Source of the DNA: an uncultured Mailhella sp.
Lineage (GTDB): Bacteria; Desulfobacterota; Desulfovibrionia; Desulfovibrionales; Desulfovibrionaceae
DNA: 64,000 nucleotides
NCBI RefSeq assembly: GCF_944324995.1
Contig: NZ_CALUYL010000009.1
Span: forward strand, 1-64,000
Direction: 5' to 3'
The notes below the pieces were generated by a model. That model saw only the letters and a list, made by a program, of their open reading frames with translations, was not told the origin of the DNA and did no database searches. The position numbers and the translations under genes were made by a program. Below are positions 1 to 64,000 of this stretch, one piece after another (the stretch's first letter is position 1; each line of letters begins with the position of its first letter).

Positions 1-100
<100 letters not shown>

Positions 101-114
<14 letters not shown>

Positions 115-129
115 TAACCGGCCTGTCAA
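101..129 (-). promoter_or_regulatory. sigma70-type promoter of tRNA-Thr copy 1
   Basis: On the minus strand there is a -35 TTGACA (124-129), a 17-base spacer and a -10 TAATTA (101-106), 23 bases ahead of the tRNA. The -10 and the leader are shared with the second tRNA-Thr copy; the -35 region is not. Confidence 0.75.
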
Positions 130-414
130 GTTTTCAGGAAAAAATTTTTCCCGTTTTTTATGGGAGTCTGGCTGGATGCTCGGCATCGTTTGATGAAGCT
201 CCTTGCCCGGCTCCGGTTATGGGGCATCTTCGCCGTCGGGAGTCTTTCTTCGACAAGGCAGGAGGGGAAAGGCATGAATACGATTCAGAAGAATTGACGG
301 CCTGGTGTCGTATCATGAATCCGGTGCGGTCCATGGAACAGCACCTTGAAACAGAAATTTTCGAAAGTGACGCAGCGAACCATGTTCTTATTTTGTGATA
401 CATGGTGTGATATA
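130..414. other. Intergenic stretch without a convincing gene
   Basis: Between the tRNA-Thr promoter and the tRNA-Arg terminator I see only a short minus-strand reading frame (158-403). It has no ribosome site and an unremarkable, low-complexity composition. I do not call it a gene. Confidence 0.6.
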
Positions 415-451
415 CAAAAAAGCACTTATAAGACTTCTCTCATAAGTGCTT
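415..451 (-). terminator. Rho-independent terminator of tRNA-Arg
   Basis: Arms AGCACTTAT and ATAAGTGCT enclose a short loop. On the minus strand the stem is followed by a T run (AAAAAA at 415-420 on the plus strand). It lies just downstream of tRNA-Arg. Confidence 0.85.
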
Positions 452-459
452 GAAATATC

Positions 460-536
<77 letters not shown>

Positions 537-545
537 GCTCCTTGT

Positions 546-574
546 GTTGTAGGTAAGGATTGCCCCGCGGTCAA
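546..574 (-). promoter_or_regulatory. Promoter of tRNA-Arg
   Basis: Minus strand -35 TTGACC (569-574), 17-base spacer, -10 TACAAC (546-551), ending 9 bases before the mature tRNA 5' end. Confidence 0.6.
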
Positions 575-588
575 GCAAAATTTTTGAT

Positions 589-1245
589 TTACTTCTTGAA
601 CCACAGCTCGATGCGCTGACGGAAGCAGAGGCTGAAGAAGCGGATGATGAATCCTGTCAGAAACGCCGTGATGACCGTGCCTTCCCGCAGACCGGCGATT
701 CGTCCCAGGCAGGTCCAGCCGAGCAGGGCGGCGAGCACCACCAGCGACACGTCGTTGATGACCTTGAGATTGCTGAACGGCAGCTTGAGCCGATAGGCAA
801 GCGCCAGCACGAAGCCTTCGCCGGGAATGACCATGGTGTTGCTGGTGATTTCCAGCGTGATGCCGAAAGCCATGACGGTGCAGCCGATAAGGGTCATGAC
901 GATGCGCAGCGGCCAGGTTTCAGGAATGAGCGTGTGGGTCAGCCACATGCCGAGGTCGATGAACATGCTGAAAATGAATACGCTGGGCAGCTGAAGAAAC
1001 TGTCGAGGTCGGAAGGTCCGGCCGAGCAGGGGAATCTGGGCCAGCAGCATGAGCGTGTTGACGCAGAACGTGCCCGTGCCTATGGAGAAGCCGAAAATTT
1101 CGCCTACGACGTAGGGAACGCTGGAAATGGGAGTCGTGCCCAGCTGCGCGTTGGTGACCATGGCTATGCCGTTGCCCATGAAAAAAAGACTTAGCAGAAA
1201 GATTATCCAGCGCTTGCAGCGCTCCTTTGTGTGTGAAGTATTCAT
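589..1245 (-). CDS. YczE/YyaS/YitT-like integral membrane protein
   Basis: A 218-residue, very hydrophobic protein with about five to six membrane segments. An N-terminal hydrophobic helix carries small residues (MGNGIAM) and is followed by the TTPISSVPY motif seen in this family; the segment GEGFVLALAYRL is also typical. Members are uncharacterised inner-membrane proteins of about 200-220 residues, so the length fits. The ATG lies behind a poor ribosome site (TTACGG). The gene stands alone: a terminator precedes it (1327-1357) and tRNA-Arg follows on the same strand. No substrate can be proposed from the sequence. Confidence 0.75.
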   Translation of the reverse strand: MNTSHTKERCKRWIIFLLSLFFMGNGIAMVTNAQLGTTPISSVPYVVGEIFGFSIGTGTFCVNTLMLLAQIPLLGRTFRPRQFLQLPSVFIFSMFIDLGMWLTHTLIPETWPLRIVMTLIGCTVMAFGITLEITSNTMVIPGEGFVLALAYRLKLPFSNLKVINDVSLVVLAALLGWTCLGRIAGLREGTVITAFLTGFIIRFFSLCFRQRIELWFKK

Positions 1246-1326
1246 CCGTAATGCCGCTGAGAGAATTGTTGAAATAAATTAATATGATATTATTTTATTC
1301 AATACTGATTACAAACGCAAGCCGGT

Positions 1327-1357
1327 TCAAAAAGGAAGCCTGCCGAAAGGCAGGCTT
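1327..1357 (-). terminator. Terminator after the zinc-ribbon gene
   Basis: Perfect arms AAGCCTGCC and GGCAGGCTT around a GAAA/TTTC loop. On the minus strand a T run follows (plus-strand AAAAA at 1329-1333). It closes the rsfS-gpmI-zinc-ribbon string. Confidence 0.8.
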
Positions 1358-1475
1358 GTCCGGCACGGAATGTTCATGCGCTAAGAATCGAGGGGAAAGC
1401 GCCTTGCAGAATGCGCGGCGTGCGGAACCTGCGTGATCGTCGATCGTTTGCGCCTCTGGAGAAATTTTGTTTTCG

Positions 1476-1703
1476 TCAGAAGTTCGGGTTGACCGCGGCT
1501 TTTCCGTCGCCGAGCATGGTGTGTACGTACTGCACGGTTCGTTCGTCCACCGGCACGATGGGAAAGCTGTTGCGGCATGAACCGCAGGTCACGGTCATGG
1601 GTTGTACGGGGGACACCAGCACCACTTCATTCTGGCAGTGCGGGCAGACATAGACAAAGAGCAGCGCCATGCTTTCGGGCTTTACCGGTTCGCTGTAGGT
1701 CAT
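1476..1703 (-). CDS. Small zinc-ribbon protein
   Basis: A 75-residue protein with a CPHC motif (residues 20-23) and CGSC (40-43), i.e. CxxC-16-CxxC, the spacing of a zinc ribbon. The ribosome site GGAGAAAGGT precedes the ATG. It follows gpmI by 59 bases on the same strand, with a hairpin between them. Its role is unknown; small zinc ribbons often bind nucleic acid or act as protein adaptors. The cysteine pattern, spacing and start signal argue that this is a real gene rather than chance. Confidence 0.75.
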   Translation of the reverse strand: MTYSEPVKPESMALLFVYVCPHCQNEVVLVSPVQPMTVTCGSCRNSFPIVPVDERTVQYVHTMLGDGKAAVNPNF

Positions 1704-1729
1704 ACCTTTCTCCGTGAACGATTCCAGAA

Positions 1730-1757
1730 AAGCGGGCCGGACAAGGCGTCCGGCCCG
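1730..1757 (-). terminator. Hairpin between gpmI and the zinc-ribbon gene
   Basis: GGGCCGGAC and GTCCGGCCC arms are followed on the minus strand by GCTTTT. It could be a weak terminator or attenuator that lowers expression of the downstream zinc-ribbon gene. Confidence 0.6.
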
Positions 1758-1762
1758 GTATG

Positions 1763-3286
1763 TCAGACAAGCAGATTGTCGCCGGTCATTTCCGCCGGGA
1801 CGGGCACGCCCCAGAGCGTGAGCAGCGTGGGCATGATGTCGCCGAGCTTGCCGTTTTTGACGGGATGCGTCTTGCCGTCCTCCAGAATGAGAAGCGGCGT
1901 CTGATTCAGGGTGTGGGCCGTCTGCGGACGTCCTTCCTCATCGATCATTTTTTCCACGTTGCCGTGATCGGCCGTGATGCACAGAATGCCGCCGCGGTCC
2001 ATGACGGCCTTTTCGATGCGGGTCACGCAGGCGTCCACGGTTTCGCAGGCTTTGATGGCGGCTTCAAGCACGCCGGTATGGCCCACCATGTCGGGATTGG
2101 CGAGGTTGCATACCACAAAGTCGTACTTGCCGCTGTTCCAGGCCGCAATGAGCTTGTCGGTGACTTCTTCGGCGCTCATCTGGGGCTTGAGGTCGTAGGT
2201 GGCCACGTCGCGGGGAGATTCGACAAGAATGCGGTCTTCGTTTTCAAAGGGGGCTTCGCGTCCGCCGCTGAAAAAGTAGGTGACATGGGCGTATTTTTCC
2301 GTTTCCGCGATGCGCAGCTGATGCAGGCCCATGTCGGCGACGATTTCGCCCATGGTCTTGTCGAGGTTGTGCTTGGAAAACGCCACGGGCGCGGTGAGCG
2401 TGGCCTCGTAGGAGGTCATGGAGGCGACGGCCGCCATGTCGGGCATGACGCCGCGGTCGAAGCCGGTGAAGTCGGGATCCGTGAGAGCGCGCACCAGTTC
2501 GCGGCCGCGGTCAGCGCGGAAGTTGAAGCAGAAGACGCCGTCGCCGTCGCGGATGACGGATTCGGCGGGATCAAGCAGAATGCGGGGCTTGATGAATTCG
2601 TCGGTTTCGCCTTCGGCGTAGGCGGCGCGCAGGGCTTCCTGCGCGTTCTCGACGCGCTGACCCTGACCGTGAACCATCATGTTCCATGCCTGTTCCACGC
2701 GTTCCCAGTGCTTGTCGCGATCCATCGCGTAGAAGCGGCCCACCATGTCGGCCAGGCGCGCGCCCGTTTTTTCAAGCTCGGGCTGCAGACGGGTCACATA
2801 GTCGATGCCGGAGCAGGGCGGGGTGTCGCGGCCGTCGAGAAAGGCGTGGACAAGCGCGGGCACGCCTTCGCGCTGCGCAAGTTCCAGAAGCGCGAACAGA
2901 TGATTGATGTGACTGTGGACGCCGCCGTCGGAGAGCAGACCGCAGAAATGAATGCGGCCTCCGCGGGCGCGGACGCGTTCGCACATGTCGAGCAGCACGG
3001 GATTGCGGAACAGTTCTCCGCTTTCCACGGCCATGTCGATGCGGGTCATGTCCTGATACACGATGCGGCCGGCGCCGATGTTCAGATGACCCACTTCCGA
3101 GTTGCCGATGAATCCGGAGGGAAGCCCCACCTGACGGCCGGAAGCGTCCAGACGGCCCAGGCCGGGCATGGCGAGCAGGCGGTCAAGCGTGGGGGTATGA
3201 GCAAGGCTGGCGGCGTTTCCCGGTCCGGCGGGAGCCAGACCGTAGCCGTCGAGGATGAGAAAAAGGGTAGGTTTCACTACGGGCAT
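1763..3286 (-). CDS. gpmI: 2,3-bisphosphoglycerate-independent phosphoglycerate mutase
   Basis: Interconverts 3- and 2-phosphoglycerate in glycolysis and gluconeogenesis as a Mn-dependent alkaline-phosphatase-superfamily enzyme. The 507-residue protein opens with the metal-binding motif LILDGYG (residues 10-16). It has the phospho-serine motif GNSEVGHLNIGAG with Ser63, and the later TADHGNVE metal site. Length matches the family (about 510). I start at the ATG at 3286 because AAGGAG lies 8 bases ahead; a TTG one codon upstream is less likely. The start overlaps the rsfS stop (TGATG), so the two are translationally coupled. Confidence 0.96.
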   Translation of the reverse strand: MPVVKPTLFLILDGYGLAPAGPGNAASLAHTPTLDRLLAMPGLGRLDASGRQVGLPSGFIGNSEVGHLNIGAGRIVYQDMTRIDMAVESGELFRNPVLLDMCERVRARGGRIHFCGLLSDGGVHSHINHLFALLELAQREGVPALVHAFLDGRDTPPCSGIDYVTRLQPELEKTGARLADMVGRFYAMDRDKHWERVEQAWNMMVHGQGQRVENAQEALRAAYAEGETDEFIKPRILLDPAESVIRDGDGVFCFNFRADRGRELVRALTDPDFTGFDRGVMPDMAAVASMTSYEATLTAPVAFSKHNLDKTMGEIVADMGLHQLRIAETEKYAHVTYFFSGGREAPFENEDRILVESPRDVATYDLKPQMSAEEVTDKLIAAWNSGKYDFVVCNLANPDMVGHTGVLEAAIKACETVDACVTRIEKAVMDRGGILCITADHGNVEKMIDEEGRPQTAHTLNQTPLLILEDGKTHPVKNGKLGDIMPTLLTLWGVPVPAEMTGDNLLV

Positions 3287-3678
3287 CAATTGTTCTCCTT
3301 TCCTTCCGCTGCTGTGGCGGGCAGCGCTTCGGCGCCGGACCAGAGGGCCTCAAGATGGTACAGTTCCCTGACCGGCTCCTGAAAAATGTGGACGATGATG
3401 TCGTTGAGGTCCACGAGAACCCACTGTCCTTCCTGATAGCCTTCGGTGCGCAGGATCTCGAATTTTTCCTTCTTGCACATTTCCGAAAGACCGTCGGCGA
3501 GGCTGCGCGCGTGACGCGCGGAGGAGGCCGAGGCTATGATGACGATGTCGGCCAGCGGGTTGCCTTCGGGAAGCCGGAATACGGCCAGATCGCGTGCCTT
3601 GTGTTCGGCCAGCCACTGCTGAATGACGGGGGCCTTTTCGGAGGCGGGAAGCGTGGAATATTTTTTTTCTTTGGTCAT
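3286..3678 (-). CDS. rsfS: Ribosomal silencing factor RsfS
   Basis: A 130-residue Iojap/RsfS-family protein. In this family it binds ribosomal protein uL14 and blocks subunit joining when nutrients are short. Diagnostic stretches are the DIVIIASASSARHARSLAD segment and WVLVDLNDIIVHIF, the family's WVLIDFGDVVVHIF-like core. I use the ATG at 3678, with GAGG six bases upstream, in preference to an upstream TTG. Translation is coupled to gpmI. rsfS more usually neighbours nadD, so the gpmI pairing is a useful lineage marker. Confidence 0.92.
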   Translation of the reverse strand: MTKEKKYSTLPASEKAPVIQQWLAEHKARDLAVFRLPEGNPLADIVIIASASSARHARSLADGLSEMCKKEKFEILRTEGYQEGQWVLVDLNDIIVHIFQEPVRELYHLEALWSGAEALPATAAEGKENN

Positions 3679-3817
3679 GGTAGCCCTCAATGTGCTCGGT
3701 ATAATCTATAGGAATGGGGCGTAAGCATACATCAATCGCAGTTGGAGCGCAAATGTGCCCGGGGGCTCTTCCCTTTTGGGGCCGGGCCCGGTATGCACAC
3801 GGCAGAAGGAGCGAGTT

Positions 3818-4501
3818 ATGGTTGATTTTCATATCGTGATTGCCCGGGGCGTTCCCGGGGCGGGACTGGACGCCGCATCGGCCCTGCGGTACGCCGCGCT
3901 GGCGGGTCTGCGCTTCGTGGGACTGGTCATGCCGAGCGGCGGTGACAATTTTTCCGAGCTGGAGACGCTGGCGGCACAGGTGCGTCGGCTCAGTCTTTAC
4001 GCCAATGTGGAGGCCCGGACGGGCGTGGAACTTCGTCACGTGCCCCCGGCGCTTCTTCCGACCGTGACGGCGGAGGCGAGAAAGGCCGGTGCGGAAATCG
4101 TGCTTGCCTACGGCGAGACGCTCGGCGATCAGGTGGAGGAGGGCTCCAACATGGCGGCCGTGGAGGCGGGGGTGGATATTCTGACGCATCCCGGGCTCAT
4201 TGACGCCGAAACGGCGGCGTTTGCCTCGGAGCGGGGCGTCGCCCTGGAGTTCACCTCATCGCCGAAGCACGCGTTGACCAACGCGCATACCGCAGGCATG
4301 GCGCTGCGTTTCGGCTGTCCTCTGGTGCGGGGGAGCGGAGCCGTCTGCGCGGCGGAAATGACGCCAAGGTCGTTCTGGATGCAGATCATCAAGGGAGCGG
4401 ATGTGTTCGGTCAGCAGGAAGGAAAAAGCAATTTATTGAAATTGTTGGAAAAGAGTGAGCATACCCTGGCGCAGAAATTTATGACGCTCAGACGCCGGTG
4501 A
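3818..4501 (+). CDS. PHP-domain (histidinol-phosphatase-like) protein
   Basis: A 227-residue protein that resembles the histidinol-phosphate-phosphatase type of PHP metallohydrolases. It starts with MVDFHIVIARG, ends strands with GVELRHVPP and DILTHPG, and has a late SSPKHALTNAHTAG segment. The usual N-terminal DxHxH metal motif is reduced to DFH, so the metal site is incomplete and catalysis is uncertain. AAGGAG precedes the ATG at 3818; a longer in-frame start upstream has no such site. It is divergent from rsfS and ends just before the second tRNA-Thr promoter. Confidence 0.7.
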   Translation: MVDFHIVIARGVPGAGLDAASALRYAALAGLRFVGLVMPSGGDNFSELETLAAQVRRLSLYANVEARTGVELRHVPPALLPTVTAEARKAGAEIVLAYGETLGDQVEEGSNMAAVEAGVDILTHPGLIDAETAAFASERGVALEFTSSPKHALTNAHTAGMALRFGCPLVRGSGAVCAAEMTPRSFWMQIIKGADVFGQQEGKSNLLKLLEKSEHTLAQKFMTLRRR

Positions 4502-4531
4502 AGAAAAAATTAAAAAAACGGCAGGAAACGC

Positions 4532-4546
4532 TTGACGGACATGCCG

Positions 4547-4560
<14 letters not shown>
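4532..4560 (+). promoter_or_regulatory. Promoter of tRNA-Thr copy 2 / tRNA-Pro
   Basis: -35 TTGACG (4532-4537), exact 17-base spacer, -10 TAATTA (4555-4560), 23 bases before the tRNA. The same arrangement, with a different -35, drives copy 1. Confidence 0.75.
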
Positions 4561-4660
<100 letters not shown>

Positions 4661-4685
4661 TCTTCTCATTTTCGGTGCCAGAGTC

Positions 4686-4762
4686 GGGATGTAGCGCAGT
4701 CTGGGAGCGCACTTGAATGGGGTTCAAGGGGTCGCTAGTTCAAATCTAGTCATCCCGACCAG
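4686..4762 (+). tRNA. tRNA-Pro (GGG)
   Basis: Acceptor CGGGATG/CATCCCG, D stem GCGC/GCGC, anticodon stem CTTGA/TCAAG with loop ATGGGGT (anticodon GGG), T stem CTAGT-type, and encoded CCA. The acceptor stem is shared with tRNA-Pro(CGG) at 49117. Confidence 0.95.
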
Positions 4763-4770
4763 AATTTCAG

Positions 4771-4803
4771 GGAGCTGTGATGGTGAGTCACAGCTCCCTT
4801 CTC
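4771..4803 (+). terminator. Terminator of the tRNA-Thr/tRNA-Pro unit
   Basis: Perfect GC-rich stem GGGAGCTGTGA / TCACAGCTCCC around a short loop, followed by TTCTCT. It lies immediately downstream of tRNA-Pro(GGG). Confidence 0.8.
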
Positions 4804-5540
4804 TGTTAAATTCTTCCTGCGCAGACATCCCTTTCCGCCGCGCCGTCTTTTCTCGTGCAGCAGGGGGGCTCAGAGTCCTCTCGTTTCTCCCTCCCGCGGA
4901 CGCGTCGTTCCTTGCCTGTCTTTTTCTGCGTGCCCTTGTTCGTCAGCCCTGGTGTCTGCGGAAAAGTCAGTCCTGTCTGCAAAAAAGAGGGGAAGATGCG
5001 CCCTGGAAAAATGTTTTGGGGGCTTTTCCACGATGCTCGAAACGATTCAGCCGCACGAAGGGCTGCCGCACCAAAAGGTCGGCGCATCGAGAGACGCGGC
5101 TTTCGGCAATCAGATGTTGGCGTCGCCGGACATACCGTCCCCCGCAGGCGAAACACGATTCCTGAGGGCTTCGATGCATCCGATCTGTGGGCGAGCACGC
5201 TACGGCATGGATCGATACGATTGCTTTCTAGTGTTTCATCTTTGACTGTATCTTTATTTTCCTGCATGCTTTTTATAAGCATGACCGCTGAAGAATACTG
5301 TGCCTGATCGGCATTATTCATAAAAATAAACAGTAAGCACAAAGTGTTGATAAAAAAGTTCTGTTGCGGGCGTGGTGAAAGATTACACAAAGTGCTTTGC
5401 AGCATGCGTGCCGCAGCCGCGTTGACGCTGCCGGACCACGCGTCACAACGTCCGGACAAATTTTATTAATTTTGACGGGAGATTTACTTGCCTAGCGGCG
5501 TGAAAATGGGCAAAATACCTTGCTGACGCTGTAATACCCG
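4804..5540. other. Gene-poor gap upstream of the AbgT transporter
   Basis: Several overlapping frames exist here on both strands. None has a plausible start signal, a recognisable motif or a consistent composition, so I call no gene. The last 150 bases, with AT-rich patches near 5460-5500, probably hold the promoter of the transporter operon, but I cannot fix its elements. Confidence 0.55.
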
Positions 5541-5587
5541 GCATGCGTAGAACCGTATGCCGGAATTTTATCGTCCAAGGAGTGCAT

Positions 5588-7144
5588 ATGTCGAAACCCC
5601 AACAGCCCGTCGGGGCTATGAACCGCTTCCTCAACGCCGTGGAAGCCGCAGGCAACAAACTGCCTCACATCACCATGCTTTTCATCTATGCACTGGTGAT
5701 AGCCATTATTTTGTCCTTCCTCCTGTCGTTCGTCTCGTTTGACTACAAGCATCCGAGCACGGGAGAAACCATTCGCGTCCTCAACATGCTCAGCCCGAAG
5801 AATCTGCTGGATCTTGTGGTTTCCTCGGTCAAGAACTTCATGAACTTCCCGCCGCTCGGCATGACCATCGTGGCCACCATGGGCATAGGCATTGCCGAAG
5901 GCAGCGGATTCATTCACGTGCTGCTTAAAAAGCTGCTGAGCATCATTCCGCGAAAGATCCTCACTCCCGCCGTCATCGTCGTCTCCATTCTCTGCCACAT
6001 CGTGTCCGACTCCGCCTATGTGGTGCTCATGCCGGTTTCCGCGCTTATTTTCTACTCCTGCGGACGTCATCCTCTGGCGGGTATCGCCTGCTCCTTCGCC
6101 GGTCTGGCCGGCGGCTTCACCGCAAGCTATACGCCTTCCATCATCGACCCCGTCATGCAGAGCTTCACGCAGGCGGCCGCGCAGACTCTTGATCCGACGT
6201 ATTCCGTCAACGTGCTGTGCAACTACTTCTTTGCTCTGGGCGGCACGTTCTTCGTCATCGCCGCGTGCTGGTATGTCACGGACAAGATCGTCGAGCCCCG
6301 TCTGCGCATGACCATGCCTCTCGACAGCGGTCTGGAAAACGATCCCGATCTGCAGCTGAATCCCATCAGCCCCGAAGAACAGCGCGCCTTCCGTCGCGCC
6401 TGCCTCACCTGGCTGGCCTTCATTCTGCTGTTCTTCGCCATGTGCTGGCCGGAACATTCCCTGTTCCGCGCTCCCGACGGCAGCCTGACCAGTCCCAAGG
6501 CTCCCGCCATGCAGGCCATTGTTCCCCTGCTGTTCCTGTTCTTCGCCGTGCCCGGTCTGGTGTACGGCTATGCTTCCGGCTCGTTCAAGAACAGCACGGA
6601 CGTCATCAAGTCCATGGAACACGTGCTGACCATGCTCCTTTCCTTCATCGTGTTCGCGTTTTTTGCCGCGCAGTTCCTGTACGTGTTCGGCAAGTCCAAC
6701 ATCGGCACGCTGCTCGCCATCGCCGGCGCGGAGTTCCTGAAGAACATGGGCCTGCCTTCGGGCATGACGCTGTTCGGCATCATTCTGCTGACCGGCATGC
6801 TGAACATCCTCATCACGTCGGCCACGTCGAAGTGGGCCATTCTGTCCACCATTTTCGTGCCCATGCTCATGATGCTGGGCATTTCTCCCGAGCTCACTCA
6901 GGCCGCGTTCCGCGTGAGCGACTCCGCCGTGAACGTGTCCACGCCGCTGTTCCCGTTCTATCCGCTGCTCATCATGTACTGCCAGAAGTACGCCAAGGCC
7001 ACGGGCGTGGGCACGCTCTGCTCCATGATGCTCCCCTATACGGTGGCGCTGCTCGTGGTGCTCACTTTCGTGCTGTACATGTACTGGATGATAGGCATTC
7101 CGCTGGGCTTTGACAGCGGCTATGTGTATCCTCCCGTCAAGTAA
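5588..7144 (+). CDS. AbgT-family transporter
   Basis: A 518-residue polytopic membrane protein of the AbgT family, named for p-aminobenzoyl-glutamate uptake in E. coli; some members export sulfonamides. Family marks are the start NRFLNAVEAAGNKLPH, an early PSTGETIRVLNMLS-like periplasmic segment, the SASYAPSI-like loop (SYTPSIIDPVM), and the late SATSKWAILSTIFVPM and SDSAVNVSTPLFPFY segments. AAGGAG lies 4-9 bases before the ATG at 5588. The next gene encodes peptidase T, 28 bases away. The pair suggests import of a small peptide or aminoacyl-glutamate that is then hydrolysed in the cytoplasm. Confidence 0.9.
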   Translation: MSKPQQPVGAMNRFLNAVEAAGNKLPHITMLFIYALVIAIILSFLLSFVSFDYKHPSTGETIRVLNMLSPKNLLDLVVSSVKNFMNFPPLGMTIVATMGIGIAEGSGFIHVLLKKLLSIIPRKILTPAVIVVSILCHIVSDSAYVVLMPVSALIFYSCGRHPLAGIACSFAGLAGGFTASYTPSIIDPVMQSFTQAAAQTLDPTYSVNVLCNYFFALGGTFFVIAACWYVTDKIVEPRLRMTMPLDSGLENDPDLQLNPISPEEQRAFRRACLTWLAFILLFFAMCWPEHSLFRAPDGSLTSPKAPAMQAIVPLLFLFFAVPGLVYGYASGSFKNSTDVIKSMEHVLTMLLSFIVFAFFAAQFLYVFGKSNIGTLLAIAGAEFLKNMGLPSGMTLFGIILLTGMLNILITSATSKWAILSTIFVPMLMMLGISPELTQAAFRVSDSAVNVSTPLFPFYPLLIMYCQKYAKATGVGTLCSMMLPYTVALLVVLTFVLYMYWMIGIPLGFDSGYVYPPVK

Positions 7145-7172
7145 ACTCTCTTGCATCAAGAAGGCAAAAGTC

Positions 7173-8417
7173 ATGAAACATGAATACGCCGACGAACTGA
7201 CGGAACGCTTTTTGCGTTATGTCGCCGTTCCTTCCGAAAGCAATCCCGCCGCGGGCGTGGTTCCGAGCACGGAAGGACAGCGCGAACTGGCCCGTCTTCT
7301 GGCAGGCGAACTTCAGGCCATGGGGCTTGAAGACATCGAGATCGATGAACATTCCATCCTGACCGCCAAACTGCCGGGCAACGTGTCCGGCGCTCCGGCC
7401 GTGGGTTTTGTCGCTCATCTCGATACCGTGCCCGTCTCGCTTTCGCCCGAAGTGCATCCCCAGATGCTGCACTATGAGGGCGGAGACGTCTGCCTGAACG
7501 CCGAAAAGGATATCTGGCTGCGTCTTGCCGAACATCCCGAGCTCGCGGACTACGCGGGTCAGGACATCATCTTCACCGACGGCACCAGCGTGCTCGGCGC
7601 GGACAACAAGGCCGCCATCGCCAACGTAATGACCATGCTGCACGTGCTCTCTTCCGGCGACAGACCGCACGGAGAAATTCGCGTGGCCTTCGTGCCCGAT
7701 GAAGAGATCGGCCTTTGCGGCTCCAAGCTGATGGATCTGAACAAGTTCAAGGTCGATTTCGCCTACACCATCGACTGCTGCGCCGTGGGCGAACTCGTGT
7801 ATGAAACGTTCAATGCCGGCAGCGTGCTCTTTGAAATTGAAGGCGTGACGGCTCATCCCATGTCCGCCAAGGGCGTGCTTGTCAATCCGCTGCTCGTGGC
7901 CACCGATATCATCAACTGCTTCGACCGCAAGCAGACGCCCGAGCACACCGACGGCAAGGAAGGCTACTGGTGGTTTACCGGCATGGAATCCAACAGCAGC
8001 CGCTGCACCCTGCACATGAACATTCGCGACTTCGACAAGAAGTGCTACGAAGCCCGCAAGAAGTACGTGCAGGACGTGGTGGACTTCACGCGCATCCGTC
8101 ACAAGAGAGCCAAGATCAAGGTGACGTTTACGGACGTGTACGGCAACATTGTGGAATCGCTCGGCGAAGACAGAGCGCCCATCGACCTCATGTACGAAGC
8201 CGCGCACGAAATCGGCGTGGAGCCGAAGACCATCGCCATGCGCGGCGGAACCGACGGTTCCGCCCTGTCCGCCAAGGGCCTTGTGACCCCCAACTATTTC
8301 ACCGGCGGGCTGAACTTCCATTCCAATGCGGAATTTCTGCCCGTTCCGTCTCTGTGCAAGTCTCTTGAGATGACGCTCAAGATTCTGGAGCTTGCAGCGA
8401 AGAAATCCGCCTGCTGA
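7173..8417 (+). CDS. pepT: Peptidase T (M20B tripeptidase)
   Basis: A 414-residue cytoplasmic zinc aminopeptidase that removes the N-terminal residue of tripeptides. Metal and catalytic motifs are visible: AHLDT (His82, Asp84), the LGADNKAAI aspartate, the PDEEIG glutamate pair, and the late RGGTDGSALS and NFHSNAEF segments. These are typical of PepT rather than other M20 peptidases. The ATG at 7173 lies behind a modest AAGG-containing site. It forms an operon with the upstream AbgT transporter and is followed by a terminator. Confidence 0.92.
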   Translation: MKHEYADELTERFLRYVAVPSESNPAAGVVPSTEGQRELARLLAGELQAMGLEDIEIDEHSILTAKLPGNVSGAPAVGFVAHLDTVPVSLSPEVHPQMLHYEGGDVCLNAEKDIWLRLAEHPELADYAGQDIIFTDGTSVLGADNKAAIANVMTMLHVLSSGDRPHGEIRVAFVPDEEIGLCGSKLMDLNKFKVDFAYTIDCCAVGELVYETFNAGSVLFEIEGVTAHPMSAKGVLVNPLLVATDIINCFDRKQTPEHTDGKEGYWWFTGMESNSSRCTLHMNIRDFDKKCYEARKKYVQDVVDFTRIRHKRAKIKVTFTDVYGNIVESLGEDRAPIDLMYEAAHEIGVEPKTIAMRGGTDGSALSAKGLVTPNYFTGGLNFHSNAEFLPVPSLCKSLEMTLKILELAAKKSAC

Positions 8418-8436
8418 TTTTTTTGACAGCAAGATG

Positions 8437-8475
8437 AAAAGCGCCTCGCGTCCTTGTCGGCCGGGGCGCTTTTTT
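8437..8475 (+). terminator. Terminator after pepT
   Basis: Stem AAAAGCGCC ... GGCGCTTTT with a run of six to seven Ts, about 20 bases past the pepT stop. Confidence 0.8.
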
Positions 8476-8814
8476 CATGCCCGAAAACATCCGATCGGCG
8501 AGGCGAATGGGAAAGGTCCGCGGTTCGACAAAGACGTGTCATCCGGCGCGCCGGGCGGCCGTCTGCCGGGAAAGCGGAGATGGGAACGGCAAAGAGCGGG
8601 AACGCGTGGCACGGTGGAAAAGCGCGTCGATCTGCGTCAACGATGGCGAGCAGGTGTTTCGGATGACTGCCGCAGGCAGGGGGGCATGCGTCCGTGCAGA
8701 GTTGCAGGGATGATGTTCGATGCGGGCGGGGCGGAAAATCTCCGGCGGTTAAACAAGATCCGGCGGCGGAGATGTTCCGTCACCGGATCGATATTCGTGA
8801 AAGCGATGTTTCCT
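8476..8814. other. Intergenic gap, no gene seen
   Basis: GC-rich stretch between the pepT terminator and the 3' end of the convergent EamA gene. The open frames here lack start signals and recognisable motifs. Confidence 0.55.
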
Positions 8815-9732
8815 TTAGCGCTCGCGGGAAGAGCAGCAGCCGGTCTGACAGGCGGCGGGAGCCTTGCTGAAGTGGATGAGGCAGAGCATGACGCCCATGA
8901 GGATGAGGGCGGTGCCGATCCAGAAGGAGAGGGACACGGCTTCGCCCAGGAAGAGAATGCCGAGAATGGTGGCCGTGAGCGGCTGAACCGGATAGAAGGC
9001 GGAGCATGTTCCGGCTTCTATGAGGGACAGACTCTCGTTCCAGAGCAGATGGGCGACGCAGGTGCACATCACGGCCATGTACAGCAGCGAAGCCACGACT
9101 CCGGCGTCCCAGACGGCGGGCGTGTGCATGAGTTCCACGGCGGAGGCGGGCAGCGTGAACACGAGGGCGACGCCCATGCTCCAGGCGGTGATGATGAGCG
9201 GATGGTACTTGTGTCCGATCTTGCGGATGATGATGGACACGTACGACCACAGAAGCACGGAAATGAGGGAAAGGATGATGCCCGTCATCATGTCGCTGCC
9301 GTGAACGCCGCCGATGATGAAGTAAACGCCGACGATGCCGAGAGCAAGGCCGATGACCTTCTGGATGGTGAGGCGCTCATGCAGGAAGATGGCCGCCATG
9401 ATCATGATGACGATGGGATTCAGGGAATTGACGAGCGCAGCGAAGGAGGCGTTGGAAAACTTGGTGCCCAGGAGCTGGAGCACCAGAGCCACGAAGTAGC
9501 CGAAGAAGCCGATCATGAAGATGTATTTGTAGTCCTGACGCTCAACGGGCCGGAATTTCTTTATGCGTATGAGCACGAGGAGCAGCAGGAAGGAAATGGC
9601 GTACCGCACGAGGGAAACCGTGAAGGGCGGCACCTTGTCGAGCACGTATTTGCTCACGACGTAGAGACTGCCCCACAGAAAGAAGGTGAGGAAGAGGTAG
9701 AGATAGACGAGTCTTTCATGCAATGTTTTCAT
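8815..9732 (-). CDS. EamA-family (DMT superfamily) transporter
   Basis: A 305-residue protein with ten predicted membrane helices in two EamA repeats. The first contains SLVRYAISFLLL and NSLNPIVIMIMAAIFLHERLT; the second contains FYPVQPLTATILGILFLGEAVS. The repeated motif of an 'xxE' at the end of helices 4 and 9 is clear. These carriers usually export metabolites or amino acids; the substrate cannot be read from the sequence. The C-terminus is cysteine-rich (CQTGCCSSRER). GGAG precedes the ATG at 9732. It lies 27 bases downstream of the MATE gene and is probably co-transcribed. Confidence 0.88.
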   Translation of the reverse strand: MKTLHERLVYLYLFLTFFLWGSLYVVSKYVLDKVPPFTVSLVRYAISFLLLLVLIRIKKFRPVERQDYKYIFMIGFFGYFVALVLQLLGTKFSNASFAALVNSLNPIVIMIMAAIFLHERLTIQKVIGLALGIVGVYFIIGGVHGSDMMTGIILSLISVLLWSYVSIIIRKIGHKYHPLIITAWSMGVALVFTLPASAVELMHTPAVWDAGVVASLLYMAVMCTCVAHLLWNESLSLIEAGTCSAFYPVQPLTATILGILFLGEAVSLSFWIGTALILMGVMLCLIHFSKAPAACQTGCCSSRER

Positions 9733-9759
9733 GGGACACTCCGGGGCGGGAAAAGCCGG

Positions 9760-11103
9760 TCAGCTCTTCTCGTCGACAAGGGAAAGGTTTTTCCAGTTTC
9801 CGCGGCGGAAACGGACGATGAATATACCGGCTCTGCACAGTTCGTCGGCGCTCATGGCCACCCATACGCCGATGATGCCGAGCCCCAGAACACTGCCGAG
9901 AAGCCATGAACCGCAAACGGCCACGGCCCAGCAGAAAATGATGGCCAGCGTGGTGGGAAAAAGTACGTCGCCGCAGGTCTGCAGGGCGCGTACCATGACG
10001 ATGTTGATGGCGCGGCCTATTTCCAGCGCAATGTCGATGAGCATGACGATGCGGCAGAGGTGGATGACGTCGGCATTGTCGGTCAGAAGGTCGAAAATGG
10101 TGTTCGCAAACAGGGCGATGACCGCGGAAATGGCGATGGACGCCGCGCAGGATACCACGGTGACCCAGACCACGAGTTCTTCGGCTTCCTGATGGCGTTT
10201 AGCGCCGAGCGCCCGGCCGAGCAGAATCTGCATGGCCTGGGAAATGGCCGAAGTGAACAGGTACGAGCACATGGCGAGCATGGTGGCGTAGGTTTTCACC
10301 ACGGCTTCCATGGTGCTGAACGTGTTGATGATGGCCAGAATGACGATCTGACTGAAGGAATAGGAAATGGATTCCCCGCAGGAGGGAAGGCCGATTTTGA
10401 GTATTTTGAACAGTTCCGAGCGGCGGCAGCGGAAGAGCTGCGTTATGGAGAGGTTGAGGCGCAGATATTTTCTGACCTCATAAAAAAGAATGAGGGCGCC
10501 CATGAGGCGGGAGATCACGGAAGGAATGGCGACGGCCACGGCGCCCTGCATGCCGAATCCCCAGAGGAAGAGGGCGTTGCCGCTGATGTTGATGATGTTG
10601 AAGAGAAAGGCCACGAAGAGGCACTGCTTCATGTAGGTGTTGCTGCGCAGATAGGCGCTCAGCGACAGCATGACGGCCTGAAGGAAGAGGCCGCTTCCCG
10701 TGATGCGCAGATAGATGACCGCTTCGTCCATGATTTCCGGCTGAACGTGGATGGCGGAAAGCACGGGCCGTGCGAGCACGGCGAGCAGCACGCCGATGGA
10801 GAGGCTGACGGTCAGATTGAAGTAGAAGGAAAGCACATAGACCTGCTGTTCCTTTTCCTTGTTGTGCGCGCCCTTGTACTGACTGATGAGGATGAGGGAC
10901 GCCGCCGAGAGCACGGACAGACTGACGGCCAGCATGTCGAGAATGGTGTTGGCCTGATTGATGGCCGTGGCACTGTAGTCGTTGCCGACCATGATTTTGT
11001 CCACGTTGCCCACGAGAAGCTGCAGCACGAGTTCCAGAAAGATGGGCAGGGTCAGTCTCAGGAGCAGGCGGATGTCGATATGTTGTTTCTGAAGCCGGAA
11101 CAT
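9760..11103 (-). CDS. MATE-family efflux transporter
   Basis: A 447-residue cation-coupled multidrug/metabolite exporter with about twelve helices. The first conserved block is LPIFLELVLQLLVGNVDKIMVG and the matching second-half block is IGLPSCGESISYSFSQ. I place the start at the ATG at 11103, which gives the usual MATE length. Frame continues upstream for about 70 arginine/proline-rich codons that look like chance, and no clear ribosome site marks either choice. It lies between the YfcC-type carrier and the EamA transporter on the same strand. Confidence 0.88.
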   Translation of the reverse strand: MFRLQKQHIDIRLLLRLTLPIFLELVLQLLVGNVDKIMVGNDYSATAINQANTILDMLAVSLSVLSAASLILISQYKGAHNKEKEQQVYVLSFYFNLTVSLSIGVLLAVLARPVLSAIHVQPEIMDEAVIYLRITGSGLFLQAVMLSLSAYLRSNTYMKQCLFVAFLFNIINISGNALFLWGFGMQGAVAVAIPSVISRLMGALILFYEVRKYLRLNLSITQLFRCRRSELFKILKIGLPSCGESISYSFSQIVILAIINTFSTMEAVVKTYATMLAMCSYLFTSAISQAMQILLGRALGAKRHQEAEELVVWVTVVSCAASIAISAVIALFANTIFDLLTDNADVIHLCRIVMLIDIALEIGRAINIVMVRALQTCGDVLFPTTLAIIFCWAVAVCGSWLLGSVLGLGIIGVWVAMSADELCRAGIFIVRFRRGNWKNLSLVDEKS

Positions 11104-11296
11104 GGAACGTAGGGGATGCGGTGAAAGGGGCGGGGTGCCCGCGGGCGGAATGCGCCTTGCCGGAACAGGGGCGGGAGCCTCAAGCTTTGGAGGTCGGGCG
11201 CAGTCCGCGGTCAATCTGCTCCGGAAGGCGGAGCTTGTAAAGAGCAATGGGGCGACAAAACGTCGGACGAAGATCGGCAGGATTGCCGAAGTCTGT

Positions 11297-12661
11297 TCAG
11301 AGTCCCGTCGCCACGGCGACAATCATGACGATAATGGCCATGAGCGTCCACAGAAGAAAGAGCGGAAGAACCCATCCCGCCCATCTGCGGTAATCGAGGC
11401 CCGCCATGGCGATGCTGGCCATCATGGTGCCGTTGGTGGGAAAGATGACGTTTGAGAGCCCGTCGCCGAGCTGGAAGGCCAGCACGGCTGTCTGACGGGA
11501 AATGTCCACGACGTCGGAAAGCGGAGCCATGATGGGCATGACCACGGCGGCCTGACCCGATCCCGAGGGAACGAAAAAGTTGAAGAGAAGGTTGAAGATG
11601 AACATGACCGGCGCCACGAGCACGCTGTGCAGGCTGTTCAGCGCGACGGCCATGCCGTAGATGATGGAGTGGAGAATGTGCCCTTCGCTCAGCACGACGG
11701 AAATGCCGGTGGCAAGGCCGATGAGCATGGCGGAAAAGGTCATCTGACGGGCTCCCTGAAGGAATCCGGCGACGAAGCCATTCATGCCCATGCCGGTGAC
11801 GAGGGCGCAGAACATGGCCACGAGCATCATGATGCCCGCCATGTAGTTCATGCCCCAGTGCCAGGAGAGGGAACCCCATACATAGATGCCGAGTCCCGCC
11901 ACGAGGCCGAGCAGGGCGAGCGCGTGACGGCCGTTGAACGCCGGAGTGTCGTTTCGGGGAGCGTCGGGGGCGGCGGAAGTCGGCTCTTCGTGCGGCGCGC
12001 GGCTGATTCTGCGGGCGTAGCGCACGATGAACAGCATGGTGGGCAGCAGAAAGACCAGCCACACGACGCTGCGGAATCCGAAGCCCGAGAGCATGGGCAA
12101 CCCGGCGATCTGCTGGGCGATCTGCACGGTCATGGCGCACACGGGGCTGGTGGCGTAGCCGCCGTAGGCCGCAAGAAACATGATGGCCACGCCCGTGATG
12201 CTGTCGGCGCCGAGCCTGCGGGCAAGAATGACGCCGATGGGAATGGTGGCCACGACGGGATTCGCCATGACGCCGGAGGCTCCGAGAATGCTCATGATGA
12301 CGATGACGGCGGGCAGAATGAGAAAGGAGCGGGTTCCCAGCCTTCCGACCAGCCAGCTTATGAAGGCGTCCACGGAGTTGCTGGCGATGAGCACCTGAAA
12401 GTAGCCGCCCACGAGAAAGGTGAACACGATGATGGGACCGGCCTTGACCATGCCGGCGAATACGGCGTCCACCAGGCCCCAGGGAGAAACGCCTTGCTGG
12501 GGAATGGCGTGATAGGTGGCCGGATCAAGGAGCTTTGTGCCTGCAATGAGATCGTATTGCCCCGCGGGAATGACGTGTGTCAGCGCGGCGGCGAGGATCA
12601 TCATGGCGAAAACGATGACCAGCGAGTTGGGAAACTGAAATTTTTTTGCGGAAGTGTTCAT
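11297..12661 (-). CDS. YfcC-type anaerobic C4-dicarboxylate/amino-acid carrier family protein
   Basis: A 454-residue membrane protein with about twelve helices. It opens with FQFPNSLVIVFAMMILAAALTHVIPAGQY, the characteristic start of the YfcC/C4-dicarboxylate anaerobic carrier group, and has the re-entrant SFLILPAVIVIMSILGASGVM block and a late LSDVVDISRQTAVLAFQLGDG block. Related carriers move arginine, ornithine, dicarboxylates or peptides; the substrate is not readable here. An M20 peptidase gene lies 30 bases upstream on the same strand, which favours a peptide or N-acyl amino acid. Confidence 0.82.
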   Translation of the reverse strand: MNTSAKKFQFPNSLVIVFAMMILAAALTHVIPAGQYDLIAGTKLLDPATYHAIPQQGVSPWGLVDAVFAGMVKAGPIIVFTFLVGGYFQVLIASNSVDAFISWLVGRLGTRSFLILPAVIVIMSILGASGVMANPVVATIPIGVILARRLGADSITGVAIMFLAAYGGYATSPVCAMTVQIAQQIAGLPMLSGFGFRSVVWLVFLLPTMLFIVRYARRISRAPHEEPTSAAPDAPRNDTPAFNGRHALALLGLVAGLGIYVWGSLSWHWGMNYMAGIMMLVAMFCALVTGMGMNGFVAGFLQGARQMTFSAMLIGLATGISVVLSEGHILHSIIYGMAVALNSLHSVLVAPVMFIFNLLFNFFVPSGSGQAAVVMPIMAPLSDVVDISRQTAVLAFQLGDGLSNVIFPTNGTMMASIAMAGLDYRRWAGWVLPLFLLWTLMAIIVMIVAVATGL

Positions 12662-12691
12662 GGCGGGATCGTCGGTTGTCGGCGGAAAAGG

Positions 12692-13867
12692 TTACGCGTT
12701 GTCGTCCGGCAGGGAGAGAATGGCGGCAACGAGCTTTTTGCACTGGGGCACCAGGGAGGAGAGCAGGGCGTATTCCTCCTTCGTATGGGCATTGGCTCCG
12801 CCTATGCCCAGAGCGCATAGCGTGGGAACGCCCGTCTGCGTGACGAAGGCGCTGTCGGAACAGCCGCCCGTGGAGACGAAGAAAACCGGTCCGTAGCCCA
12901 GTTCGCGCGAGGCTGCATCATAGACGGCAGCCAGCGCGTCGGTTCCCGGCGTTTTTTCCATGGCGGGGTAGCGGGCGAGCACCGTGAAGGAGGCCGAGGT
13001 GCCGGGCAGGGGTGTTTTTGCGCACAGGCGCTCAATGTTTTTCAGGGCGTCGTCGTAGTCGGCGTTGGAGCGGTAGCGCAGGCCGAGAGAGATGGAGCAG
13101 CTGTCGGGAATGATGTTGGAGCCCGTGCCGCCCGTAATTTTGCCGCAGTTGAACAGATTGCCGTCCGGGGTGGTCAGTGATTCCAGATTTTCCACCAGAC
13201 GCGCCGCCGTACGTATGGCGCTCGCGCCCATTTCGGGATTGCGTCCCGCGTGGGCGGCTATGCCTTTCACGTCGATGCGGATCACGGCTCCGCCCTTGCG
13301 CTGCGTGACGACTTCATTGCTTGTGGAGCCGCTCTCGCAGTTGAAGGCAAACGCGCAGTCTGCGCATTCCTGCTCGAAAAGCTGTCCGCCGAGGCCGCCG
13401 GACAGCATGTGTCCGCTTTCCTCGTCGCTGGAAAGGATCAGCTTGATCTGGCGGTCATGGTAGCGGCAGGCTCTGAGGGCCTTGACGGCAAAGAGCGCAA
13501 TGACGATGCCGCCCTTGCAGTCGAAAACGCCCGGGCCGTACAGCTTGTCGCCGTCCTGCCGGAACAGCTCGGGCCAGCTTCCCGCGGGATGCACCGTGTC
13601 CATATGGGCAATCAGCGCAATGGGACGCTGCGTTCCCTGCCGCGTGCAGGCCGTCAGGGCGTCGCCGGCTCCGTCGTAGTGCGTTTTGCGGCACGCCATG
13701 TCCATGGCGTCGCAGTAGGTGTCGAGATGGCGTGCCAGGCGGCTGACGGCGTCCTTGTCGGCGGAGGGAGTTTCCATTTCCACCAGCCTTTTCAGAAGCT
13801 GGAGCATTTCCGCCTGCCTGCCGTCGAGGTATGCCATGGCCTCGCGCCACAAAGTCTTGTTGTTCAT
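12692..13867 (-). CDS. M20 metallopeptidase, carboxypeptidase G2-like
   Basis: A 391-residue di-zinc hydrolase related to glutamate carboxypeptidase. Metal ligands are visible: AHMDT (His88, Asp90), GVFDCKGG (Asp117) and the SSDEESG catalytic glutamate pair (Glu149/Glu150). The HAGRNPEMG segment and the CSDSAF and NAHTKEEY segments complete the family pattern. It has no signal peptide, so it acts in the cytoplasm. It is first in a unit with the YfcC-type carrier, mirroring the AbgT-pepT pair 5 kb away. Confidence 0.88.
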   Translation of the reverse strand: MNNKTLWREAMAYLDGRQAEMLQLLKRLVEMETPSADKDAVSRLARHLDTYCDAMDMACRKTHYDGAGDALTACTRQGTQRPIALIAHMDTVHPAGSWPELFRQDGDKLYGPGVFDCKGGIVIALFAVKALRACRYHDRQIKLILSSDEESGHMLSGGLGGQLFEQECADCAFAFNCESGSTSNEVVTQRKGGAVIRIDVKGIAAHAGRNPEMGASAIRTAARLVENLESLTTPDGNLFNCGKITGGTGSNIIPDSCSISLGLRYRSNADYDDALKNIERLCAKTPLPGTSASFTVLARYPAMEKTPGTDALAAVYDAASRELGYGPVFFVSTGGCSDSAFVTQTGVPTLCALGIGGANAHTKEEYALLSSLVPQCKKLVAAILSLPDDNA

Positions 13868-14490
13868 AGTCGGCCGCTCTTGTGTTTTCCTGAAAAAAGA
13901 TGGCCCAGACTATCCGCATACATGAAAATGTTCAAGAGACAAGGCAACATGAGAATACTTTTACAAACGGCGTCGAACAGGAAAGGTTTTGTGATATAAA
14001 TGACAAAGTAAGACTGCCCGAAAAAACGCTGCGTTGCAGTCACATTTTGTGCGCATCACTGTACAGACGCGTGGCGTCGCATGAACTGATGCAATTATGT
14101 ACTGTGTTCGTCCGCATCGCGAGCCGGACATGAAAGGAAAAACGCAACGGCAGGCTTTGGGAAAATGCCGACGGTCGCCGATCGGGATGCGATGGCCTGC
14201 CTGCGCTCTTTGCGGGACCTGACCGGGCATGCGTCATTCGGCGGGGCGGGATGACGATTGGGACGGTCGCATCTTCCCGCATCTGGTGGGAGAGCTCTGC
14301 CGGAGCCCGCGGCCCGAAAAGGCAGGGACGACCGTGCATCGGAGCATCGAGCAGCATAATCACCATGCTTTTCAGGCATAATATGGTATTTGATATAAGT
14401 ATTTGCTATGAATGGGCGTTTCCTTTATCAGAGAGACAACAGAATTGAACATCCTCATGAAGTCGGGCCTGCGCCCGGGGAGAATGCCGT
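13868..14490. other. Intergenic gap between divergent genes
   Basis: About 620 bases separate the M20 peptidase from the secreted hydrolase. The open frames have no start sites or motifs I recognise. AT-rich patches near 13910-13990 and 14380-14410 are the likely promoter zones of the two divergent units. Confidence 0.5.
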
Positions 14491-15570
14491 ATGAAAAAAG
14501 TAAGCAGCATGGCCATGAGCGCGATTGTCGGCATCACGGCACTGGCCGGATCTTCGATGATGACTCAGGAACAGGCGTTTGCCGGCAGCACTGCCAGGGA
14601 GGGTAAGACAATGACGCTGGAACAGAAGTGGGACAAGACGTTTCCCAGAAGCAGCAAGGTCGATCACAAGAAGGTGACCTTCGTCAATCGCTACGGAATC
14701 ACGCTGGTCGGCGATCTCTACATTCCGAAGCAGACAAGCGGCAAGCTCGCGGCCATCGCGGTGAGCGGACCGTTCGGCGCCGTGAAGGAACAGGCGTCCG
14801 GCCTGTACGCGCAGACCATGGCCGAAAGAGGCTTTCTGACGCTGGCCTTTGATCCTTCCTACACCGGAGAGAGCGGCGGCGAACCGCGCAACGTGGCGTC
14901 TCCCGACATCAATACCGAAGATTTCAGCGCGGCGGTGGATTTTCTGACCACCCTGGACGACGTGGACGCGGAACGCATCGGCATCATCGGCATCTGCGGC
15001 TTCGGCGGCATGGGCCTCAACGCCGCGGCCATGGATACGCGCATCAAGGCCACCGTGGCTTCCACCATGTACGACATGAGCCGCGTCACGGCCAACGGCT
15101 ACTTTGATTCCATGGACGCCGACGCCCGCTATGAACTGCGCCGTCAGCTCAACGAACAGCGCACGCAGGACGCCCGTTCCGGCAGGATAGCGCCTTCGCA
15201 GAACAGACTGCCCGACGCCCTCAAGGGCGACGAGCCGCAGTTCGTGAAGGATTACTTCAACTACTACAAGACGCCGCGCGGATTCCATCCCCGTTCCGTC
15301 AACTCCAACGGCGCATGGAACGCGACTTCTTCCCTGTCGTTCATGAACATGCCTCTGCTGAGCTATGCGGGCGAAATCCGCAGCGCCGTGCTGCTCATTC
15401 ACGGCGAAAAGGCGCATTCGCGCTATTTCAGTGAAGACGCCTTCAAGAAGCTCAAGGGCGACAACAAGGAACTGATGATCATTCCCGGCGCGAGCCACGT
15501 TGATCTGTACGACAGAACGGACGTCATTCCCTTCGACAAGATAGAAGCGTTCTTCAAGGCCAATCTGTAA
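14491..15570 (+). CDS. Exported alpha/beta hydrolase with a probable cysteine nucleophile
   Basis: A 359-residue protein with a signal peptide (residues 1-31, MKK... ending AFA) and an alpha/beta-hydrolase fold. The oxyanion strand is IAVSGPFGAVKEQ. The nucleophile elbow reads GICGFGG with Cys169 where most family members have serine, as in dienelactone-hydrolase-like and YcjY-like members. The HGEKAHSRYF segment and catalytic GASHVDLYD (His336) follow. The substrate is unknown; an ester or polyketide-like compound in the periplasm is likely. GGAG precedes the ATG by nine bases. It is monocistronic, ending at a bidirectional terminator. Confidence 0.82.
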   Translation: MKKVSSMAMSAIVGITALAGSSMMTQEQAFAGSTAREGKTMTLEQKWDKTFPRSSKVDHKKVTFVNRYGITLVGDLYIPKQTSGKLAAIAVSGPFGAVKEQASGLYAQTMAERGFLTLAFDPSYTGESGGEPRNVASPDINTEDFSAAVDFLTTLDDVDAERIGIIGICGFGGMGLNAAAMDTRIKATVASTMYDMSRVTANGYFDSMDADARYELRRQLNEQRTQDARSGRIAPSQNRLPDALKGDEPQFVKDYFNYYKTPRGFHPRSVNSNGAWNATSSLSFMNMPLLSYAGEIRSAVLLIHGEKAHSRYFSEDAFKKLKGDNKELMIIPGASHVDLYDRTDVIPFDKIEAFFKANL

Positions 15571-15602
15571 GGACAAATGCTTTGCCGGAAGGCAGCGCGC
15601 AT

Positions 15603-15647
15603 AAAAAATCCCCGCTTCGTCACATGCGTCGAAGCGGGGATTTTTTA
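15603..15647. terminator. Bidirectional terminator
   Basis: Stem AATCCCCGCTTCG / CGAAGCGGGGATT flanked by A and T runs. It serves both the hydrolase gene and the convergent FadR-type regulator. Confidence 0.88.
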
Positions 15648-16358
15648 TTATTCGCCGAGTCGCGTCGGCGTCAGGTTCAGGGCGTCCATGATGTGCAGAA
15701 TGTGTATCTTCATGGCGCTGCGCGCGCCTTCGGCGTTCCTGCTGACCATGAAGTCGAGAATGAGCTGATGATCGTAGCGGCTGCGGTGCAGGGCTTCGGG
15801 ATGGCGAGGAGCAAGATCCATGGCCTGCTCGAAGGCTTCCTGAAGCACGGGCATGAGCCGGTTCATGAATTCGTTGTGCGTGGCCCGGGCGATGGCGCGA
15901 TGGAAGGTTTTTTCGTCTTCCAGAAGGCGCGGATCCTCCGGATCGCCGGAGGCGATGCGCTTGGCGAGCTCGCAGATGTGCATCATTTCGCTTTCCGTGG
16001 CGCGGAGCGTGGCGTAGTAGGCGACCTCGGGTTCAAAGATCATGCGCATTTCGTACACGGATTCGGCGCTGCCTTCGGCGGCCGGAACGTCGTGCAGTTC
16101 GCGGAACGAGCGTTCCTTGAAGTCTTCGCGCACGTAGGTGCCTCGGCCTCGTCGTATTTCCAGAACGTTGCGGGCGGCGAGCATGCGTATGCCCTCCCGC
16201 AGAGTGATGCGGCTCACGCCGAGTTGGCTGGCGAGTTCCAGTTCATTGGGCAGCTTGTCGCCCGGCTTGAGGGTTCTGTCCACGGTAATCATGGACAGAA
16301 TGCTTTCGGCCACTCTGTCGGACAGTCGTTCTGTTTTTTTCAAGATAAGCTCCGGCAA
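15648..16358 (-). CDS. FadR/GntR-family transcriptional regulator
   Basis: A 236-residue repressor-type protein. The N-terminal winged helix-turn-helix (about residues 8-76) shows KPGDKLPNELELASQLGVSRITLREGIRMLAARNVLEIRRGRGTYV, the standard GntR signature. The C-terminal FCD domain carries FHRAIARATHN and the helix with HLLIL-like histidines (HQLILDFM). FCD regulators sense small carboxylates or sugar acids. It lies downstream of an iron-type alcohol dehydrogenase on the same strand and may regulate it; that gene's promoter has operator-like repeats. Confidence 0.9.
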   Translation of the reverse strand: MPELILKKTERLSDRVAESILSMITVDRTLKPGDKLPNELELASQLGVSRITLREGIRMLAARNVLEIRRGRGTYVREDFKERSFRELHDVPAAEGSAESVYEMRMIFEPEVAYYATLRATESEMMHICELAKRIASGDPEDPRLLEDEKTFHRAIARATHNEFMNRLMPVLQEAFEQAMDLAPRHPEALHRSRYDHQLILDFMVSRNAEGARSAMKIHILHIMDALNLTPTRLGE

Positions 16359-16381
16359 GAGCGTTTCCGCTCGGTCTTTGC

Positions 16382-16427
16382 GAAAACGGCCGGACGGACG
16401 GCATCATGCCGTCTCCGGTCGTTTTTC
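16382..16427 (-). terminator. Hairpin between the alcohol dehydrogenase and regulator genes
   Basis: Arms AAAACGGCCGGA...GGC and GCCGTC...CCGGTCGTTTT form a long, slightly interrupted stem with a T-rich end in both directions. It probably limits read-through from the dehydrogenase into the regulator. Confidence 0.6.
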
Positions 16428-16482
16428 GCCTGCGCCGCAGGGCGCGTGTTTATGAGGGACAGGCAGATCGGCTGCCGGGGTA

Positions 16483-17580
16483 TCAGTGATTCTTCTTGTA
16501 CTCCCGACCGCAGCGGTTCTGTTCCCTCATGCTTTCGATGAAGGCTTCCAGCGTCACGCCCTTCGGACGATAGGCCCATTCGGTGGAAGTCACCACCTTT
16601 TCGCCCATGGCTTCAAATTCGCTTTCGTCGATTTCCACGTCGTCGAAGCACACCGGGAAGCCCATGCTGGCGTTGAAGGCCATGATGGCGTCGCGCTCTT
16701 CATACTTCTTGTCAAAGGTGAGCAGGCACAGAACGCCGAGCGCGACGATTTCGCCGTGCAGGTGCTTGTGTCCGTTCTTCGTTACGGTGGCGCCGTAATA
16801 GACGCAATGCGCCAGAGAAGAGTTGTAATAGTACTCGGGCGTATGCGTGGTCATGTTGGAAACTATACCCGTGGAAATGATGATGTCCAGCGTTACCTGT
16901 TCCAGTTCGTGGGAAGGCTTCTTGTTGCGGCAGGCTTCGAGGGCCTTGGCTCCGAAGCGGAGCAGCGGGCTCGTGCAGACATGGGAGAGCTGCACGCCCA
17001 TGAGCGGCGTATGGCTCAGTTCCACGCCCTTGCTGGAGAACACGGCTTCGCATTCCTTGGAAAGCGCGTCGCCGATGCCGGCCCAGAGAAGCTGATAAGG
17101 CGAATCGGCGATGATGTCGGAATTGATGAAGGTGTGATTCGCCATCTTGGGATAGTAGTATTCGCGGAAACTGCCGTCGGGATTGTAGATCACGCAGATG
17201 GACGTGACGGAGGCGCAGTTGCTTGCCACGGTGGGGAAGCAGAAGAGCGGCTTGTCGAGTTCGTTGGCCACGTACTTGCCGGTATCGCAGGCGCGGCCGC
17301 CGCCGACGGCAAAGATCATGTCGGCGTTTTTGACGGATTCGGTTTCCATGAGCATTTTGCCGTTCTCGTAGGTGGAGTCGCCGCCGAACCAGACAAAGTC
17401 GGTAATGGTCACATGGGTTCCTTCCACGGCCTTCAGCAGGGCGTCATGGGCCTTGGACATGGCCGTTTTGCCGCCGATGACCACGGCGGTGTTGCCGTAA
17501 TGGCGGGTGACGTGAGCTATTTCGTTGTAGCAGTCGGAACCGATGGAGTAGTTCGGAAGAAACATATTGTAATGAGACAT
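16483..17580 (-). CDS. Iron-containing alcohol dehydrogenase, glycerol-dehydrogenase type
   Basis: A 365-residue member of the iron-type/glycerol dehydrogenase group, NAD-dependent enzymes acting on polyols or alcohols. The nucleotide-binding segment is AVGGGRACDTGKYVA, followed by PTVASNCASVTSICVIYN. Candidate metal ligands are the aspartate in WAGIGDALSKECEA and histidines in GHKHLHGEIVALGVL. AGGAGAAGGTC lies directly ahead of the ATG at 17580; an upstream ATG lacks such a site. It has a readable promoter with repeat motifs, and the FadR-type gene follows. Confidence 0.88.
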   Translation of the reverse strand: MSHYNMFLPNYSIGSDCYNEIAHVTRHYGNTAVVIGGKTAMSKAHDALLKAVEGTHVTITDFVWFGGDSTYENGKMLMETESVKNADMIFAVGGGRACDTGKYVANELDKPLFCFPTVASNCASVTSICVIYNPDGSFREYYYPKMANHTFINSDIIADSPYQLLWAGIGDALSKECEAVFSSKGVELSHTPLMGVQLSHVCTSPLLRFGAKALEACRNKKPSHELEQVTLDIIISTGIVSNMTTHTPEYYYNSSLAHCVYYGATVTKNGHKHLHGEIVALGVLCLLTFDKKYEERDAIMAFNASMGFPVCFDDVEIDESEFEAMGEKVVTSTEWAYRPKGVTLEAFIESMREQNRCGREYKKNH

Positions 17581-17604
17581 GACCTTCTCCTGTGTTTTCA
17601 TTTT

Positions 17605-17632
17605 CGTTCCGGGGAACGGCGTTCCCGGAACG
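17605..17632. promoter_or_regulatory. Imperfect palindrome in the dehydrogenase leader
   Basis: TTCCGGGGAAC and GTTCCCGGAA face each other across a GG/C centre in the 5' leader, between the promoter and the ribosome site. It could be an operator or a leader hairpin. Confidence 0.5.
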
Positions 17633-17637
17633 GTTCT

Positions 17638-17666
17638 GATGTAACCGCTCTGATGTCTGATGTCAA
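17638..17666 (-). promoter_or_regulatory. Promoter of the alcohol dehydrogenase with CTGATGT repeats
   Basis: Minus strand -35 TTGACA (17661-17666), 17-base spacer, -10 TACATC (17638-17643). Three copies of CTGATGT (17636-17642, 17650-17656, 17657-17663) overlap these elements, so a bound regulator would block or shape polymerase access. Confidence 0.6.
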
Positions 17667-18349
17667 CATTTGTTGTCTGTTTTCATTTTTTAACCCGGGG
17701 ATATTCTTTCATGTTCCGTGTTGCTTTTGATGTCGGACGTTTTTCTGAAACGTCTGACATCGCTTGTGCGACAGGGCTTTTTGAGGAAAGACGTCAGCGG
17801 TCTGCGAGCTTGTTTTTGTCGGGATGTCCGGCGAAAAATTTTTTTGAGACGTCTGTTCGGTGAAGGGGAAGTTTGTTTTCAGAGAGGGTGCGATGAATCG
17901 GAAATGTACCGAAGGGGGAGTCTCTGGAAGCCTCGATGCAGTGCGGATGCCGCAGAATGACGGGGGATAAGTCGGGGAGATGCGGGAAAAATGGCCGTTG
18001 GTCGGTGCATGACGGTGGAAAGACGCGCGCCGGAGAGGGCAGGGGCGGGAAAGGCGTATTGCCCGGACTTTCGGCATGGGCGGAGGGATGCCGCTGCGGG
18101 ATCGGATGGCTCCGGCCATGCCTGAGCGCGTGCGGGGCAGGCGTCGGCAAGAGAAGGGCGGACGAAGAGGCGAAGCGCAGGGGCTGCCGGGCATGCGTTC
18201 CGGCGCTTCGCTGGCATTTTGGCGCGTTCAGAAAGGAGGCATGTTTTTTTCTGATGAAGCTCTGACGACGACCGGACGGAGTTCATCGACACGCCGCGGG
18301 GCAATGATTCCCCAAAGGGCAGGGAGGGCGAGGGCTGCACAAAAAGGCG
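17667..18349. other. Intergenic gap, no gene seen
   Basis: About 680 bases between the dehydrogenase promoter and the tRNA-Ala terminator. Overlapping frames on both strands are serine/proline/arginine-rich and lack start signals. Confidence 0.5.
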
Positions 18350-18380
18350 AAAAAAAAGCGGCCGGACAATGTCCGACCGC
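18350..18380 (-). terminator. Terminator of tRNA-Ala
   Basis: Arms GCGGCCGGAC and GTCCGACCGC; on the minus strand they are followed by a T run (plus-strand AAAAAAA at 18351-18357). Confidence 0.85.
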
Positions 18381-18392
18381 TGATCGTCATGG

Positions 18393-18468
18393 TGGTGGAG
18401 ATGAAGAGATTTGAACTCTCGACCCCTGCCTTGCGAAGGCAATGCTCTCCCAGCTGAGCTACATCCCC
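18393..18468 (-). tRNA. tRNA-Ala (CGC)
   Basis: Minus strand: acceptor GGGGATG/CATCTCC (one G-T pair), D arm GCTC/GAGC, anticodon stem TTGCC/GGCAG with loop TTCGCAA giving CGC, T arm GAGAG/CTCTT-type, and encoded CCA. Confidence 0.93.
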
Positions 18469-18496
18469 ACATGCTGGCCTCGCGCCAACGGGACAG

Positions 18497-18525
18497 ACTC
18501 TAGAAAAGCCGGCCGGGATTGTCAA
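18497..18525 (-). promoter_or_regulatory. Promoter of tRNA-Ala
   Basis: Minus strand -35 TTGACA (18520-18525), 17-base spacer, -10 TAGAGT (18497-18502), followed by the tRNA after 28 bases. Confidence 0.65.
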
Positions 18526-18619
18526 GCATTAATTGAAACTTTGCGTAAAAAGACAAAGGCGCGGCGTACAAACCGAACGTTCTTTGCGGGGAAACCGACG
18601 GACGCCACGGGGCGGGGCG

Positions 18620-19576
18620 TCATGCGGTTTGAAGGCAGGAGAGGCATTGCTGCGCCTCGCGCCGGAGAGCAGACTCTGCCTCTTCCCCGGACCGGAGCCC
18701 CTGTGCGGAGGCGTTTTCCATGGATTCCTCGACGAAGGGCTCCGTCGTTCCCTGGGGCCGATCGGAAGGCGCTGCACTTTCTTTGAGCACGGCCCCTGCG
18801 GCCAGAGCGGCCTTTCTGGCTGCCGCCATGGATTGCAGCGCGCCCATGCCTTTCTGGTTTTTCACGCAGGTTCCTGCGGCAAAAAGATTTCCTTCAACGC
18901 GGCCTTCGGCGTCAGCAGGCAGCACGGCTCCCTTGCCGCAGGCGCAGAAAACAAGGTCGAAGCTGTTGCGGAGCCTGTTGAGTTCGGCCTGTCCCACAGG
19001 GGAGGCGCAGCGAAATTCGATGCCCGAGCGGGAGAGCATGGTCAGGGTGCGCTCCACGATGTCTGCGGGAACCGCGGGAGAAGGCGCGGCCGGAGCCGAG
19101 CTTGATTCCTGCACGGGCGCGCGGAGCAGCGTAACGCCGGCCGAAGACGCGGCTTCGAGCACCACGACGGCGCATCCCTGTTCGCGCAGCGTCCAGGCGG
19201 CCTGAAGACCGGCGGGGCCGGAGCCGATGACGACGGCGCGCTTTCCGGACAAGGGCAGGGCGAGGGGCCGGAACAGCAGATCGCCGTATTGATCCAAGAG
19301 ATGCTTCAGCATGCGGGCGATGAACGGATGGTCGTTTCCCTTGGGACAGCCCGCCTGGGCTCCGGGATCGCCGAGCGCGGCGAGGATGCCTCCGAACGGC
19401 GTTTCTCTCCGCAGGGCCAGAGCGGCTTCCCGTTCTTGCCCGACCGCCATGAGACGGGCAGGCATGCCGTAGTTGATGCCGAGAAGGGAGCCGCGCAGGC
19501 AGGGCGGCATCGGTTCCGGGCGTTGTTGTTCACAGGCGTCGGAGAAAAAAGAGTCGTGCGGTTCGGGAGCGTTCAT
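18620..19576 (-). CDS. FAD/NAD(P)-binding oxidoreductase, reduced GltD-like protein
   Basis: A 318-residue protein with a dinucleotide fold starting at AVVIGSGPAGLQAAW (about residues 114-128), then VVVLEAASSAGVTL. A second NAD-type block leads into LFAAGTCVKNQKGMGALQSMAAARKAA, the typical FAD-binding end of GltD-like pyridine nucleotide oxidoreductases. The N-terminal region recalls the cysteine-rich Fe-S domain of GltD but keeps few cysteines. A CLSCLQTA tail remains. It is shorter than GltD (about 450-480), so the NAD domain is compressed. I start at the ATG at 19576. The electron partner is unknown. Confidence 0.68.
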   Translation of the reverse strand: MNAPEPHDSFFSDACEQQRPEPMPPCLRGSLLGINYGMPARLMAVGQEREAALALRRETPFGGILAALGDPGAQAGCPKGNDHPFIARMLKHLLDQYGDLLFRPLALPLSGKRAVVIGSGPAGLQAAWTLREQGCAVVVLEAASSAGVTLLRAPVQESSSAPAAPSPAVPADIVERTLTMLSRSGIEFRCASPVGQAELNRLRNSFDLVFCACGKGAVLPADAEGRVEGNLFAAGTCVKNQKGMGALQSMAAARKAALAAGAVLKESAAPSDRPQGTTEPFVEESMENASAQGLRSGEEAESALRREAQQCLSCLQTA

Positions 19577-19799
19577 GAAGGCGAATTCCTCTGAGTTCAG
19601 GTGGCGCGGCCTCGGACGCGCGTCTTGTGGCCGGGCGCGCATGGCGCAGCATGGTTTGCACATAGAGCCATAATCCTGTTTCCGTCAAGACGCCGCTGCG
19701 CCGGGCAGGGATGCCGGAGCAGGTCGGCGCTCGGCAGAGATCATTGCTTTTCCGTTTTTTTCGGAGCTATATGGAAGCAGAACCTTTCAGGAGGAATAT

Positions 19800-20339
19800 A
19801 TGTCTGAAAAAAGATTTCTCGGTATCTGTGGAAGCCTCCGGGCGTCTTCCCGCAACATGGGGCTGCTGCGCTGCGCGGCGCAGGTCATGCCGGAAGGCGC
19901 AACGCTGGAGATCGCCGATATTTCGGAGCTGCCCTTCTATGCGGAAGACAGGGAAAAGACGGCGGCGGTCAATACGTTCATCGATCAGGTGAAGAATGCG
20001 GACGGCTTTGTGCTGGCCGTGCCGGAGTACAACTATTCCGTGGCCCCGGCGCTGAAGAACGCGCTGGACTGGGCTTCCCGGGAGAAGGGAAACATCATGG
20101 CCGGAAAAAAGGTGGCCCTGATGGGGGCCGGCGGCGGCATGGGCACGTCCCGGGCGCAGTATCATCTGCGTCAGACGTGCGTGTATCTTGATCTGCGCGT
20201 GCTGAACAAGCCGGAAATTTTTTCCAACGCCTATTCCGACGCCTTTGCGCAGGACGGCTCCGTGGCCGACACGGAAGCCGGTCGGGCGCTGCGCGCCAAG
20301 GTGACCGAGCTCATGCGGGCGCTGTGCGGCCAGGCGTAA
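19800..20339 (+). CDS. NAD(P)H-dependent FMN reductase family protein
   Basis: A 179-residue flavodoxin-fold protein. The FMN phosphate loop is GSLRASSRNMGLL (about residues 11-23) and the second marker is VPEYNYSVAPALKNALDW (about residues 74-91), typical of the NADPH-dependent FMN reductase/quinone reductase group. AGGAGG lies seven bases ahead of the ATG. It probably supplies reduced flavin or detoxifies quinones. Divergently placed from the FAD oxidoreductase gene. Confidence 0.9.
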   Translation: MSEKRFLGICGSLRASSRNMGLLRCAAQVMPEGATLEIADISELPFYAEDREKTAAVNTFIDQVKNADGFVLAVPEYNYSVAPALKNALDWASREKGNIMAGKKVALMGAGGGMGTSRAQYHLRQTCVYLDLRVLNKPEIFSNAYSDAFAQDGSVADTEAGRALRAKVTELMRALCGQA

Positions 20340-20526
20340 AACGCGCGGCACGGCCGCTGCGGTGCAAGAAAGATACAGGCGGCGTTTCTTTGTCTTGAAC
20401 CGCGTAGGACGCCGCGGTCTGCCGGAAACGCCTGCCTGTGGCAACACGTTGTGTTCATGACGATTCCTGCCAGTCGGACGCGCGAAGCATCGACGTTCGT
20501 TTGGCAAAAATTCTTGCCAGATGCGC

Positions 20527-20991
20527 TCAGTCGTCGCGTTTCGTGGGAAGATTTTTCTTGCCGTTCATGGAAACGATGCTGATTTTGATCACGGCGGTGC
20601 GCGACAGCATGTCCGCGGGAACGGGCAGCGTGCAGCGGCTCCGGTATTTTTTTGCCAGCGCAGCCAGAGCGGCCTGTTTTTCCTCGTCGTCTACAACAAG
20701 GGAGGCGCGGCCTTCGCCGTAAAGGCTCAGATACCGGGTCGTTGCCTGTTCCCTGTCGATGCCGAGAACTTCATGCACGGAAAAGCCCGTGCCGGGGTTC
20801 TTCATGAGGCAGTCCAGCTTGCGGCCTTCCGTGGCGCAGTGAACATAGACGGCGCTGTTCCTGTACACAAAGTTGACCGGAATGACGTACGGAAATTCTC
20901 CGGCGTGAAAGGCCAGAGTCATGACGTCGGCCCGATCAAGCAGATCGGTGAAAAAGCTCTGTTCGCAGCATTCTCTATCGTGGCGTCGCAT
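20527..20991 (-). CDS. Pyridoxamine 5'-phosphate oxidase family / flavin reductase-like protein
   Basis: A 154-residue split-barrel protein. Family features are TLAFHAGEFPYVIPVNFVYRNSAVYVHCATEGRKLDCLMKNPGTGFSV, a pattern common to NimA-like and pyridoxamine-oxidase-like proteins, and later YLSLYGEGRASLV. Such proteins bind FMN, F420 or heme and reduce small molecules such as nitroimidazoles; the cofactor cannot be read here. It lies between two redox and ADP-ribose genes with no obvious operon. Confidence 0.82.
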   Translation of the reverse strand: MRRHDRECCEQSFFTDLLDRADVMTLAFHAGEFPYVIPVNFVYRNSAVYVHCATEGRKLDCLMKNPGTGFSVHEVLGIDREQATTRYLSLYGEGRASLVVDDEEKQAALAALAKKYRSRCTLPVPADMLSRTAVIKISIVSMNGKKNLPTKRDD

Positions 20992-21169
20992 GGCGTTCTC
21001 CTGAAATAGGTTGTGGATGGAGTCTGAAAGAAGGCGTGCGCCTTGTCAATCGTTTGCGTCTGACGGATACTGCGAAGGTCGGAGAGTCGGCGCGGCCGCG
21101 GACTTGTCGGCGGCGTCTTCGTTTTTGTCTGAGAGGGGCGTTTTTGCCGGAAACAAGGAGCATGAGAGC

Positions 21170-21982
21170 ATGATCGGAGCGATTATCGGCGATATTGCGG
21201 GATCCCGTTTTGAATGGCGCAACTGCAAGAGCAAGAATTTTCAGCTTCTGACGCCGGAATGCCGCGTGACGGACGACAGCGTGATGACGCTGGCCGTGGC
21301 CGACGCCTTGCTGAAAAGTGACGGAGACAGGGAAAGTCTTTCGCGTCATGCCGTGGAGTCCATGCAGGCCTTCGGCAGACGCTGGGCGCGCGGCTGTTAC
21401 GGCGGCCGCTTTTCCCGCTGGCTCATGAGCGAGCATCCGCAGCCCTACGGGAGCTTCGGCAACGGCTCGGGCATGCGGGTGAGCCCGTGCGCGTGGGCGG
21501 CCGTTTCGCTGGAGGACGCGCTGGACATGGCCGATCGGGTTACCCGCGTGACGCACGATCATCCGGAGGGCCTGCGCGGAGCCGAGGCCGTGACGGCGGT
21601 CATCTGGTATGCCGGAAAGGGTGAAAGTTCCGGGGCCATTCGCAAAATAGTGGAGGAATCCTGGTACAGGCTCGATTTCACTCTGGACGAGATTCGGGAT
21701 GACTATGGATTCGACGTCAGCTGTCAGGGATCCGTGCCGCAGGCCATTGAGGCGTTTCTGGAAGCGGACAGCGTGGAGGACGCGGTGCGCAACGCCGTTT
21801 CCCTCGGCGGAGACAGCGATACCATCGCCGCCATGGCGGGCAGCATGGCGGAAGCGAGGTTCGGCGTGCCTGCCGACCTTCGGGCGCAGGCGCTCTCGTA
21901 TCTGGACGCGCCTCTTGTGGACGTGCTGGAGCGCTTCGAGCGGCGTTTTCCCGTGTCGTTTCCGGCAGCGCCGAGCGTTTAG
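21170..21982 (+). CDS. ADP-ribosylglycohydrolase family protein (first copy)
   Basis: A 270-residue DraG/ARH-fold protein, a di-metal hydrolase that removes ADP-ribose from proteins or small molecules. The start MIGAIIGDIAGSRFEW and the TDDSVMTLAVADALL motif give the first metal ligands (consecutive Thr-Asp-Asp). The late SLGGDSDTIAAMAGSMAEARFG supplies the second set (Asp-x-Asp-Thr). All the expected ligands are present, so it is probably active. AAGGAG lies nine bases before the ATG at 21170. Its stop overlaps that of the convergent U32 gene by four bases. A second family member is at 24151. Confidence 0.93.
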   Translation: MIGAIIGDIAGSRFEWRNCKSKNFQLLTPECRVTDDSVMTLAVADALLKSDGDRESLSRHAVESMQAFGRRWARGCYGGRFSRWLMSEHPQPYGSFGNGSGMRVSPCAWAAVSLEDALDMADRVTRVTHDHPEGLRGAEAVTAVIWYAGKGESSGAIRKIVEESWYRLDFTLDEIRDDYGFDVSCQGSVPQAIEAFLEADSVEDAVRNAVSLGGDSDTIAAMAGSMAEARFGVPADLRAQALSYLDAPLVDVLERFERRFPVSFPAAPSV

Positions 21983-23244
21983 GCTTCGGCTTCCGGCATG
22001 CGGGGAGCGCTCTCGGGGCGGAGCCGCAGGTACATGCCCGGGCGAAGATCGGGAGCGTCGAGATGCACGACGCCTTCCATGCCGGGATTGAGCCTGTCCG
22101 TTTTTTCGCCGCGATGATTTTCCAGCGCGTAGGAGCCTGCCCGAAGCACGGGACGCTTCATGCCGGGCAGCAGCAGTTCGGCGTCGCTGTCGGCGTTCCA
22201 GGGGGAGCGCACCTGAATGCGCCATCCGTCGTTTCCGGCGAGCTCCAGAACGCGGGCGACGACGGGATGCGCCGTGAAATTGCGGGGCGGCTGTTCCACC
22301 CGGCGTTCCGGGAGAAAGAAGCCCGAGCAGAGCGGGCGCGAGGCCGTGTGAAAGAGTTCCGTCACAAAATCGTCGTCAGAGATTGCTTTCTGTTCGGATG
22401 AGGCGAGATTCAGGGCCGTGCGATACGCGTCGGTCACCTGCGCCACGTATCCGCCGCTTTTGGTTCTGCCTTCCAGCTTGAGCGCGGAGGGCCCCATGCG
22501 GACGATGTCGCGCATCCAGCGAATGAGGCAAAGATCCATGGGCGCCCAGACGGCGCTGAAGTTATCCTCCTGCGTGACGTCGAGAAACGGCCCGTCGCGG
22601 CGCACGGCTTCTTCCACGGTGAGCCGTATGCCGCGGTAGTCGAAGCGGCAGGGCTGGGTGCAGAGGCCGAGATTGGCAGGACGATTATTGACCCATGCCG
22701 AAATGAGGCAGTGCCCGGAAAGCGAAAGGCACATGGCTCCGTGGACGAACACTTCAAAGTCCATGTCGGGGAAGCGGCGTATGAGGGACGTCATGGCGTC
22801 CTTGCCGAGTTCGCGGGCGAGATTGATGCGTCGGACACCGACTTCCTTCCAGAATTCCACGGCGGCGGCGTTGACGGAATGCGCCTGGGTGGAGAGGTGC
22901 AGTTCGACGGAGGGGCAGAGGCGTCCGGCGAGACGGATGACGCCGGGATCGGCGGCAATGAGGCCGTCCGCGCCGAGATCCGGCAGCCGTTCGAGTTGTT
23001 CTTCCACGGCGGGCAGATGCTCGTCGAAGGGCAGGGCGTTCAGGCAGTAATAGACGCGCACACCGGCGCGATGGGCGAAGGCGATGGCGTCGGCAAGTTC
23101 CGGGCCGTCGAAGCCGCGGCATTTTGCCCGCAGGGAAAGGGCGCTGCCGCCGAGATAGACGGCGTCGGCGCCGTAGAGAACGGCGGCTTCAAGCTGTTCG
23201 CGTCCTCCGGCCGGGGCGAGAAGTTCCGGGAGGGAATGAGTCAT
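21979..23244 (-). CDS. U32 family protein (peptidase / RNA-hydroxylation type)
   Basis: A 421-residue protein with the U32 pattern: start ELLAPAGGREQLEAAVLYGADAVYLGG, then LHLSTQAHSVNAAAVEFW, then the core FVHGAMCLSLSGHCLIS and the cysteine pair CTQPCRFDY. The family includes collagenase-like enzymes and, more firmly, YegQ/TrhP-type proteins that install 5-hydroxyuridine in tRNA. The Cys residues in GAMC, GHC, LC and PC match the iron-sulfur ligand pattern. I start at the ATG at 23244 because the family motif begins there; there is no strong ribosome site. A tRNA role is more likely than proteolysis. Confidence 0.87.
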   Translation of the reverse strand: MTHSLPELLAPAGGREQLEAAVLYGADAVYLGGSALSLRAKCRGFDGPELADAIAFAHRAGVRVYYCLNALPFDEHLPAVEEQLERLPDLGADGLIAADPGVIRLAGRLCPSVELHLSTQAHSVNAAAVEFWKEVGVRRINLARELGKDAMTSLIRRFPDMDFEVFVHGAMCLSLSGHCLISAWVNNRPANLGLCTQPCRFDYRGIRLTVEEAVRRDGPFLDVTQEDNFSAVWAPMDLCLIRWMRDIVRMGPSALKLEGRTKSGGYVAQVTDAYRTALNLASSEQKAISDDDFVTELFHTASRPLCSGFFLPERRVEQPPRNFTAHPVVARVLELAGNDGWRIQVRSPWNADSDAELLLPGMKRPVLRAGSYALENHRGEKTDRLNPGMEGVVHLDAPDLRPGMYLRLRPESAPRMPEAEA

Positions 23245-23397
23245 GGCGGTAACAAGGTAAGAAGTGAACAAACGCGGAAGAGCCGCTTGCCGATAGTTAG
23301 CCTCCCTTGCGGGGAAAGACAAGCGCCGCGCGCTGGACAAAAGTTGTGCCTGTGCTTACTTATGGCCGGTGTCGCATGGTCGGCACAGGAGATTTTC

Positions 23398-24087
23398 ATG
23401 AAAGATATTCGAACGGTTCTGTTTTTGGCGCTGTTTGTTTTTTCCGGCGCGGCCCGGGCGCTGGCTGCGGGAGCCTTCGGCATAGAGCTCGGCGCCGACG
23501 TGGCGCAGTATGCGCACGGCAGTCAGCCCGTTTCCGAGCGCTGGCAGCTCAGGATGTACGAGATCACGCCTCCGTCCCCGGATTCCAGGTTCGACACCTA
23601 TGCCGTGGACACGTATCAGGGCAGGATCATCCGCATCATGGCTTCGTCGCCCGACGACGCCAGTGTGGACGGCGCTTCCACGCTGAATGTGCTTGAGAAT
23701 CTGAAGCAGGAACTGGAACGCCGCTACGGCGAGCCTTCGCTCAGTCTGGATGACGTGGAGGATGCCGGAGACGATCTGCGCGGATATCTTGCGGATGAAG
23801 GCGGTCTGGAAGTGCTGGAATGGAATTTTGCCGACGAAGAAAAGAAGGGAGACAGACCCGGAGCGGTGTATGTGTTTCTGGCCGGTTCCGAGACGGAAAA
23901 AGGCGTTCAGGCGACCTACTGCACGCTGTATCTGGAGAGCCCGGAATATCCCGCGCTCAGCGATCAGGCGGGACAGATGGAAAATCAGCAGAACGACGGC
24001 GGAGACGATCAGCAGCTGAACGATCAGCAGCTCGAAGAGATGGACGAGGATCAGCAGGAAGAAGCCGTCGACAATCAGGCCGAATAA
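23398..24087 (+). CDS. Secreted protein with an acidic glutamine/asparagine-rich tail
   Basis: A 229-residue protein of unknown function. Residues 1-24 are a signal peptide ending in LAAG-type small residues. The mature part (about 25-190) is a mixed fold beginning AFGIELGADVAQYAHG and containing RYGEPSLSLDDVEDAGDD. The last 35 residues are almost only Q, N, D and E and are likely unstructured. AGGAG precedes the ATG at 23398. It sits between the U32 gene (divergent) and the second ADP-ribosylglycohydrolase (same strand, 63 bases downstream). No family assignment is possible from reading. Confidence 0.8.
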   Translation: MKDIRTVLFLALFVFSGAARALAAGAFGIELGADVAQYAHGSQPVSERWQLRMYEITPPSPDSRFDTYAVDTYQGRIIRIMASSPDDASVDGASTLNVLENLKQELERRYGEPSLSLDDVEDAGDDLRGYLADEGGLEVLEWNFADEEKKGDRPGAVYVFLAGSETEKGVQATYCTLYLESPEYPALSDQAGQMENQQNDGGDDQQLNDQQLEEMDEDQQEEAVDNQAE

Positions 24088-24150
24088 CGAGAGGCGGAGC
24101 GCGGTTGCCAGGTTGAAGCGGCGGCCGTCCGCAGAGTGCGAGGAAAAGCT

Positions 24151-25185
24151 ATGGAAAGAAGCGCTGACGTTGTGCGCCGCGCGTGGGGATGTCTGCTCGG
24201 GCAGATTGCCGGAGATTCTCTGGGCAGTCAGGTGGAATTCAAGGACGAGGAAAAGGTCAGGGCCATGTATCCCGCCGGGATGGACGATCTGGAAGGCAGC
24301 GCCCTGTACCGCACGCTGCCCGGACAGCCTACGGACGACTCGGAGATGGCGCTGGCGCTGGCCCGCACGCTTGCCGCGGAGGGTACGTTCAACGCCGGGC
24401 GGATTTTTGCGGCCTATAAATTCTGGCTCGGCAGTCATCCCGTGGATTTTGCGCATTCGGTGTTCCGCGCGCTTCACGGCAAGCCGGATGCCCGAAGCGA
24501 GGCCAACTGCGCGCTCATGCGCGTCAGTCCTCTGGGCGTGTTCGGCGCGAGGTTCATTCCTGAAACGTCTCTTCCCTGCGACGACGGCGGAGAACCCGAC
24601 ATGGCCGGGCTGACCGGGAACGACGGCATGAGAACGCTTGCCCGCTGGGCCATGGAGGAAGCGGCGCTGACCTGTCCTCATCCTTTGTGCCGGGCGGCGA
24701 ACGTCGCATACGTGACGGCGCTGGCCTACGGCGTGCGGAGCGGCTCTCCGAAAGACATGCATCGCGCGGCGTTGACGGCGACGGCGGCGCTTTCCCGCTG
24801 GAACGACGACATGCCGCAGGCCGAGCTTTCCCGCGTACTGGATTGCCTGGAACGCGCGGCGTTTGAGCGCCCTGTCGAGTATCAGAACGACATGAGTCAC
24901 GTGCTGACCACGCTGCAGAACGGCTTCTGGCAGCTTCTCCACGCTCCCGACGCCGGGCAGGGCGTGCGTGACACCGTGATGAAGGGCGGAGACGCCGCAG
25001 CCAACGGCGCGGTGGCCGGAGCGCTGCTCGGCGCGGCTCTGGACATTGATTCCTTCCCGCAGCAGTGGGCGGACGCCGTGCTGGCCTGTCGTCCGACGGC
25101 TGATCGCGCCGACGTTCCTCAGCCCAGACCGGAAATGTTCTGGCCGCTGGACTTCATGCCTCTGGCGGAAAAACTTCTGGGATGA
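24151..25185 (+). CDS. ADP-ribosylglycohydrolase family protein (second copy)
   Basis: A 344-residue paralogue of the gene at 21170 but longer. The N-terminal GCLLGQIAGDSLGSQVEF and PTDDSEMALALARTLA carry the Thr-Asp-Asp metal motif. The second metal motif reads KGGDAAANGAVAGALLGAALD instead of GGDSDT-A, so the usual Asp-Thr in the C-terminal half is replaced by Ala-Ala-Asn. Activity could differ or the metal site could be incomplete. AGGAA precedes the ATG at 24151. It is downstream of the secreted protein and ends at a terminator. Confidence 0.88.
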   Translation: MERSADVVRRAWGCLLGQIAGDSLGSQVEFKDEEKVRAMYPAGMDDLEGSALYRTLPGQPTDDSEMALALARTLAAEGTFNAGRIFAAYKFWLGSHPVDFAHSVFRALHGKPDARSEANCALMRVSPLGVFGARFIPETSLPCDDGGEPDMAGLTGNDGMRTLARWAMEEAALTCPHPLCRAANVAYVTALAYGVRSGSPKDMHRAALTATAALSRWNDDMPQAELSRVLDCLERAAFERPVEYQNDMSHVLTTLQNGFWQLLHAPDAGQGVRDTVMKGGDAAANGAVAGALLGAALDIDSFPQQWADAVLACRPTADRADVPQPRPEMFWPLDFMPLAEKLLG

Positions 25186-25204
25186 CGCGCTGCATGAAAG
25201 CGTG

Positions 25205-25235
25205 AAAAAAGGCGGGACCTGCGGTTCCGCCTTTT
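25205..25235 (+). terminator. Terminator after the second ADP-ribosylglycohydrolase gene
   Basis: AAAAAAGGCGGGACC and GGTTCCGCCTTTT form a stem with a T run, 20 bases past the stop. Confidence 0.82.
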
Positions 25236-25248
25236 GAAGGTTATACCT

Positions 25249-25311
25249 AAAAATACCTTTTCGATAAGACGGAGTTGTTCAGGTTTCCGTCCATATCGAA
25301 AAGGTATTTTT
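25249..25311. terminator. Very long bidirectional hairpin at the island edge
   Basis: An 18-base perfect stem (25249-25266 with 25294-25311) continues with an inner stem GACGGA/TCCGTC around a 12-base loop. The A and T ends make it a terminator in both directions. It separates the normal GC-rich genome from the AT-rich glycan island. Confidence 0.8.
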
Positions 25312-25670
25312 ATGGCTATAAAACAACATCTGATACATACGAAATGACCGTGTAAGACCATATTGTCTTTCTAATTATGAATTAAAAGTAATTTATATAC
25401 ATGGCTGTAAAAAAGATAGTAAAATAATACAACATATTTTTAATCATAAATAAAATTAAATTATATACTTATGTATGATATAAATTATGTGTATATTATT
25501 GTGATATTGCCATAATATTGACAATTATTATATATAAAATTGTAAAGTTTATATAATATGATAATATTATGATATATACATAATAAGTTAAATAAATATT
25601 TATTAATATACTAGTAAATAAATATATTACGAATATATACAAGTTATAAATTACAATATATTATTGATAA
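25312..25670. other. AT-rich gap at the left island boundary
   Basis: About 360 bases, nearly all A and T, with no open frame of note. It lies between the hairpin and the 3' end of the GT9 gene. The abrupt composition change is the clearest mark of the left boundary of the glycan island. Confidence 0.85.
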
Positions 25671-26867
25671 TTATATTTTATTTAAAATATTTTTAATCTG
25701 CTGTATAACTTGGTCTACAGTTATTTCCTCCAAAGAATTACAGCACATGTATCCTTTTAAACATATCTTTTGCCAAGATGGTATTATACCTTCACAGCCG
25801 TTGGGGCATTCGGAACCAGAGAGCGCAATGTTTTCCGGGTAGGAAAGCATTCGTGCGCAGGAAGGGCCATACAGAACAAGGGAAGGACCGCCTCGCAGGT
25901 AGTGTCTGAGGTGAGGAACCACGCCTTCGCAGCCGATGTGCAGCCGGGCATGACGCACCAGAGTCATAAATTCGTCAAAATTGGTGCGGCCGCGCAGATC
26001 GATCACCTGTTTTGAGTTCGGCGCGTCAAAGTTTTTTTCCATGCCCAGCACGACGAACTGCGCGGACGGATATTCGCGGCACAGCCTCTCCAGCAGCGAC
26101 GTATACTTGGCCGCGCTCCAGAGCTTCAGCGAATGCGCGCAGGCTCCGGCTTCACGTTGTAGGGTGATGTAGCCCGGACGAAGAGAAAAACGCCTAGCCA
26201 CGTCCTCAAATTCGAGGCGGGAACGCAGGGTGAAAGTGCTGTCTTTCAGACCGAGGGAACCGTCGAAATCGGCCTGACCGCGGCGAAACGTGCCCATAAC
26301 ATCGGCATAATGAATGCCCATAGCCTGATTTTCGTCAAGATAAAACGATGCATGAGAGGTCTGGAAGTTGAGCAAACGCTGTACGTAATTCCCCAACGCA
26401 AGGGAGAGGCTTGTCAGCCGCTCTTTACAGCAGGCTTTTACCTGAGGAAGCTGCATGATGTCGAATACTGCATCGAAAGAGGAAAAAGGTATATGTGTTT
26501 TCAAGGAATGCAGATGAGTTACATAGGGGTAAGGGCAGAACAGTGCCTTCATGCAGGCTTCCGGCGTGTTGGTGTATATATCCACATAACAGGGACAGCC
26601 AGCAAGGGAGACCAGAGCATCTACCCATGCGAGATTGAGAATGATGTCGCCTATGCCCCCACGCAAAAGAAAGGCAAGGTGCAAAACATTGTCATCGTGC
26701 CGTGTGCGCACAGAGGAAAACTCTCCTATTATTTTTCCAGAAAGAGCTTTTCCTGCTGACCAAAGAGCCAGTTTCATTGCTGCACGGCGGGGCTGTGAAG
26801 GAAAGTTCGCCCGCAGTTTCTCTACTTGATGGTTTGCTTTATCAAAAAAAGGGATCACTGTAGCCAT
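25671..26867 (-). CDS. Glycosyltransferase family 9 (heptosyltransferase-like)
   Basis: A 398-residue protein with the GT9 N-terminal loop LRGGIGDIILNLAWVDAL (residues about 68-85), where a donor-binding glycine-rich turn is expected. The C-terminal half shows YITLQREAGACAHSLKLWSAAKYTSLLERL and HARLHIGCEGVVPHLRHYL, the typical acceptor/donor block. GT9 enzymes usually add heptose in LPS core synthesis; here it more likely adds a sugar of the island's glycan. I use the ATG at 26867, as an upstream ATG would overlap the GT4 gene and lacks a ribosome site. Last gene of the operon. Confidence 0.8.
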   Translation of the reverse strand: MATVIPFFDKANHQVEKLRANFPSQPRRAAMKLALWSAGKALSGKIIGEFSSVRTRHDDNVLHLAFLLRGGIGDIILNLAWVDALVSLAGCPCYVDIYTNTPEACMKALFCPYPYVTHLHSLKTHIPFSSFDAVFDIMQLPQVKACCKERLTSLSLALGNYVQRLLNFQTSHASFYLDENQAMGIHYADVMGTFRRGQADFDGSLGLKDSTFTLRSRLEFEDVARRFSLRPGYITLQREAGACAHSLKLWSAAKYTSLLERLCREYPSAQFVVLGMEKNFDAPNSKQVIDLRGRTNFDEFMTLVRHARLHIGCEGVVPHLRHYLRGGPSLVLYGPSCARMLSYPENIALSGSECPNGCEGIIPSWQKICLKGYMCCNSLEEITVDQVIQQIKNILNKI

Positions 26868-26884
26868 GGAATATTTCCGTTCTT

Positions 26885-28435
26885 TTAGCCTAACGGCAAG
26901 CGAGAAAGCAGCATATTTGCACTGTCTTCCCAAGTAAGTGGATTGATGCCTGTCGAGGGAATTACACAACCATTTTCTTTATTTTTCAGCCACTGCTCGA
27001 TACAGTTGGCTAGCTCCTGAGGTTCAATCCCCTGAAAATACGTGGCGTTTTCTCCGGCAATTTCCCGGAACACCGGTAGATCACGGAGTATAAGGGGCTT
27101 TCCGTGCCTTGCACCTTCCACCACCGCCAGACCGAACCCTTCCGCTTCGGAGGGGAAGAGAACGCAGGAGGCTGCCTCATACACCTTGTTCAGATACTCG
27201 TCGCTGATGCCCTTGAGCCAGAACAGTCTTTTGCCGTTTTCGGGATGCTCGTCGATTTTTTTGGCCAGCTCGTCGATTTTCCAGCCTTTTCGTCCCACAA
27301 TGACAAAGTTGACGTCCACGCCCTTTGCCCACAGCCTTTCAAAGGCGGCAAGAGCCTGTCCGTATCCCTTGCGGGGTTCCACGGTGCTTACTTCAAGAAG
27401 GGACGGCCTTGACGCCATGGCGGAAAACACCTGTCCGGCATCTTCGGGGATGCCCGTGCTGCCCGCCACTTTTTCCACCTCCGAACCGAGATGGAACCAG
27501 GAAATGGAAAAGTCGTCGTTTTGGGGCAAGTGCTTCTGCCTCCACAGACGGTACTCCTCCGCGACGCTTCTGGAATCGGCAATCACTCCGTCAAATTCCG
27601 AGATGACATGAATCCATTTTTGATAGGCGTCGACAATATTCTGCGGGCAGTACCGGCCATGGGTCAGAGGAATGAGATCGTAAATAATGGTAAAAAGTCT
27701 TACTCCCGCATGCTTCATGGCCATCAGAGCATTTTTCTGCACTACCGTGGCTTCGAAGTCTGTGATGACGGAAAGAAAGATATCGCCGGAAGCAATTTCA
27801 ATAGGGCTGTCGCCGATCAGATTTTGCTTTATGGAATCGCTTCTGTCGGAAAAGCCGTTCGCATAGTAGTAACCGAAAGAGCTCTGCTTGGAATAAACAG
27901 GACAGATTTCCCAGCCCTGGGGCATCATTTGCTTCAGAGCCGAGAACAAAGAAAACGTCGTCCGCGTGATTCCGCTTTTCGTGAGGTCTTCCCGAACTCT
28001 GCCGACATCAAAAAAGATTTTTTGTGTTTTGCGCAATACGGGGGTGATGTTCATGCCTCCGTGAGGCATGGGGAACACGCCCTTGTAGCGCAGCTTGAAT
28101 ATCTCCAGAAAGCCTATGTAGCCGCACACCTTGCTGCTGCTTCGTTTTACGGCAAGCAGAGGCAGGCCTTTCCCGAGTTCGATGCTGACAAGGTCGTTCA
28201 GCTCGCGTACCGTTAGAATCGGTATTCCGCAGATGAAAAGACGGCGTATGAATGCCTGTTCGGCTTCTTCAGCGGCTTCACGCCATGCGTCGCCGCGGAC
28301 GATGCCGCCAAAAGGAAGCCTTTGCAGATGATGGTAGGCGAAATTGCGGAAAAAGAGGTTCTTGTCCATAGTGCTGCTGTGTGCTGAAGGTTGGCAACAT
28401 GCCGCCAATTCGGCAGACTTCTGCTTGCGGTCCAT
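26885..28435 (-). CDS. GT4-family glycosyltransferase with an unusual N-terminal extension
   Basis: A 516-residue protein. From about residue 130 it is a GT-B glycosyltransferase: FFDVGRVREDLTKSGITRTTFSLFSAL, a central FEGTVVQK-like core, the donor block EVSTVEPRKGYGQALAAFERL, the RKGWKIDEL motif, and the EGFGLAVVEGARHGKP catalytic region with its two glutamates. Residues 1-130 resemble no domain I recognise. The ATG at 28435 has a poor ribosome site and the ATG at 28369 is equally possible. Probably adds D-rhamnose or mannose to the glycan. Confidence 0.8.
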   Translation of the reverse strand: MDRKQKSAELAACCQPSAHSSTMDKNLFFRNFAYHHLQRLPFGGIVRGDAWREAAEEAEQAFIRRLFICGIPILTVRELNDLVSIELGKGLPLLAVKRSSSKVCGYIGFLEIFKLRYKGVFPMPHGGMNITPVLRKTQKIFFDVGRVREDLTKSGITRTTFSLFSALKQMMPQGWEICPVYSKQSSFGYYYANGFSDRSDSIKQNLIGDSPIEIASGDIFLSVITDFEATVVQKNALMAMKHAGVRLFTIIYDLIPLTHGRYCPQNIVDAYQKWIHVISEFDGVIADSRSVAEEYRLWRQKHLPQNDDFSISWFHLGSEVEKVAGSTGIPEDAGQVFSAMASRPSLLEVSTVEPRKGYGQALAAFERLWAKGVDVNFVIVGRKGWKIDELAKKIDEHPENGKRLFWLKGISDEYLNKVYEAASCVLFPSEAEGFGLAVVEGARHGKPLILRDLPVFREIAGENATYFQGIEPQELANCIEQWLKNKENGCVIPSTGINPLTWEDSANMLLSRLPLG

Positions 28436-28498
28436 GCCTCGGGCATGGGAACTTCCGGCAACAGTACATGATCCTGAATATGTCAGAAAGGCGTTTTT

Positions 28499-29611
28499 CT
28501 ACTGGAAGCTGTTTTCTGTCAGGGAAATGCTTTTCAGCAGGATTCCGAGCTTTCTGTGCTCATTACCCGTGCCACATTCTCGCGGAGAGGCCGGTGCATT
28601 GAAATAAAACGTGAAGAAAAGATCGTTATTTTGTGAAAATTTTTCATCAAGAACGATTTTTGTATCAATCGTTTCTCCGTTTTTGAAATACCAGTTTGCA
28701 ACAGGTATACTATTACAGTATACATCTGTCTTCAGCTCCTGATGAATTTCATTCACGAAAGGAACAATGTCAAAATTGCAAGTCAGAGCCCCCTTCAGCC
28801 AGTCTTTTTTATGAATAACCATCATGGCTGAGTAATCATCTGACCATATTCCTTTTTCTTCATGGAAAAAACCACTATAAAAAACGTCGTCTTCATTGAT
28901 AAAATCTATGTATTGACGGCGAAGAAAACAGGAAATCTGTTTTCCCATGAAAGATAAACTTTCAGGAGTATTATTATTATCTATATTTTCTGCATTTTTA
29001 AAAAATCCAAATAATATATGATCTGAAAATTTTATATATTTTGTATGGTAAACAGGCATTTCATCAATTTTTTGAAGTATAAAAAAATCTATTTCTTTGT
29101 CAGGATACATATTATGTATTTCATCATATCCAAGTTTAAGAACATGAGGTGGCAGTCTTCCATACCATACTGCAAGAAATACAATACATATACGCTTTGA
29201 AGATTCCATCTTTTGATAAAATCTTTTTATTCTTCTCATGTATTTTTCTTTATATGCAGGAAATTCTTTTTCTATGGAATGAGTCCATGGAAAATCATGC
29301 CAATATTGAAGGCCTGTTTTTTTATTTTTTATAAATCTATGCGGACTTTTGATCGGTAAACTTTCTTCGTATAAATCTTCAAGTTCAAATGCTCCTTCAA
29401 ACTTATTTTTTATCATACGGAGCTTTCCCAGTAAACCGCATATTCCGGCAATGCTGTGATCATAAGCACCAGACCAGTCAAAAGGCATGGAATACGTCTG
29501 GAGTCCGCATCTTCTCAGTGTACTGGAGGTTGAGCAGGTTTCTCCCAAGGAAAAGATGAAGTCATACGGTGCATCTGTAAAAAATCTTTCATTTTCTACA
29601 ATAATAGCCAT
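28499..29611 (-). CDS. DUF1796-like putative papain-type cysteine peptidase
   Basis: A 370-residue, low-GC protein. The N-terminus has IFSLGETCSTSSTLRRCGLQTYSMPFDW, matching the SLGxxC...LRR...xPFDW signature of the DUF1796 family, in which Cys26 would be the putative nucleophile of a papain-like fold. A WHDFPWTH segment could supply the catalytic histidine. The later half has no family features I recognise. AGGGGG precedes the ATG at 29611. The codon use is AT-rich compared with manB or gmd nearby, which suggests a separate origin. Such proteins occur in surface-glycan loci but have no assigned function. Confidence 0.65.
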   Translation of the reverse strand: MAIIVENERFFTDAPYDFIFSLGETCSTSSTLRRCGLQTYSMPFDWSGAYDHSIAGICGLLGKLRMIKNKFEGAFELEDLYEESLPIKSPHRFIKNKKTGLQYWHDFPWTHSIEKEFPAYKEKYMRRIKRFYQKMESSKRICIVFLAVWYGRLPPHVLKLGYDEIHNMYPDKEIDFFILQKIDEMPVYHTKYIKFSDHILFGFFKNAENIDNNNTPESLSFMGKQISCFLRRQYIDFINEDDVFYSGFFHEEKGIWSDDYSAMMVIHKKDWLKGALTCNFDIVPFVNEIHQELKTDVYCNSIPVANWYFKNGETIDTKIVLDEKFSQNNDLFFTFYFNAPASPRECGTGNEHRKLGILLKSISLTENSFQ

Positions 29612-29656
29612 AAGGTTCCCCCTACTGAGCTTACGACAGGTTTCACAGGTCCGGCA

Positions 29657-30580
29657 TTATGCCGTCTGCCGTTCAAAATCCGTCACCATTTGCGCGAGAA
29701 TCTCTTTTACTTCCAGAGGATTTGTTCCGTTGGTCATGAAGGTCTTCAGACGGCTGCTGTCTCCGACCAGGCGCATGATTTCTCCACGTCGGATGAAGGA
29801 TTTGTCCACCACTATTTCAGGGGAGTAGCCCGTTATCTGACGGAGGTATTCAACGATCTGCACTCCCGCCGTTCCGTGCCCAGAACAGAGATTGAGGATC
29901 TTGTCGGAGCAGTCGTCTCTCAAGGCCATCTGCACAAACACCTGGCTGCCGAAAAGAACGTCCGTGTAGTCTCGGACGGTCTCAAGATTTCCGACTTTCA
30001 GTATCGGCTGACGCGACGCAAAGGCGCGAACCAGTTTGGGGATAAGAAAATTTTCTTTCTGTCCCACGCCAATGATATTGAAAGGGCGGAGTATCCGTAT
30101 GTCAAACTCGACATAGCGCTTGGCCAGCAGCTCCATGGTCACCTTGCTCAGTCCATAATAATTCATGGGTGAGTACGGCGTGGTTTCAGGAATGTTCTTG
30201 AGGGGCACATTGCCGTATACTCCCGCCGTGCTGGTGAGAACTACGCGGGTTCCTGCCGGGCAGTGCTTGCGAAGGCCTTCCAGAAGATTTTCTGACCCCT
30301 TCACGTTTGTCTGGAAAATTTCCATGATATCGTTATGGGTAGGAGAAGCTATCGCGGCAAGATGAATGACAATGTCCGGCTTGAAGCTCATTATGAGGCT
30401 TTCCAGGCCTTCCTTGTCGAGCAGACTGACGCTGCACGTGTTCACGTTTTTCAGAGAGGTCCATTCCGCATGTTGTTTGCGCGTCATGGCCATGACGTAG
30501 TATCCCAGCTTGCCGAGAATTTCGGTCACATGCCGTCCGATGAAGCCGCCCGCACCCGTGACAAGAATTTTATGCGTCAT
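29657..30580 (-). CDS. rmd: GDP-6-deoxy-D-mannose reductase (Rmd-like)
   Basis: A 307-residue short-chain dehydrogenase of the extended type. NAD(P)-binding TGAGGFIGRHVTEIL at the start, the catalytic STAGVYG...YYGLSK (Tyr-x3-Lys), and ILRPFNIIGVGQKENFLIPKLVRAF, which matches Rmd, the enzyme reducing GDP-4-keto-6-deoxymannose to GDP-D-rhamnose. The alternative, a GDP-fucose synthase, usually has a different motif and length. The start overlaps the end of the double glycosyltransferase. Together with manC, manB and gmd it completes GDP-D-rhamnose synthesis. Confidence 0.75.
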   Translation of the reverse strand: MTHKILVTGAGGFIGRHVTEILGKLGYYVMAMTRKQHAEWTSLKNVNTCSVSLLDKEGLESLIMSFKPDIVIHLAAIASPTHNDIMEIFQTNVKGSENLLEGLRKHCPAGTRVVLTSTAGVYGNVPLKNIPETTPYSPMNYYGLSKVTMELLAKRYVEFDIRILRPFNIIGVGQKENFLIPKLVRAFASRQPILKVGNLETVRDYTDVLFGSQVFVQMALRDDCSDKILNLCSGHGTAGVQIVEYLRQITGYSPEIVVDKSFIRRGEIMRLVGDSSRLKTFMTNGTNPLEVKEILAQMVTDFERQTA

Positions 30581-33152
30581 GGTCGGCACCGCCTTTGGCG
30601 TTCAATATGTCGACAAGCGTATGGTTGAGATAGGCCGCGCTTTCTTTCCATGTGGTATTGACCCATTCCTTGGGGATTTTTTTCTCGCGTTCAGCCAGAG
30701 CTTCGGGATGAAGCATGTAATAACGTATCTTCCTGGCCCATTCCTCAGGATCATACGGGTTGGCATACTCGATGATGTCCTGTCCGACTTCGCGCAGGGG
30801 AGCGACATCGGCCGCCAGGCAGAATTTGCCGTAGTTGAAGCTTTCGGGCAGAGTGAGGCTCCAGCCTTCATACTGGCTGGCCAGCAGGGTGAACTTGCAG
30901 CGCTTGTAGAGAACGTCCAGCTCCTCATCCGAGGGAGAGAACATGATGATCCTGCCGAAAATGCGTCTGTCCACGCTCAGACGCTGACGAAAATCCTCCG
31001 TCTTCCAGCCCGGGCGACCGCAAATGACAAGCTGCGGGAGTGCATCGACATCGTCGGTGCCGCGCATTAGTTCAAGATAGGCTTCGTAGAGCAGCTCATG
31101 ATTTTTACGGGCTTCAATGGTGCCTACGGTCAGCAGGAAGTCACCCTTGATGCCGATGTTTTTAAGAATTTCGTCTTCTTCCTTGCGGGTGGTGGAATGC
31201 GACTGTATGTCGCTGCCGAACTTGATGACAAACGATGGCGTGGGTTCCTGCTTCAGGACGGAACGCTGATATTCCATGCCGTCATGCTGTGCGGTCGCAC
31301 CGCCATACATGATATAGTCGGAAAGCTGGTAGGTTCTGGCAAGAAATTGTGGATATACGTCTAAATTTTCCTGAGAGTGCGTATGGGGAATGAGTATGGG
31401 GGTGAAGTCGTAAATAAGCTGCATGAAGGTGAATCCCACGCGCTCATGCGTGGATATGATATTTTCATAAGCTTTAGTGGGATAGCCTACACCGGCAGAA
31501 AAGACGACATCTCCCTTGCGGAACGGGAAGTTTTTATGACGGGGAAGATTCTTGAGCGGTATGGTCTGGTTGTCCTCCCTCACTGCAATGTCGATGGGAC
31601 CATCGGCCAGGGTCTTGGTGAGGTACTTCCTCGGAACTTCAAGATAGGTACCTTCATGAAGACTGAAAAATTTTACGTTTTTATTGAGCTTCGCTATGTA
31701 TCGTCCCAAAAGAAGCTGGGCACGGGGAATACCGGTAAGGCTTCCTTTATAGAAGAACAGCGTCATGTCATAGTATATGGAAGGCCTGCGGTCATGATCT
31801 TCAGCGCTGCTCTTCAGGTCGTCATGCGAAAAGGGAAGTGTGCAGAGCTTTTCGTAAACTTCATGAGCGCTTTCCCTCCATGTAACGGGCTTCCATTCGT
31901 TATGAAGCCTCGTTTCCCACGAGACGACTTCCTGGCGGTTTTCAGAGTAGTGTTTGATGGCATCCGCCCATGCCCTGGGATGCCTTGGATCAAGGTATAC
32001 GGCATAATCGCGCCCGACTTCACGCAAGGGGGCCACATCGGAGCACAGGCACAATTTTTCATGAGCCAGCATTTCCGGAAGCACGACACTCCAGCCTTCA
32101 TAAAGCGAAGGGAGCACCGTGAAGGCGCTGTTCTGATACAGCACCTCCAGTTCCTCGTCAGACGGACTGAAAATGTGGACTTTGTCTTTCGTCAGCGGAT
32201 TTTCTTTGAACTGTGCTATCAGCTCCCTGTCGGAAAATTCCTGACCGATGATGACAAGATCGGGGATATGCTCATATTTTTCCAGAGCAAGAATACAGTA
32301 GGCCTGATACAGTACGCGATAATTCTTTCTTGCTTCTATGCTGCCTACCGTAATGATGTAAGGTTTATGGATATTTCGTTTTGAAAGTACCTGATCAATG
32401 GAAATATGTGTTGCGGATATTTTTAGTTCGCTGCCGAATCTGACCCAGCCTCCCTTGGGAGTGAACCATTCACGAAGATTGAAGAACGCTTCGGCATCTT
32501 TCTGAGCGGTGGAGCCTCCATATATGACAAAATCGCAGTTGTCGGTGATCCATTTGAGATAATATTCAAAGGGAACGTCAGCAGGGTAGTAAAGATGACG
32601 GATATCTTCTCTTACCATGACAAGATCATAGACAAGATATCCTATTTTAATGTCGGGAACCTGGTCTTTCACGATGCTGAAAAATTCTTCCTTGCGGCTT
32701 CCGAACCAGCCGCAGGAAAAAATGACGTCCCCCGGTGCGTAGGGATGAGGAAGCTTTTTAGGCGTCGTATCGTCAGACACAAGATGGAAGCGGACAAGAC
32801 GCTTGTGAATGGATCTTGCCCAGCGGCGGGAATGACGCCTCAGTTCCAGCTTTTCCACCAGCTTTTCCAGGCAAGAGGGAAGTGCGGGTTCTGTACCTGC
32901 GCCGGAAATGCCCATGCGTTTTTTTCGGGCCTGGTAATCTCCATAGGCCTTGCCTTCATTGGAGGCCTCGAACAGCCAGGACAGTTCTTCTGCGGCAACT
33001 TCGCGAAAGCCATTGTCCGTGCACACGGAAAAGCGCAGTTTCGAGTCCAGTTCATGCATATATTTTGCCAGCAGAAGCTCTGCACGGATGATGCCTATCA
33101 TGCCTCGATTCCAGCTCACCAGACTGTTTGTCATATCCATCCAGATGGCCAT
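30570..33152 (-). CDS. Double-domain GT4-type glycosyltransferase
   Basis: An 860-residue protein made of two similar GT-B modules, about 1-440 and 455-860. Each has a GSIEARKN/GTIEARKN donor-side block, an FSPSDEELEVLY/FSPSDEELDVLY block and a YEGWSVVLPE/YEGWSLTLPE catalytic glutamate pair. The repeats point to an internal gene duplication. Bi-functional mannosyl/rhamnosyl polymerases (for example WbdA-like enzymes) have such tandem modules, each making a different linkage, so this is a strong candidate for chain extension. AGGAGTTTGAT precedes the ATG. The rmd start overlaps its 3' end. Confidence 0.85.
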   Translation of the reverse strand: MAIWMDMTNSLVSWNRGMIGIIRAELLLAKYMHELDSKLRFSVCTDNGFREVAAEELSWLFEASNEGKAYGDYQARKKRMGISGAGTEPALPSCLEKLVEKLELRRHSRRWARSIHKRLVRFHLVSDDTTPKKLPHPYAPGDVIFSCGWFGSRKEEFFSIVKDQVPDIKIGYLVYDLVMVREDIRHLYYPADVPFEYYLKWITDNCDFVIYGGSTAQKDAEAFFNLREWFTPKGGWVRFGSELKISATHISIDQVLSKRNIHKPYIITVGSIEARKNYRVLYQAYCILALEKYEHIPDLVIIGQEFSDRELIAQFKENPLTKDKVHIFSPSDEELEVLYQNSAFTVLPSLYEGWSVVLPEMLAHEKLCLCSDVAPLREVGRDYAVYLDPRHPRAWADAIKHYSENRQEVVSWETRLHNEWKPVTWRESAHEVYEKLCTLPFSHDDLKSSAEDHDRRPSIYYDMTLFFYKGSLTGIPRAQLLLGRYIAKLNKNVKFFSLHEGTYLEVPRKYLTKTLADGPIDIAVREDNQTIPLKNLPRHKNFPFRKGDVVFSAGVGYPTKAYENIISTHERVGFTFMQLIYDFTPILIPHTHSQENLDVYPQFLARTYQLSDYIMYGGATAQHDGMEYQRSVLKQEPTPSFVIKFGSDIQSHSTTRKEEDEILKNIGIKGDFLLTVGTIEARKNHELLYEAYLELMRGTDDVDALPQLVICGRPGWKTEDFRQRLSVDRRIFGRIIMFSPSDEELDVLYKRCKFTLLASQYEGWSLTLPESFNYGKFCLAADVAPLREVGQDIIEYANPYDPEEWARKIRYYMLHPEALAEREKKIPKEWVNTTWKESAAYLNHTLVDILNAKGGADHDA

Positions 33153-33188
33153 ATCAAACTCCTGAGTATTTTTATATCATTAGCAAGT

Positions 33189-34667
33189 CTATTGACTATT
33201 TTTAATGGAAAATCCTGAACAGTACACCCCAAGCGTCCTGTTGTTTCCATAGACCTCTTCATTAACGGCAGGATTTGATGCGCCATCAACCGTGAACACT
33301 ATCTTGTTTATGCCGTCATTTAAAATGTCGTTAGGAATTTTAACAGATATCTTTGATGGATACTGTATTGAATACAGATCTATGTCATTCAGTACATGAT
33401 CGTTTACCGATATAATGAGTCTTTTGGAATGGTAATTCCATTTGAGGTCAAAAGAAAATATATAATCAGAATTCATCCAGTTGAAAAATTCCAATTCCGA
33501 CTTGCTTTTAGACCACTGAGCATCTCCCCATGATTCATAAGGATGCCAGTTTTTCAATACGATGTCCTTGGTATAGGACAGCAATTTTGAAGCTTCATCG
33601 TGTATTCTTAAAAAATGCAGCTGTGGATATGTGTAGGTAAGAATGAGAAGATTTGACTTTTCAAGAAGTTCAAACCATTCTTCCTTGCTCGGCAAGTGGT
33701 TTTCAAAGTTTTGTGAAGTGTCTGCGGTGGAGAACCCGGACTGAATGACATTGAAGAAGAGCTGTCGGGAAAAACTGTCGCCTACGGAAATGGCAGGTAT
33801 GCTTTCAGAAGAAGGGATGACGCCATATTCTGCAAGCGTCCATTCCTGCCGACCTTTTTTGTAAGAAGGCCAGATATTCAGGAGATCAGCAATGTCTCGC
33901 TCCGAAGCATAGGCATTGCTGGTTTGCTTTTTCCCTGTAAGGGCAATGGAAGGGACGTCTGCCCCATGCTTCTGCAACGCTTCAATGCCTTGTGCAAGCA
34001 CCAGGCCCGCTCCATACATGGACCAGTGTATTCCAGTATCCGGGAATGCCTCCATACGGTACTCATCCTTATCCAGCACACGGCATCCGTTGACATAGGG
34101 AATGTTTCTTGCCTGCAATTCATGCTCCCATATTGGATAAAGACTGGGAGGCATTTTTTCATGTTCTGCCCTGAATTCCCACAAGGGAGGTATGGTATCT
34201 GGCCGAATGTCTGCTTTGCTTGGCGCCATGACAAACAGGAATTCTTTTCCCATGTGGGCAAGACAAGCTTGTAATTCTGCAAGCACGGATGTAGTTGATG
34301 CAGCAATATTTTTAATATTGTCATCATTATAATGGGAATATTTGCTTGTTATATATTCTTTAAGATAAAGAACATTGTCTTTGCCTTGAAGAATGCTTCC
34401 GAAGTATCCTGAATGAAATTTTCCAGCATTCAAATAGTCGTAGATGGTGTTCTTGGCAACAAGCATCGTGTTTCTTGAGCCAAATTCTCTTGTCCACCAC
34501 TTTTCCATTTGTTTTTGAAAAGTGCCGTTGCTGAAGGTCTTCCATGAAAATTCAGGCCTCGCTACATTGGCTTCAACGCCGACCAGAGGAGCCTGCTTGA
34601 GGTTGAACCATGGAATGAGGAGAATGCCAAGTACGAATGCAATGAAACATATTTTAATTTTATTCAT
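33189..34667 (-). CDS. AlgJ/AlgX-like O-acetyltransferase accessory protein
   Basis: A 492-residue protein with one N-terminal membrane anchor (about residues 5-20) and a periplasmic SGNH-type domain. FGSRNTMLVAKN, the DTGIHWSMYGA segment (Asp and His of the catalytic triad), and SVGDSFSRQ (the Ser nucleophile motif) are the AlgJ/AlgX family marks. A C-terminal beta-rich domain (about 400-490) resembles a carbohydrate-binding module. It works with the neighbouring MBOAT protein to acetylate a surface glycan in the periplasm. It ends 3 bases past the MBOAT gene on the same strand. Confidence 0.8.
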   Translation of the reverse strand: MNKIKICFIAFVLGILLIPWFNLKQAPLVGVEANVARPEFSWKTFSNGTFQKQMEKWWTREFGSRNTMLVAKNTIYDYLNAGKFHSGYFGSILQGKDNVLYLKEYITSKYSHYNDDNIKNIAASTTSVLAELQACLAHMGKEFLFVMAPSKADIRPDTIPPLWEFRAEHEKMPPSLYPIWEHELQARNIPYVNGCRVLDKDEYRMEAFPDTGIHWSMYGAGLVLAQGIEALQKHGADVPSIALTGKKQTSNAYASERDIADLLNIWPSYKKGRQEWTLAEYGVIPSSESIPAISVGDSFSRQLFFNVIQSGFSTADTSQNFENHLPSKEEWFELLEKSNLLILTYTYPQLHFLRIHDEASKLLSYTKDIVLKNWHPYESWGDAQWSKSKSELEFFNWMNSDYIFSFDLKWNYHSKRLIISVNDHVLNDIDLYSIQYPSKISVKIPNDILNDGINKIVFTVDGASNPAVNEEVYGNNRTLGVYCSGFSIKNSQ

Positions 34668-34669
34668 GG

Positions 34670-36076
34670 CTAAAACCTGAAATAAATGAAAGGACTGAAA
34701 CTGCTCGTCATTGAGAATACATAACTTCCTATAAAGAGTAACATTAAAATGAATATTCCAAGAAGTTTATTTTGCAGATAGGAGAAGGAGAATATTTTTA
34801 TGGGATACGAAAATACTATGCCCAGGCACATGAAAAGAACGTTGCTTATCGTTATGCAGTATTCCCATGCCGGAATGAAGGAATACATGTTGTATGAACT
34901 GTTTCCGAAAAACATGATTTTTAAATATTCTAACGCGTAGGAGAGATCAGGGGCGCGGAAAAGCACCCAGCCTATCATGACGAAAAGCAGCACATAGGCA
35001 TTGGCGAAAAGCTTTGGCAGGCGACTGATAAATTTGCCCGTGAAACGTTCTGAAATAAGACCGAATCCGTGCCAGACGCCCCAGAGGATGAAATTCCAGG
35101 CTGCACCATGCCATAGGCCGCAGACAAGGAACACTATGAACTGATTGATCAGCGTGCGGCCTGCCGAAATGCGGTTGCCGCCGAGCGGAATATAAAGATA
35201 GTCCCGCAGCCATGAAGAAAGAGAAATATGCCACCGTCTCCAGAATTCCTTGATGGAGAGAGAGCAGTATGGAAAATTGAAGTTTTCCAGAAAGTGAAAA
35301 TTGAATATGCGTCCGAGGCCTATGGCCATATCGGAGTATGCAGAAAAATCGTAATAAATCTGCAGTGAATACGCTATGCAGCCCATCCAGGCCCAGAACT
35401 GCGGTATGGTGCCGACTTCAGTGATGAATATATGGTCGGCTATAAAGCCCATGTTGTCTGCGATGAAGACTTTTTTTGCCAGGCCGATGCTAAAGCGGAC
35501 CAGTCCTTCGTAGACATTGTTTACATTCAGACTGCGATCATTCAGTTCTGAGCAGATGGTGCTGTAGCGCACAATGGGGCCAGCCACCAGCTGAGGAAAA
35601 AGCGAAATATAAAGAGCAAGATTGAATAAACTTTTTTGTACGTCTACTTCCTTGCGATAAACATCTATCGTATATGACATAGCCTGAAAGCAATAAAAGG
35701 ATATGCCTATGGGAAGAGCTATGCCTGGGAGAGGTATTTCTGGAATCGACAGCAGATTACACAGAATGTTTATATTTGAAAGAGCGAAGTCAAGATATTT
35801 GTATATAAACAAGACTCCGATATTTATGAAAATCGCTAAAAACAGAATGATTTTTTTTCTGGAAACATAAGATGTTCTGTTTATAAAAATTGCTGCATAG
35901 TAATTGATTAATATGAGCATCAACATTACCAGGCAGGCTTTTGGTTCACCCCATGAATAGAATATAAGACTTGCAAATAGTAATATTATATTTCTATATT
36001 CTATTTTAGACAAAAAATAGACGATAAGTAAGAGAGGAAGAAAGACTGAAAGAAAGAATGGGGATGAAAAAACCAT
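34670..36076 (-). CDS. MBOAT-family O-acyltransferase (AlgI-like)
   Basis: A 468-residue polytopic protein with about eleven helices. Family marks are the hydrophobic start MVFSSPFFLSVFLPLLLIVYF, LPIGISFYCFQAMSYTIDVYRKEV, the FPQLVAGPIVRYS block and EFWRRWHISLSSWLRDYLYIPLGGNR with the histidine of the active site, followed by CGLWHGAAWNFILWG. In alginate synthesis the homologue transfers acetyl groups to the AlgJ/AlgX protein across the membrane. Here it precedes the AlgJ-like gene and is probably its partner. The gene has lower GC than the neighbouring sugar-nucleotide genes. Confidence 0.9.
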   Translation of the reverse strand: MVFSSPFFLSVFLPLLLIVYFLSKIEYRNIILLFASLIFYSWGEPKACLVMLMLILINYYAAIFINRTSYVSRKKIILFLAIFINIGVLFIYKYLDFALSNINILCNLLSIPEIPLPGIALPIGISFYCFQAMSYTIDVYRKEVDVQKSLFNLALYISLFPQLVAGPIVRYSTICSELNDRSLNVNNVYEGLVRFSIGLAKKVFIADNMGFIADHIFITEVGTIPQFWAWMGCIAYSLQIYYDFSAYSDMAIGLGRIFNFHFLENFNFPYCSLSIKEFWRRWHISLSSWLRDYLYIPLGGNRISAGRTLINQFIVFLVCGLWHGAAWNFILWGVWHGFGLISERFTGKFISRLPKLFANAYVLLFVMIGWVLFRAPDLSYALEYLKIMFFGNSSYNMYSFIPAWEYCITISNVLFMCLGIVFSYPIKIFSFSYLQNKLLGIFILMLLFIGSYVFSMTSSFSPFIYFRF

Positions 36077-36143
36077 AAAATAGGTAACCTTTTATGATAA
36101 ATTATATCATGCGGCGGAAGCCGGAGTTTCCGCCGCACGGCAG

Positions 36144-37175
36144 CTACTTTTCGTTTTTAACCAGTTCCATGTCATGGCGGACCATGAGCTTGACCAGCTC
36201 CTCAAAGGAGGTCTTGGTGGGGTTCCAGCCCAGCTTGGTCTTGGCCTTGGTGGGATTGCCCCAAAGGTTCACGACGTCCGTCGGACGGTAGAACTTGGGC
36301 GAAACTTCCACGAGCACGCGGCCGGTCTTCTTGTCTATGCCCTGTTCCGCCTCGCCTTCGCCGCGGAATTCCAGTTCTATGCCGGCTTCGTGGAAGGCCA
36401 GGGTGCAGAATTCACGCACGGAATGCTGATCGCCGGTGGCGATGACGAAGTCTTCCGGCTCTTCCTGCTGAAGGATGAGCCACATGCATTCCACATAGTC
36501 CTTGGCGTAGCCCCAGTCGCGCAGGGCGGAAAGATTGCCGAGATACAGCTTGTCCTGTTTGCCCTGAGCAATGCGCGCGGCGGCCAGCGTAATCTTGCGG
36601 GTAACGAAGGTTTCGCCGCGCCGCTCGGATTCATGATTGAACAGAATGCCGGAGCAGGCGTACATGCCGTAGGCTTCGCGGTATTCCTTGGTGATCCAGA
36701 ATCCGTACTGCTTGGCCACGGCATAGGGGGAGTAGGGGTGGAAGGGCGTGGTTTCGCTCTGCGGACATTCTTCCACCTTGCCGTACAGTTCGGACGTGGA
36801 GGCCTGATAGACGCGGCAGGTCTTTTCCAGACCGCACAGACGCACGGCTTCCAGCACGCGCAGGACGCCGGTGGCCACGACGTCGGCCGTGTACTCCGGG
36901 ACCTCGAAGCTTACCTGCACATGGCTCTGTGCAGCAAGATTGTAGAGCTCATCGGGCTTCACCAGACCGACGATACGCACGAGACTCATGGAGTCGGAAA
37001 GATCGCCGTAATGCAGATGGAAGTGAGGGTTCCCTTCAAGATGGTCGATGCGTTCACGCTTTTCCGTGGCGGAACGGCGGACGATGCCGTGGACATCGTA
37101 GCCTTTTTCCAGAAGGAATTCGGCAAGATAGGAGCCGTCCTGTCCTGTAACTCCGGTAATGAGAGCAGTTTTCAT
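36144..37175 (-). CDS. gmd: GDP-mannose 4,6-dehydratase
   Basis: A 343-residue short-chain dehydrogenase that converts GDP-D-mannose to GDP-4-keto-6-deoxy-D-mannose. NAD(P)-binding [24 protein letters not shown], the catalytic [10 protein letters not shown] (Tyr-x3-Lys), the [12 protein letters not shown] stretch and the [17 protein letters not shown] segment are family marks. No fucose synthase (fcl) gene is in the window; the reductase here is the Rmd-like gene at 29657. Cotranscribed with manB and manC. Confidence 0.95.
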
Positions 37176-37202
37176 GAATGATTCCTTTGTGTTTGATGAG
37201 GG

Positions 37203-38552
37203 CTATATCCGAATTTTTTTCAGCAGTTCTTCCGTTTTTTCTTCCATGAGGGCCTTGTTGCCGCGACTTTCCACGTTGAGGCGCAACACCGGTTCGGTGT
37301 TCGAGCCGCGCAGGTTGAAGCGCCAGTCGGGGAAGGCCACGGAAAGACCGTCCACGCGGGTGACTTCCGCTCCGGGAAGGGCGGCATAGTCGGCTTCCAC
37401 GCTCCTCAGCACGGCGGATATGTCGTCCACCCGGGAGTTGATTTCTCCGCTGCAAGGAAAGGCCTTGATGCGGTCGTCCACGCATTCGGCCAGCGTTTTT
37501 CCAGAGTCGCTTAAAAGCTGGGTCACGAGCAGCCAGGAGATCATGCCTGAGTCGCAGTAGGCGAAGTTGCGGAAGTAGTGATGCGCGCTCATTTCTCCGC
37601 CGTACAGGGCGTCTTCGGCGCGCATCCTTTCCTTGATGAAGGCATGGCCGGTTTTGGATTCTATGGGCTGGCCGCCGGCCCTGCGCACCACGTCCTGCGT
37701 GTTCCAGGTGAGGCGCGGATCATGAATGATCTTGGCGCCGGGGTGTCTCTTCAGAAGCGCTTCGGCAATCATGCCCACGATGTAGTAGCCTTCGATGAAA
37801 CGGCCTTCGGCATCGTAGAAGAAGCAGCGGTCGAAATCTCCGTCCCAGGCCAGACCGAAGTCGGCTTGGCATTCGCACACGGCCCGGGAGGTAAGCGCGC
37901 GATTCTCCGGCAGCAGGGGATTGGGCACGCCGTTGGGAAACGTGCCGTCCGGTTCGCCGTGGATGAGCTCGATGTCCAGAGGCAGACGGTCGGCCAGCTT
38001 TTTTATGATGAGGCCGGCGCAGCCGTTGCCGGGATCGGCCACGATGCGGAAGTGCCTGAACGACTCTGGATGCACATAGCTCAAAAGATGTTCCACGTAT
38101 TCGTCGCGGAAGCTTGCTTCGGTGAAGCTTCCTTTCAACCGTGCGGGAACATCCAGGCCTTCGGCGATGCGGTCGCGTATGGCGAAGAGGCCGGAATCTC
38201 CGCTCACGGGAACGGCGCCGCCGCGCACCATCTTGAAGCCGTTTTCGTCGGCCGGGTTGTGGCTGCCTGTGACCATGATGCCGCCGTCGAAGTTTTGGGC
38301 AAAGGAGGCGTAATAGATTTCTTCGGTGCCGCACATGCCTATGCCGGTCACGTCCGTGCCGGCCGCGCGCAGACCGTCGGCCAGCGCATGGTAGAGGGCC
38401 GGTCCGGAAAGACGGGCGTCGTGTCCTATGACCACGGTTTTCGGGCGGAACTGCTGCGCATAGGCGTAGCCTATCTGCCGTGCCAGCTGTTCATTCAGCG
38501 TGGAAGGATATTTGCCCCGGACATCGTAGGCCTTGAAGCCGGAAAGATTCAT
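37203..38552 (-). CDS. manB: Phosphomannomutase
   Basis: A 449-residue alpha-D-phosphohexomutase converting mannose-6-phosphate to mannose-1-phosphate. The phospho-serine loop TGSHNP (about residue 97) is clear, as are the metal loop DGDFDRCFFYD and the GEMSAHHYF sugar-binding loop. The four-domain length is normal. Its ATG overlaps the manC stop (ATGA), showing translational coupling. Function is first in the GDP-mannose route. Confidence 0.94.
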   Translation of the reverse strand: MNLSGFKAYDVRGKYPSTLNEQLARQIGYAYAQQFRPKTVVIGHDARLSGPALYHALADGLRAAGTDVTGIGMCGTEEIYYASFAQNFDGGIMVTGSHNPADENGFKMVRGGAVPVSGDSGLFAIRDRIAEGLDVPARLKGSFTEASFRDEYVEHLLSYVHPESFRHFRIVADPGNGCAGLIIKKLADRLPLDIELIHGEPDGTFPNGVPNPLLPENRALTSRAVCECQADFGLAWDGDFDRCFFYDAEGRFIEGYYIVGMIAEALLKRHPGAKIIHDPRLTWNTQDVVRRAGGQPIESKTGHAFIKERMRAEDALYGGEMSAHHYFRNFAYCDSGMISWLLVTQLLSDSGKTLAECVDDRIKAFPCSGEINSRVDDISAVLRSVEADYAALPGAEVTRVDGLSVAFPDWRFNLRGSNTEPVLRLNVESRGNKALMEEKTEELLKKIRI

Positions 38553-39967
38553 GCCTTTGTCTCCCCCGCACGACCGTAGTCGTCCTGAAGTCTTACGATG
38601 TCGTCTTCCCCGAGATAGGAACCGGACTGCACTTCAATGAAAACGAGCGGGATGGTGCCCGGATTCTTGATGCGGTGCTTCATGCCGAGAGGAATGTAGA
38701 CGGATTCGTTTTCCGTGAGCAGGCGGGTGTTGTCGCCAATGGTGACTTCGGCCGTGCCGCTCACCACGATCCAGTGTTCGGCCCTGTGGTAGTGGAGCTG
38801 AAGGGAATTTTCTTCTCCCGGGTCCACCACTATGCGCTTGACCTGGAACCTGTCGGAAAGGACCAGCGTTTCATAGCTGCCCCACGGGCGATACACCTTG
38901 AGGTGAATGTCGGATTCCGGACGCTTTTCAAGCTTGAGCTTTTCCACCACCTGCTTCACGTCCTGGGACTTGCGGCGATCGGTGATGAGAATGGCGTCGC
39001 GGGTTTCCACCACGGCAAGATCGTGCACGTCCAGAGCGGCGATGAGGCGGCCGGAGCTGCGCAGATAGCAGTTGCTGGAATTTTCCACGATGACGTCGCC
39101 CTCGCAGGCGTTGCCGTAGGCGTCCTTGGGCGAAACCTCATAAAAGGCCTCCCAGGAGCCGAGATCGCTCCAGCCGCAGTCCACCGGAACCACGGCTGCC
39201 TTTGTCGTGTGTTCCATGACGGCGTAGTCGATGGAGTCCGACGGAGACTGGCAGAACGCCGTGCCGGGACGGATGAAGGAAAGATCGGTGCGGCGCTGGC
39301 CCCAGGCTTCCCGTACCGTCTGCCAGATGGAAGGCGCGAACCGCTTGAGTTCTTCCAGATAGGTCGAGGCCTTGAAGAAGAAGATGCCGGAGTTCCAGTA
39401 GTGTCCGCCTTCGGCAATCATGGCCTTTGCCTTGTCTTCCGAGGGCTTTTCGAGAAAGCGATTCACCTCGAACACGCCCGCGGAGATTTCGGATCCCCGC
39501 TTGATGTAGCCGTAACCGGTTTCCGGGCATGAAGGTTCTATACCGAAGGTGACGAGCATGCCGGATTCTGCCGCCCGACGGGCCTGTTCCACGGCCGCAC
39601 AGAATTTTTCCGGATGTGCGAAGCGGTGATCGGAAGGCAGTACCAGAAGAAGGTTGTCGTGTTTTTCCAGCGCCGCGAAGGCGGCCAGCGCTATGGCCGG
39701 CGCCGTGTTGCGGCTGACCGGTTCAAGAATGATGGAACCGGTCTTGTCTTCTTCATGCATAGCGGCGCTGGCGTAGAAGCGATAGGCGTCGTTGCTGACC
39801 ACAATGGGGTCTTCCGTATCCGTGAGGGCATTGGTACGGTTGAGCGTTTCTTTAAAAAGGTTGCTGCCGTTGCCGAGCAGCATGAACTGCTTGGGATACT
39901 TGGTGCGGGAGGCGGGCCAAAGACGCGTGCCTGAACCGCCGCAAAGAATGACTGGTTGAATTTTCAT
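38549..39967 (-). CDS. manC: Mannose-1-phosphate guanylyltransferase / mannose-6-phosphate isomerase
   Basis: A 472-residue bifunctional enzyme. The N-terminal guanylyltransferase has the signature CGGSGTRLWPASRTKYPKQF and the FLEKP motif. The C-terminal type II isomerase (about residues 345-460) carries the zinc/cupin motif QLHYHRAEHWIVVSGTAEV. It makes GDP-mannose from mannose-6-phosphate with manB. It is the second gene of the operon, 20 bases after the recombinase-like gene. Confidence 0.95.
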   Translation of the reverse strand: MKIQPVILCGGSGTRLWPASRTKYPKQFMLLGNGSNLFKETLNRTNALTDTEDPIVVSNDAYRFYASAAMHEEDKTGSIILEPVSRNTAPAIALAAFAALEKHDNLLLVLPSDHRFAHPEKFCAAVEQARRAAESGMLVTFGIEPSCPETGYGYIKRGSEISAGVFEVNRFLEKPSEDKAKAMIAEGGHYWNSGIFFFKASTYLEELKRFAPSIWQTVREAWGQRRTDLSFIRPGTAFCQSPSDSIDYAVMEHTTKAAVVPVDCGWSDLGSWEAFYEVSPKDAYGNACEGDVIVENSSNCYLRSSGRLIAALDVHDLAVVETRDAILITDRRKSQDVKQVVEKLKLEKRPESDIHLKVYRPWGSYETLVLSDRFQVKRIVVDPGEENSLQLHYHRAEHWIVVSGTAEVTIGDNTRLLTENESVYIPLGMKHRIKNPGTIPLVFIEVQSGSYLGEDDIVRLQDDYGRAGETKA

Positions 39968-39986
39968 AACTCTTCTGCTATGGTTA

Positions 39987-40838
39987 CTAGTTGAATGACT
40001 TTACAATATTCGACTGATAGTTTCCCATGAAATTGCACAGCTCCGGCTGCGGAATGCCCATCTCCATAAGAAAGTTTGCAAAGCAGTGCCGCAAATCCTG
40101 AATGCGCAGTTCTGGCCTTCCCAGCCTGGTACGCAGAAGATTCCAAGTATAAAAAACAGAAGTGAGACGCTGCCCGGATGACGATGTAAAGAGCCACGGC
40201 ACCTCTTTGCGCCGGGGAAGTCTGCGAATAAGTCTGATGGCTTCGGTATTCAGGGGAATAAGTCTGCTCTGCCCCGTATAGGTCATCTTTGTGGCAAGAA
40301 CAGCGCGTCGCAGATGCACATCCTGCCAGCGGGCATAGAGGATTTCCGACTTGCTGGCCCCGGTAAGCAAAAGCAGATGAATGGCTTGCGCGCTGGGACG
40401 ATCGGCATATTCTTCAAGCAGATGAACAAGCTTCAATGCTTCTGCAGGCGTAAGAATTCCAGGAGCTCGTTGCTGCTTGTTTTTGCGCACAACCATATTC
40501 TGGAATGCAGCATCGCTCTTGAGCGCTCCCACCCGCACGGCAAAATTCAAAATATATTTGACGAGCCAGAACAGGCGATAACGCGAACTGGCAGCCAGGC
40601 CGTTGGCTTCCAAACTGGAGAGCCATTTCCCGAGTTTTTTTTCGGAAATTTCTGTCAGAGCGCAGTTACCAAGGTATGGCAGGATATGCCGGTTCAGATA
40701 GCGCTCGTCGGTCTTCCAGCTCCGCTTATTTTGCTGCACGTAGGGAAGATAACTGCTCCGAACAAACTCCTCGAACAGACACAGCCTGTTGATATCACTT
40801 GCATAGCTTGTGGTGATGGTCTTTTTCGCCCCTGCCAT
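39987..40838 (-). CDS. Tyrosine-recombinase-like protein lacking the catalytic residues
   Basis: A 283-residue protein with the two-domain layout of tyrosine recombinases: core-binding domain (about 10-115), catalytic-fold domain (about 125-283). The catalytic positions are lost. The Arg of the TGARxSE box is Ser162 (TGASKSE); the lysine of TKNG-type hairpins is Tyr187 (TYTG); the HDLRH box is QDLRH (Gln247, Arg250 kept); the LGH histidine is Asn273; and the nucleophile position at the end is Phe282 in the terminal SFN. I use the ATG at 40838 because AAGGA lies seven bases ahead; an ATG 17 codons upstream lacks a site. First gene of the glycan operon; likely DNA-binding rather than recombining. 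Confidence 0.85.
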   Translation of the reverse strand: MAGAKKTITTSYASDINRLCLFEEFVRSSYLPYVQQNKRSWKTDERYLNRHILPYLGNCALTEISEKKLGKWLSSLEANGLAASSRYRLFWLVKYILNFAVRVGALKSDAAFQNMVVRKNKQQRAPGILTPAEALKLVHLLEEYADRPSAQAIHLLLLTGASKSEILYARWQDVHLRRAVLATKMTYTGQSRLIPLNTEAIRLIRRLPRRKEVPWLFTSSSGQRLTSVFYTWNLLRTRLGRPELRIQDLRHCFANFLMEMGIPQPELCNFMGNYQSNIVKSFN

Positions 40839-40861
40839 ACGCGAATCCTTACTCGGAGCGT

Positions 40862-40885
40862 CCAAAAAGTGTACTTTTTTGACAC
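40862..40885. promoter_or_regulatory. Palindrome site 1 upstream of the recombinase-like gene
   Basis: CCAAAAAGTGTACTTTTT followed by TGACAC: arms AAAAAGT and ACTTTTT around a GT centre. It lies 26-47 bases before the preferred start codon. It differs from site 2 at the two central bases and one base just outside the arm. Confidence 0.75.
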
Positions 40886-40979
40886 TCATAATAATGTCAG
40901 TTTCTTTCCAGACCTATAGCAGGGAACATCCGAAAATTCCAGCAAAAAAATAACGTCGATTTTCCCCGCCTCTTACCAG

Positions 40980-41003
40980 CCAAAAAGTACACTTTTTCGA
41001 CAT
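40980..41003. promoter_or_regulatory. Palindrome site 2 upstream of the recombinase-like gene
   Basis: CCAAAAAGTACACTTTTT followed by CGACAT, about 118 bases from site 1, in the same orientation with the same flanking CC and GACA. The interval between the sites (40886-40979) is where the operon promoter should be. I cannot pick out convincing -35/-10 elements in it. Confidence 0.72.
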
Positions 41004-41520
41004 GTTATCAGCATTTTATATTATCTTTTTTCAGTGAAGAAATACCAAATATAAAGCACAACATTCTTCTTTTCATTTCTACTATGGCGATGATCACACT
41101 CGTAAAATTCCTTTACTTTTGATCATAACCTGTTGAAAACAATGTATATAAATTGTAAACTATATAAAAATAGATGTATTACTTCAAGAAAATAGTTTAT
41201 AATATATTAAAAATATGATGTTAATAATTTATTTCTTATTAAAAAACAAATATATTATGGTATTAAAAAATATAGTTGTGCATATATATATTATAAAAAC
41301 ATTATTTTATTTACTAATATATAGTATTGCTACTTTAATAATAATAAAATAAAAAGTGTAAAATTTTGTAATATAAATAAGTTGTCAAATACAAAATTGA
41401 ACGTTAAAAATTGTATAGTATTTGTATAAAATATAGATTGCATGTTTTATATAGGAAGAAGAAAATAGCCTTATGAGAAATATTACAGAAGTTATGATAG
41501 TGTAATGATGTGAGCATAGT
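41004..41520. other. AT-rich gap at the right island boundary
   Basis: About 520 bases, mostly A and T, with no gene I can support. It lies upstream of the glycan operon and adjoins the IS200 remnant, so it may contain both regulatory sequence and decayed mobile DNA. Confidence 0.75.
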
Positions 41521-41926
41521 ATAAGGTGAATGTTGTCCCGACATATATCCATATATTGCTAGAGATGCTGCTCAAAATGAGTGTATCGGCGTTTGTCGGA
41601 TATTTGAAAGGAAAGAGCAGCTTGATGATATATGAGCAGTTCGGTGAGCTGAAGTTCAAATATCGTAATCGGTAGTTCTGGTGCCGTGGTTACTATGTCG
41701 ACATGGTGGGTAAGAATAAGGCAAAAATAGCTGAGTACATCAGGCATCAACTGGCTGAGGATAAACTCGGAGAACAGCTGAGCATCCCATACGCCGGAAG
41801 CCCGTTTACGGGCCGCCGGTAACAGAAATGCAGATGTCAGACTGTAGATGCGCCTGTTAGGGCGCGGCTGGTAAGAAAGCCTTACAGGCGCACAAGAGGC
41901 CCCACCGGCTATGCCGGTGGGGCCTC
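41521..41926 (+). mobile_element. Decayed IS200/IS605-type insertion sequence
   Basis: The right part holds a degraded transposase frame and the left part a frameshifted remainder (near 41525-41576). The 3' end carries two hairpins, including a perfect 14-base stem around TAT (41896-41909 with 41913-41926), as IS200-type right ends do. I cannot see the left end, so the element is probably truncated. Confidence 0.75.
41577..41822 (+). pseudogene. IS200-type (Y1) transposase remnant
   Basis: The translated frame gives SVSAFVGYLKGKSSLMIYEQF, then FKYRNR, a TAG stop at 41673-41675, then FWCRGYYVD, then IAEYIRHQ and a final stop. These are the C-terminal motifs of TnpA Y1 transposases, with the nucleophilic tyrosine probably that of IAEYIRHQ. 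Upstream the HUH half is missing or frameshifted. An internal stop, frameshifts and a lost N-terminus make it inactive. Confidence 0.85.
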
Positions 41927-41969
41927 ATTCGTAAGAAGAATTTTTTGAGAAAAACTTGCGGGGAGACGG

Positions 41970-43487
41970 TCAGCGCGAGGCGTCGGCCCGTCCCATGACC
42001 CTGTTGAAAAAGTCCTGAAGCATGGACACCAGACGGGCGTGTATGGCTTCTCGTGTCTCCGCGTCCACGCTGTTGCACAGGGAGGCCAGCGGCATGGCGG
42101 GATCGGCGTCCGGACATGTCGTCTGGAGCGAGGGCGCATCCGCCTGAAGCAGCAGTTGGTACTCCGTGTTTTTCCCCAGCATGGCAACAAAGCGTCTGGC
42201 CTGTTCTGAAGGTCGGTTCCAGCGTTCCTTTTCCGCGCCCACGAACAGACAGGGAATGCGGACGTCGGCAAGACTGTCCTGACTGAACAGCATGGAGAAG
42301 CCGGGCGAGATGAAGGCCATGGCCCGGAAGCGTGCGTCCGCCACGGGCGTGTTGTGGGAGAGAGGCGGCAGCAGGGGAAGCGCCACGGGCGGCGTGGGAA
42401 TGTCGCGGGCCCGGGCCAGCCGCAGCTGGCGCTGATGGCTGCGCGCCACGGAGTCGGCCAGGCGGCGGAAAAGCTGTTCGCGGGCCTTGACGGCCACATG
42501 CATCATGACGGTTTTTTCTTCCCGCTCCAGCGTGCGGTGACGCATGCTCGCCACCAGTTCGTCCATGCGGCCGGAGAGAAAAGGACGGCACCACGGGCTG
42601 TCCGTTGGGCGCAAAAGCTCCTTGACGTCGGGAGATGGTCCTTCATCGGCCAGCGCAGGCGTAACCAGAAAATTCTGCACTGTTCCTGAAAGCTCTTCCG
42701 GAAGGCTGTGTTCGGCGACAGGCTTTGGTGGCACGACTTCCGGCACGGAAATGGGAGGAATTTCATCGTCGGGGCGGATGTCGGGCTTGATGGTGTCCGG
42801 CAGGGTGAGCTCCGGCGAGGGAATCGTCATGTCTTCGTCGCCCTCCTCGGAAGCAGGTTTGACGGGCGCTCGTTCTCCGCAGAAGTCGGCCCAGGCGTCC
42901 GGGGTCATTTCGCCGCCGGCAAGCAGCAGGCCTGCGGAAGCTGGCATGCCGAAGCCGAGAAACGCTATGCGGGAGGCGTCGGCCTGCGCGCCTATCTGAG
43001 GATGCTCAAGCACGACGTCGAGGGCGGCCCTGAGCTGCAGCGCGCGCACGGGCAGTTCCCGATCGGAGAAGAGCAGCGCCATGTCCTCCCCGTTGTCGTG
43101 ATCGTGCGTGGGGGCCGCCACGATGAATCCGCGGGAGGCGAGCTCAGCCGCAATGTCGTGATGCGTCCAGGCCGAGCCCGTGACGTCGTGAGACAGAATG
43201 ATGACGGGCCACGGCCCTTCCATGATCGGCGCATTGCGCGCGGCGCTGAAGCTCCAGTCGCCCACCTTCACGGTGCCGGACTTGCGCCGCGTGGGATACC
43301 AGACGCCCATGTGAATCATGAGCCGCTGCGCGGGCAGACTGGAGGAAAGCGTGCGGTAGCCTGCGTAGATGGTCTGACTTTTCTGCCTGGCCTCCGCGCA
43401 GGGCGCAAGCATTAAGACCGTCAGCACGAGGATGACGAGTCGCCGCGTCAGACGAGGCAAGGTCGGGCAAAAAGAGGTCAGAGTCAT
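41970..43487 (-). CDS. Exported alpha/beta-hydrolase-like protein lacking the nucleophile
   Basis: A 505-residue protein with a hydrophobic signal segment (about residues 14-33). The hydrolase-like part has WPVIILSHDVTGSAWTHHDIAAELASRGFIVAAPTHDHD, as in dienelactone-hydrolase relatives. The elbow reads IAFLGFGMPAS, so the Ser/Cys of G-x-S-x-G is Gly or absent. A long Pro/Asp-rich insert (about 205-300, with repeated PEL/PDT/PDI/PEV) splits the domain. C-terminal TPVADARFRAMAFISPG and VGAEKERWNRP are typical lid/strand segments. Activity is doubtful; a binding role is possible. Confidence 0.72.
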   Translation of the reverse strand: MTLTSFCPTLPRLTRRLVILVLTVLMLAPCAEARQKSQTIYAGYRTLSSSLPAQRLMIHMGVWYPTRRKSGTVKVGDWSFSAARNAPIMEGPWPVIILSHDVTGSAWTHHDIAAELASRGFIVAAPTHDHDNGEDMALLFSDRELPVRALQLRAALDVVLEHPQIGAQADASRIAFLGFGMPASAGLLLAGGEMTPDAWADFCGERAPVKPASEEGDEDMTIPSPELTLPDTIKPDIRPDDEIPPISVPEVVPPKPVAEHSLPEELSGTVQNFLVTPALADEGPSPDVKELLRPTDSPWCRPFLSGRMDELVASMRHRTLEREEKTVMMHVAVKAREQLFRRLADSVARSHQRQLRLARARDIPTPPVALPLLPPLSHNTPVADARFRAMAFISPGFSMLFSQDSLADVRIPCLFVGAEKERWNRPSEQARRFVAMLGKNTEYQLLLQADAPSLQTTCPDADPAMPLASLCNSVDAETREAIHARLVSMLQDFFNRVMGRADASR

Positions 43488-43516
43488 GAGGTTGCTCCGC
43501 AGCGGAGCTTTTCTGG

Positions 43517-44368
43517 CTAGGCTTCGGGGTTTTCTTTGGGAGCCGCGAAGTCTACGGCCGGGCCCTGTTCCTTGCGGGGTTCCGCGGCCTTCACTTCGTT
43601 CCAGAGTTCGTCCTTTTCGTCCAGACTGAGCGCCTTGAAATCGAGTCCGCGTTCGCGGGCGAGCTTTTCCATGGCTTCAAAACGGGCGCGGAAGCGGTTG
43701 GCTGCAAAGTCCACGGCGGAACCGGCCTTGACGCCCATGCGGCGTCCGAGCTCCACGAGCGTGAAGATCATGTCTCCGAGTTCGTGTTCCTTGGCGGCGT
43801 CGCTGCCCGAGGCGCGGGCGTCGAGCAGTTCAAGCCATTCGGCTTCCACCTGACGTTCCACTTCTTCGTCGTCGTCCCAGGTGAATCCGGCTCCCGCGGC
43901 CTTGGCGTGCAGACGGTAGGCCTTGGTCAGCGGCGGCAGGCCGGAAGGCACGGAAGAGAGCACGCCCTTGGACGCTTCGCCTTCGGCTTCCTTTTCCGCC
44001 TTCTTGATGGCGGCCCAGTTCTTCATGAGGTCGTCGATGCTCTCGCAGTGCTTTTCGCCGAATACGTGGGGATGACGGCGGGTCATCTTGTCCGCGCCCA
44101 TTTTGAGGGCGTCGCCGAGGGAGAACTGCCCCGCAAGTTCAAAGCGGCGGGCCATGAGCAGAAGCACGAAGAGAAGATCGCCCATTTCGTCGCAGGCGTG
44201 ACCGGGCTTGCCGGAGCGGATGGCGTCCACGAGTTCATGACATTCTTCTATGAGATATTCGCACATGGATACGGGGGTCTGTTCCTTGTCCCAGGGGCAA
44301 CCCTTTTCAGGATCGATGAGCTGATTGACGACGTTCTGAAAGCGAAGAAGCTGTTCCTGCTCGTTCAT
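43517..44368 (-). CDS. mazG: Nucleoside triphosphate pyrophosphohydrolase
   Basis: A 283-residue MazG-type NTP pyrophosphatase that clears noncanonical or excess nucleotides and lowers ppGpp in some bacteria. The core GCPWDKEQTP, EECHELVDAI and DEMGDLLF motifs (EExx12-28ExxD metal site) are repeated in the C-terminal half as EAEWLELLDA and HELGDMIFTLVELGRR. GGAG precedes the ATG at 44368. Followed 30 bases downstream by the hydrolase-like gene on the same strand; cvpA lies just upstream. Confidence 0.94.
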   Translation of the reverse strand: MNEQEQLLRFQNVVNQLIDPEKGCPWDKEQTPVSMCEYLIEECHELVDAIRSGKPGHACDEMGDLLFVLLLMARRFELAGQFSLGDALKMGADKMTRRHPHVFGEKHCESIDDLMKNWAAIKKAEKEAEGEASKGVLSSVPSGLPPLTKAYRLHAKAAGAGFTWDDDEEVERQVEAEWLELLDARASGSDAAKEHELGDMIFTLVELGRRMGVKAGSAVDFAANRFRARFEAMEKLARERGLDFKALSLDEKDELWNEVKAAEPRKEQGPAVDFAAPKENPEA

Positions 44369-44407
44369 GATGGACTCCGTTTGAATATGACGGCGCAACG
44401 CGCTGAA

Positions 44408-44893
44408 TTACAGTTGAGGAATGTGAAGGTCGAGAGAGCCGGCGAGCGCCTGAATGAAGCGCATGAGCGGGGGAAGCACCTGAGATTGCCTGACCACGTC
44501 TACGTCCGGCAGCAGCCGGATGGCGATGTAGCCGATGACTCCGGCGAAAAGGAGGCCTTTGGCCAGTCCGGCCAGCAGGCCGAGCATGCGGTCTATGCCG
44601 CCGGCAAAGGCGGATTCCAGCATGTTGTGAAGCACATGGGCAAGAAGCCCCACCACAAGAATGCCCGCCACGAAAAGCAGCGCCATGGAGAGCATGGGCG
44701 CAAAGCCCGGCGAAACGCCGTACTGCGTGAGCAGGGGCGCAAACTGTGCGCTGAAGGTGCGGGCGAGCACAATGCCGGCCGCCACGCCGAGCAGGCCCGC
44801 GACTTCCTGCACCAGGCCCCGTATCAGTCCCTTGACGCTGAAAAAGAGCAGAATGATGAGAAGGGCGGTGTCAAGCAGATTGATTTGAAACAT
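44408..44893 (-). CDS. cvpA: CvpA family inner-membrane protein
   Basis: A 161-residue protein with four membrane segments. The first, NLLDTALLIILLFFSVKGLIRGLVQEVAGLLG, is the CvpA family start, and a later FAGGIDRMLGLLAGLAKGLLFAGVIGYI is also typical. CvpA is needed for colicin V production in E. coli and more generally for bile and envelope stress tolerance; its molecular role is unclear. Upstream of mazG on the same strand. Confidence 0.9.
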   Translation of the reverse strand: MFQINLLDTALLIILLFFSVKGLIRGLVQEVAGLLGVAAGIVLARTFSAQFAPLLTQYGVSPGFAPMLSMALLFVAGILVVGLLAHVLHNMLESAFAGGIDRMLGLLAGLAKGLLFAGVIGYIAIRLLPDVDVVRQSQVLPPLMRFIQALAGSLDLHIPQL

Positions 44894-45065
44894 AGGACTT
44901 CGGCATTCCTCTGAAATAGGTGTCAGGGTATTGTAGAGGAACCGGCGGCACTGTCAAGAAAAAGCGGACGCCGCGCGCAGCCCGGAAGAAAAACGTCGCG
45001 CCCCGGCGGCCGAAAGCCGGAGAGGAAATCTTGCCTAAATGAAAAAAAGAGAGGAATATGAGGCC

Positions 45066-45097
45066 CGTCCGAAGAAGGATGCATCCTTCTTCGGACG
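45066..45097. promoter_or_regulatory. 32-base perfect palindrome before the nitroreductase gene
   Basis: CGTCCGAAGAAGGATG at 45066-45081 is mirrored exactly by 45082-45097, with no loop. It lies 24 bases before the nitroreductase start codon and is followed by AAACCTTTTT. It could be an operator, a recombination site or a cruciform. Confidence 0.75.
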
Positions 45098-45120
45098 AAA
45101 CCTTTTTGAGGAGACCAAGC

Positions 45121-45642
45121 ATGAAAGAGACTTTGCAGGATATCAGAACCCGTCGCAGCTGCCGTAAGTTTCAGCCCCGTCAGATTGCCGAAGAGGAGCT
45201 GAACGCCATTCTCGAAGCCGGAACCTGGGCGCCTACCGGTCACGGCTGGCAGTCTCCCGTGATGGTGGTTTTGCAGGACAAGGCCACCATAGAGAAGCTC
45301 TCGAAGATGAACGCCGCCATTATGGGCACGAACGGCGATCCCTTCTACGGCGCGCCCACCGTGGTCGTCGTGCTGGCGGACAAATCCCGTCCCACCTATC
45401 GGGAGGACGGCGCGCTCGTCATGGGCAATCTGATGCTGGCCGCGCATGCCGTGGGCGTGGCGTCCTGCTGGATTCATCGCGCCCGCGAAGAGTTTGAATC
45501 GGAAGAAGGCAAGGCGCTGCTCAAGAGCTGGGGCATCGAAGGCGACTACGCCGGCGTGGGACACTGCATTCTCGGCTACGCCGCGGAAAACGGCGAAGCG
45601 CCCGCCAAGCCCCGCAAGGAAGGCTACATCATCCGCGTGTAG
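45121..45642 (+). CDS. Nitroreductase family protein
   Basis: A 173-residue FMN enzyme of the nitroreductase/BluB fold. Start ETLQDIRTRRSCRKF with the FMN phosphate contacts, LNAILEAGTWAPTGHGWQ and VMGNLMLAAHAVGVASCW are family marks. It reduces nitro compounds or quinones at the expense of NAD(P)H. GAGGAGACCAAGC precedes the ATG at 45121. A perfect 32-base palindrome lies in its leader. Monocistronic. Confidence 0.92.
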   Translation: MKETLQDIRTRRSCRKFQPRQIAEEELNAILEAGTWAPTGHGWQSPVMVVLQDKATIEKLSKMNAAIMGTNGDPFYGAPTVVVVLADKSRPTYREDGALVMGNLMLAAHAVGVASCWIHRAREEFESEEGKALLKSWGIEGDYAGVGHCILGYAAENGEAPAKPRKEGYIIRV

Positions 45643-46149
45643 CATTTGGCGCGTTCGTAAACCTGTTCAGCAGAGCCGGGGCCGCCGGAAACGCGTCTGA
45701 AAGCGCTTTGGGCGGGGCGATTGCCGCAAAAGCTCCGGCAGAGCGGCGTCATCGTTCGGAGCTTGCCCTGATCGGGCTGCGGCGGACGTGAACATGTCGT
45801 CTCCGACGCTTCACCTCGTGGCTTTTTGCTGTTTTTGCATCGTGGGCAGACTGCCTTGACCTTTGCAGGTCGAAGCAGCCTGCCCCGATGTTTTTGTGCC
45901 CGGGGAAGTCTGAGAAGACAAAAAAGGACCGGCTTGCCTTTTTGTTCGGGGGATTATACCTTCATTGCCCGAAAATACAGGAAGTTTCGTTGCCGGCGGC
46001 GCGCGGGGCACTGTTGTCTGCCGTTCTCCGCTTCCGTCGGAGACGGGAGAAAGTTCCGCCTGACGGCGCGGCGGGAAAAGCGCCGGGCGTACGCCGGGAA
46101 AGAGTGCTGCGGAACGCGACAAGTCGTCGGCCGCTGCTGTGGAGGAAGC
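45643..46149. other. Intergenic gap before the hydrogenase-maturation genes
   Basis: About 500 bases with no frame I can support. Its last half probably contains the promoter of the TM1266-hydE-hydF unit, but no elements stand out. Confidence 0.55.
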
Positions 46150-46398
46150 ATGAGCGAGTCTCGGATAGGAACGGTGGGCATCGTGGTGGACGATCAGGAA
46201 AGCACGCCGCAGATCAACGCCATACTGCATCAGTATGCCGACATCATTGTGGGGCGTCTCGGCATTCCCTACCGCAGCCGCGGCGTGGCCGTCATTGCTC
46301 TTGTCGTTGACGGCAGCATGGACGCCATTTCCGGCATGACCGGGCGCATAGGCAAAATTCGCGGCGTGTCCGTCAAGGCCGCCGTTTCGAGGCGCTGA
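46150..46398 (+). CDS. TM1266-family putative regulator of the iron-only hydrogenase system
   Basis: An 82-residue ACT-like protein. RIGTVGIVVDDQEST, QINAILHQYADIIVGRLGIPYRSRGVAVIALVVDGSMDAISGMTGRIG match the small TM1266 family that accompanies [FeFe] hydrogenase maturases. GGAGGAAGC precedes the ATG at 46150. It is followed by hydE after three bases, supporting co-regulation. Its molecular action is unknown. Confidence 0.85.
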   Translation: MSESRIGTVGIVVDDQESTPQINAILHQYADIIVGRLGIPYRSRGVAVIALVVDGSMDAISGMTGRIGKIRGVSVKAAVSRR

Positions 46399-46401
46399 GT
46401 C

Positions 46402-47598
46402 ATGATGAATGTTTCGTCTTGCCTTTCCGTGATTCAGGAGATGGTCGAGGGGCGCTTCCCCGGCCCGGAACGTCTGGGAGCCTTTATCGACGCCTGCGCC
46501 CCGGAGCGTTTTGCCGGTCCCGTGCCCGAAAACGCGTCGGCGCTGGAGGCGGAATATCTTGCCGAAGCCGGACTTCCGGCCGCGGCCGCCTCGTCCGACA
46601 AACCCTCGCCGGAAAGTGCGCTGTCTGCGGAAGAGGCAGGCGCGGTGAAGGACGCGCTGTTTGCCGCGGCGCGTGAAAAGGCACTGGCGCATTTCGGCAA
46701 TCGCGTTTATATCCGCGGGCTCATAGAAATTTCAAACATCTGCCGTCAGAATTGCCGATACTGCGGCATACGCGCAGGCAACGCACAGGCGGAACGCTAC
46801 CGGCTTTCTCCCGAACAGATTCTGGACTGCTGCGAGCACGGCTACGGGCTGGGATTCCGCACCTTTGTTCTTCAGGGCGGCGAGGACGCCTGGTTCACCG
46901 ACGAGCGGCTTGCCGACATGCTGCGCAGCATCAAGAAGCGCTGGCCCGACTGCGCGGTCACGCTGTCGGTGGGAGAGCGTTCGACGGAGTCGTATCGACT
47001 TTTGAAGGATGCCGGAGCCGATCGTTTTCTTTTGCGGCATGAAACGGCCGATCCCGTGCATTACGCCAAGCTGCACCCCGCGGCGCAGTCATGGAAGCAT
47101 CGCATGGACTGCCTGAAGGCGCTCAAGAGCTGCGGGTATCAGACCGGCGCGGGGTTCATGGTGGGCTCGCCCTGGCAGACCACGGACTGCCTGGTGAAGG
47201 ATCTGTGCTTTCTGCGCGATTTTCAGCCGGAAATGGTGGGCATCGGACCGTTCATTCCTCATGCGCAGACGCCGTTCGCCGCGTTTCCCGCCGGCAGCGT
47301 GGAAAGAACGCTGGTGATGGTGGCGCTGGTGCGGCTGCTGCTGCCCTGCGCCATGCTTCCTTCCACCACGGCGCTGGGAACCGCGGCGGGCAACGGTCGC
47401 GAACGCGGCATTCTGGCCGGAGCCAATGTGCTCATGCCCAATCTTTCGCCCCGCGAGGCGCGGGCGCGCTACCGTCTTTACAACAACAAGCTCTCGGAAG
47501 GCGCGGAATGCGCCGACAATGTCCGGGAACTTCGGGAGCGCATACGCGCCGTCGGGTACGACATCGTCGTGGACAGGGGCGATTTTCGGTCCTGCTGA
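46402..47598 (+). CDS. hydE: [FeFe]-hydrogenase maturation radical SAM enzyme HydE
   Basis: A 398-residue radical-SAM enzyme that works on the dithiomethylamine side of the H-cluster. The CxxxCxxC motif CRQNCRYCG is near residue 115, followed by LQGGEDAWF, GERSTESYRLLKDAGADRFLLRHET and MVGSPWQTT (radical-SAM beta-barrel motifs). The TALGTAAGNGRERGILAGANVLMPNLSP segment supports HydE over BioB or ThiH. Preceded by the TM1266 gene and followed by hydF in one operon. Confidence 0.93.
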   Translation: MMNVSSCLSVIQEMVEGRFPGPERLGAFIDACAPERFAGPVPENASALEAEYLAEAGLPAAAASSDKPSPESALSAEEAGAVKDALFAAAREKALAHFGNRVYIRGLIEISNICRQNCRYCGIRAGNAQAERYRLSPEQILDCCEHGYGLGFRTFVLQGGEDAWFTDERLADMLRSIKKRWPDCAVTLSVGERSTESYRLLKDAGADRFLLRHETADPVHYAKLHPAAQSWKHRMDCLKALKSCGYQTGAGFMVGSPWQTTDCLVKDLCFLRDFQPEMVGIGPFIPHAQTPFAAFPAGSVERTLVMVALVRLLLPCAMLPSTTALGTAAGNGRERGILAGANVLMPNLSPREARARYRLYNNKLSEGAECADNVRELRERIRAVGYDIVVDRGDFRSC

Positions 47599-47637
47599 CT
47601 GTGAAGCGGACCGTGTTTTGCTGGAAAAGGAGACGGT

Positions 47638-48846
47638 ATGTCCGACAGTATTAATGATACGCCGCGTTCGGGGCGACTGCACATAGGCATTTACGGCAGG
47701 CGCAACGCGGGCAAGTCTTCCCTCATCAACGCCATTACCGGACACGAAACGGCCATTGTTTCCGAAACGGCGGGAACCACGACGGATCCGGTGTACAAGT
47801 CCATGGAAATTCACGGACTCGGTCCGTGCGTGCTCATCGACACGGCAGGTTTCGACGACGTCGGCCCCATGGGCGAGCTTCGCGTGGAAAAAACCCGGCT
47901 GGCGCTGGAGAAAACCGACATGGCGCTGCTTGTGGTGACAGACGGAGACGATCTTTCCGTGGAAAAGAAGTGGGCGGCGTCGCTGAAGGCGCGCAAGACG
48001 CCGTTCATCGTGGTGCTCAACAAGATGGACGAGCACAGCGAGGCCGAACTTGAGCGTCTTTCTTCCCGCATAGCCGACGAGCTCGGCAAAAAGCCCGTGG
48101 TTGTGAGCGCAAAGGAGGGCACGAACATGCCCGTGCTGCGCGAGGCCATGCTGCGTCTGGTGCCGGCCGACTGGGGAACCATGAAGCTCACCGGCGATCT
48201 TTGCGGAGAAGGCGACGTGGTCATGCTGGTCATGCCGCAGGACATTCAGGCTCCGCAGGGACGCCTCATCCTGCCGCAGGTGCAGGTCACCCGGGAACTG
48301 CTGGACAAAAAATGCATTATTGCCAGCTGCACGGCCGACAAGATAGCGCAGACGCTGAGCGCGCTTTCGCAGCCTCCGCATCTCATCATCACGGATTCGC
48401 AGGTGTTCGGCGAAGTCTGGAAGCTCAAGCCTGCGGAAAGCCTGCTGACGTCATTTTCCATTCTGATGGCGGGATACAAGGGAGACATCAATGAGTTTCT
48501 CAAGGGCGCGGAAGCCATCGACCGCCTGACGCCGCACTCCAAAGTGCTCATTGCGGAAGCGTGTACGCACGTGCCGCTTGCGGAAGACATCGGCCGGGAG
48601 AAAATTCCGCGCAGGCTGAGGGCCCGTTTCGGCGAAACGCTGGAAATCAAGGTGGTGAGCGGAACGGACTTCCCGGCGGATCTCACGCCGTACGATCTCA
48701 TCATTCACTGCGGCGCGTGCATGTTCAACAGAACTTATATGATGTCGCGGGTTCAGAAGGCCAGAGAGCAGGGCGTTCCTCTGTGCAACTACGGCGTGGC
48801 GCTGGCCAAGCTCACGGGCATTCTGGACAAGGTGGTACACGCCTGA
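47638..48846 (+). CDS. hydF: [FeFe]-hydrogenase maturation GTPase HydF
   Basis: A 402-residue scaffold protein on which the 2Fe subcluster is assembled before transfer to the hydrogenase. The GTPase P-loop GRRNAGKSSLINAI, the DTAGFDD switch and NKMD base motif are visible. The C-terminal Fe-S cluster ligands appear as CTH and, 45 residues on, HCGAC (Cys-x-His ... His-Cys-x-x-Cys), as in HydF. AAGGAGACGGT precedes the ATG. It ends before a terminator. Confidence 0.94.
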   Translation: MSDSINDTPRSGRLHIGIYGRRNAGKSSLINAITGHETAIVSETAGTTTDPVYKSMEIHGLGPCVLIDTAGFDDVGPMGELRVEKTRLALEKTDMALLVVTDGDDLSVEKKWAASLKARKTPFIVVLNKMDEHSEAELERLSSRIADELGKKPVVVSAKEGTNMPVLREAMLRLVPADWGTMKLTGDLCGEGDVVMLVMPQDIQAPQGRLILPQVQVTRELLDKKCIIASCTADKIAQTLSALSQPPHLIITDSQVFGEVWKLKPAESLLTSFSILMAGYKGDINEFLKGAEAIDRLTPHSKVLIAEACTHVPLAEDIGREKIPRRLRARFGETLEIKVVSGTDFPADLTPYDLIIHCGACMFNRTYMMSRVQKAREQGVPLCNYGVALAKLTGILDKVVHA

Positions 48847-48894
48847 ACATGGTTCGGCGCATGTTGAACCGAGCATGTTGAGCCGATGACGGGA

Positions 48895-48935
48895 GGACGC
48901 GCTGCTTCGTTTGAGAGGAAAAAGCGCGTCCTTTT
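48895..48935 (+). terminator. Terminator after hydF
   Basis: GGACGCGCT and AGCGCGTCC arms, followed by TTTT, 50 bases past hydF. Confidence 0.72.
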
Positions 48936-49075
48936 GGCATGCACAAATCATGAGGGCAGGGGCCGTTTTCGGACGTCCTTCCGGCAATGCTGCCGAAGCG
49001 GGGCGTTTTTCATGAGATACGGTGGGGAAAAGATCGCCGTAGAAATCTTTTTTATCAAAAGGGGAAGAAAAACAC

Positions 49076-49104
49076 TTGCCTTTTGGAGCGGGTCCGGCTA
49101 TATT
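49076..49104 (+). promoter_or_regulatory. Promoter of tRNA-Pro(CGG)
   Basis: -35 TTGCCT (49076-49081), 17-base spacer, -10 TATATT (49099-49104), 12 bases before the tRNA. Confidence 0.65.
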
Positions 49105-49116
49105 CCCCTTCGTTGT

Positions 49117-49193
49117 CGGGATGTGGCTCAGTTTGGTAGAGTACAGCGTTCGGGACGCTGGGGTCGCTGGTTCAAATCCTGCCATCCCGACCA
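49117..49193 (+). tRNA. tRNA-Pro (CGG)
   Basis: Acceptor CGGGATG/CATCCCG, D arm GCTC/GAGT (one G-T pair), anticodon stem CAGCG/CGCTG with loop TTCGGGA giving CGG, T arm CTGGT-type, encoded CCA. Isolated single-gene unit with a strong terminator. Confidence 0.95.
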
Positions 49194-49205
49194 GATGAAA
49201 AGAAT

Positions 49206-49247
49206 GTAAGGCCTCGTAAGGGTAACACCTTATGAGGCCTTACTTTT
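49206..49247 (+). terminator. Terminator of tRNA-Pro(CGG)
   Basis: GTAAGGCCTC and GAGGCCTTAC arms with an inner TAAGG/CCTTA stem, then TTTT. Confidence 0.82.
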
Positions 49248-49413
49248 ATCCTGCTTCGTTTCCAGAGGAGTTGCGGCAGAACGGCGGAGCACTTTTCTGA
49301 AAAGCGGCAGCACAAGTGCATGCTCCGATGCTGAAAACGGAAGGACGTTCGACGTTGAGGATGTCCGCCTCAGCAAAAAAGCAGAAAAAGTGCAGGCCCG
49401 GCCTGAGGGGAAA

Positions 49414-49435
49414 GCCCCCGATAATCTTCGGGGGC
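49414..49435 (-). terminator. Terminator after the proline-rich lipoprotein gene
   Basis: GCCCCCGA and TCGGGGGC arms. On the minus strand TTTCC follows. It lies 7 bases beyond the stop of the lipoprotein gene. Confidence 0.65.
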
Positions 49436-49441
49436 CTTGCA

Positions 49442-49630
49442 TTACCAGTATCTGTGAGGCGGAGGCGGGGGCGGAGGACGATGCCCCTTGGGCGGACGGC
49501 GGGGCCGCTTCTTCGGCTTGCGATGGTCGGGCGGAGGCGGAGGAACAACGCATCCGGTCAGCGACGAGGTCGCCATGCCGATGGTCGCCAGAGCCGCAAA
49601 GGTGCTGAGAAAAGAGCGTCTGGTCATCAT
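49442..49630 (-). CDS. Small proline-rich lipoprotein
   Basis: A 62-residue protein. A short signal peptide with a twin-arginine-like start (MMTRRSFLSTF) leads to the lipobox SLTGC, so the mature lipid-anchored part begins with Cys at about residue 26. The rest is Pro5, a Lys/Arg-rich block and Pro7 ending HRYW. AAGG lies about 7 bases ahead of the ATG at 49630. It may sit in the outer membrane as a short basic proline spike, but no function is known. A terminator follows immediately. Confidence 0.72.
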   Translation of the reverse strand: MMTRRSFLSTFAALATIGMATSSLTGCVVPPPPPDHRKPKKRPRRPPKGHRPPPPPPPHRYW

Positions 49631-49909
49631 AATGTTGCCTTTTGTTTTGAAATATATGAATTTTCTTGACCTGTAGTTTATTGGTAGCATAGCTGGAAGC
49701 GTTGTCAATCGCTTCTTCCGGATGGAGGCCCCGGCGTGAGATTTTTCGACGCTCCTGCGGGGGGATGTTCGACAAAGCGACGCTCCGGTGAATCAGGCTT
49801 TTGCCGTCAGCGACCTTGAATCATTGCTGAATCTGCCCGCGTTTGGTGGCGTCATGATGTCGTTGCAGAACTTCGTCTTGTCATGACATCTTTGGCAAAC
49901 GTGAAAGAC
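49631..49909. other. Intergenic gap
   Basis: Contains the leader of the lipoprotein gene and an AT-rich patch (49640-49690) that is its likely promoter zone. No gene seen. Confidence 0.5.
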
Positions 49910-49954
49910 GCAAAAAAAAAACAGCCTCCGCGAGACGTCACGGGGGCTGTTTTT
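49910..49954. terminator. Bidirectional terminator
   Basis: AAACAGCCTCCG and CGGGGGCTGTTTTT arms with A and T runs outside. It lies about 180 bases beyond the cupin stop. Confidence 0.72.
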
Positions 49955-50132
49955 GCATGCGGATATCCGCGGGAATATGGGCGGCAGGACAATCGGCGGA
50001 TGCGTGACGTCGGCGCTTCGGCGCGGAACCGACGCCGTGCATCCGCCGTCATGCCGCTCTCATGCCGCGACGGGCGCGCAGCATGGGGCGCTTTTGCATG
50101 AGCGCTTTCCTGCTGCGCGCATGGATGCGGCA

Positions 50133-50510
50133 TTACAGCCAGCTGGGCTTCTTGTCCGACAGAACCGCATCGTTCATGGTAAAGGCGTCGAGGCTTCCGG
50201 CCTTGACCTGGATGCAGAGAAAACGGATGCCCTTGTCGGCAGAGGCGCTGATGCAGCGCTCCGCGCCGGGATCAACACGGAAACAGCTTCCCTCCTTCAG
50301 CGGCAGTTCCTTGCCGTCAACATACAGCCTGCCTTCGCCTTCCAGAACGAGATAGACTTCTTCATTGTGCTTGTGCGCATGTACAAAGGGCACGGAGACG
50401 CCCGCGGGCAGATTGTTGCAGGAAATTTCCGCGCCGGTCAGGCTGAGAAGATCATGCAGTTCGGTGCGCGAGGCGGAAAGATCAATGCAGTCGAGGTTGT
50501 ACTGGGACAT
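50133..50510 (-). CDS. Cupin-domain protein
   Basis: A 125-residue single-domain cupin. Metal-site strands read HAHKHNEEVYLVLEGEGRLYVDG and then SCFRVDPGAERCISA. In this small group the protein binds a metal and often acts as an isomerase or sensor domain; no substrate is visible. Upstream lies an operator-like site (50528-50541) shared with the marR gene. Confidence 0.85.
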   Translation of the reverse strand: MSQYNLDCIDLSASRTELHDLLSLTGAEISCNNLPAGVSVPFVHAHKHNEEVYLVLEGEGRLYVDGKELPLKEGSCFRVDPGAERCISASADKGIRFLCIQVKAGSLDAFTMNDAVLSDKKPSWL

Positions 50511-50527
50511 GGAATGCTCCTTTTTGA

Positions 50528-50541
50528 TTAGATATCAAACT
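50528..50541. promoter_or_regulatory. MarR-type operator before the cupin gene
   Basis: TTAGATATCAAACT, an imperfect palindrome around GATATC. The reverse complement matches the site upstream of the marR gene at 12 of 14 bases or better. Confidence 0.6.
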
Positions 50542-50710
50542 TTTTATGAAAAATTTTTGCCGTTCCGCAAGGGGAACGGCAGGCCTCAACCTGTCGGCGT
50601 CATGAGAAATGCTCACGATTGTGACGCCGGATGCGTTTTCCGCAGGGCGAGCCGTTTGCTGAACCAGCGCATTTCGCCCCGGAAACGGCGATTCGCCCAG
50701 CGGAAAGCGG

Positions 50711-51130
50711 TTACGACTCCACACATTTTGCCAGAAGGCGTTCGAGCTCGTCGGCTTCCTGCTCCGTGAGCCTGGACAGGATGATGTTTTGCAACCCGTC
50801 GGAAATGGCGATAAACGCCGGTTTGAGCGCCTTTCCCTTGTCGGTGAGCCGTACCCTGACGCCCCGGGAGTCTGCGGGATCGGGAATGCGCTCCACGTAG
50901 CCGTGGCGTTCCAGCTTGGTCACAAGCGTGGTGAGTGTTGACTTTGTGCGGCGGGCCTGTGCGGCAAGTTCGCTCATGTTGAGCTCTCCGGCCTCGAAAA
51001 GCAGGTGCAGCACGATGCCGTGACTCGGCGCGATGTCCTTCAGCCCGGCTTTTTCCAGTTCGCCGAGGATGAAGGCGTTGCCGGCCTCGCGCAGCCGACT
51101 GGCGTAATTGAGAATGGCTTGATGTTTCAT
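50711..51130 (-). CDS. MarR-family transcriptional regulator
   Basis: A 139-residue winged-helix repressor. The helix-turn-helix and wing read ELNMSELAAQARRTKSTLTTLVTKLERHGYVERIPDPADSRGVRVRLTDKGKAL, the classic MarR pattern including the Asp-x-Arg wing tip. MarR proteins usually sense phenolic or oxidising compounds and repress their own gene. The same site lies before its own gene and before the cupin, so it probably regulates both. Confidence 0.92.
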   Translation of the reverse strand: MKHQAILNYASRLREAGNAFILGELEKAGLKDIAPSHGIVLHLLFEAGELNMSELAAQARRTKSTLTTLVTKLERHGYVERIPDPADSRGVRVRLTDKGKALKPAFIAISDGLQNIILSRLTEQEADELERLLAKCVES

Positions 51131-51142
51131 GAGAAGGTTTTT

Positions 51143-51156
51143 AGTTTGATATCGAA
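51143..51156. promoter_or_regulatory. MarR-type operator before the marR gene
   Basis: AGTTTGATATCGAA, 12 bases upstream of the marR start and the inverted match of the site before the cupin gene (core TTTGATATC). Confidence 0.62.
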
Positions 51157-51283
51157 TTTATGTCAAGAAAAAAATGGATCACGACCCTGGTTCCGATCGT
51201 GATCCGAGGCGGCCGGATTTCTGCGAGGAGGCGGCAGGACCGGACCTGTGAGATGTGGCGGCGCGGAAAAGACGCCTGATGCG

Positions 51284-52156
51284 TTACTGTTTGTTTTTGT
51301 TCTGCAGGCGGTCGCGGAGAATGATGGCCAGAAGGTTCATGCCCACGACAAGGAAGATGAGCATGAGCGCCGTGCCGTACTGCAGGGGAAGGGTTTTTTC
51401 TATTTCCGTGCCCGAGGTGGCGAGGATGTACATGTGGTAGGGCAGGGACATGACGGGGCTCAGCAGGGAGTCGGGCATGTGCGGGGTGAAATAGACGGCG
51501 GCCGTGAACATGATGGCGCCGGTTTCGCCGGCGGCGCGGGCGAGGCCGAGGATGCAGCCGGTGAGCATGCCGGGGAATGCGGCGGGAATGACCACCCGCA
51601 GGATGGTCTGCACCTTGGTGGCTCCCATGGCGAAGGAGGCTTCGCGCCAGGAATCGGGCACGCGGCGCAGCGATTCTTCGGCGGTGTTGATGATGATGGG
51701 CAGCGTGAGAATGGAAAGGGTGAGGATGCCGGAAATGAGGCTCACGCCGAGCCCGAGGAAGGTGACGAAGAAGGAGAGGCCGAACAGGCCGAAGACGATG
51801 GAGGGCACGCCGGCAAGGTTGTTGATGCCGAAGCGGATGTAGTAGGTGAGGCGGGAGTGCCGGCTGTATTCATGCAGATAGACGGCCGTGGCCACGCCGA
51901 TGGGAAAGACGATGATCATGGAGCCGAACGCGAGCAGGAACGTGCCCACGATGCAGGGCATGATGCCGCCTTCCGTCATCATTTTTCTGGGGTATTCGGT
52001 GAGAAACTCCCAGGAAAGCGAGGAGAAGCCGTTGACGGCGAGGTACAGGCACACGCCGGAGAGCGCCAGCACGTTGATGGCGGCGGAGGCGTGCAGCAAC
52101 CCGAACATCACCTTCTGAAGGCGCAGACGAAACAGGTTACGCTTGGCGGTATTCAT
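51284..52156 (-). CDS. pstA: Phosphate ABC transporter permease PstA
   Basis: A 290-residue membrane subunit of the high-affinity phosphate importer with six helices. FLTEYPRKMMTEGGIMPCIVGTF, VYLHEYSRHSRLTYYIRFGINNLAGVPSIVFGLFGL, SLRRVPDSWREASFAMGATKVQTILRVVIP (the EAA loop) and PLQYGTALML are family marks. I use the ATG at 52156, since the 28 codons upstream lack a membrane segment. Downstream of pstC. Confidence 0.95.
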   Translation of the reverse strand: MNTAKRNLFRLRLQKVMFGLLHASAAINVLALSGVCLYLAVNGFSSLSWEFLTEYPRKMMTEGGIMPCIVGTFLLAFGSMIIVFPIGVATAVYLHEYSRHSRLTYYIRFGINNLAGVPSIVFGLFGLSFFVTFLGLGVSLISGILTLSILTLPIIINTAEESLRRVPDSWREASFAMGATKVQTILRVVIPAAFPGMLTGCILGLARAAGETGAIMFTAAVYFTPHMPDSLLSPVMSLPYHMYILATSGTEIEKTLPLQYGTALMLIFLVVGMNLLAIILRDRLQNKNKQ

Positions 52157-52313
52157 AGGTTCTCTCAAAGACGTTGCAGATTCGGTCGAATGTTGCATGG
52201 CCCTGGTAGGGCTCTGGGCGGAATGGGTGAGACCGTACACGTAAGGAATCCTTGTTTGAGGAGAGCCGATGCGGCGTTTGAAAATCGAATGGCGCTGCGT
52301 CGGCGGCGGCGCT

Positions 52314-53192
52314 TCAGCAGCCGATGCCGGAATTTTTCTTTTCCGCGATGCGGAAGGCCGTGGCGTTGAAGATGAGCGTGAAGATGATGAGCACGATGCC
52401 CGTGGCGAAGAGCGCGTAGTAATGTTCGCTGTGGAAGGGGGCTTCGGCCATTTCCGCGGCGATGGAAGCGGGAATGGGGCGCACCGAGTCGAAGAGCGAA
52501 GTGGGAATGACGGCTGCGCCGCCTGCGACCATGAGCACGACCATGGTTTCGCCTATGGAGCGCGACATGCCGAGCATGACGGCCGTGCCGATGCCGGAAC
52601 TTGCGGCGGGAAGAACGACGCGGGTCAGGGTTTCCCACTTGGTTGCGCCGAGGGAGAGGGAAGCTTCGCGCAGTTCGCGGGGCACGGAATAGATGGCGTC
52701 TTCAGCGACGGAACAGATGATGGGCACGCTCATGAAGGCGAGCATGAGACCGGCGTTCAGCAGATTGAGGCCCGTGGAGGCCCCGAGATAGTTCTGCAGA
52801 AAGGGCGCGACCACGACCATGCCGAAAAATCCTATGACCACGGAGGGCAGGGCGGCGAGCAGTTCGACAAAGGGCTTGACGATTCTCCGCATGCCGGGTC
52901 TGGCCACTTCAGAGAGATAGATGGCGGTGGCCACGCCGAGCGGCACCGCAATGACGGTGGCGAGCGCCATGACCGTAAGCGACCCCACAATAAGCGGCAG
53001 GATGCCGAATTCCATGGGGTCGTCGGTGGGATACCAGTTCAGGCCGAAAAGAAAGTCGGTGAGCGGGTAGTCCTTGAAAAAGGGAAGCCCGTCCAGCATA
53101 AGAAAGAGCACTATGCCCGCCATCGAGAGGATGGAAAGCGTGGATATGCCGGCCAGAAGCCATTCTGTGAATCGTTCCTTGCGAGTGTTCAT
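52314..53192 (-). CDS. pstC: Phosphate ABC transporter permease PstC
   Basis: A 292-residue membrane subunit, partner of PstA. The GILPLIVGSLTVMALATVIAVPLGVATAIYLSEVA start of the permease core, IVKPFVELLAALPSVVIGFFGMVV and the EAA loop VPRELREASLSLGATKWETLTRVVLP are clear. The 157-base gap to pstA has no terminator. The gap to pstS holds a hairpin (53257-53285). Confidence 0.95.
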   Translation of the reverse strand: MNTRKERFTEWLLAGISTLSILSMAGIVLFLMLDGLPFFKDYPLTDFLFGLNWYPTDDPMEFGILPLIVGSLTVMALATVIAVPLGVATAIYLSEVARPGMRRIVKPFVELLAALPSVVIGFFGMVVVAPFLQNYLGASTGLNLLNAGLMLAFMSVPIICSVAEDAIYSVPRELREASLSLGATKWETLTRVVLPAASSGIGTAVMLGMSRSIGETMVVLMVAGGAAVIPTSLFDSVRPIPASIAAEMAEAPFHSEHYYALFATGIVLIIFTLIFNATAFRIAEKKNSGIGC

Positions 53193-53256
53193 GCCGAGTC
53201 CGTGGGATGCAAAAAAGGGGGGAAGTTCCCCCGGGGGTGGGTCGGCTCCAGGAAGC

Positions 53257-53285
53257 CTCCGCCGAAATTTCAGCCTTCGGCGGAG
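53257..53285 (-). promoter_or_regulatory. Hairpin between pstS and pstC
   Basis: CTCCGCCGAA and TTCGGCGGAG form a perfect stem in the 177-base gap after pstS. It has no T run, so it is more likely a mRNA-stabilising or partial-termination element that keeps pstS expression above pstC-pstA. Confidence 0.6.
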
Positions 53286-53369
53286 CTTCTGGGGAGCCTG
53301 ATCTCGATGCAGGAGTTTTCATGCGGCGGGACGATTTCGTCCGTCCCGAAGGTCCGCGAGGAAAAACGC

Positions 53370-54188
53370 CTACTTGGCGAGCGGGATGTAGCCTGCGCTC
53401 AGAACGTCCTGCTGGCCGAGCTTGGGATCAAGCATGAAATCCATGAACTTGGCGGTGTTGCCGGCAGGCTTGCCGTTGGTGAAGAGGTAGAGTTCGCGGG
53501 AGAGGGGCCACTTCTTGGCGAGAGCGGTTTCGGAAGTGGCCTTGACGCCGCCGATGCTGAGGCCCTTGACGTTGTCATTCAGATATCCCATACCGATATA
53601 ACCGATGGCGTTGGGGTTGGTGGCAACGTTCTGCGCCACGCCGCCGTTGCTGGCCTGGGTGAGGGCCTTGGGCATGACTTTGGCGTCCTTCATGACCAGT
53701 TCCTTCCAGCATTCGTAGGTGCCGGAGGAGTTGTCGCGGTTGACGACAACGATGGTGTTGTCGGAGCCGCCCACTTCCTTCCAGTTGGTGATCTTGCCGG
53801 AGAAGATGTCGCGGAGCTGATCGATGGAAAGATCTTTCACGGGGTTCTTGACGTTGACGATGGGCACGAGCGCGTCCACGGCGATGGTGGTGCGGGTGAG
53901 TTCCATCTTCTTGCCGGCGGCGAGCTTGGTTTCGCTGGACTTCACGTCGCGGGAGGACATGGCCACGTCGGTGATGCCGTCGAGCAGGGACTTGATGCCG
54001 GTGCCGGAACCGCCGCCGGAAAGCACGATGGAAATGTCGGGATAGCTCGCCATGAAGTGCTCGGAAGCCTTCTGGATGATGGGCAGCACGGTGGTGGAAC
54101 CGTTGATGGTGACGGATTCGGCGGCAGAGGCCGGGGCGACCGCGCAGAGCGTAAGCAGGGCGCTCAGAATGACGTTTTTGATCTTCAT
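53370..54188 (-). CDS. pstS: Phosphate-binding periplasmic protein PstS
   Basis: A 272-residue periplasmic receptor. A signal peptide (residues about 1-22, ending ASAAES) precedes TINGSTTVLPIIQKASEHFMASYPDISIVLSGGGSGTGIKSLLDGITDVAMSSRD, the family phosphate-binding start. AAQNVATNPNAIGYIGMGYL and YLFTNGKP are late PstS motifs. It is first of the minus-strand pst genes and faces phoB across a shared control region. Confidence 0.96.
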   Translation of the reverse strand: MKIKNVILSALLTLCAVAPASAAESVTINGSTTVLPIIQKASEHFMASYPDISIVLSGGGSGTGIKSLLDGITDVAMSSRDVKSSETKLAAGKKMELTRTTIAVDALVPIVNVKNPVKDLSIDQLRDIFSGKITNWKEVGGSDNTIVVVNRDNSSGTYECWKELVMKDAKVMPKALTQASNGGVAQNVATNPNAIGYIGMGYLNDNVKGLSIGGVKATSETALAKKWPLSRELYLFTNGKPAGNTAKFMDFMLDPKLGQQDVLSAGYIPLAK

Positions 54189-54389
54189 GATCAGACTCCT
54201 TGTTTCATCCGACGGGTCATTCCGTCCGGACAGGATGGAACTTAGAAAGGTATTGTTGCGGCAGTATATCCCGGATATTAACTTTTTGTTTCAGTTCAAC
54301 ATGGCGGCAATTCACGATATTTTTATCAGAATGTAACATTGGCTTCATACTGGAAGGCTACATACATTCCAAACCGAAAGGGGAACATT
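54189..54389. promoter_or_regulatory. Shared pstS/phoB control region
   Basis: A 200-base divergent intergenic region. TGTAACA-TTGG-CTTCATA (54332-54349) resembles a degenerate PhoB box (two 7-base direct repeats spaced by four). A minus-strand TATACT near 54263 is a possible -10 for pstS. AAAGGGG precedes the GTG start of phoB. Assignments are tentative. Confidence 0.45.
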
Positions 54390-55079
54390 GTGGACAACAA
54401 ACAGCCGGTCATACTGGTGGTAGAGGATGACGACGACATCCGTGAACTGGTGGCCTTTTCTCTGGAAGAGGAAGGCTATCATGTGGAACAGGCCGCAGAC
54501 GGTCTTCGCGGTCAGGAAATGGCGGAAACGCTGAGGCCCGACCTCATCATTCTTGATCTCATGCTGCCCGGGCGGGACGGTCTTTCCGTGTGCAGGGAGC
54601 TGAACAAGCACGCCGCGGAAAGCATGCCGTGCCCCATTCTCATGCTGACGGCGCGCGGCGAGGAAATGGACCGCATCATAGGCTTCGAGTACGGAGCCGA
54701 CGATTATGTGGTCAAGCCCTTCAACATCCGCGAGCTCATGCTGCGCGTGCGGGCCATTCTGCGCCGCCGCAGCATGGACACGGGAAAGCGCGTCATCACA
54801 AGGCACGGCGTGAGTCTCGATCAGCAGGGGCGGCGGGTTTCCATAGACGGACGCACCCTGGAACTCACCGCGCTGGAATATCGCATTTTTGAGGACTTCT
54901 TCCTCAATGCGGGACGCATCCGCACCCGCGAGGAGCTGCTGTCTTCCGTGTGGGGATATCAGTTTGAAGGATACGAACGCACGGTCGATGTGCATATAGC
55001 CCGTCTGCGCCGGAAGCTGGGAGACGCCGCCCAGTATCTGGAAACGGTGCGCGGCATGGGCTATCGCTACAAGGAATAG
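54390..55079 (+). CDS. phoB: Phosphate regulon response regulator PhoB
   Basis: A 229-residue OmpR-family response regulator. The receiver (about residues 5-120) has the acid pocket VVEDDDD, DLIILDLMLPGRDG with the phospho-Asp near residue 55, and KPFN. The winged-helix output domain shows TALEYRIFEDFFLNAGRIRTREELLSSVWGY and RTVDVHIARLRRKLG. I use the GTG at 54390, behind AGGGGAACATT. Followed by phoR after 2 bases. Probably binds the divergent pstS promoter as well. Confidence 0.92.
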   Translation: MDNKQPVILVVEDDDDIRELVAFSLEEEGYHVEQAADGLRGQEMAETLRPDLIILDLMLPGRDGLSVCRELNKHAAESMPCPILMLTARGEEMDRIIGFEYGADDYVVKPFNIRELMLRVRAILRRRSMDTGKRVITRHGVSLDQQGRRVSIDGRTLELTALEYRIFEDFFLNAGRIRTREELLSSVWGYQFEGYERTVDVHIARLRRKLGDAAQYLETVRGMGYRYKE

Positions 55080-55081
55080 CC

Positions 55082-56857
55082 ATGAAGAACACTACCTTTT
55101 CCATCAAGATCTTTTTCTGCTTCTGCGTCGTCATTCTGTTCTCCGTGCTGGTGCCGTGCGGATATTTTCTTCACAGCATCAAGCAGGAGAGCATAGACCT
55201 TACGGGCGAGGAAGCGTTCCGCGAAGTCTCGTTTGTTCGCACCTATATTATGGAAGAGGTGGAGAAGGGCGAGTTCGATCAGAAGAGCGCGCTGCCGGAA
55301 ACCCTGAAGAGATTCTATTCCGGCGGCGAGCACCGCGTTACCCTCATCGACGCTGAAGGAACCGTGCTTTACGATTCCTTTGCCGAAGACGTTTCCAGGC
55401 TGGAAAATCACCGTTATCACGAAGAAGTGGCCAAGGCGTTCAGCAGCGGCGAAGGTTCCAGCGTGCGGCACAGTTCCAGCCTCGGCACATCCTTTGTGTA
55501 TGCGGCCAAAAGGGTAAGCATTCCCGGAACGTCCATAAGCGTCATCCGTGTTGCCGCGCCGTTGTCCCTGGTGGAGGAGCATGCCGGCGACAGAAGCCGG
55601 GCGCTCATGGCCGGAGCCGTGGCCGCGCTGGTCTTTGCCGTGGCTTTTGCCGCGTTCATGTCCATGCGGTTCCGCCGTTCGCTGCAGCTCATGATTTCCT
55701 CCGTGGAAAATCTGGCCACGCCCGGAAGCCGCAGCGGACGCATCAGCCTGCGCACGCTGCCGGGCGACGAATTCGCGCCGCTGGCCGCGGCGGTGAATTC
55801 CATGGCCCAGCGCATGGAAGTGCAGGTCAATCACATTCTTGCCCAGAAGGCGCAGCTCGACGCCGTGCTCAACAGCATTGCGGAAGGCGTGCTCGTGGTG
55901 GATCACGAAGGCTGCATACGCAGCGTGAACGCCACGCTGGTGAGGCTTTTCCCCCGCGCGGCCCACGCCGAGGGCCTGCAGCCTGTGGAAGTCATTCCGT
56001 CTCCCGATCTGCAGAAGGGCATAGAGTCGCTCAAGCACGCCGTGCCGGAAAAGCCCGTGCAGTTTGAAATGGACAACATGTCCGGCCGAAAGCTTCAGGT
56101 GCTCATCTGCCCCATTGTGGGCGAAAGCAAGCTGCTCATGGCCGTGGCCGTGTTCCACGACATCACGGAAATGTCCGTGCTCATGGAAATGAGACGGGAC
56201 TTCGTGGCCAACGTGTCGCATGAGCTGCGCACGCCGCTCACGGCCATCATGGGATACGCCGAAAGTCTGAAACGCTATGTTTCGGAACCAAGAGCGCTTC
56301 ACTTCCTGGAAGTCATCGACCGCAACTCGCAGTACATGGCCACCATGGTCAAGGACCTGCTGCAGCTCTCCAGCATAGAAAACGGCGCGATTCCCATGGA
56401 CATCAAGCCCATGCCCGCCTCCATGGTCATACGCGGAGGCATGGATCTGTGCCGAAGCTCGGCGGAAAGCAAGAAGCTCGAATTTGTTGAAAAACTCGAC
56501 GACGGCGACTTTTCCATCAGCGCCGACGCCGAATATCTCACGCGGGTGGTGCGCAATCTTCTGGAAAACGCCTGCCGCTACGCGCCGGAAGGCTCGCAGA
56601 TCGTCATTTCCGCGGAGCCCGACAAGGAAAACGGCATGGCGGTGTTCCGCGTGGCGGACAGCGGCCCCGGCATTCCTCCGGAACTTCGCGTGCGGGTGTT
56701 CGAGCGCTTCTACCGCGTGGAAAAGCATCGGGGCGGCCAGGTTTCCACCGGACTGGGGCTTGCCATCTGCAAGCACATCGTGGAGCGTCACGGCGGATGC
56801 ATTTCCATTGAAGACGGCCCCGGCTGTATCGTGAAATTCACCGTTCCCCTTGCCTGA
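55082..56857 (+). CDS. phoR: Phosphate sensor histidine kinase PhoR-like
   Basis: A 591-residue membrane kinase. The first membrane helix is about residues 8-30, then a periplasmic segment of about 135 residues (30-165), a second helix (about 174-196), a HAMP domain (about 197-250) and a PAS domain (about 258-345). The HisKA box FVANVSHELRTPLTAIMGYAESL has the phospho-His at 380. The ATPase part has NLLENACRYAPEGSQI, DSGPGIPPE and STGLGLAICKHIV. Unlike E. coli PhoR it has a large periplasmic domain, so it may sense an external signal directly. Coupled to phoB (2-base gap). Confidence 0.9.
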   Translation: MKNTTFSIKIFFCFCVVILFSVLVPCGYFLHSIKQESIDLTGEEAFREVSFVRTYIMEEVEKGEFDQKSALPETLKRFYSGGEHRVTLIDAEGTVLYDSFAEDVSRLENHRYHEEVAKAFSSGEGSSVRHSSSLGTSFVYAAKRVSIPGTSISVIRVAAPLSLVEEHAGDRSRALMAGAVAALVFAVAFAAFMSMRFRRSLQLMISSVENLATPGSRSGRISLRTLPGDEFAPLAAAVNSMAQRMEVQVNHILAQKAQLDAVLNSIAEGVLVVDHEGCIRSVNATLVRLFPRAAHAEGLQPVEVIPSPDLQKGIESLKHAVPEKPVQFEMDNMSGRKLQVLICPIVGESKLLMAVAVFHDITEMSVLMEMRRDFVANVSHELRTPLTAIMGYAESLKRYVSEPRALHFLEVIDRNSQYMATMVKDLLQLSSIENGAIPMDIKPMPASMVIRGGMDLCRSSAESKKLEFVEKLDDGDFSISADAEYLTRVVRNLLENACRYAPEGSQIVISAEPDKENGMAVFRVADSGPGIPPELRVRVFERFYRVEKHRGGQVSTGLGLAICKHIVERHGGCISIEDGPGCIVKFTVPLA

Positions 56858-56894
56858 AAACCTTTAGCCACATCTCTTCTCAAGGAGATTTCCC

Positions 56895-57653
56895 ATGCAG
56901 AACATAAAGATGGAGACCGTGTCGCTGAACTTCTTTTACGGAGCGAAGCAGGCACTCAAGAACATCAGTCTCCAGTTTCCCGAAAAAAGGGTAACGGCGC
57001 TCATCGGTCCTTCCGGATGCGGCAAAAGCACGTATCTGCGCTGCCTGAACCGCATGAACGATCTCGTGGCGGGCAGCCGCGCGGAAGGCGGCATCCTGCT
57101 GGACGGCAAGGACATCAACGTGAAGGACTGCGACGTCGTGTCCCTGCGGCGTCGGGTGGGCATGGTGTTCCAGCGCCCCACCTCGTTCCCCAAGAGCATT
57201 TTTGAAAATGTGGCCTACGGACTGCGCGTCAACGGCGAGAAGTCGGAATCCGTCATTGCCTCGAAGGTGGAGGAAAGTCTGAAGCGCGCCGCGCTGTGGA
57301 ACGAAGTGAAGGACAGACTTTCCGATTCCGCGCTGGCGCTTTCCGGCGGTCAGCAGCAGCGCCTCTGCATTGCCCGCGCCCTGGCCGTGGAGCCGGAAAT
57401 CCTGCTCATGGACGAGCCCACCTCGGCTCTTGACCCCATCGCCACGCAGCAGATCGAGGAAGGCATAGGTCAGCTTCGCGATCAGCTCACGGTCATTATC
57501 GTGACGCACAACATGCAGCAGGCGGCCCGCGTTTCGGACTACACGGCCTTCTTCTACATGGGCGATCTCATCGAGACCGATGAAACCGACGTCATTTTCA
57601 CCCGTCCCAAGCTGAAGCAGACGGAAGACTACATCACGGGCCGCTTCGGCTAG
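56895..57653 (+). CDS. pstB: Phosphate ABC transporter ATP-binding protein PstB
   Basis: A 252-residue ABC ATPase. Walker [10 protein letters not shown], the Q-loop [21 protein letters not shown] (the P-T-S-F-P-K-S-I segment is diagnostic of PstB), signature [15 protein letters not shown], Walker [14 protein letters not shown] and [16 protein letters not shown] are all present. It powers PstC/PstA, which are encoded on the other arm. Follows phoR by 37 bases, so uptake ATPase and regulators are expressed together. Confidence 0.96.
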
Positions 57654-57865
57654 ACCGCGTTGTGCCGCCGTGCCTCTGCGCCCGCGCTGCGCGGCGAAAG
57701 CACGGCGTTTTTTTGCCCGGAATCGTGCTTTTTCAGAAGGAATGCGGCTGAAGGCGCTGCGGGTCGGCGGCGTCCGGAAGCCTCATGTCCGCCGAATCCG
57801 TTCCGCGGGAATCTCCCCCCGGGACCATGCCGCATGGAGATTCCATGCGCACGCAGAGGTTGACC

Positions 57866-58546
57866 ATGAAGGACGACATGTACGGTTCTTCCGTACTTCG
57901 TGGACTGAGGACCGAACTGCTCACCATGGGCAGTCTTGTGCAGATGGCCTACAGCAAGGCCCGCACCGCAGTGCTTCTCCGCAATGAGAAGGTGGCGGAG
58001 GAAGTGGTGCGCGGCGACGACGTCATCGACGACATGGAGCTTGAGCTCGACGAGAAATGCACCAGCGTCATAGCCAGAACGCAGCCCGTGGCCAAGGATC
58101 TGCGCTTCATTCTTACGGCTGTGCGCATGGTGCTTGATCTTGAGCGCATCGCCGACGAGGCCGTCACCATAGGCCGTCAGGTGTCGCATCTTCCCGAGGC
58201 GCTGCCTTCGGAACTGGAGCAGGACCTTGCCCGCTACATGCAGCTGGCGTTCGACATGCTCGACACGTCGCTGGGAGCCTTCCGCAATGAGGACGTCAAT
58301 GCCGGCATGACGGTCTTCCACAGCACGGACGAGAGCGTTCGTCTGCTTCTGGCCATCTACGAGAAGCTCATGGACGCCGTGCGCCGGAATCTTGTGGATC
58401 CCGGCGTGGCGGTGCCGCTCATTCTCATTGTGCGCTCCATCGACCGCATCTGCCGCCGTTCGGAAAATATTGTGGAGCATCTGTGCTTCATGTGCGACGG
58501 CATCACCGTCAAGCACAGGGTGAAGTTGTCCGGCTCCGAAGCCTGA
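57866..58546 (+). CDS. phoU: Phosphate signalling protein PhoU
   Basis: A 226-residue helical-bundle metal-binding protein that links the Pst importer to PhoR. The first repeat has SLVQMAYSKARTAVLLRNEKVAEEVVRGDDVIDDMELELDEKC, then ARTQPVAKDLRFILTAVRMVLDLERIADEAVTIGR; the second has AFRNEDVNAGM and IVRSIDRICRRSENIVEHLCFMCDG. Several start codons compete; I prefer the ATG at 57866, with GAGG seven bases ahead, over ATGs at 57785 and 57845. Ends before a terminator. Confidence 0.93.
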   Translation: MKDDMYGSSVLRGLRTELLTMGSLVQMAYSKARTAVLLRNEKVAEEVVRGDDVIDDMELELDEKCTSVIARTQPVAKDLRFILTAVRMVLDLERIADEAVTIGRQVSHLPEALPSELEQDLARYMQLAFDMLDTSLGAFRNEDVNAGMTVFHSTDESVRLLLAIYEKLMDAVRRNLVDPGVAVPLILIVRSIDRICRRSENIVEHLCFMCDGITVKHRVKLSGSEA

Positions 58547-58565
58547 GAGCGATGAAAAAAGAAAG

Positions 58566-58597
58566 AGCCCCCTTCGGCCTTACGCCGGAGGGGGCTT
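58566..58597 (+). terminator. Terminator after phoU
   Basis: AGCCCCCTTCGGC and GCCGGAGGGGGCT arms followed by TTTG; also in the right place to end the convergent uraA transcript. Confidence 0.75.
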
Positions 58598-58630
58598 TGT
58601 CGCGCCTTGGGCAGGGAAGGCGGGCGGCGC

Positions 58631-59881
58631 TCAGTCCTTGCGCAGCAGATGGAAGTGATCGAAGAGCTTGAACGCGAGGCTCATCAGGATGGCGACGAGG
58701 GTGGCGAGCACCATGCCCTGAATGGTGAAGGAACCGAAGGAGAGCTTGGCGCCGCTCAGGCCGATGATCATGATGACGGACGTCATGACCAGATTGGAGG
58801 ACTTGCTGTAGTCCACCTTGCGTTCCACGAGCACGCGCAGGCCGGACGCGGCGATGACGCCGAACAGCAGAAGGCATACGCCGCCCATGACGGGTACGGG
58901 AATGCCGCGGATGAGTTCGGCGAGCTTGCCCACGAAGGAGAGCAGAATGGCCATGACGGCCGCGCCGCCGAGCACCCATACGCTGTACACGCGGGTGATG
59001 GCCATGACGCCGATGTTTTCGCCGTAGGTGGTGTTGGGCGTGGCGCCGAAGAAGCCGGAAAGGATGTTGGAGCAGCCGTCGGCGAACAGGGAGCGCGAAA
59101 GGCCGGGATCCTTGATGAGGTCGCGGCCGACCACGTTGCCGGTGACGAGCAGATGCCCTATGTGTTCGGCCAGCACCACGAGGGCGGCGGGGGCGATGAT
59201 GAGTATGGCGTTGAGGTCGAAGGTGGGAGCGTAGAACTGCGGCAGCTGGAGCCAGGGAGCCTCGATGACGGGCGTAAGATCGACCATGCCCATGAAGAAG
59301 GCGAACACGTAGCCGCAGATGACGCCGAACAGCACGGGAATGATGGCCAGAAAGCCCTTGAAGGCCACGGAGCCCACCACGGTGACGGCGAGGGTGAACA
59401 TGGAGACGAGAACGTTGTCCATGTTGATGTTCTCTCCGGTGAGTCCGGCCATGGAGGCGGCGGTGGGGGCGAGTTCAAGGCCGATGACGGCGATGATGGA
59501 GCCCATGGCCGCCGGCGGGAAGATGACGTCGATCCACTTGGTGCCCACGGCCCGGATGATGAGCGAGAAGAGGATGAACAGCAGACCGAACACGATGAAG
59601 CCCGACTGTGCGGAGGAATATCCGCTTGTGGCGATGATGGCGAGCACGGGCGAGATGAAGGCGAAGCTGGATCCCAGATAGGAAGGAATTTTTCCTCTGG
59701 TGATGATGAGATACAGCAATGTGCCTATTCCGTTCATGAACAGGCAGGTGGTGGGATTCACCTTGAAGAGGAAGGGCACGAGCACGGTGGAGCCGAACAT
59801 GGCGAACAGGTGCTGAATGCTCAGAGGGATATTGAGAAGAAGCGGCGGACGCTCTTCGACCTGAATGACGTGATACTCCAC
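58631..59881 (-). CDS. uraA: Uracil/xanthine permease family protein (UraA-like)
   Basis: A 416-residue nucleobase-proton symporter with fourteen helices in the NAT/NCS2 fold. LSIQHLFAMFGSTVLVPFLF at the start, YLGSSFAFISPVLA, APAALVVLAEHIGHLLVTGNVVGRDLIKDPG (substrate site segment) and GATPNTTYGENIGVMAITRVYS are typical of UraA. I use a GTG start at 59881, with GAGGA at good distance; an ATG 43 codons upstream would add a basic, non-membrane stretch. Probably takes up uracil. Confidence 0.92.
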   Translation of the reverse strand: MEYHVIQVEERPPLLLNIPLSIQHLFAMFGSTVLVPFLFKVNPTTCLFMNGIGTLLYLIITRGKIPSYLGSSFAFISPVLAIIATSGYSSAQSGFIVFGLLFILFSLIIRAVGTKWIDVIFPPAAMGSIIAVIGLELAPTAASMAGLTGENINMDNVLVSMFTLAVTVVGSVAFKGFLAIIPVLFGVICGYVFAFFMGMVDLTPVIEAPWLQLPQFYAPTFDLNAILIIAPAALVVLAEHIGHLLVTGNVVGRDLIKDPGLSRSLFADGCSNILSGFFGATPNTTYGENIGVMAITRVYSVWVLGGAAVMAILLSFVGKLAELIRGIPVPVMGGVCLLLFGVIAASGLRVLVERKVDYSKSSNLVMTSVIMIIGLSGAKLSFGSFTIQGMVLATLVAILMSLAFKLFDHFHLLRKD

Positions 59882-59996
59882 AGCAGTATCCTCGCGGGAA
59901 AAAGGGTTGAGGGCGTCGTGCAAGGGAAGCGGGGCGAAAAGCAGACGCGTTTTTCTTTTCGTCCCGTGGGGGTCGGCGGATGAGCCCGGTTTCGGT

Positions 59997-60638
59997 TCAG
60001 ACGCGCGCAAGCGCGAGGCGGCGTCCCATCTCGAAGGCCTTGCGGCAGTCTTCAGGGAAGACTTCCTCGTGATACTTCTTCTTTTCGGCGGGATCGTAGC
60101 GGTCGGCCTCGTAAAGGCTGTAGTCCTTGAACTGCCAGGCGTTGGCGCTGCAGCATATTTCCGTCTGCACGCCCAGCATTTCGCTCATGCGGGAATGGAT
60201 GACGGCAAAGGGCGCGAGCACTTTTTCCGTCTGATCGGCGGTCACGCCGAAGGTGTAGATGAAGGCCGAAGGAATCCTGCGGGGAAAGACCCAGCGGTTT
60301 TCCTTGTTGTAGAGCATGTGGCAGAAAAGAAAGCGCTGTTCGAGCGCGAGCATTTCGGGAGTGACGTTGCTGTAATAGACGGGGGAGCCGAAAATAATGG
60401 CGTCGGCCTGTTCCATCATTTCAAGAACGGGGGAAAGTTCGTCCTGCATGGCGCAGTGGCCGTGTCTGCCTTTCTTGAGCTTGCAGGAAAAGCAGCTCAT
60501 GCAGCCCCGGTACGACAGAGAGTAGAGCTGAATGAGTTTGGTTTCCGCGCCGACGGAGGCGGCTCCCTCCAGGGCGGAGTTCAGCATGGTTGCCGTATTT
60601 CCCTTGATCCTCGGACTGCCGTTGAGCGCAAGTATCAT
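59997..60638 (-). CDS. Flavodoxin-fold NADPH-dependent FMN reductase / iron-sulfur flavoprotein-like protein
   Basis: A 213-residue protein. The FMN loop is LNGSPRIKGNTATMLNSAL (about residues 5-22). A cysteine patch RGCMSCFSCK...GHC (about residues 47-65) resembles the compact Fe-S motif of iron-sulfur flavoproteins. ADAIIFGSPVYYSNVTPEM is the second flavin contact. It may relay electrons or reduce quinones; the number of cysteines fits one cluster. GGAG precedes the ATG at 60638; an upstream in-frame ATG at 60731 has no such site. Confidence 0.82.
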   Translation of the reverse strand: MILALNGSPRIKGNTATMLNSALEGAASVGAETKLIQLYSLSYRGCMSCFSCKLKKGRHGHCAMQDELSPVLEMMEQADAIIFGSPVYYSNVTPEMLALEQRFLFCHMLYNKENRWVFPRRIPSAFIYTFGVTADQTEKVLAPFAVIHSRMSEMLGVQTEICCSANAWQFKDYSLYEADRYDPAEKKKYHEEVFPEDCRKAFEMGRRLALARV

Positions 60639-60793
60639 GATGTTTCTCCCCCGTGCGATGGCGTGTTTGGAGCGGTGCGGCATGCATAACCATATTCGCG
60701 TTAGAATAGGTCGTAAGCGTTTCTCTTGCAAGCCGAAAATGACGGAGCTTCTTCCGTCTTGCCTGCACTTCGGGCTTTCGCTATGCTGGAGCC

Positions 60794-61480
60794 ATGGAAC
60801 CCATAGCTCACATACACACGGATTTGCCGACGAAGTTCGGCGTGCCGCGGCAGTGCGGTCTCGTGGAGGCGCTGAAAGGGCGCATCGTGTTCACGCCGAA
60901 ATTTCGGGAGCCGGAAGCGCTGCGCGGTCTGGAAGATTTTACGCACATCTGGCTCATCTGGCAGTTTTCGCGCGCCGTTCGGGATGAATGGTCGCCCACG
61001 GTGCGTCCTCCCCGTCTGGGCGGCAACATCCGCATGGGCGTGTTTGCCACGCGCTCGCCGTTTCGCCCCAACTTTCTGGGCCTGTCCTGCGTGCGGCTGG
61101 AAAAGGTGGAACTCTCCGGCAGAGAAGGACCGGAACTTTTCGTTTCCGGCGTGGATCTCATGGACGGCACGCCCATTTTCGACATCAAGCCCTACGTCCC
61201 GTACTCCGATTCCCACCCGGAGGCGCGGGGAGGCTTTACGACGCGTCTTGCCGACCGCACGCTGCGCGTGGACTTTCCCGAAGCCTGCCGCAGACACTTT
61301 ACTCGCGAACAGCAGGAGGCCATTGTGGGCATTCTGGCGCGGGATCCCCGGCCGCATTACCACACTGATCCCGAAAGAGTGTACGGCATGCCCTTTGCCG
61401 GATACGACGTTCGTTTCCGCGTGCGCGACGGCGTGGCCGAGGTGCGGGAGGTGGTGAAGCTGGCATCGCAGGAGAAATAG
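60794..61480 (+). CDS. trmO: tRNA N6-threonylcarbamoyladenosine methyltransferase
   Basis: A 228-residue SAM-dependent methyltransferase that acts on t6A37 of tRNA-Thr. The VFTPKFREPEALRGLEDFTHIWLIWQFS start, GVFATRSPFRPNFLGLSCVRL (the diagnostic SPFRPN box), GVDLMDGTPIFDIKPYVPYSD and the C-terminal DPRPHYHTDP..YGMPFAGYDVRFRV segments are clear. tRNA-Thr(GGT) genes occur at both ends of the first 5 kb of the window, but no functional link is implied by position. Confidence 0.93.
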   Translation: MEPIAHIHTDLPTKFGVPRQCGLVEALKGRIVFTPKFREPEALRGLEDFTHIWLIWQFSRAVRDEWSPTVRPPRLGGNIRMGVFATRSPFRPNFLGLSCVRLEKVELSGREGPELFVSGVDLMDGTPIFDIKPYVPYSDSHPEARGGFTTRLADRTLRVDFPEACRRHFTREQQEAIVGILARDPRPHYHTDPERVYGMPFAGYDVRFRVRDGVAEVREVVKLASQEK

Positions 61481-62130
61481 CAGGACCGATCTGTCTGCTG
61501 ACATCTGCGTCTTCGCCGGGCGCCGGGCCGTGCCTGAGGCCGATTGCGTCCGTCCGGCGCGGCATGCAGAGCCTGAGCTGTGTCCGTTTCCTTCGGAACC
61601 TTTGGACGACGCCGGAGGAGGTCGCTTTCACGAGATCGTCGGCGTCGGAGGCTCTCGAAGTCGCCGGTTCGGGTTTCGTGCGGAAGAGCTGGACTGTTGC
61701 GGGAGCGATGAGGCACTCGACCGCCTTCGTAGTTCGGCGCAGAGCCTGTTTTCAGAAGACATCTGCAACGCCGGGGCAGCTTGCCGCATTGAGAGCGTCG
61801 GGCGTTTTTTCCTCTGCTTGAGACGGAGCGCTGAACCGCCATGAGTCACGTCGTCTCGGTTCCGGCCTTTGACGAATCCTGATATGTGCCTACTTATAAA
61901 AAGGCGAAGGGACGCCGTGAACGGTCTTTTTTTTCGAGACCGGTCCGATGGGCGGAAAGAATGTAAAAACTGTGATCGTCGTCATCTTCGCAGAGGGAAA
62001 GTTTTCTGATAGAAAGGGGCTGTGCAGGAACGCCCTGCCGACGGGCGTGGGCTTCCGGCATGGAAAACGGAATTTTTTGATATACTATTTTCTCCGCATG
62101 TCGACATGACACGCAGAGAAGGCAGGCATC
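61481..62130. other. Intergenic gap before the type I secretion gene
   Basis: About 650 bases. Frames here have no start signals or motifs. A TATACT near 62081 and an AT-rich patch (62070-62095) are a likely promoter for the downstream ABC transporter. Confidence 0.5.
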
Positions 62131-64000
62131 ATGAGCGAGTCTCAGACAACAGTTTCTTCTTCGGCTTCTGCGGCCATGACTCCGCTTTCCCCTTCGGAAG
62201 TGGACTTCATGCCTGCGCTCCTGAGAAGTTTTTCCATTCTCATCCGGCTCAAGGGCAAGCATGTTTCCCCGCAGTTTCTCCTTGCCGGACTCTCCGGTTC
62301 CGAAAAAATCAGCGTCGGAGCCTGTCTGCGGGCGGCGGAGCGGGCCGGACTCAAGGGCAAGGTCATGTACCGGCCTTCGCTCGACAACATTTCGCCGCTG
62401 ACCATGCCGTGCGTTCTCCTTTTAAAGGATAACGCCTCGTGCGTGCTGACGTCGCTCGACGCGGACAAGGCGGAAGTGATTCTTCCCGAACTCGGAGACG
62501 GCGTTCAGACCGTGCCCCGCAAGGAACTGGAAAGTCAGTATTCCGGCTACGTGGTGTTCGGCGCTCTGGAAACCCGGGTCGATGCCCGGACGGAACCCGT
62601 CAGGATCGGCAGAAGCAGACACTGGTTCTGGGACGTGCTGCGCTTTTACATGCCCATTTACCGTCATGTGGCGCTGGCGAGCGTCGTGGTGAACATCATA
62701 GCCGTGGCCAGTTCTCTGTTCGTCATGAACGTGTACGACAGAGTCATTCCCAACAACGCCTATGAAACGCTGTGGGTGCTGGCGGCCGGCGTCACGCTGG
62801 CGTATCTGTTTGATTTCATACTGCGCAGTCTTCGCAGTCACTTTGTGGATCTGGCCGGACGCAACGCCGACGTGGTGCTTTCGAGCAGGCTCATCGACAA
62901 GGTGCTTTCCATGCGCATGGACGCCAAGCCGGAATCCACGGGCGCGCTCGTCAACAATCTGCGGGAATTTGAATCGCTGCGCGAGTTTTTCAGCTCCACC
63001 ACGCTTCTTGCCTGCATCGACATTCCGTTTCTGCTGCTGTTTTTTGCGCTGCTGGCCTTCATCGGCGGCCCCCTTGTGCTGCTGCCGCTCATGGCCGTGC
63101 CCGTGCTTCTCGGCGTGGGCGTGTATCTTCAGATGGCGGCCCGCAGGAGCGCCGAAAAAAGCTATCGCCACAACATGCAGAAAAACGCGCTGCTGGTGGA
63201 GATGGTGAACGGACTGGAAACGGTGAAGGGCTGTATGGCCGAGAGCCGCATGCAGCGCCTGTGGGAAGCGGTGGCCGGCATTTCCGCGCAGTCTTCCAAC
63301 GAAGCGCGCAAGTACAGCACCCGCGCCGTCACCTTTGCCACCTTCACCACGCAGCTCGTCACCGTGGGCATGGTCATATGGGGCGTGTACCGCATTGGCG
63401 CCGGCGAAATGAGCATGGGCGGACTTATCGGCTGCAACATTCTGGTGGGCCGCATCATGGCGCCGCTTCTGCAGCTCGCGTCGCTGCTTACGCGGCTCCA
63501 GAATTCGCGCGTCTCGCTCAAGGCGCTGGACGCGCTCATGCAGCTGCCTTCGGAAAATCAGGATCAGGCCGCCTGCATGGACTTCGGCGAGCTGTCCAGC
63601 GAATTCGTCATGGACAACGTGAGCTTCTCCTATCCCGGTTCCCAGACGCCGGCGCTCGATCACGTGTCGCTGCGCATCCGGCCGGGAGAAAAGGTGGGCA
63701 TCATCGGAAAAATGGGCTCCGGCAAGAGTTCGCTGGGCAAGCTGCTCATCGGCCTGTATCGTCCGTCGGAGGGCTCCGTGTCCTTCGGCGGGGTAGACAT
63801 CAGCCAGCTTGCCACGGCCGATCTTCGCAGCCGCGTGGGATTCCTGCCGCAGGAAGTCATTCTTTTCTACGGCACGGTTCGCGACAACATCGCCCTCGGC
63901 GATCCCACCATCAACGATCATCTCGTCATCCGCGCTTCCGCCATTTCCGGCGTGGCCGACTTCGTGCGGAAGCATCCTGCCGGATACGGCGCGCAGGTGG
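62131..64000 (+). CDS. Type I secretion ABC transporter/permease (partial)
   Basis: An inner-membrane exporter that would work with an adaptor and an outer-membrane TolC-type protein to secrete RTX-like or adhesin substrates. The window shows the first 623 codons. N-terminal C39-like domain (about residues 30-150) without the peptidase cysteine; six membrane helices from about 175 to 450 (AYLFDFILRSLRSHFVDLAGRNADVVLSSRLIDKVLSMRM, ALLVEMVNGLETVKGCMAESRMQRLWE); the ATPase starts near 495 with Walker A GKMGSGKSS. The LapB-like type, where the C39 domain is degenerate, fits best. It is cut off by the window edge before Walker B. Confidence 0.9.
   Translation, partial: MSESQTTVSSSASAAMTPLSPSEVDFMPALLRSFSILIRLKGKHVSPQFLLAGLSGSEKISVGACLRAAERAGLKGKVMYRPSLDNISPLTMPCVLLLKDNASCVLTSLDADKAEVILPELGDGVQTVPRKELESQYSGYVVFGALETRVDARTEPVRIGRSRHWFWDVLRFYMPIYRHVALASVVVNIIAVASSLFVMNVYDRVIPNNAYETLWVLAAGVTLAYLFDFILRSLRSHFVDLAGRNADVVLSSRLIDKVLSMRMDAKPESTGALVNNLREFESLREFFSSTTLLACIDIPFLLLFFALLAFIGGPLVLLPLMAVPVLLGVGVYLQMAARRSAEKSYRHNMQKNALLVEMVNGLETVKGCMAESRMQRLWEAVAGISAQSSNEARKYSTRAVTFATFTTQLVTVGMVIWGVYRIGAGEMSMGGLIGCNILVGRIMAPLLQLASLLTRLQNSRVSLKALDALMQLPSENQDQAACMDFGELSSEFVMDNVSFSYPGSQTPALDHVSLRIRPGEKVGIIGKMGSGKSSLGKLLIGLYRPSEGSVSFGGVDISQLATADLRSRVGFLPQEVILFYGTVRDNIALGDPTINDHLVIRASAISGVADFVRKHPAGYGAQV

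Follow-up and report, generated by a model that had tools for sequence, protein, structure and literature searches.

The first gene of a capsule/glycan operon in an uncultured Mailhella sp., a gut bacterium of the Desulfovibrionaceae, encodes a protein with the two-domain fold of a tyrosine recombinase in which five catalytic positions are substituted, and this gene lies directly downstream of an invertible DNA segment. The protein (hereafter dead integrase) belongs to a clade in which the catalytic losses are shared and the fold is retained. On balance, we favor the interpretation that it binds DNA as a regulator without recombining it, with one copy in each phase-variable capsule operon, and that it is linked to capsule choice. 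The features around the gene in the window, that is, the whole stretch of 64,000 nucleotides that was analyzed, are listed in Table 1.

Table 1. Features at the dead-integrase locus of the window.
Feature	Position	Strand	Evidence or remarks
AlgX/AlgJ-like SGNH acetyltransferase	33189..34667	-	PF16822, E 2.6e-11
MBOAT O-acyltransferase (AlgI/DltB-like)	34670..36076	-	PF03062, E 7.5e-31
GDP-mannose 4,6-dehydratase (gmd)	36144..37175	-	TIGR01472, E 8.3e-160
Phosphomannomutase (ManB/CpsG)	37203..38552	-	PRK15414, E 2.6e-177, under the cut-off of the model
manC-type mannose-1-phosphate guanylyltransferase/mannose-6-phosphate isomerase	38549..39967	-	TIGR01479, E 1.4e-198
Dead tyrosine-recombinase-fold gene, first gene of the operon	39987..40838	-	283 aa; open frame, Pfam, AlphaFold2, Foldseek, alignment, dN/dS
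Proximal recombination site, AAAAAGT-GT-ACTTTTT	40864..40879		Perfect palindrome around asymmetric GT at 40871-40872
Invertible segment, 116 bp, presumed promoter carrier	40873..40988		Interior in the opposite orientation to that of the paralogous loci on C4, C12, and C22
Distal recombination site, AAAAAGT-AC-ACTTTTT	40982..40997		Inverted relative to the proximal site; central dinucleotide at 40989-40990

Domain structure and catalytic residues

The reading frame of the dead integrase was open over 283 codons from an ATG at 40838, and an alternative longer start was located at 40889, within the invertible segment. Pfam analysis identified a Phage_integrase domain (E 2.4e-13), preceded at the N-terminus by a SAM-like core-binding domain (E 4.6e-7). 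Both domains were folded in an AlphaFold2 model built with 19 clade sequences (mean pLDDT 86), for which the top PDB folds found by Foldseek were Tn1549 Int, lambda Int, and XerA. By all three methods, the core-binding and catalytic domain architecture of tyrosine recombinases was present, in agreement with an earlier note, made from the sequence alone, that had described both domains and the open frame.

Intact integrases of the same genus, with the reference motifs TGARK, SKSG, RIHDLRHTFAS, and LGH..TTMRYAH, were used for alignment. In the window protein, Arg-I was replaced by S162, the catalytic Lys by Y187, His-II by Q247, His-III by N273, and the nucleophilic Tyr by F282, while Arg-II was retained as R250. 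The five substitutions are certain because the intact integrases align without gaps through the motifs, and the residue numbers given in the earlier note were exact according to this alignment. The same note had regarded Arg250 as the only catalytic position kept; Arg250 is indeed kept, but the acidic active-site position E165 is retained as well, so that two active-site positions survive. The window protein does not carry the R-K-H-R-H/W-Y catalytic set of active tyrosine recombinases, and we propose from these residue losses that it can no longer cut DNA.

Distribution of the clade and selection

The genome containing the window (G000) harbored four copies of the gene, whose products were 100, 88, 84, and 70% identical to the window protein. 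A search of 288 Desulfovibrionaceae genomes revealed at least 20 further members in eight other Mailhella genomes, and a degenerate-peptide scan of GTDB r220 met the clade only in Mailhella. The clade was separated from intact integrases with a support of 1.0.

The full catalytic set was found in none of the clade members with intact frames. In every one of these, Arg-I was replaced by S, G, or C, His-II was replaced by Q or N, and the nucleophilic Tyr was missing with no conserved Tyr or Ser in its place. N273 was lineage-specific, His-III being retained in most relatives. Arg-II and the core-binding residues were invariant across the clade at 43-89% identity. The best relatives outside Mailhella (33-41% identical) retained HxxR and GH...RYAH in a motif check and are active integrases; no active homologue was found inside the clade. 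The closest sequence relatives, phage-type integrases of Desulfovibrionaceae (35-41% identical), have the same two-domain architecture, but they carry the full catalytic set, lack an upstream inverted-repeat pair, and do not head capsule operons. In the phage collection, only active integrases of approximately 25% identity were among the best matches listed.

Pairwise dN/dS over residues 19-250 was 0.06-0.16 (n = 8 pairs), and intact frames of the gene were present in at least eight genomes. A few copies were pseudogenes (G192d and G191b). The last approximately 30 residues were divergent among dead integrases, with the C-terminus truncated in one paralogue, and partial loss of function could have occurred in this region. 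Recent decay of an integrase was rejected on the basis of the dN/dS values, the clade-wide residue losses, and the intact frames in multiple species. The earlier note had named homologues with the full catalytic set as a sign of a recently damaged integrase; among the relatives, that set was present only in ordinary integrases of at most 41% identity, so this objection fails. The suggestion of selection for the fold was supported by a multi-copy, multi-species clade which, judged from its sequences, is kept by purifying selection and is not decaying.

Upstream invertible segment

The 116-bp segment directly upstream of the dead-integrase gene was flanked by two inverted 16-bp palindromes, the sole asymmetry of which was the central dinucleotide, GT versus AC, in opposite senses at the two ends. 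A serine invertase needs asymmetric central dinucleotides in opposite senses to invert the intervening DNA. The inner segment was conserved at all four dead-integrase loci of the genome, and the window copy was inverted relative to the other three (alignment scores against the C12 segment, -11.5 forward and 79 reverse), which identifies the segment as an inverton. In this comparison, made between paralogous loci and not between two states of one locus, both orientations were seen in two species (G000a versus b-d and G178a versus b-d). The orientation split was 3:1 in G000, where the window locus was the odd one, and in G178, and 2:2 in G189; the loci read in G192 and G193 included no odd-orientation locus.

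The 14-bp core of the sites occurred in 11 exact copies in the genome, forming five pairs and one single site. An inverted-repeat pair was located upstream of 22 of the 23 dead-integrase genes and 0 of the 7 intact integrases. As a control, one of 93 other ORF starts in the window had a repeat pair (score of 20 matched bases, which is the window site's own score). The exception among the dead integrases, G188a (L083), had in place of the repeat pair a long tract of CCTT tetranucleotides, approximately 100-160 bp upstream of the gene start; slipped-strand phase variation in place of inversion is possible there. In G178, the sites differed in sequence, and one of the four loci was again inverted relative to the rest; the repeat occurred eight times in that genome, in pairs that were confined to its four dead-integrase loci.

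Scans of the segment with the sigma-70 consensus and matrix gave no consistent promoter direction. In the window orientation, an extended -10-like sequence, TGCTATA, points toward the gene and is only suggestive of a promoter. No significant operator motif was shared by the inner segments across sub-clades with different sites. The palindromes were also considered as operators of the dead protein. This reading was dropped: they correspond to serine-invertase sites, and they are also found at an autotransporter locus that has no dead gene.

Candidate serine invertase

Contig C2 encoded a serine recombinase of 201 amino acids (P0002; Resolvase family PF00239, E 6.6e-29), for which the match to the Mpi-family NCBIfam model fell far short of the cut-off. 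The fifth site pair, with the same 14-bp cores as the capsule sites, was located between P0002 and a pertactin-type autotransporter (L031:6431-10145), and this adhesin is probably under the same kind of switch. The autotransporter locus had the same orientation in G000 and G192, and no same-locus inversion was seen between them. Homologues of P0002 were found in 18 of the 19 Mailhella genomes, some of them only approximately 40% identical. Serine invertases of one family adjoined GTGTAC-core repeat pairs in seven genomes (G000, G192, G188, G180, G182, G190, and G178); in G190 and G180, the order was invertase, invertible segment, and dead integrase. From its family match and its position beside the same site cores, P0002 is regarded as the candidate cognate invertase of the window segment.

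Associated capsule and glycan operons

In the window, manC starts 19 bp past the dead-integrase stop, which confirms the latter as the first gene of the glycan operon. A capsule or glycan operon followed the dead integrase at every locus checked. These operons included genes for a glycosyltransferase and CDP-glucose 4,6-dehydratase on C4, glycosyltransferases on C12, and a nucleotidyltransferase and sugar-phosphate genes on C22. In G178, an ABC-2 transporter, an ABC ATPase, and Poly_export (capsule export) were encoded after the dead gene, and likewise in G192 by sequence resemblance. At several loci, the next gene overlapped the dead gene or started within tens of bases. The position of the gene agrees with the earlier note, which contained neither the upstream inverton, nor the serine invertase, nor the recurrence at nearly every capsule locus with a dead gene.

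Comparison with known systems

MrpR (YopR), the master repressor of Bacillus phage SPbeta, has an integrase fold and acts as a non-recombining DNA-binding repressor; its Arg-I is replaced by V or S and its His-II by N, and Arg-II is kept (PMC10516654). The Mailhella family has in common with MrpR the retained fold, the loss of Arg-I and His-II, and the retained Arg-II. In contrast, MrpR is a phage repressor encoded by a single gene in Bacillus, retains Lys and Tyr, and has no link to invertons or capsule genes. A profile search of PDB sequences with the dead-integrase family matched XerC/D/A-type and phage/transposon integrases, and not MrpR or SroF. As MrpR and the Mailhella family show no sequence match, the residue losses in the two probably arose independently. 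SroF of phi3T (PDB 9rd5/9rgl), a solved relative of MrpR, was among the Foldseek matches of the dead integrase; its match was weaker than those to active recombinases, so the parallel with MrpR is one of analogy. With this precedent (PMC10516654), a DNA-binding regulator that does not cut, as the earlier note had suggested, is plausible.

In Bacteroides, several phase-variable capsule operons, each behind an invertible promoter, begin with the genes for UpxY and UpxZ, with one regulator copy per locus (PMC12118408). The dead integrases likewise occupy the first position behind an inverton at each capsule locus, the promoter content being presumed here. However, UpxY is an antiterminator of the NusG type that UpxZ inhibits, whereas in Mailhella an integrase-fold protein takes this place; neither a UpxY NusG-like fold nor UpxZ homology was found in the window protein, which matched integrase families only. 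The Bacteroides operons use Mpi or tyrosine invertases. The combination of these known elements, inverton, capsule operon, and integrase-fold regulator, was not found described in the open-licence papers searched, among which none joined "Mailhella" and "phase variation".

Proposed role and alternative explanations

The intact fold, the absent nucleophile, the strong constraint, the MrpR precedent, and the UpxY/UpxZ-like position together favor a regulator of capsule choice. We infer that the segment carries a promoter, that P0002 flips it, and that the dead integrase binds DNA in a regulatory role. The Resolvase-family invertase encoded on C2 would act in trans on the 116-bp segment, the orientation of which would determine whether the capsule/glycan operon is transcribed. 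The former tyrosine recombinase, keeping its two-domain DNA-clamp fold without cutting, would be produced only while its own operon is transcribed, and may then act like UpxZ of Bacteroides by damping the remaining capsule promoters under inverton control, or may stabilize its own promoter. More tentatively, the protein from the ON locus might bind and silence the other capsule operons, or lock them OFF, resulting in exclusive expression and making it an integrase-based counterpart of UpxY/UpxZ; the 3:1 orientation split would fit one ON locus per genome, and G189 shows 2:2.

Such a regulator would suggest that a non-cutting recombinase has become a regulator a second time, independently, here on a bacterial chromosome and in connection with capsule phase variation. 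A long-standing question concerns bacteria other than Bacteroides with several phase-variable capsules, namely how a cell is restricted to one of them; it becomes testable because each capsule locus has its own copy beside the switch. The annotation of these genes as "integrase" hides the capsule-switch system.

An unlikely alternative is that the dead protein serves as an architectural accessory factor at or near the segment, tuning how often or in which direction the serine invertase flips it, like a directionality factor or a catalytically silent subunit. Recombinase-fold proteins are able to hold synapses, and in every sub-clade the dead gene directly adjoined the invertible segment regardless of the site sequence; in G190 and G180, it was also next to the serine invertase. 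However, a mixed tetramer with the dead protein is not expected because the invertase is of the serine type with a different fold. Further, the autotransporter inverton on C2 has no adjacent dead gene, no dead gene was found at the invertase-linked repeat pair of G182, and G193 and G178 combine the same protein family with other site types.

Even less probable is that the gene is a hitchhiking relic or a recently damaged integrase that persists only because of its position between promoter and capsule genes, through translational coupling or as a homology arm for cassette exchange. The low core dN/dS, the lack of any catalytically intact clade member, the invariant Arg-II and core-binding residues, and the occurrence of intact frames in eight genomes or more argue against it, although it would account for the variable C-termini, the pseudogene copies, the tight coupling to the next gene, and the different capsule cassettes at what seems to be the same chromosomal site (downstream of the same GntR-family gene) in G000 (C4) and G192. 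That the dead integrase is still a recombinase using unconventional residues is very improbable despite its intact fold and retained Arg-II and Glu, since all intact members lack Arg-I and the Tyr without a conserved Tyr or Ser replacement and the sites match the serine invertase instead.

Additional observations

The two loci downstream of the same GntR-family gene (L032 in G000 and L073 in G192) differed in both the dead integrase and the capsule cassette, which suggests cassette exchange at a fixed chromosomal site. A second P0002-like serine invertase, 72% identical (L162, G000 C1:293598), had no GTGTAC-type repeat pair in its flanks. A single exact site was located 33 bp upstream of an ORF of 985 amino acids (L035:9466-12580), with a degenerate partner approximately 120 bp further, possibly forming another invertible promoter. 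In G193, the site pair of this genome was also present before an MBOAT acyltransferase gene, as well as a short distance downstream of a gene for a XerC-like recombinase (L197:6659-6835 and L199:3269-3446), which suggests a different invertase in that species. The Rfam scan of 38-44 kb of the window gave no match. Upstream of the window locus, a remnant of an IS200-like Y1 transposase was identified (41541-41820, + strand; Y1_Tnp, E 5e-7 across its first 44 amino acids; one internal stop), and an ORF resembling an IS200-like transposase in sequence was also located upstream of the C22 dead-integrase locus (L034:6403-6963).
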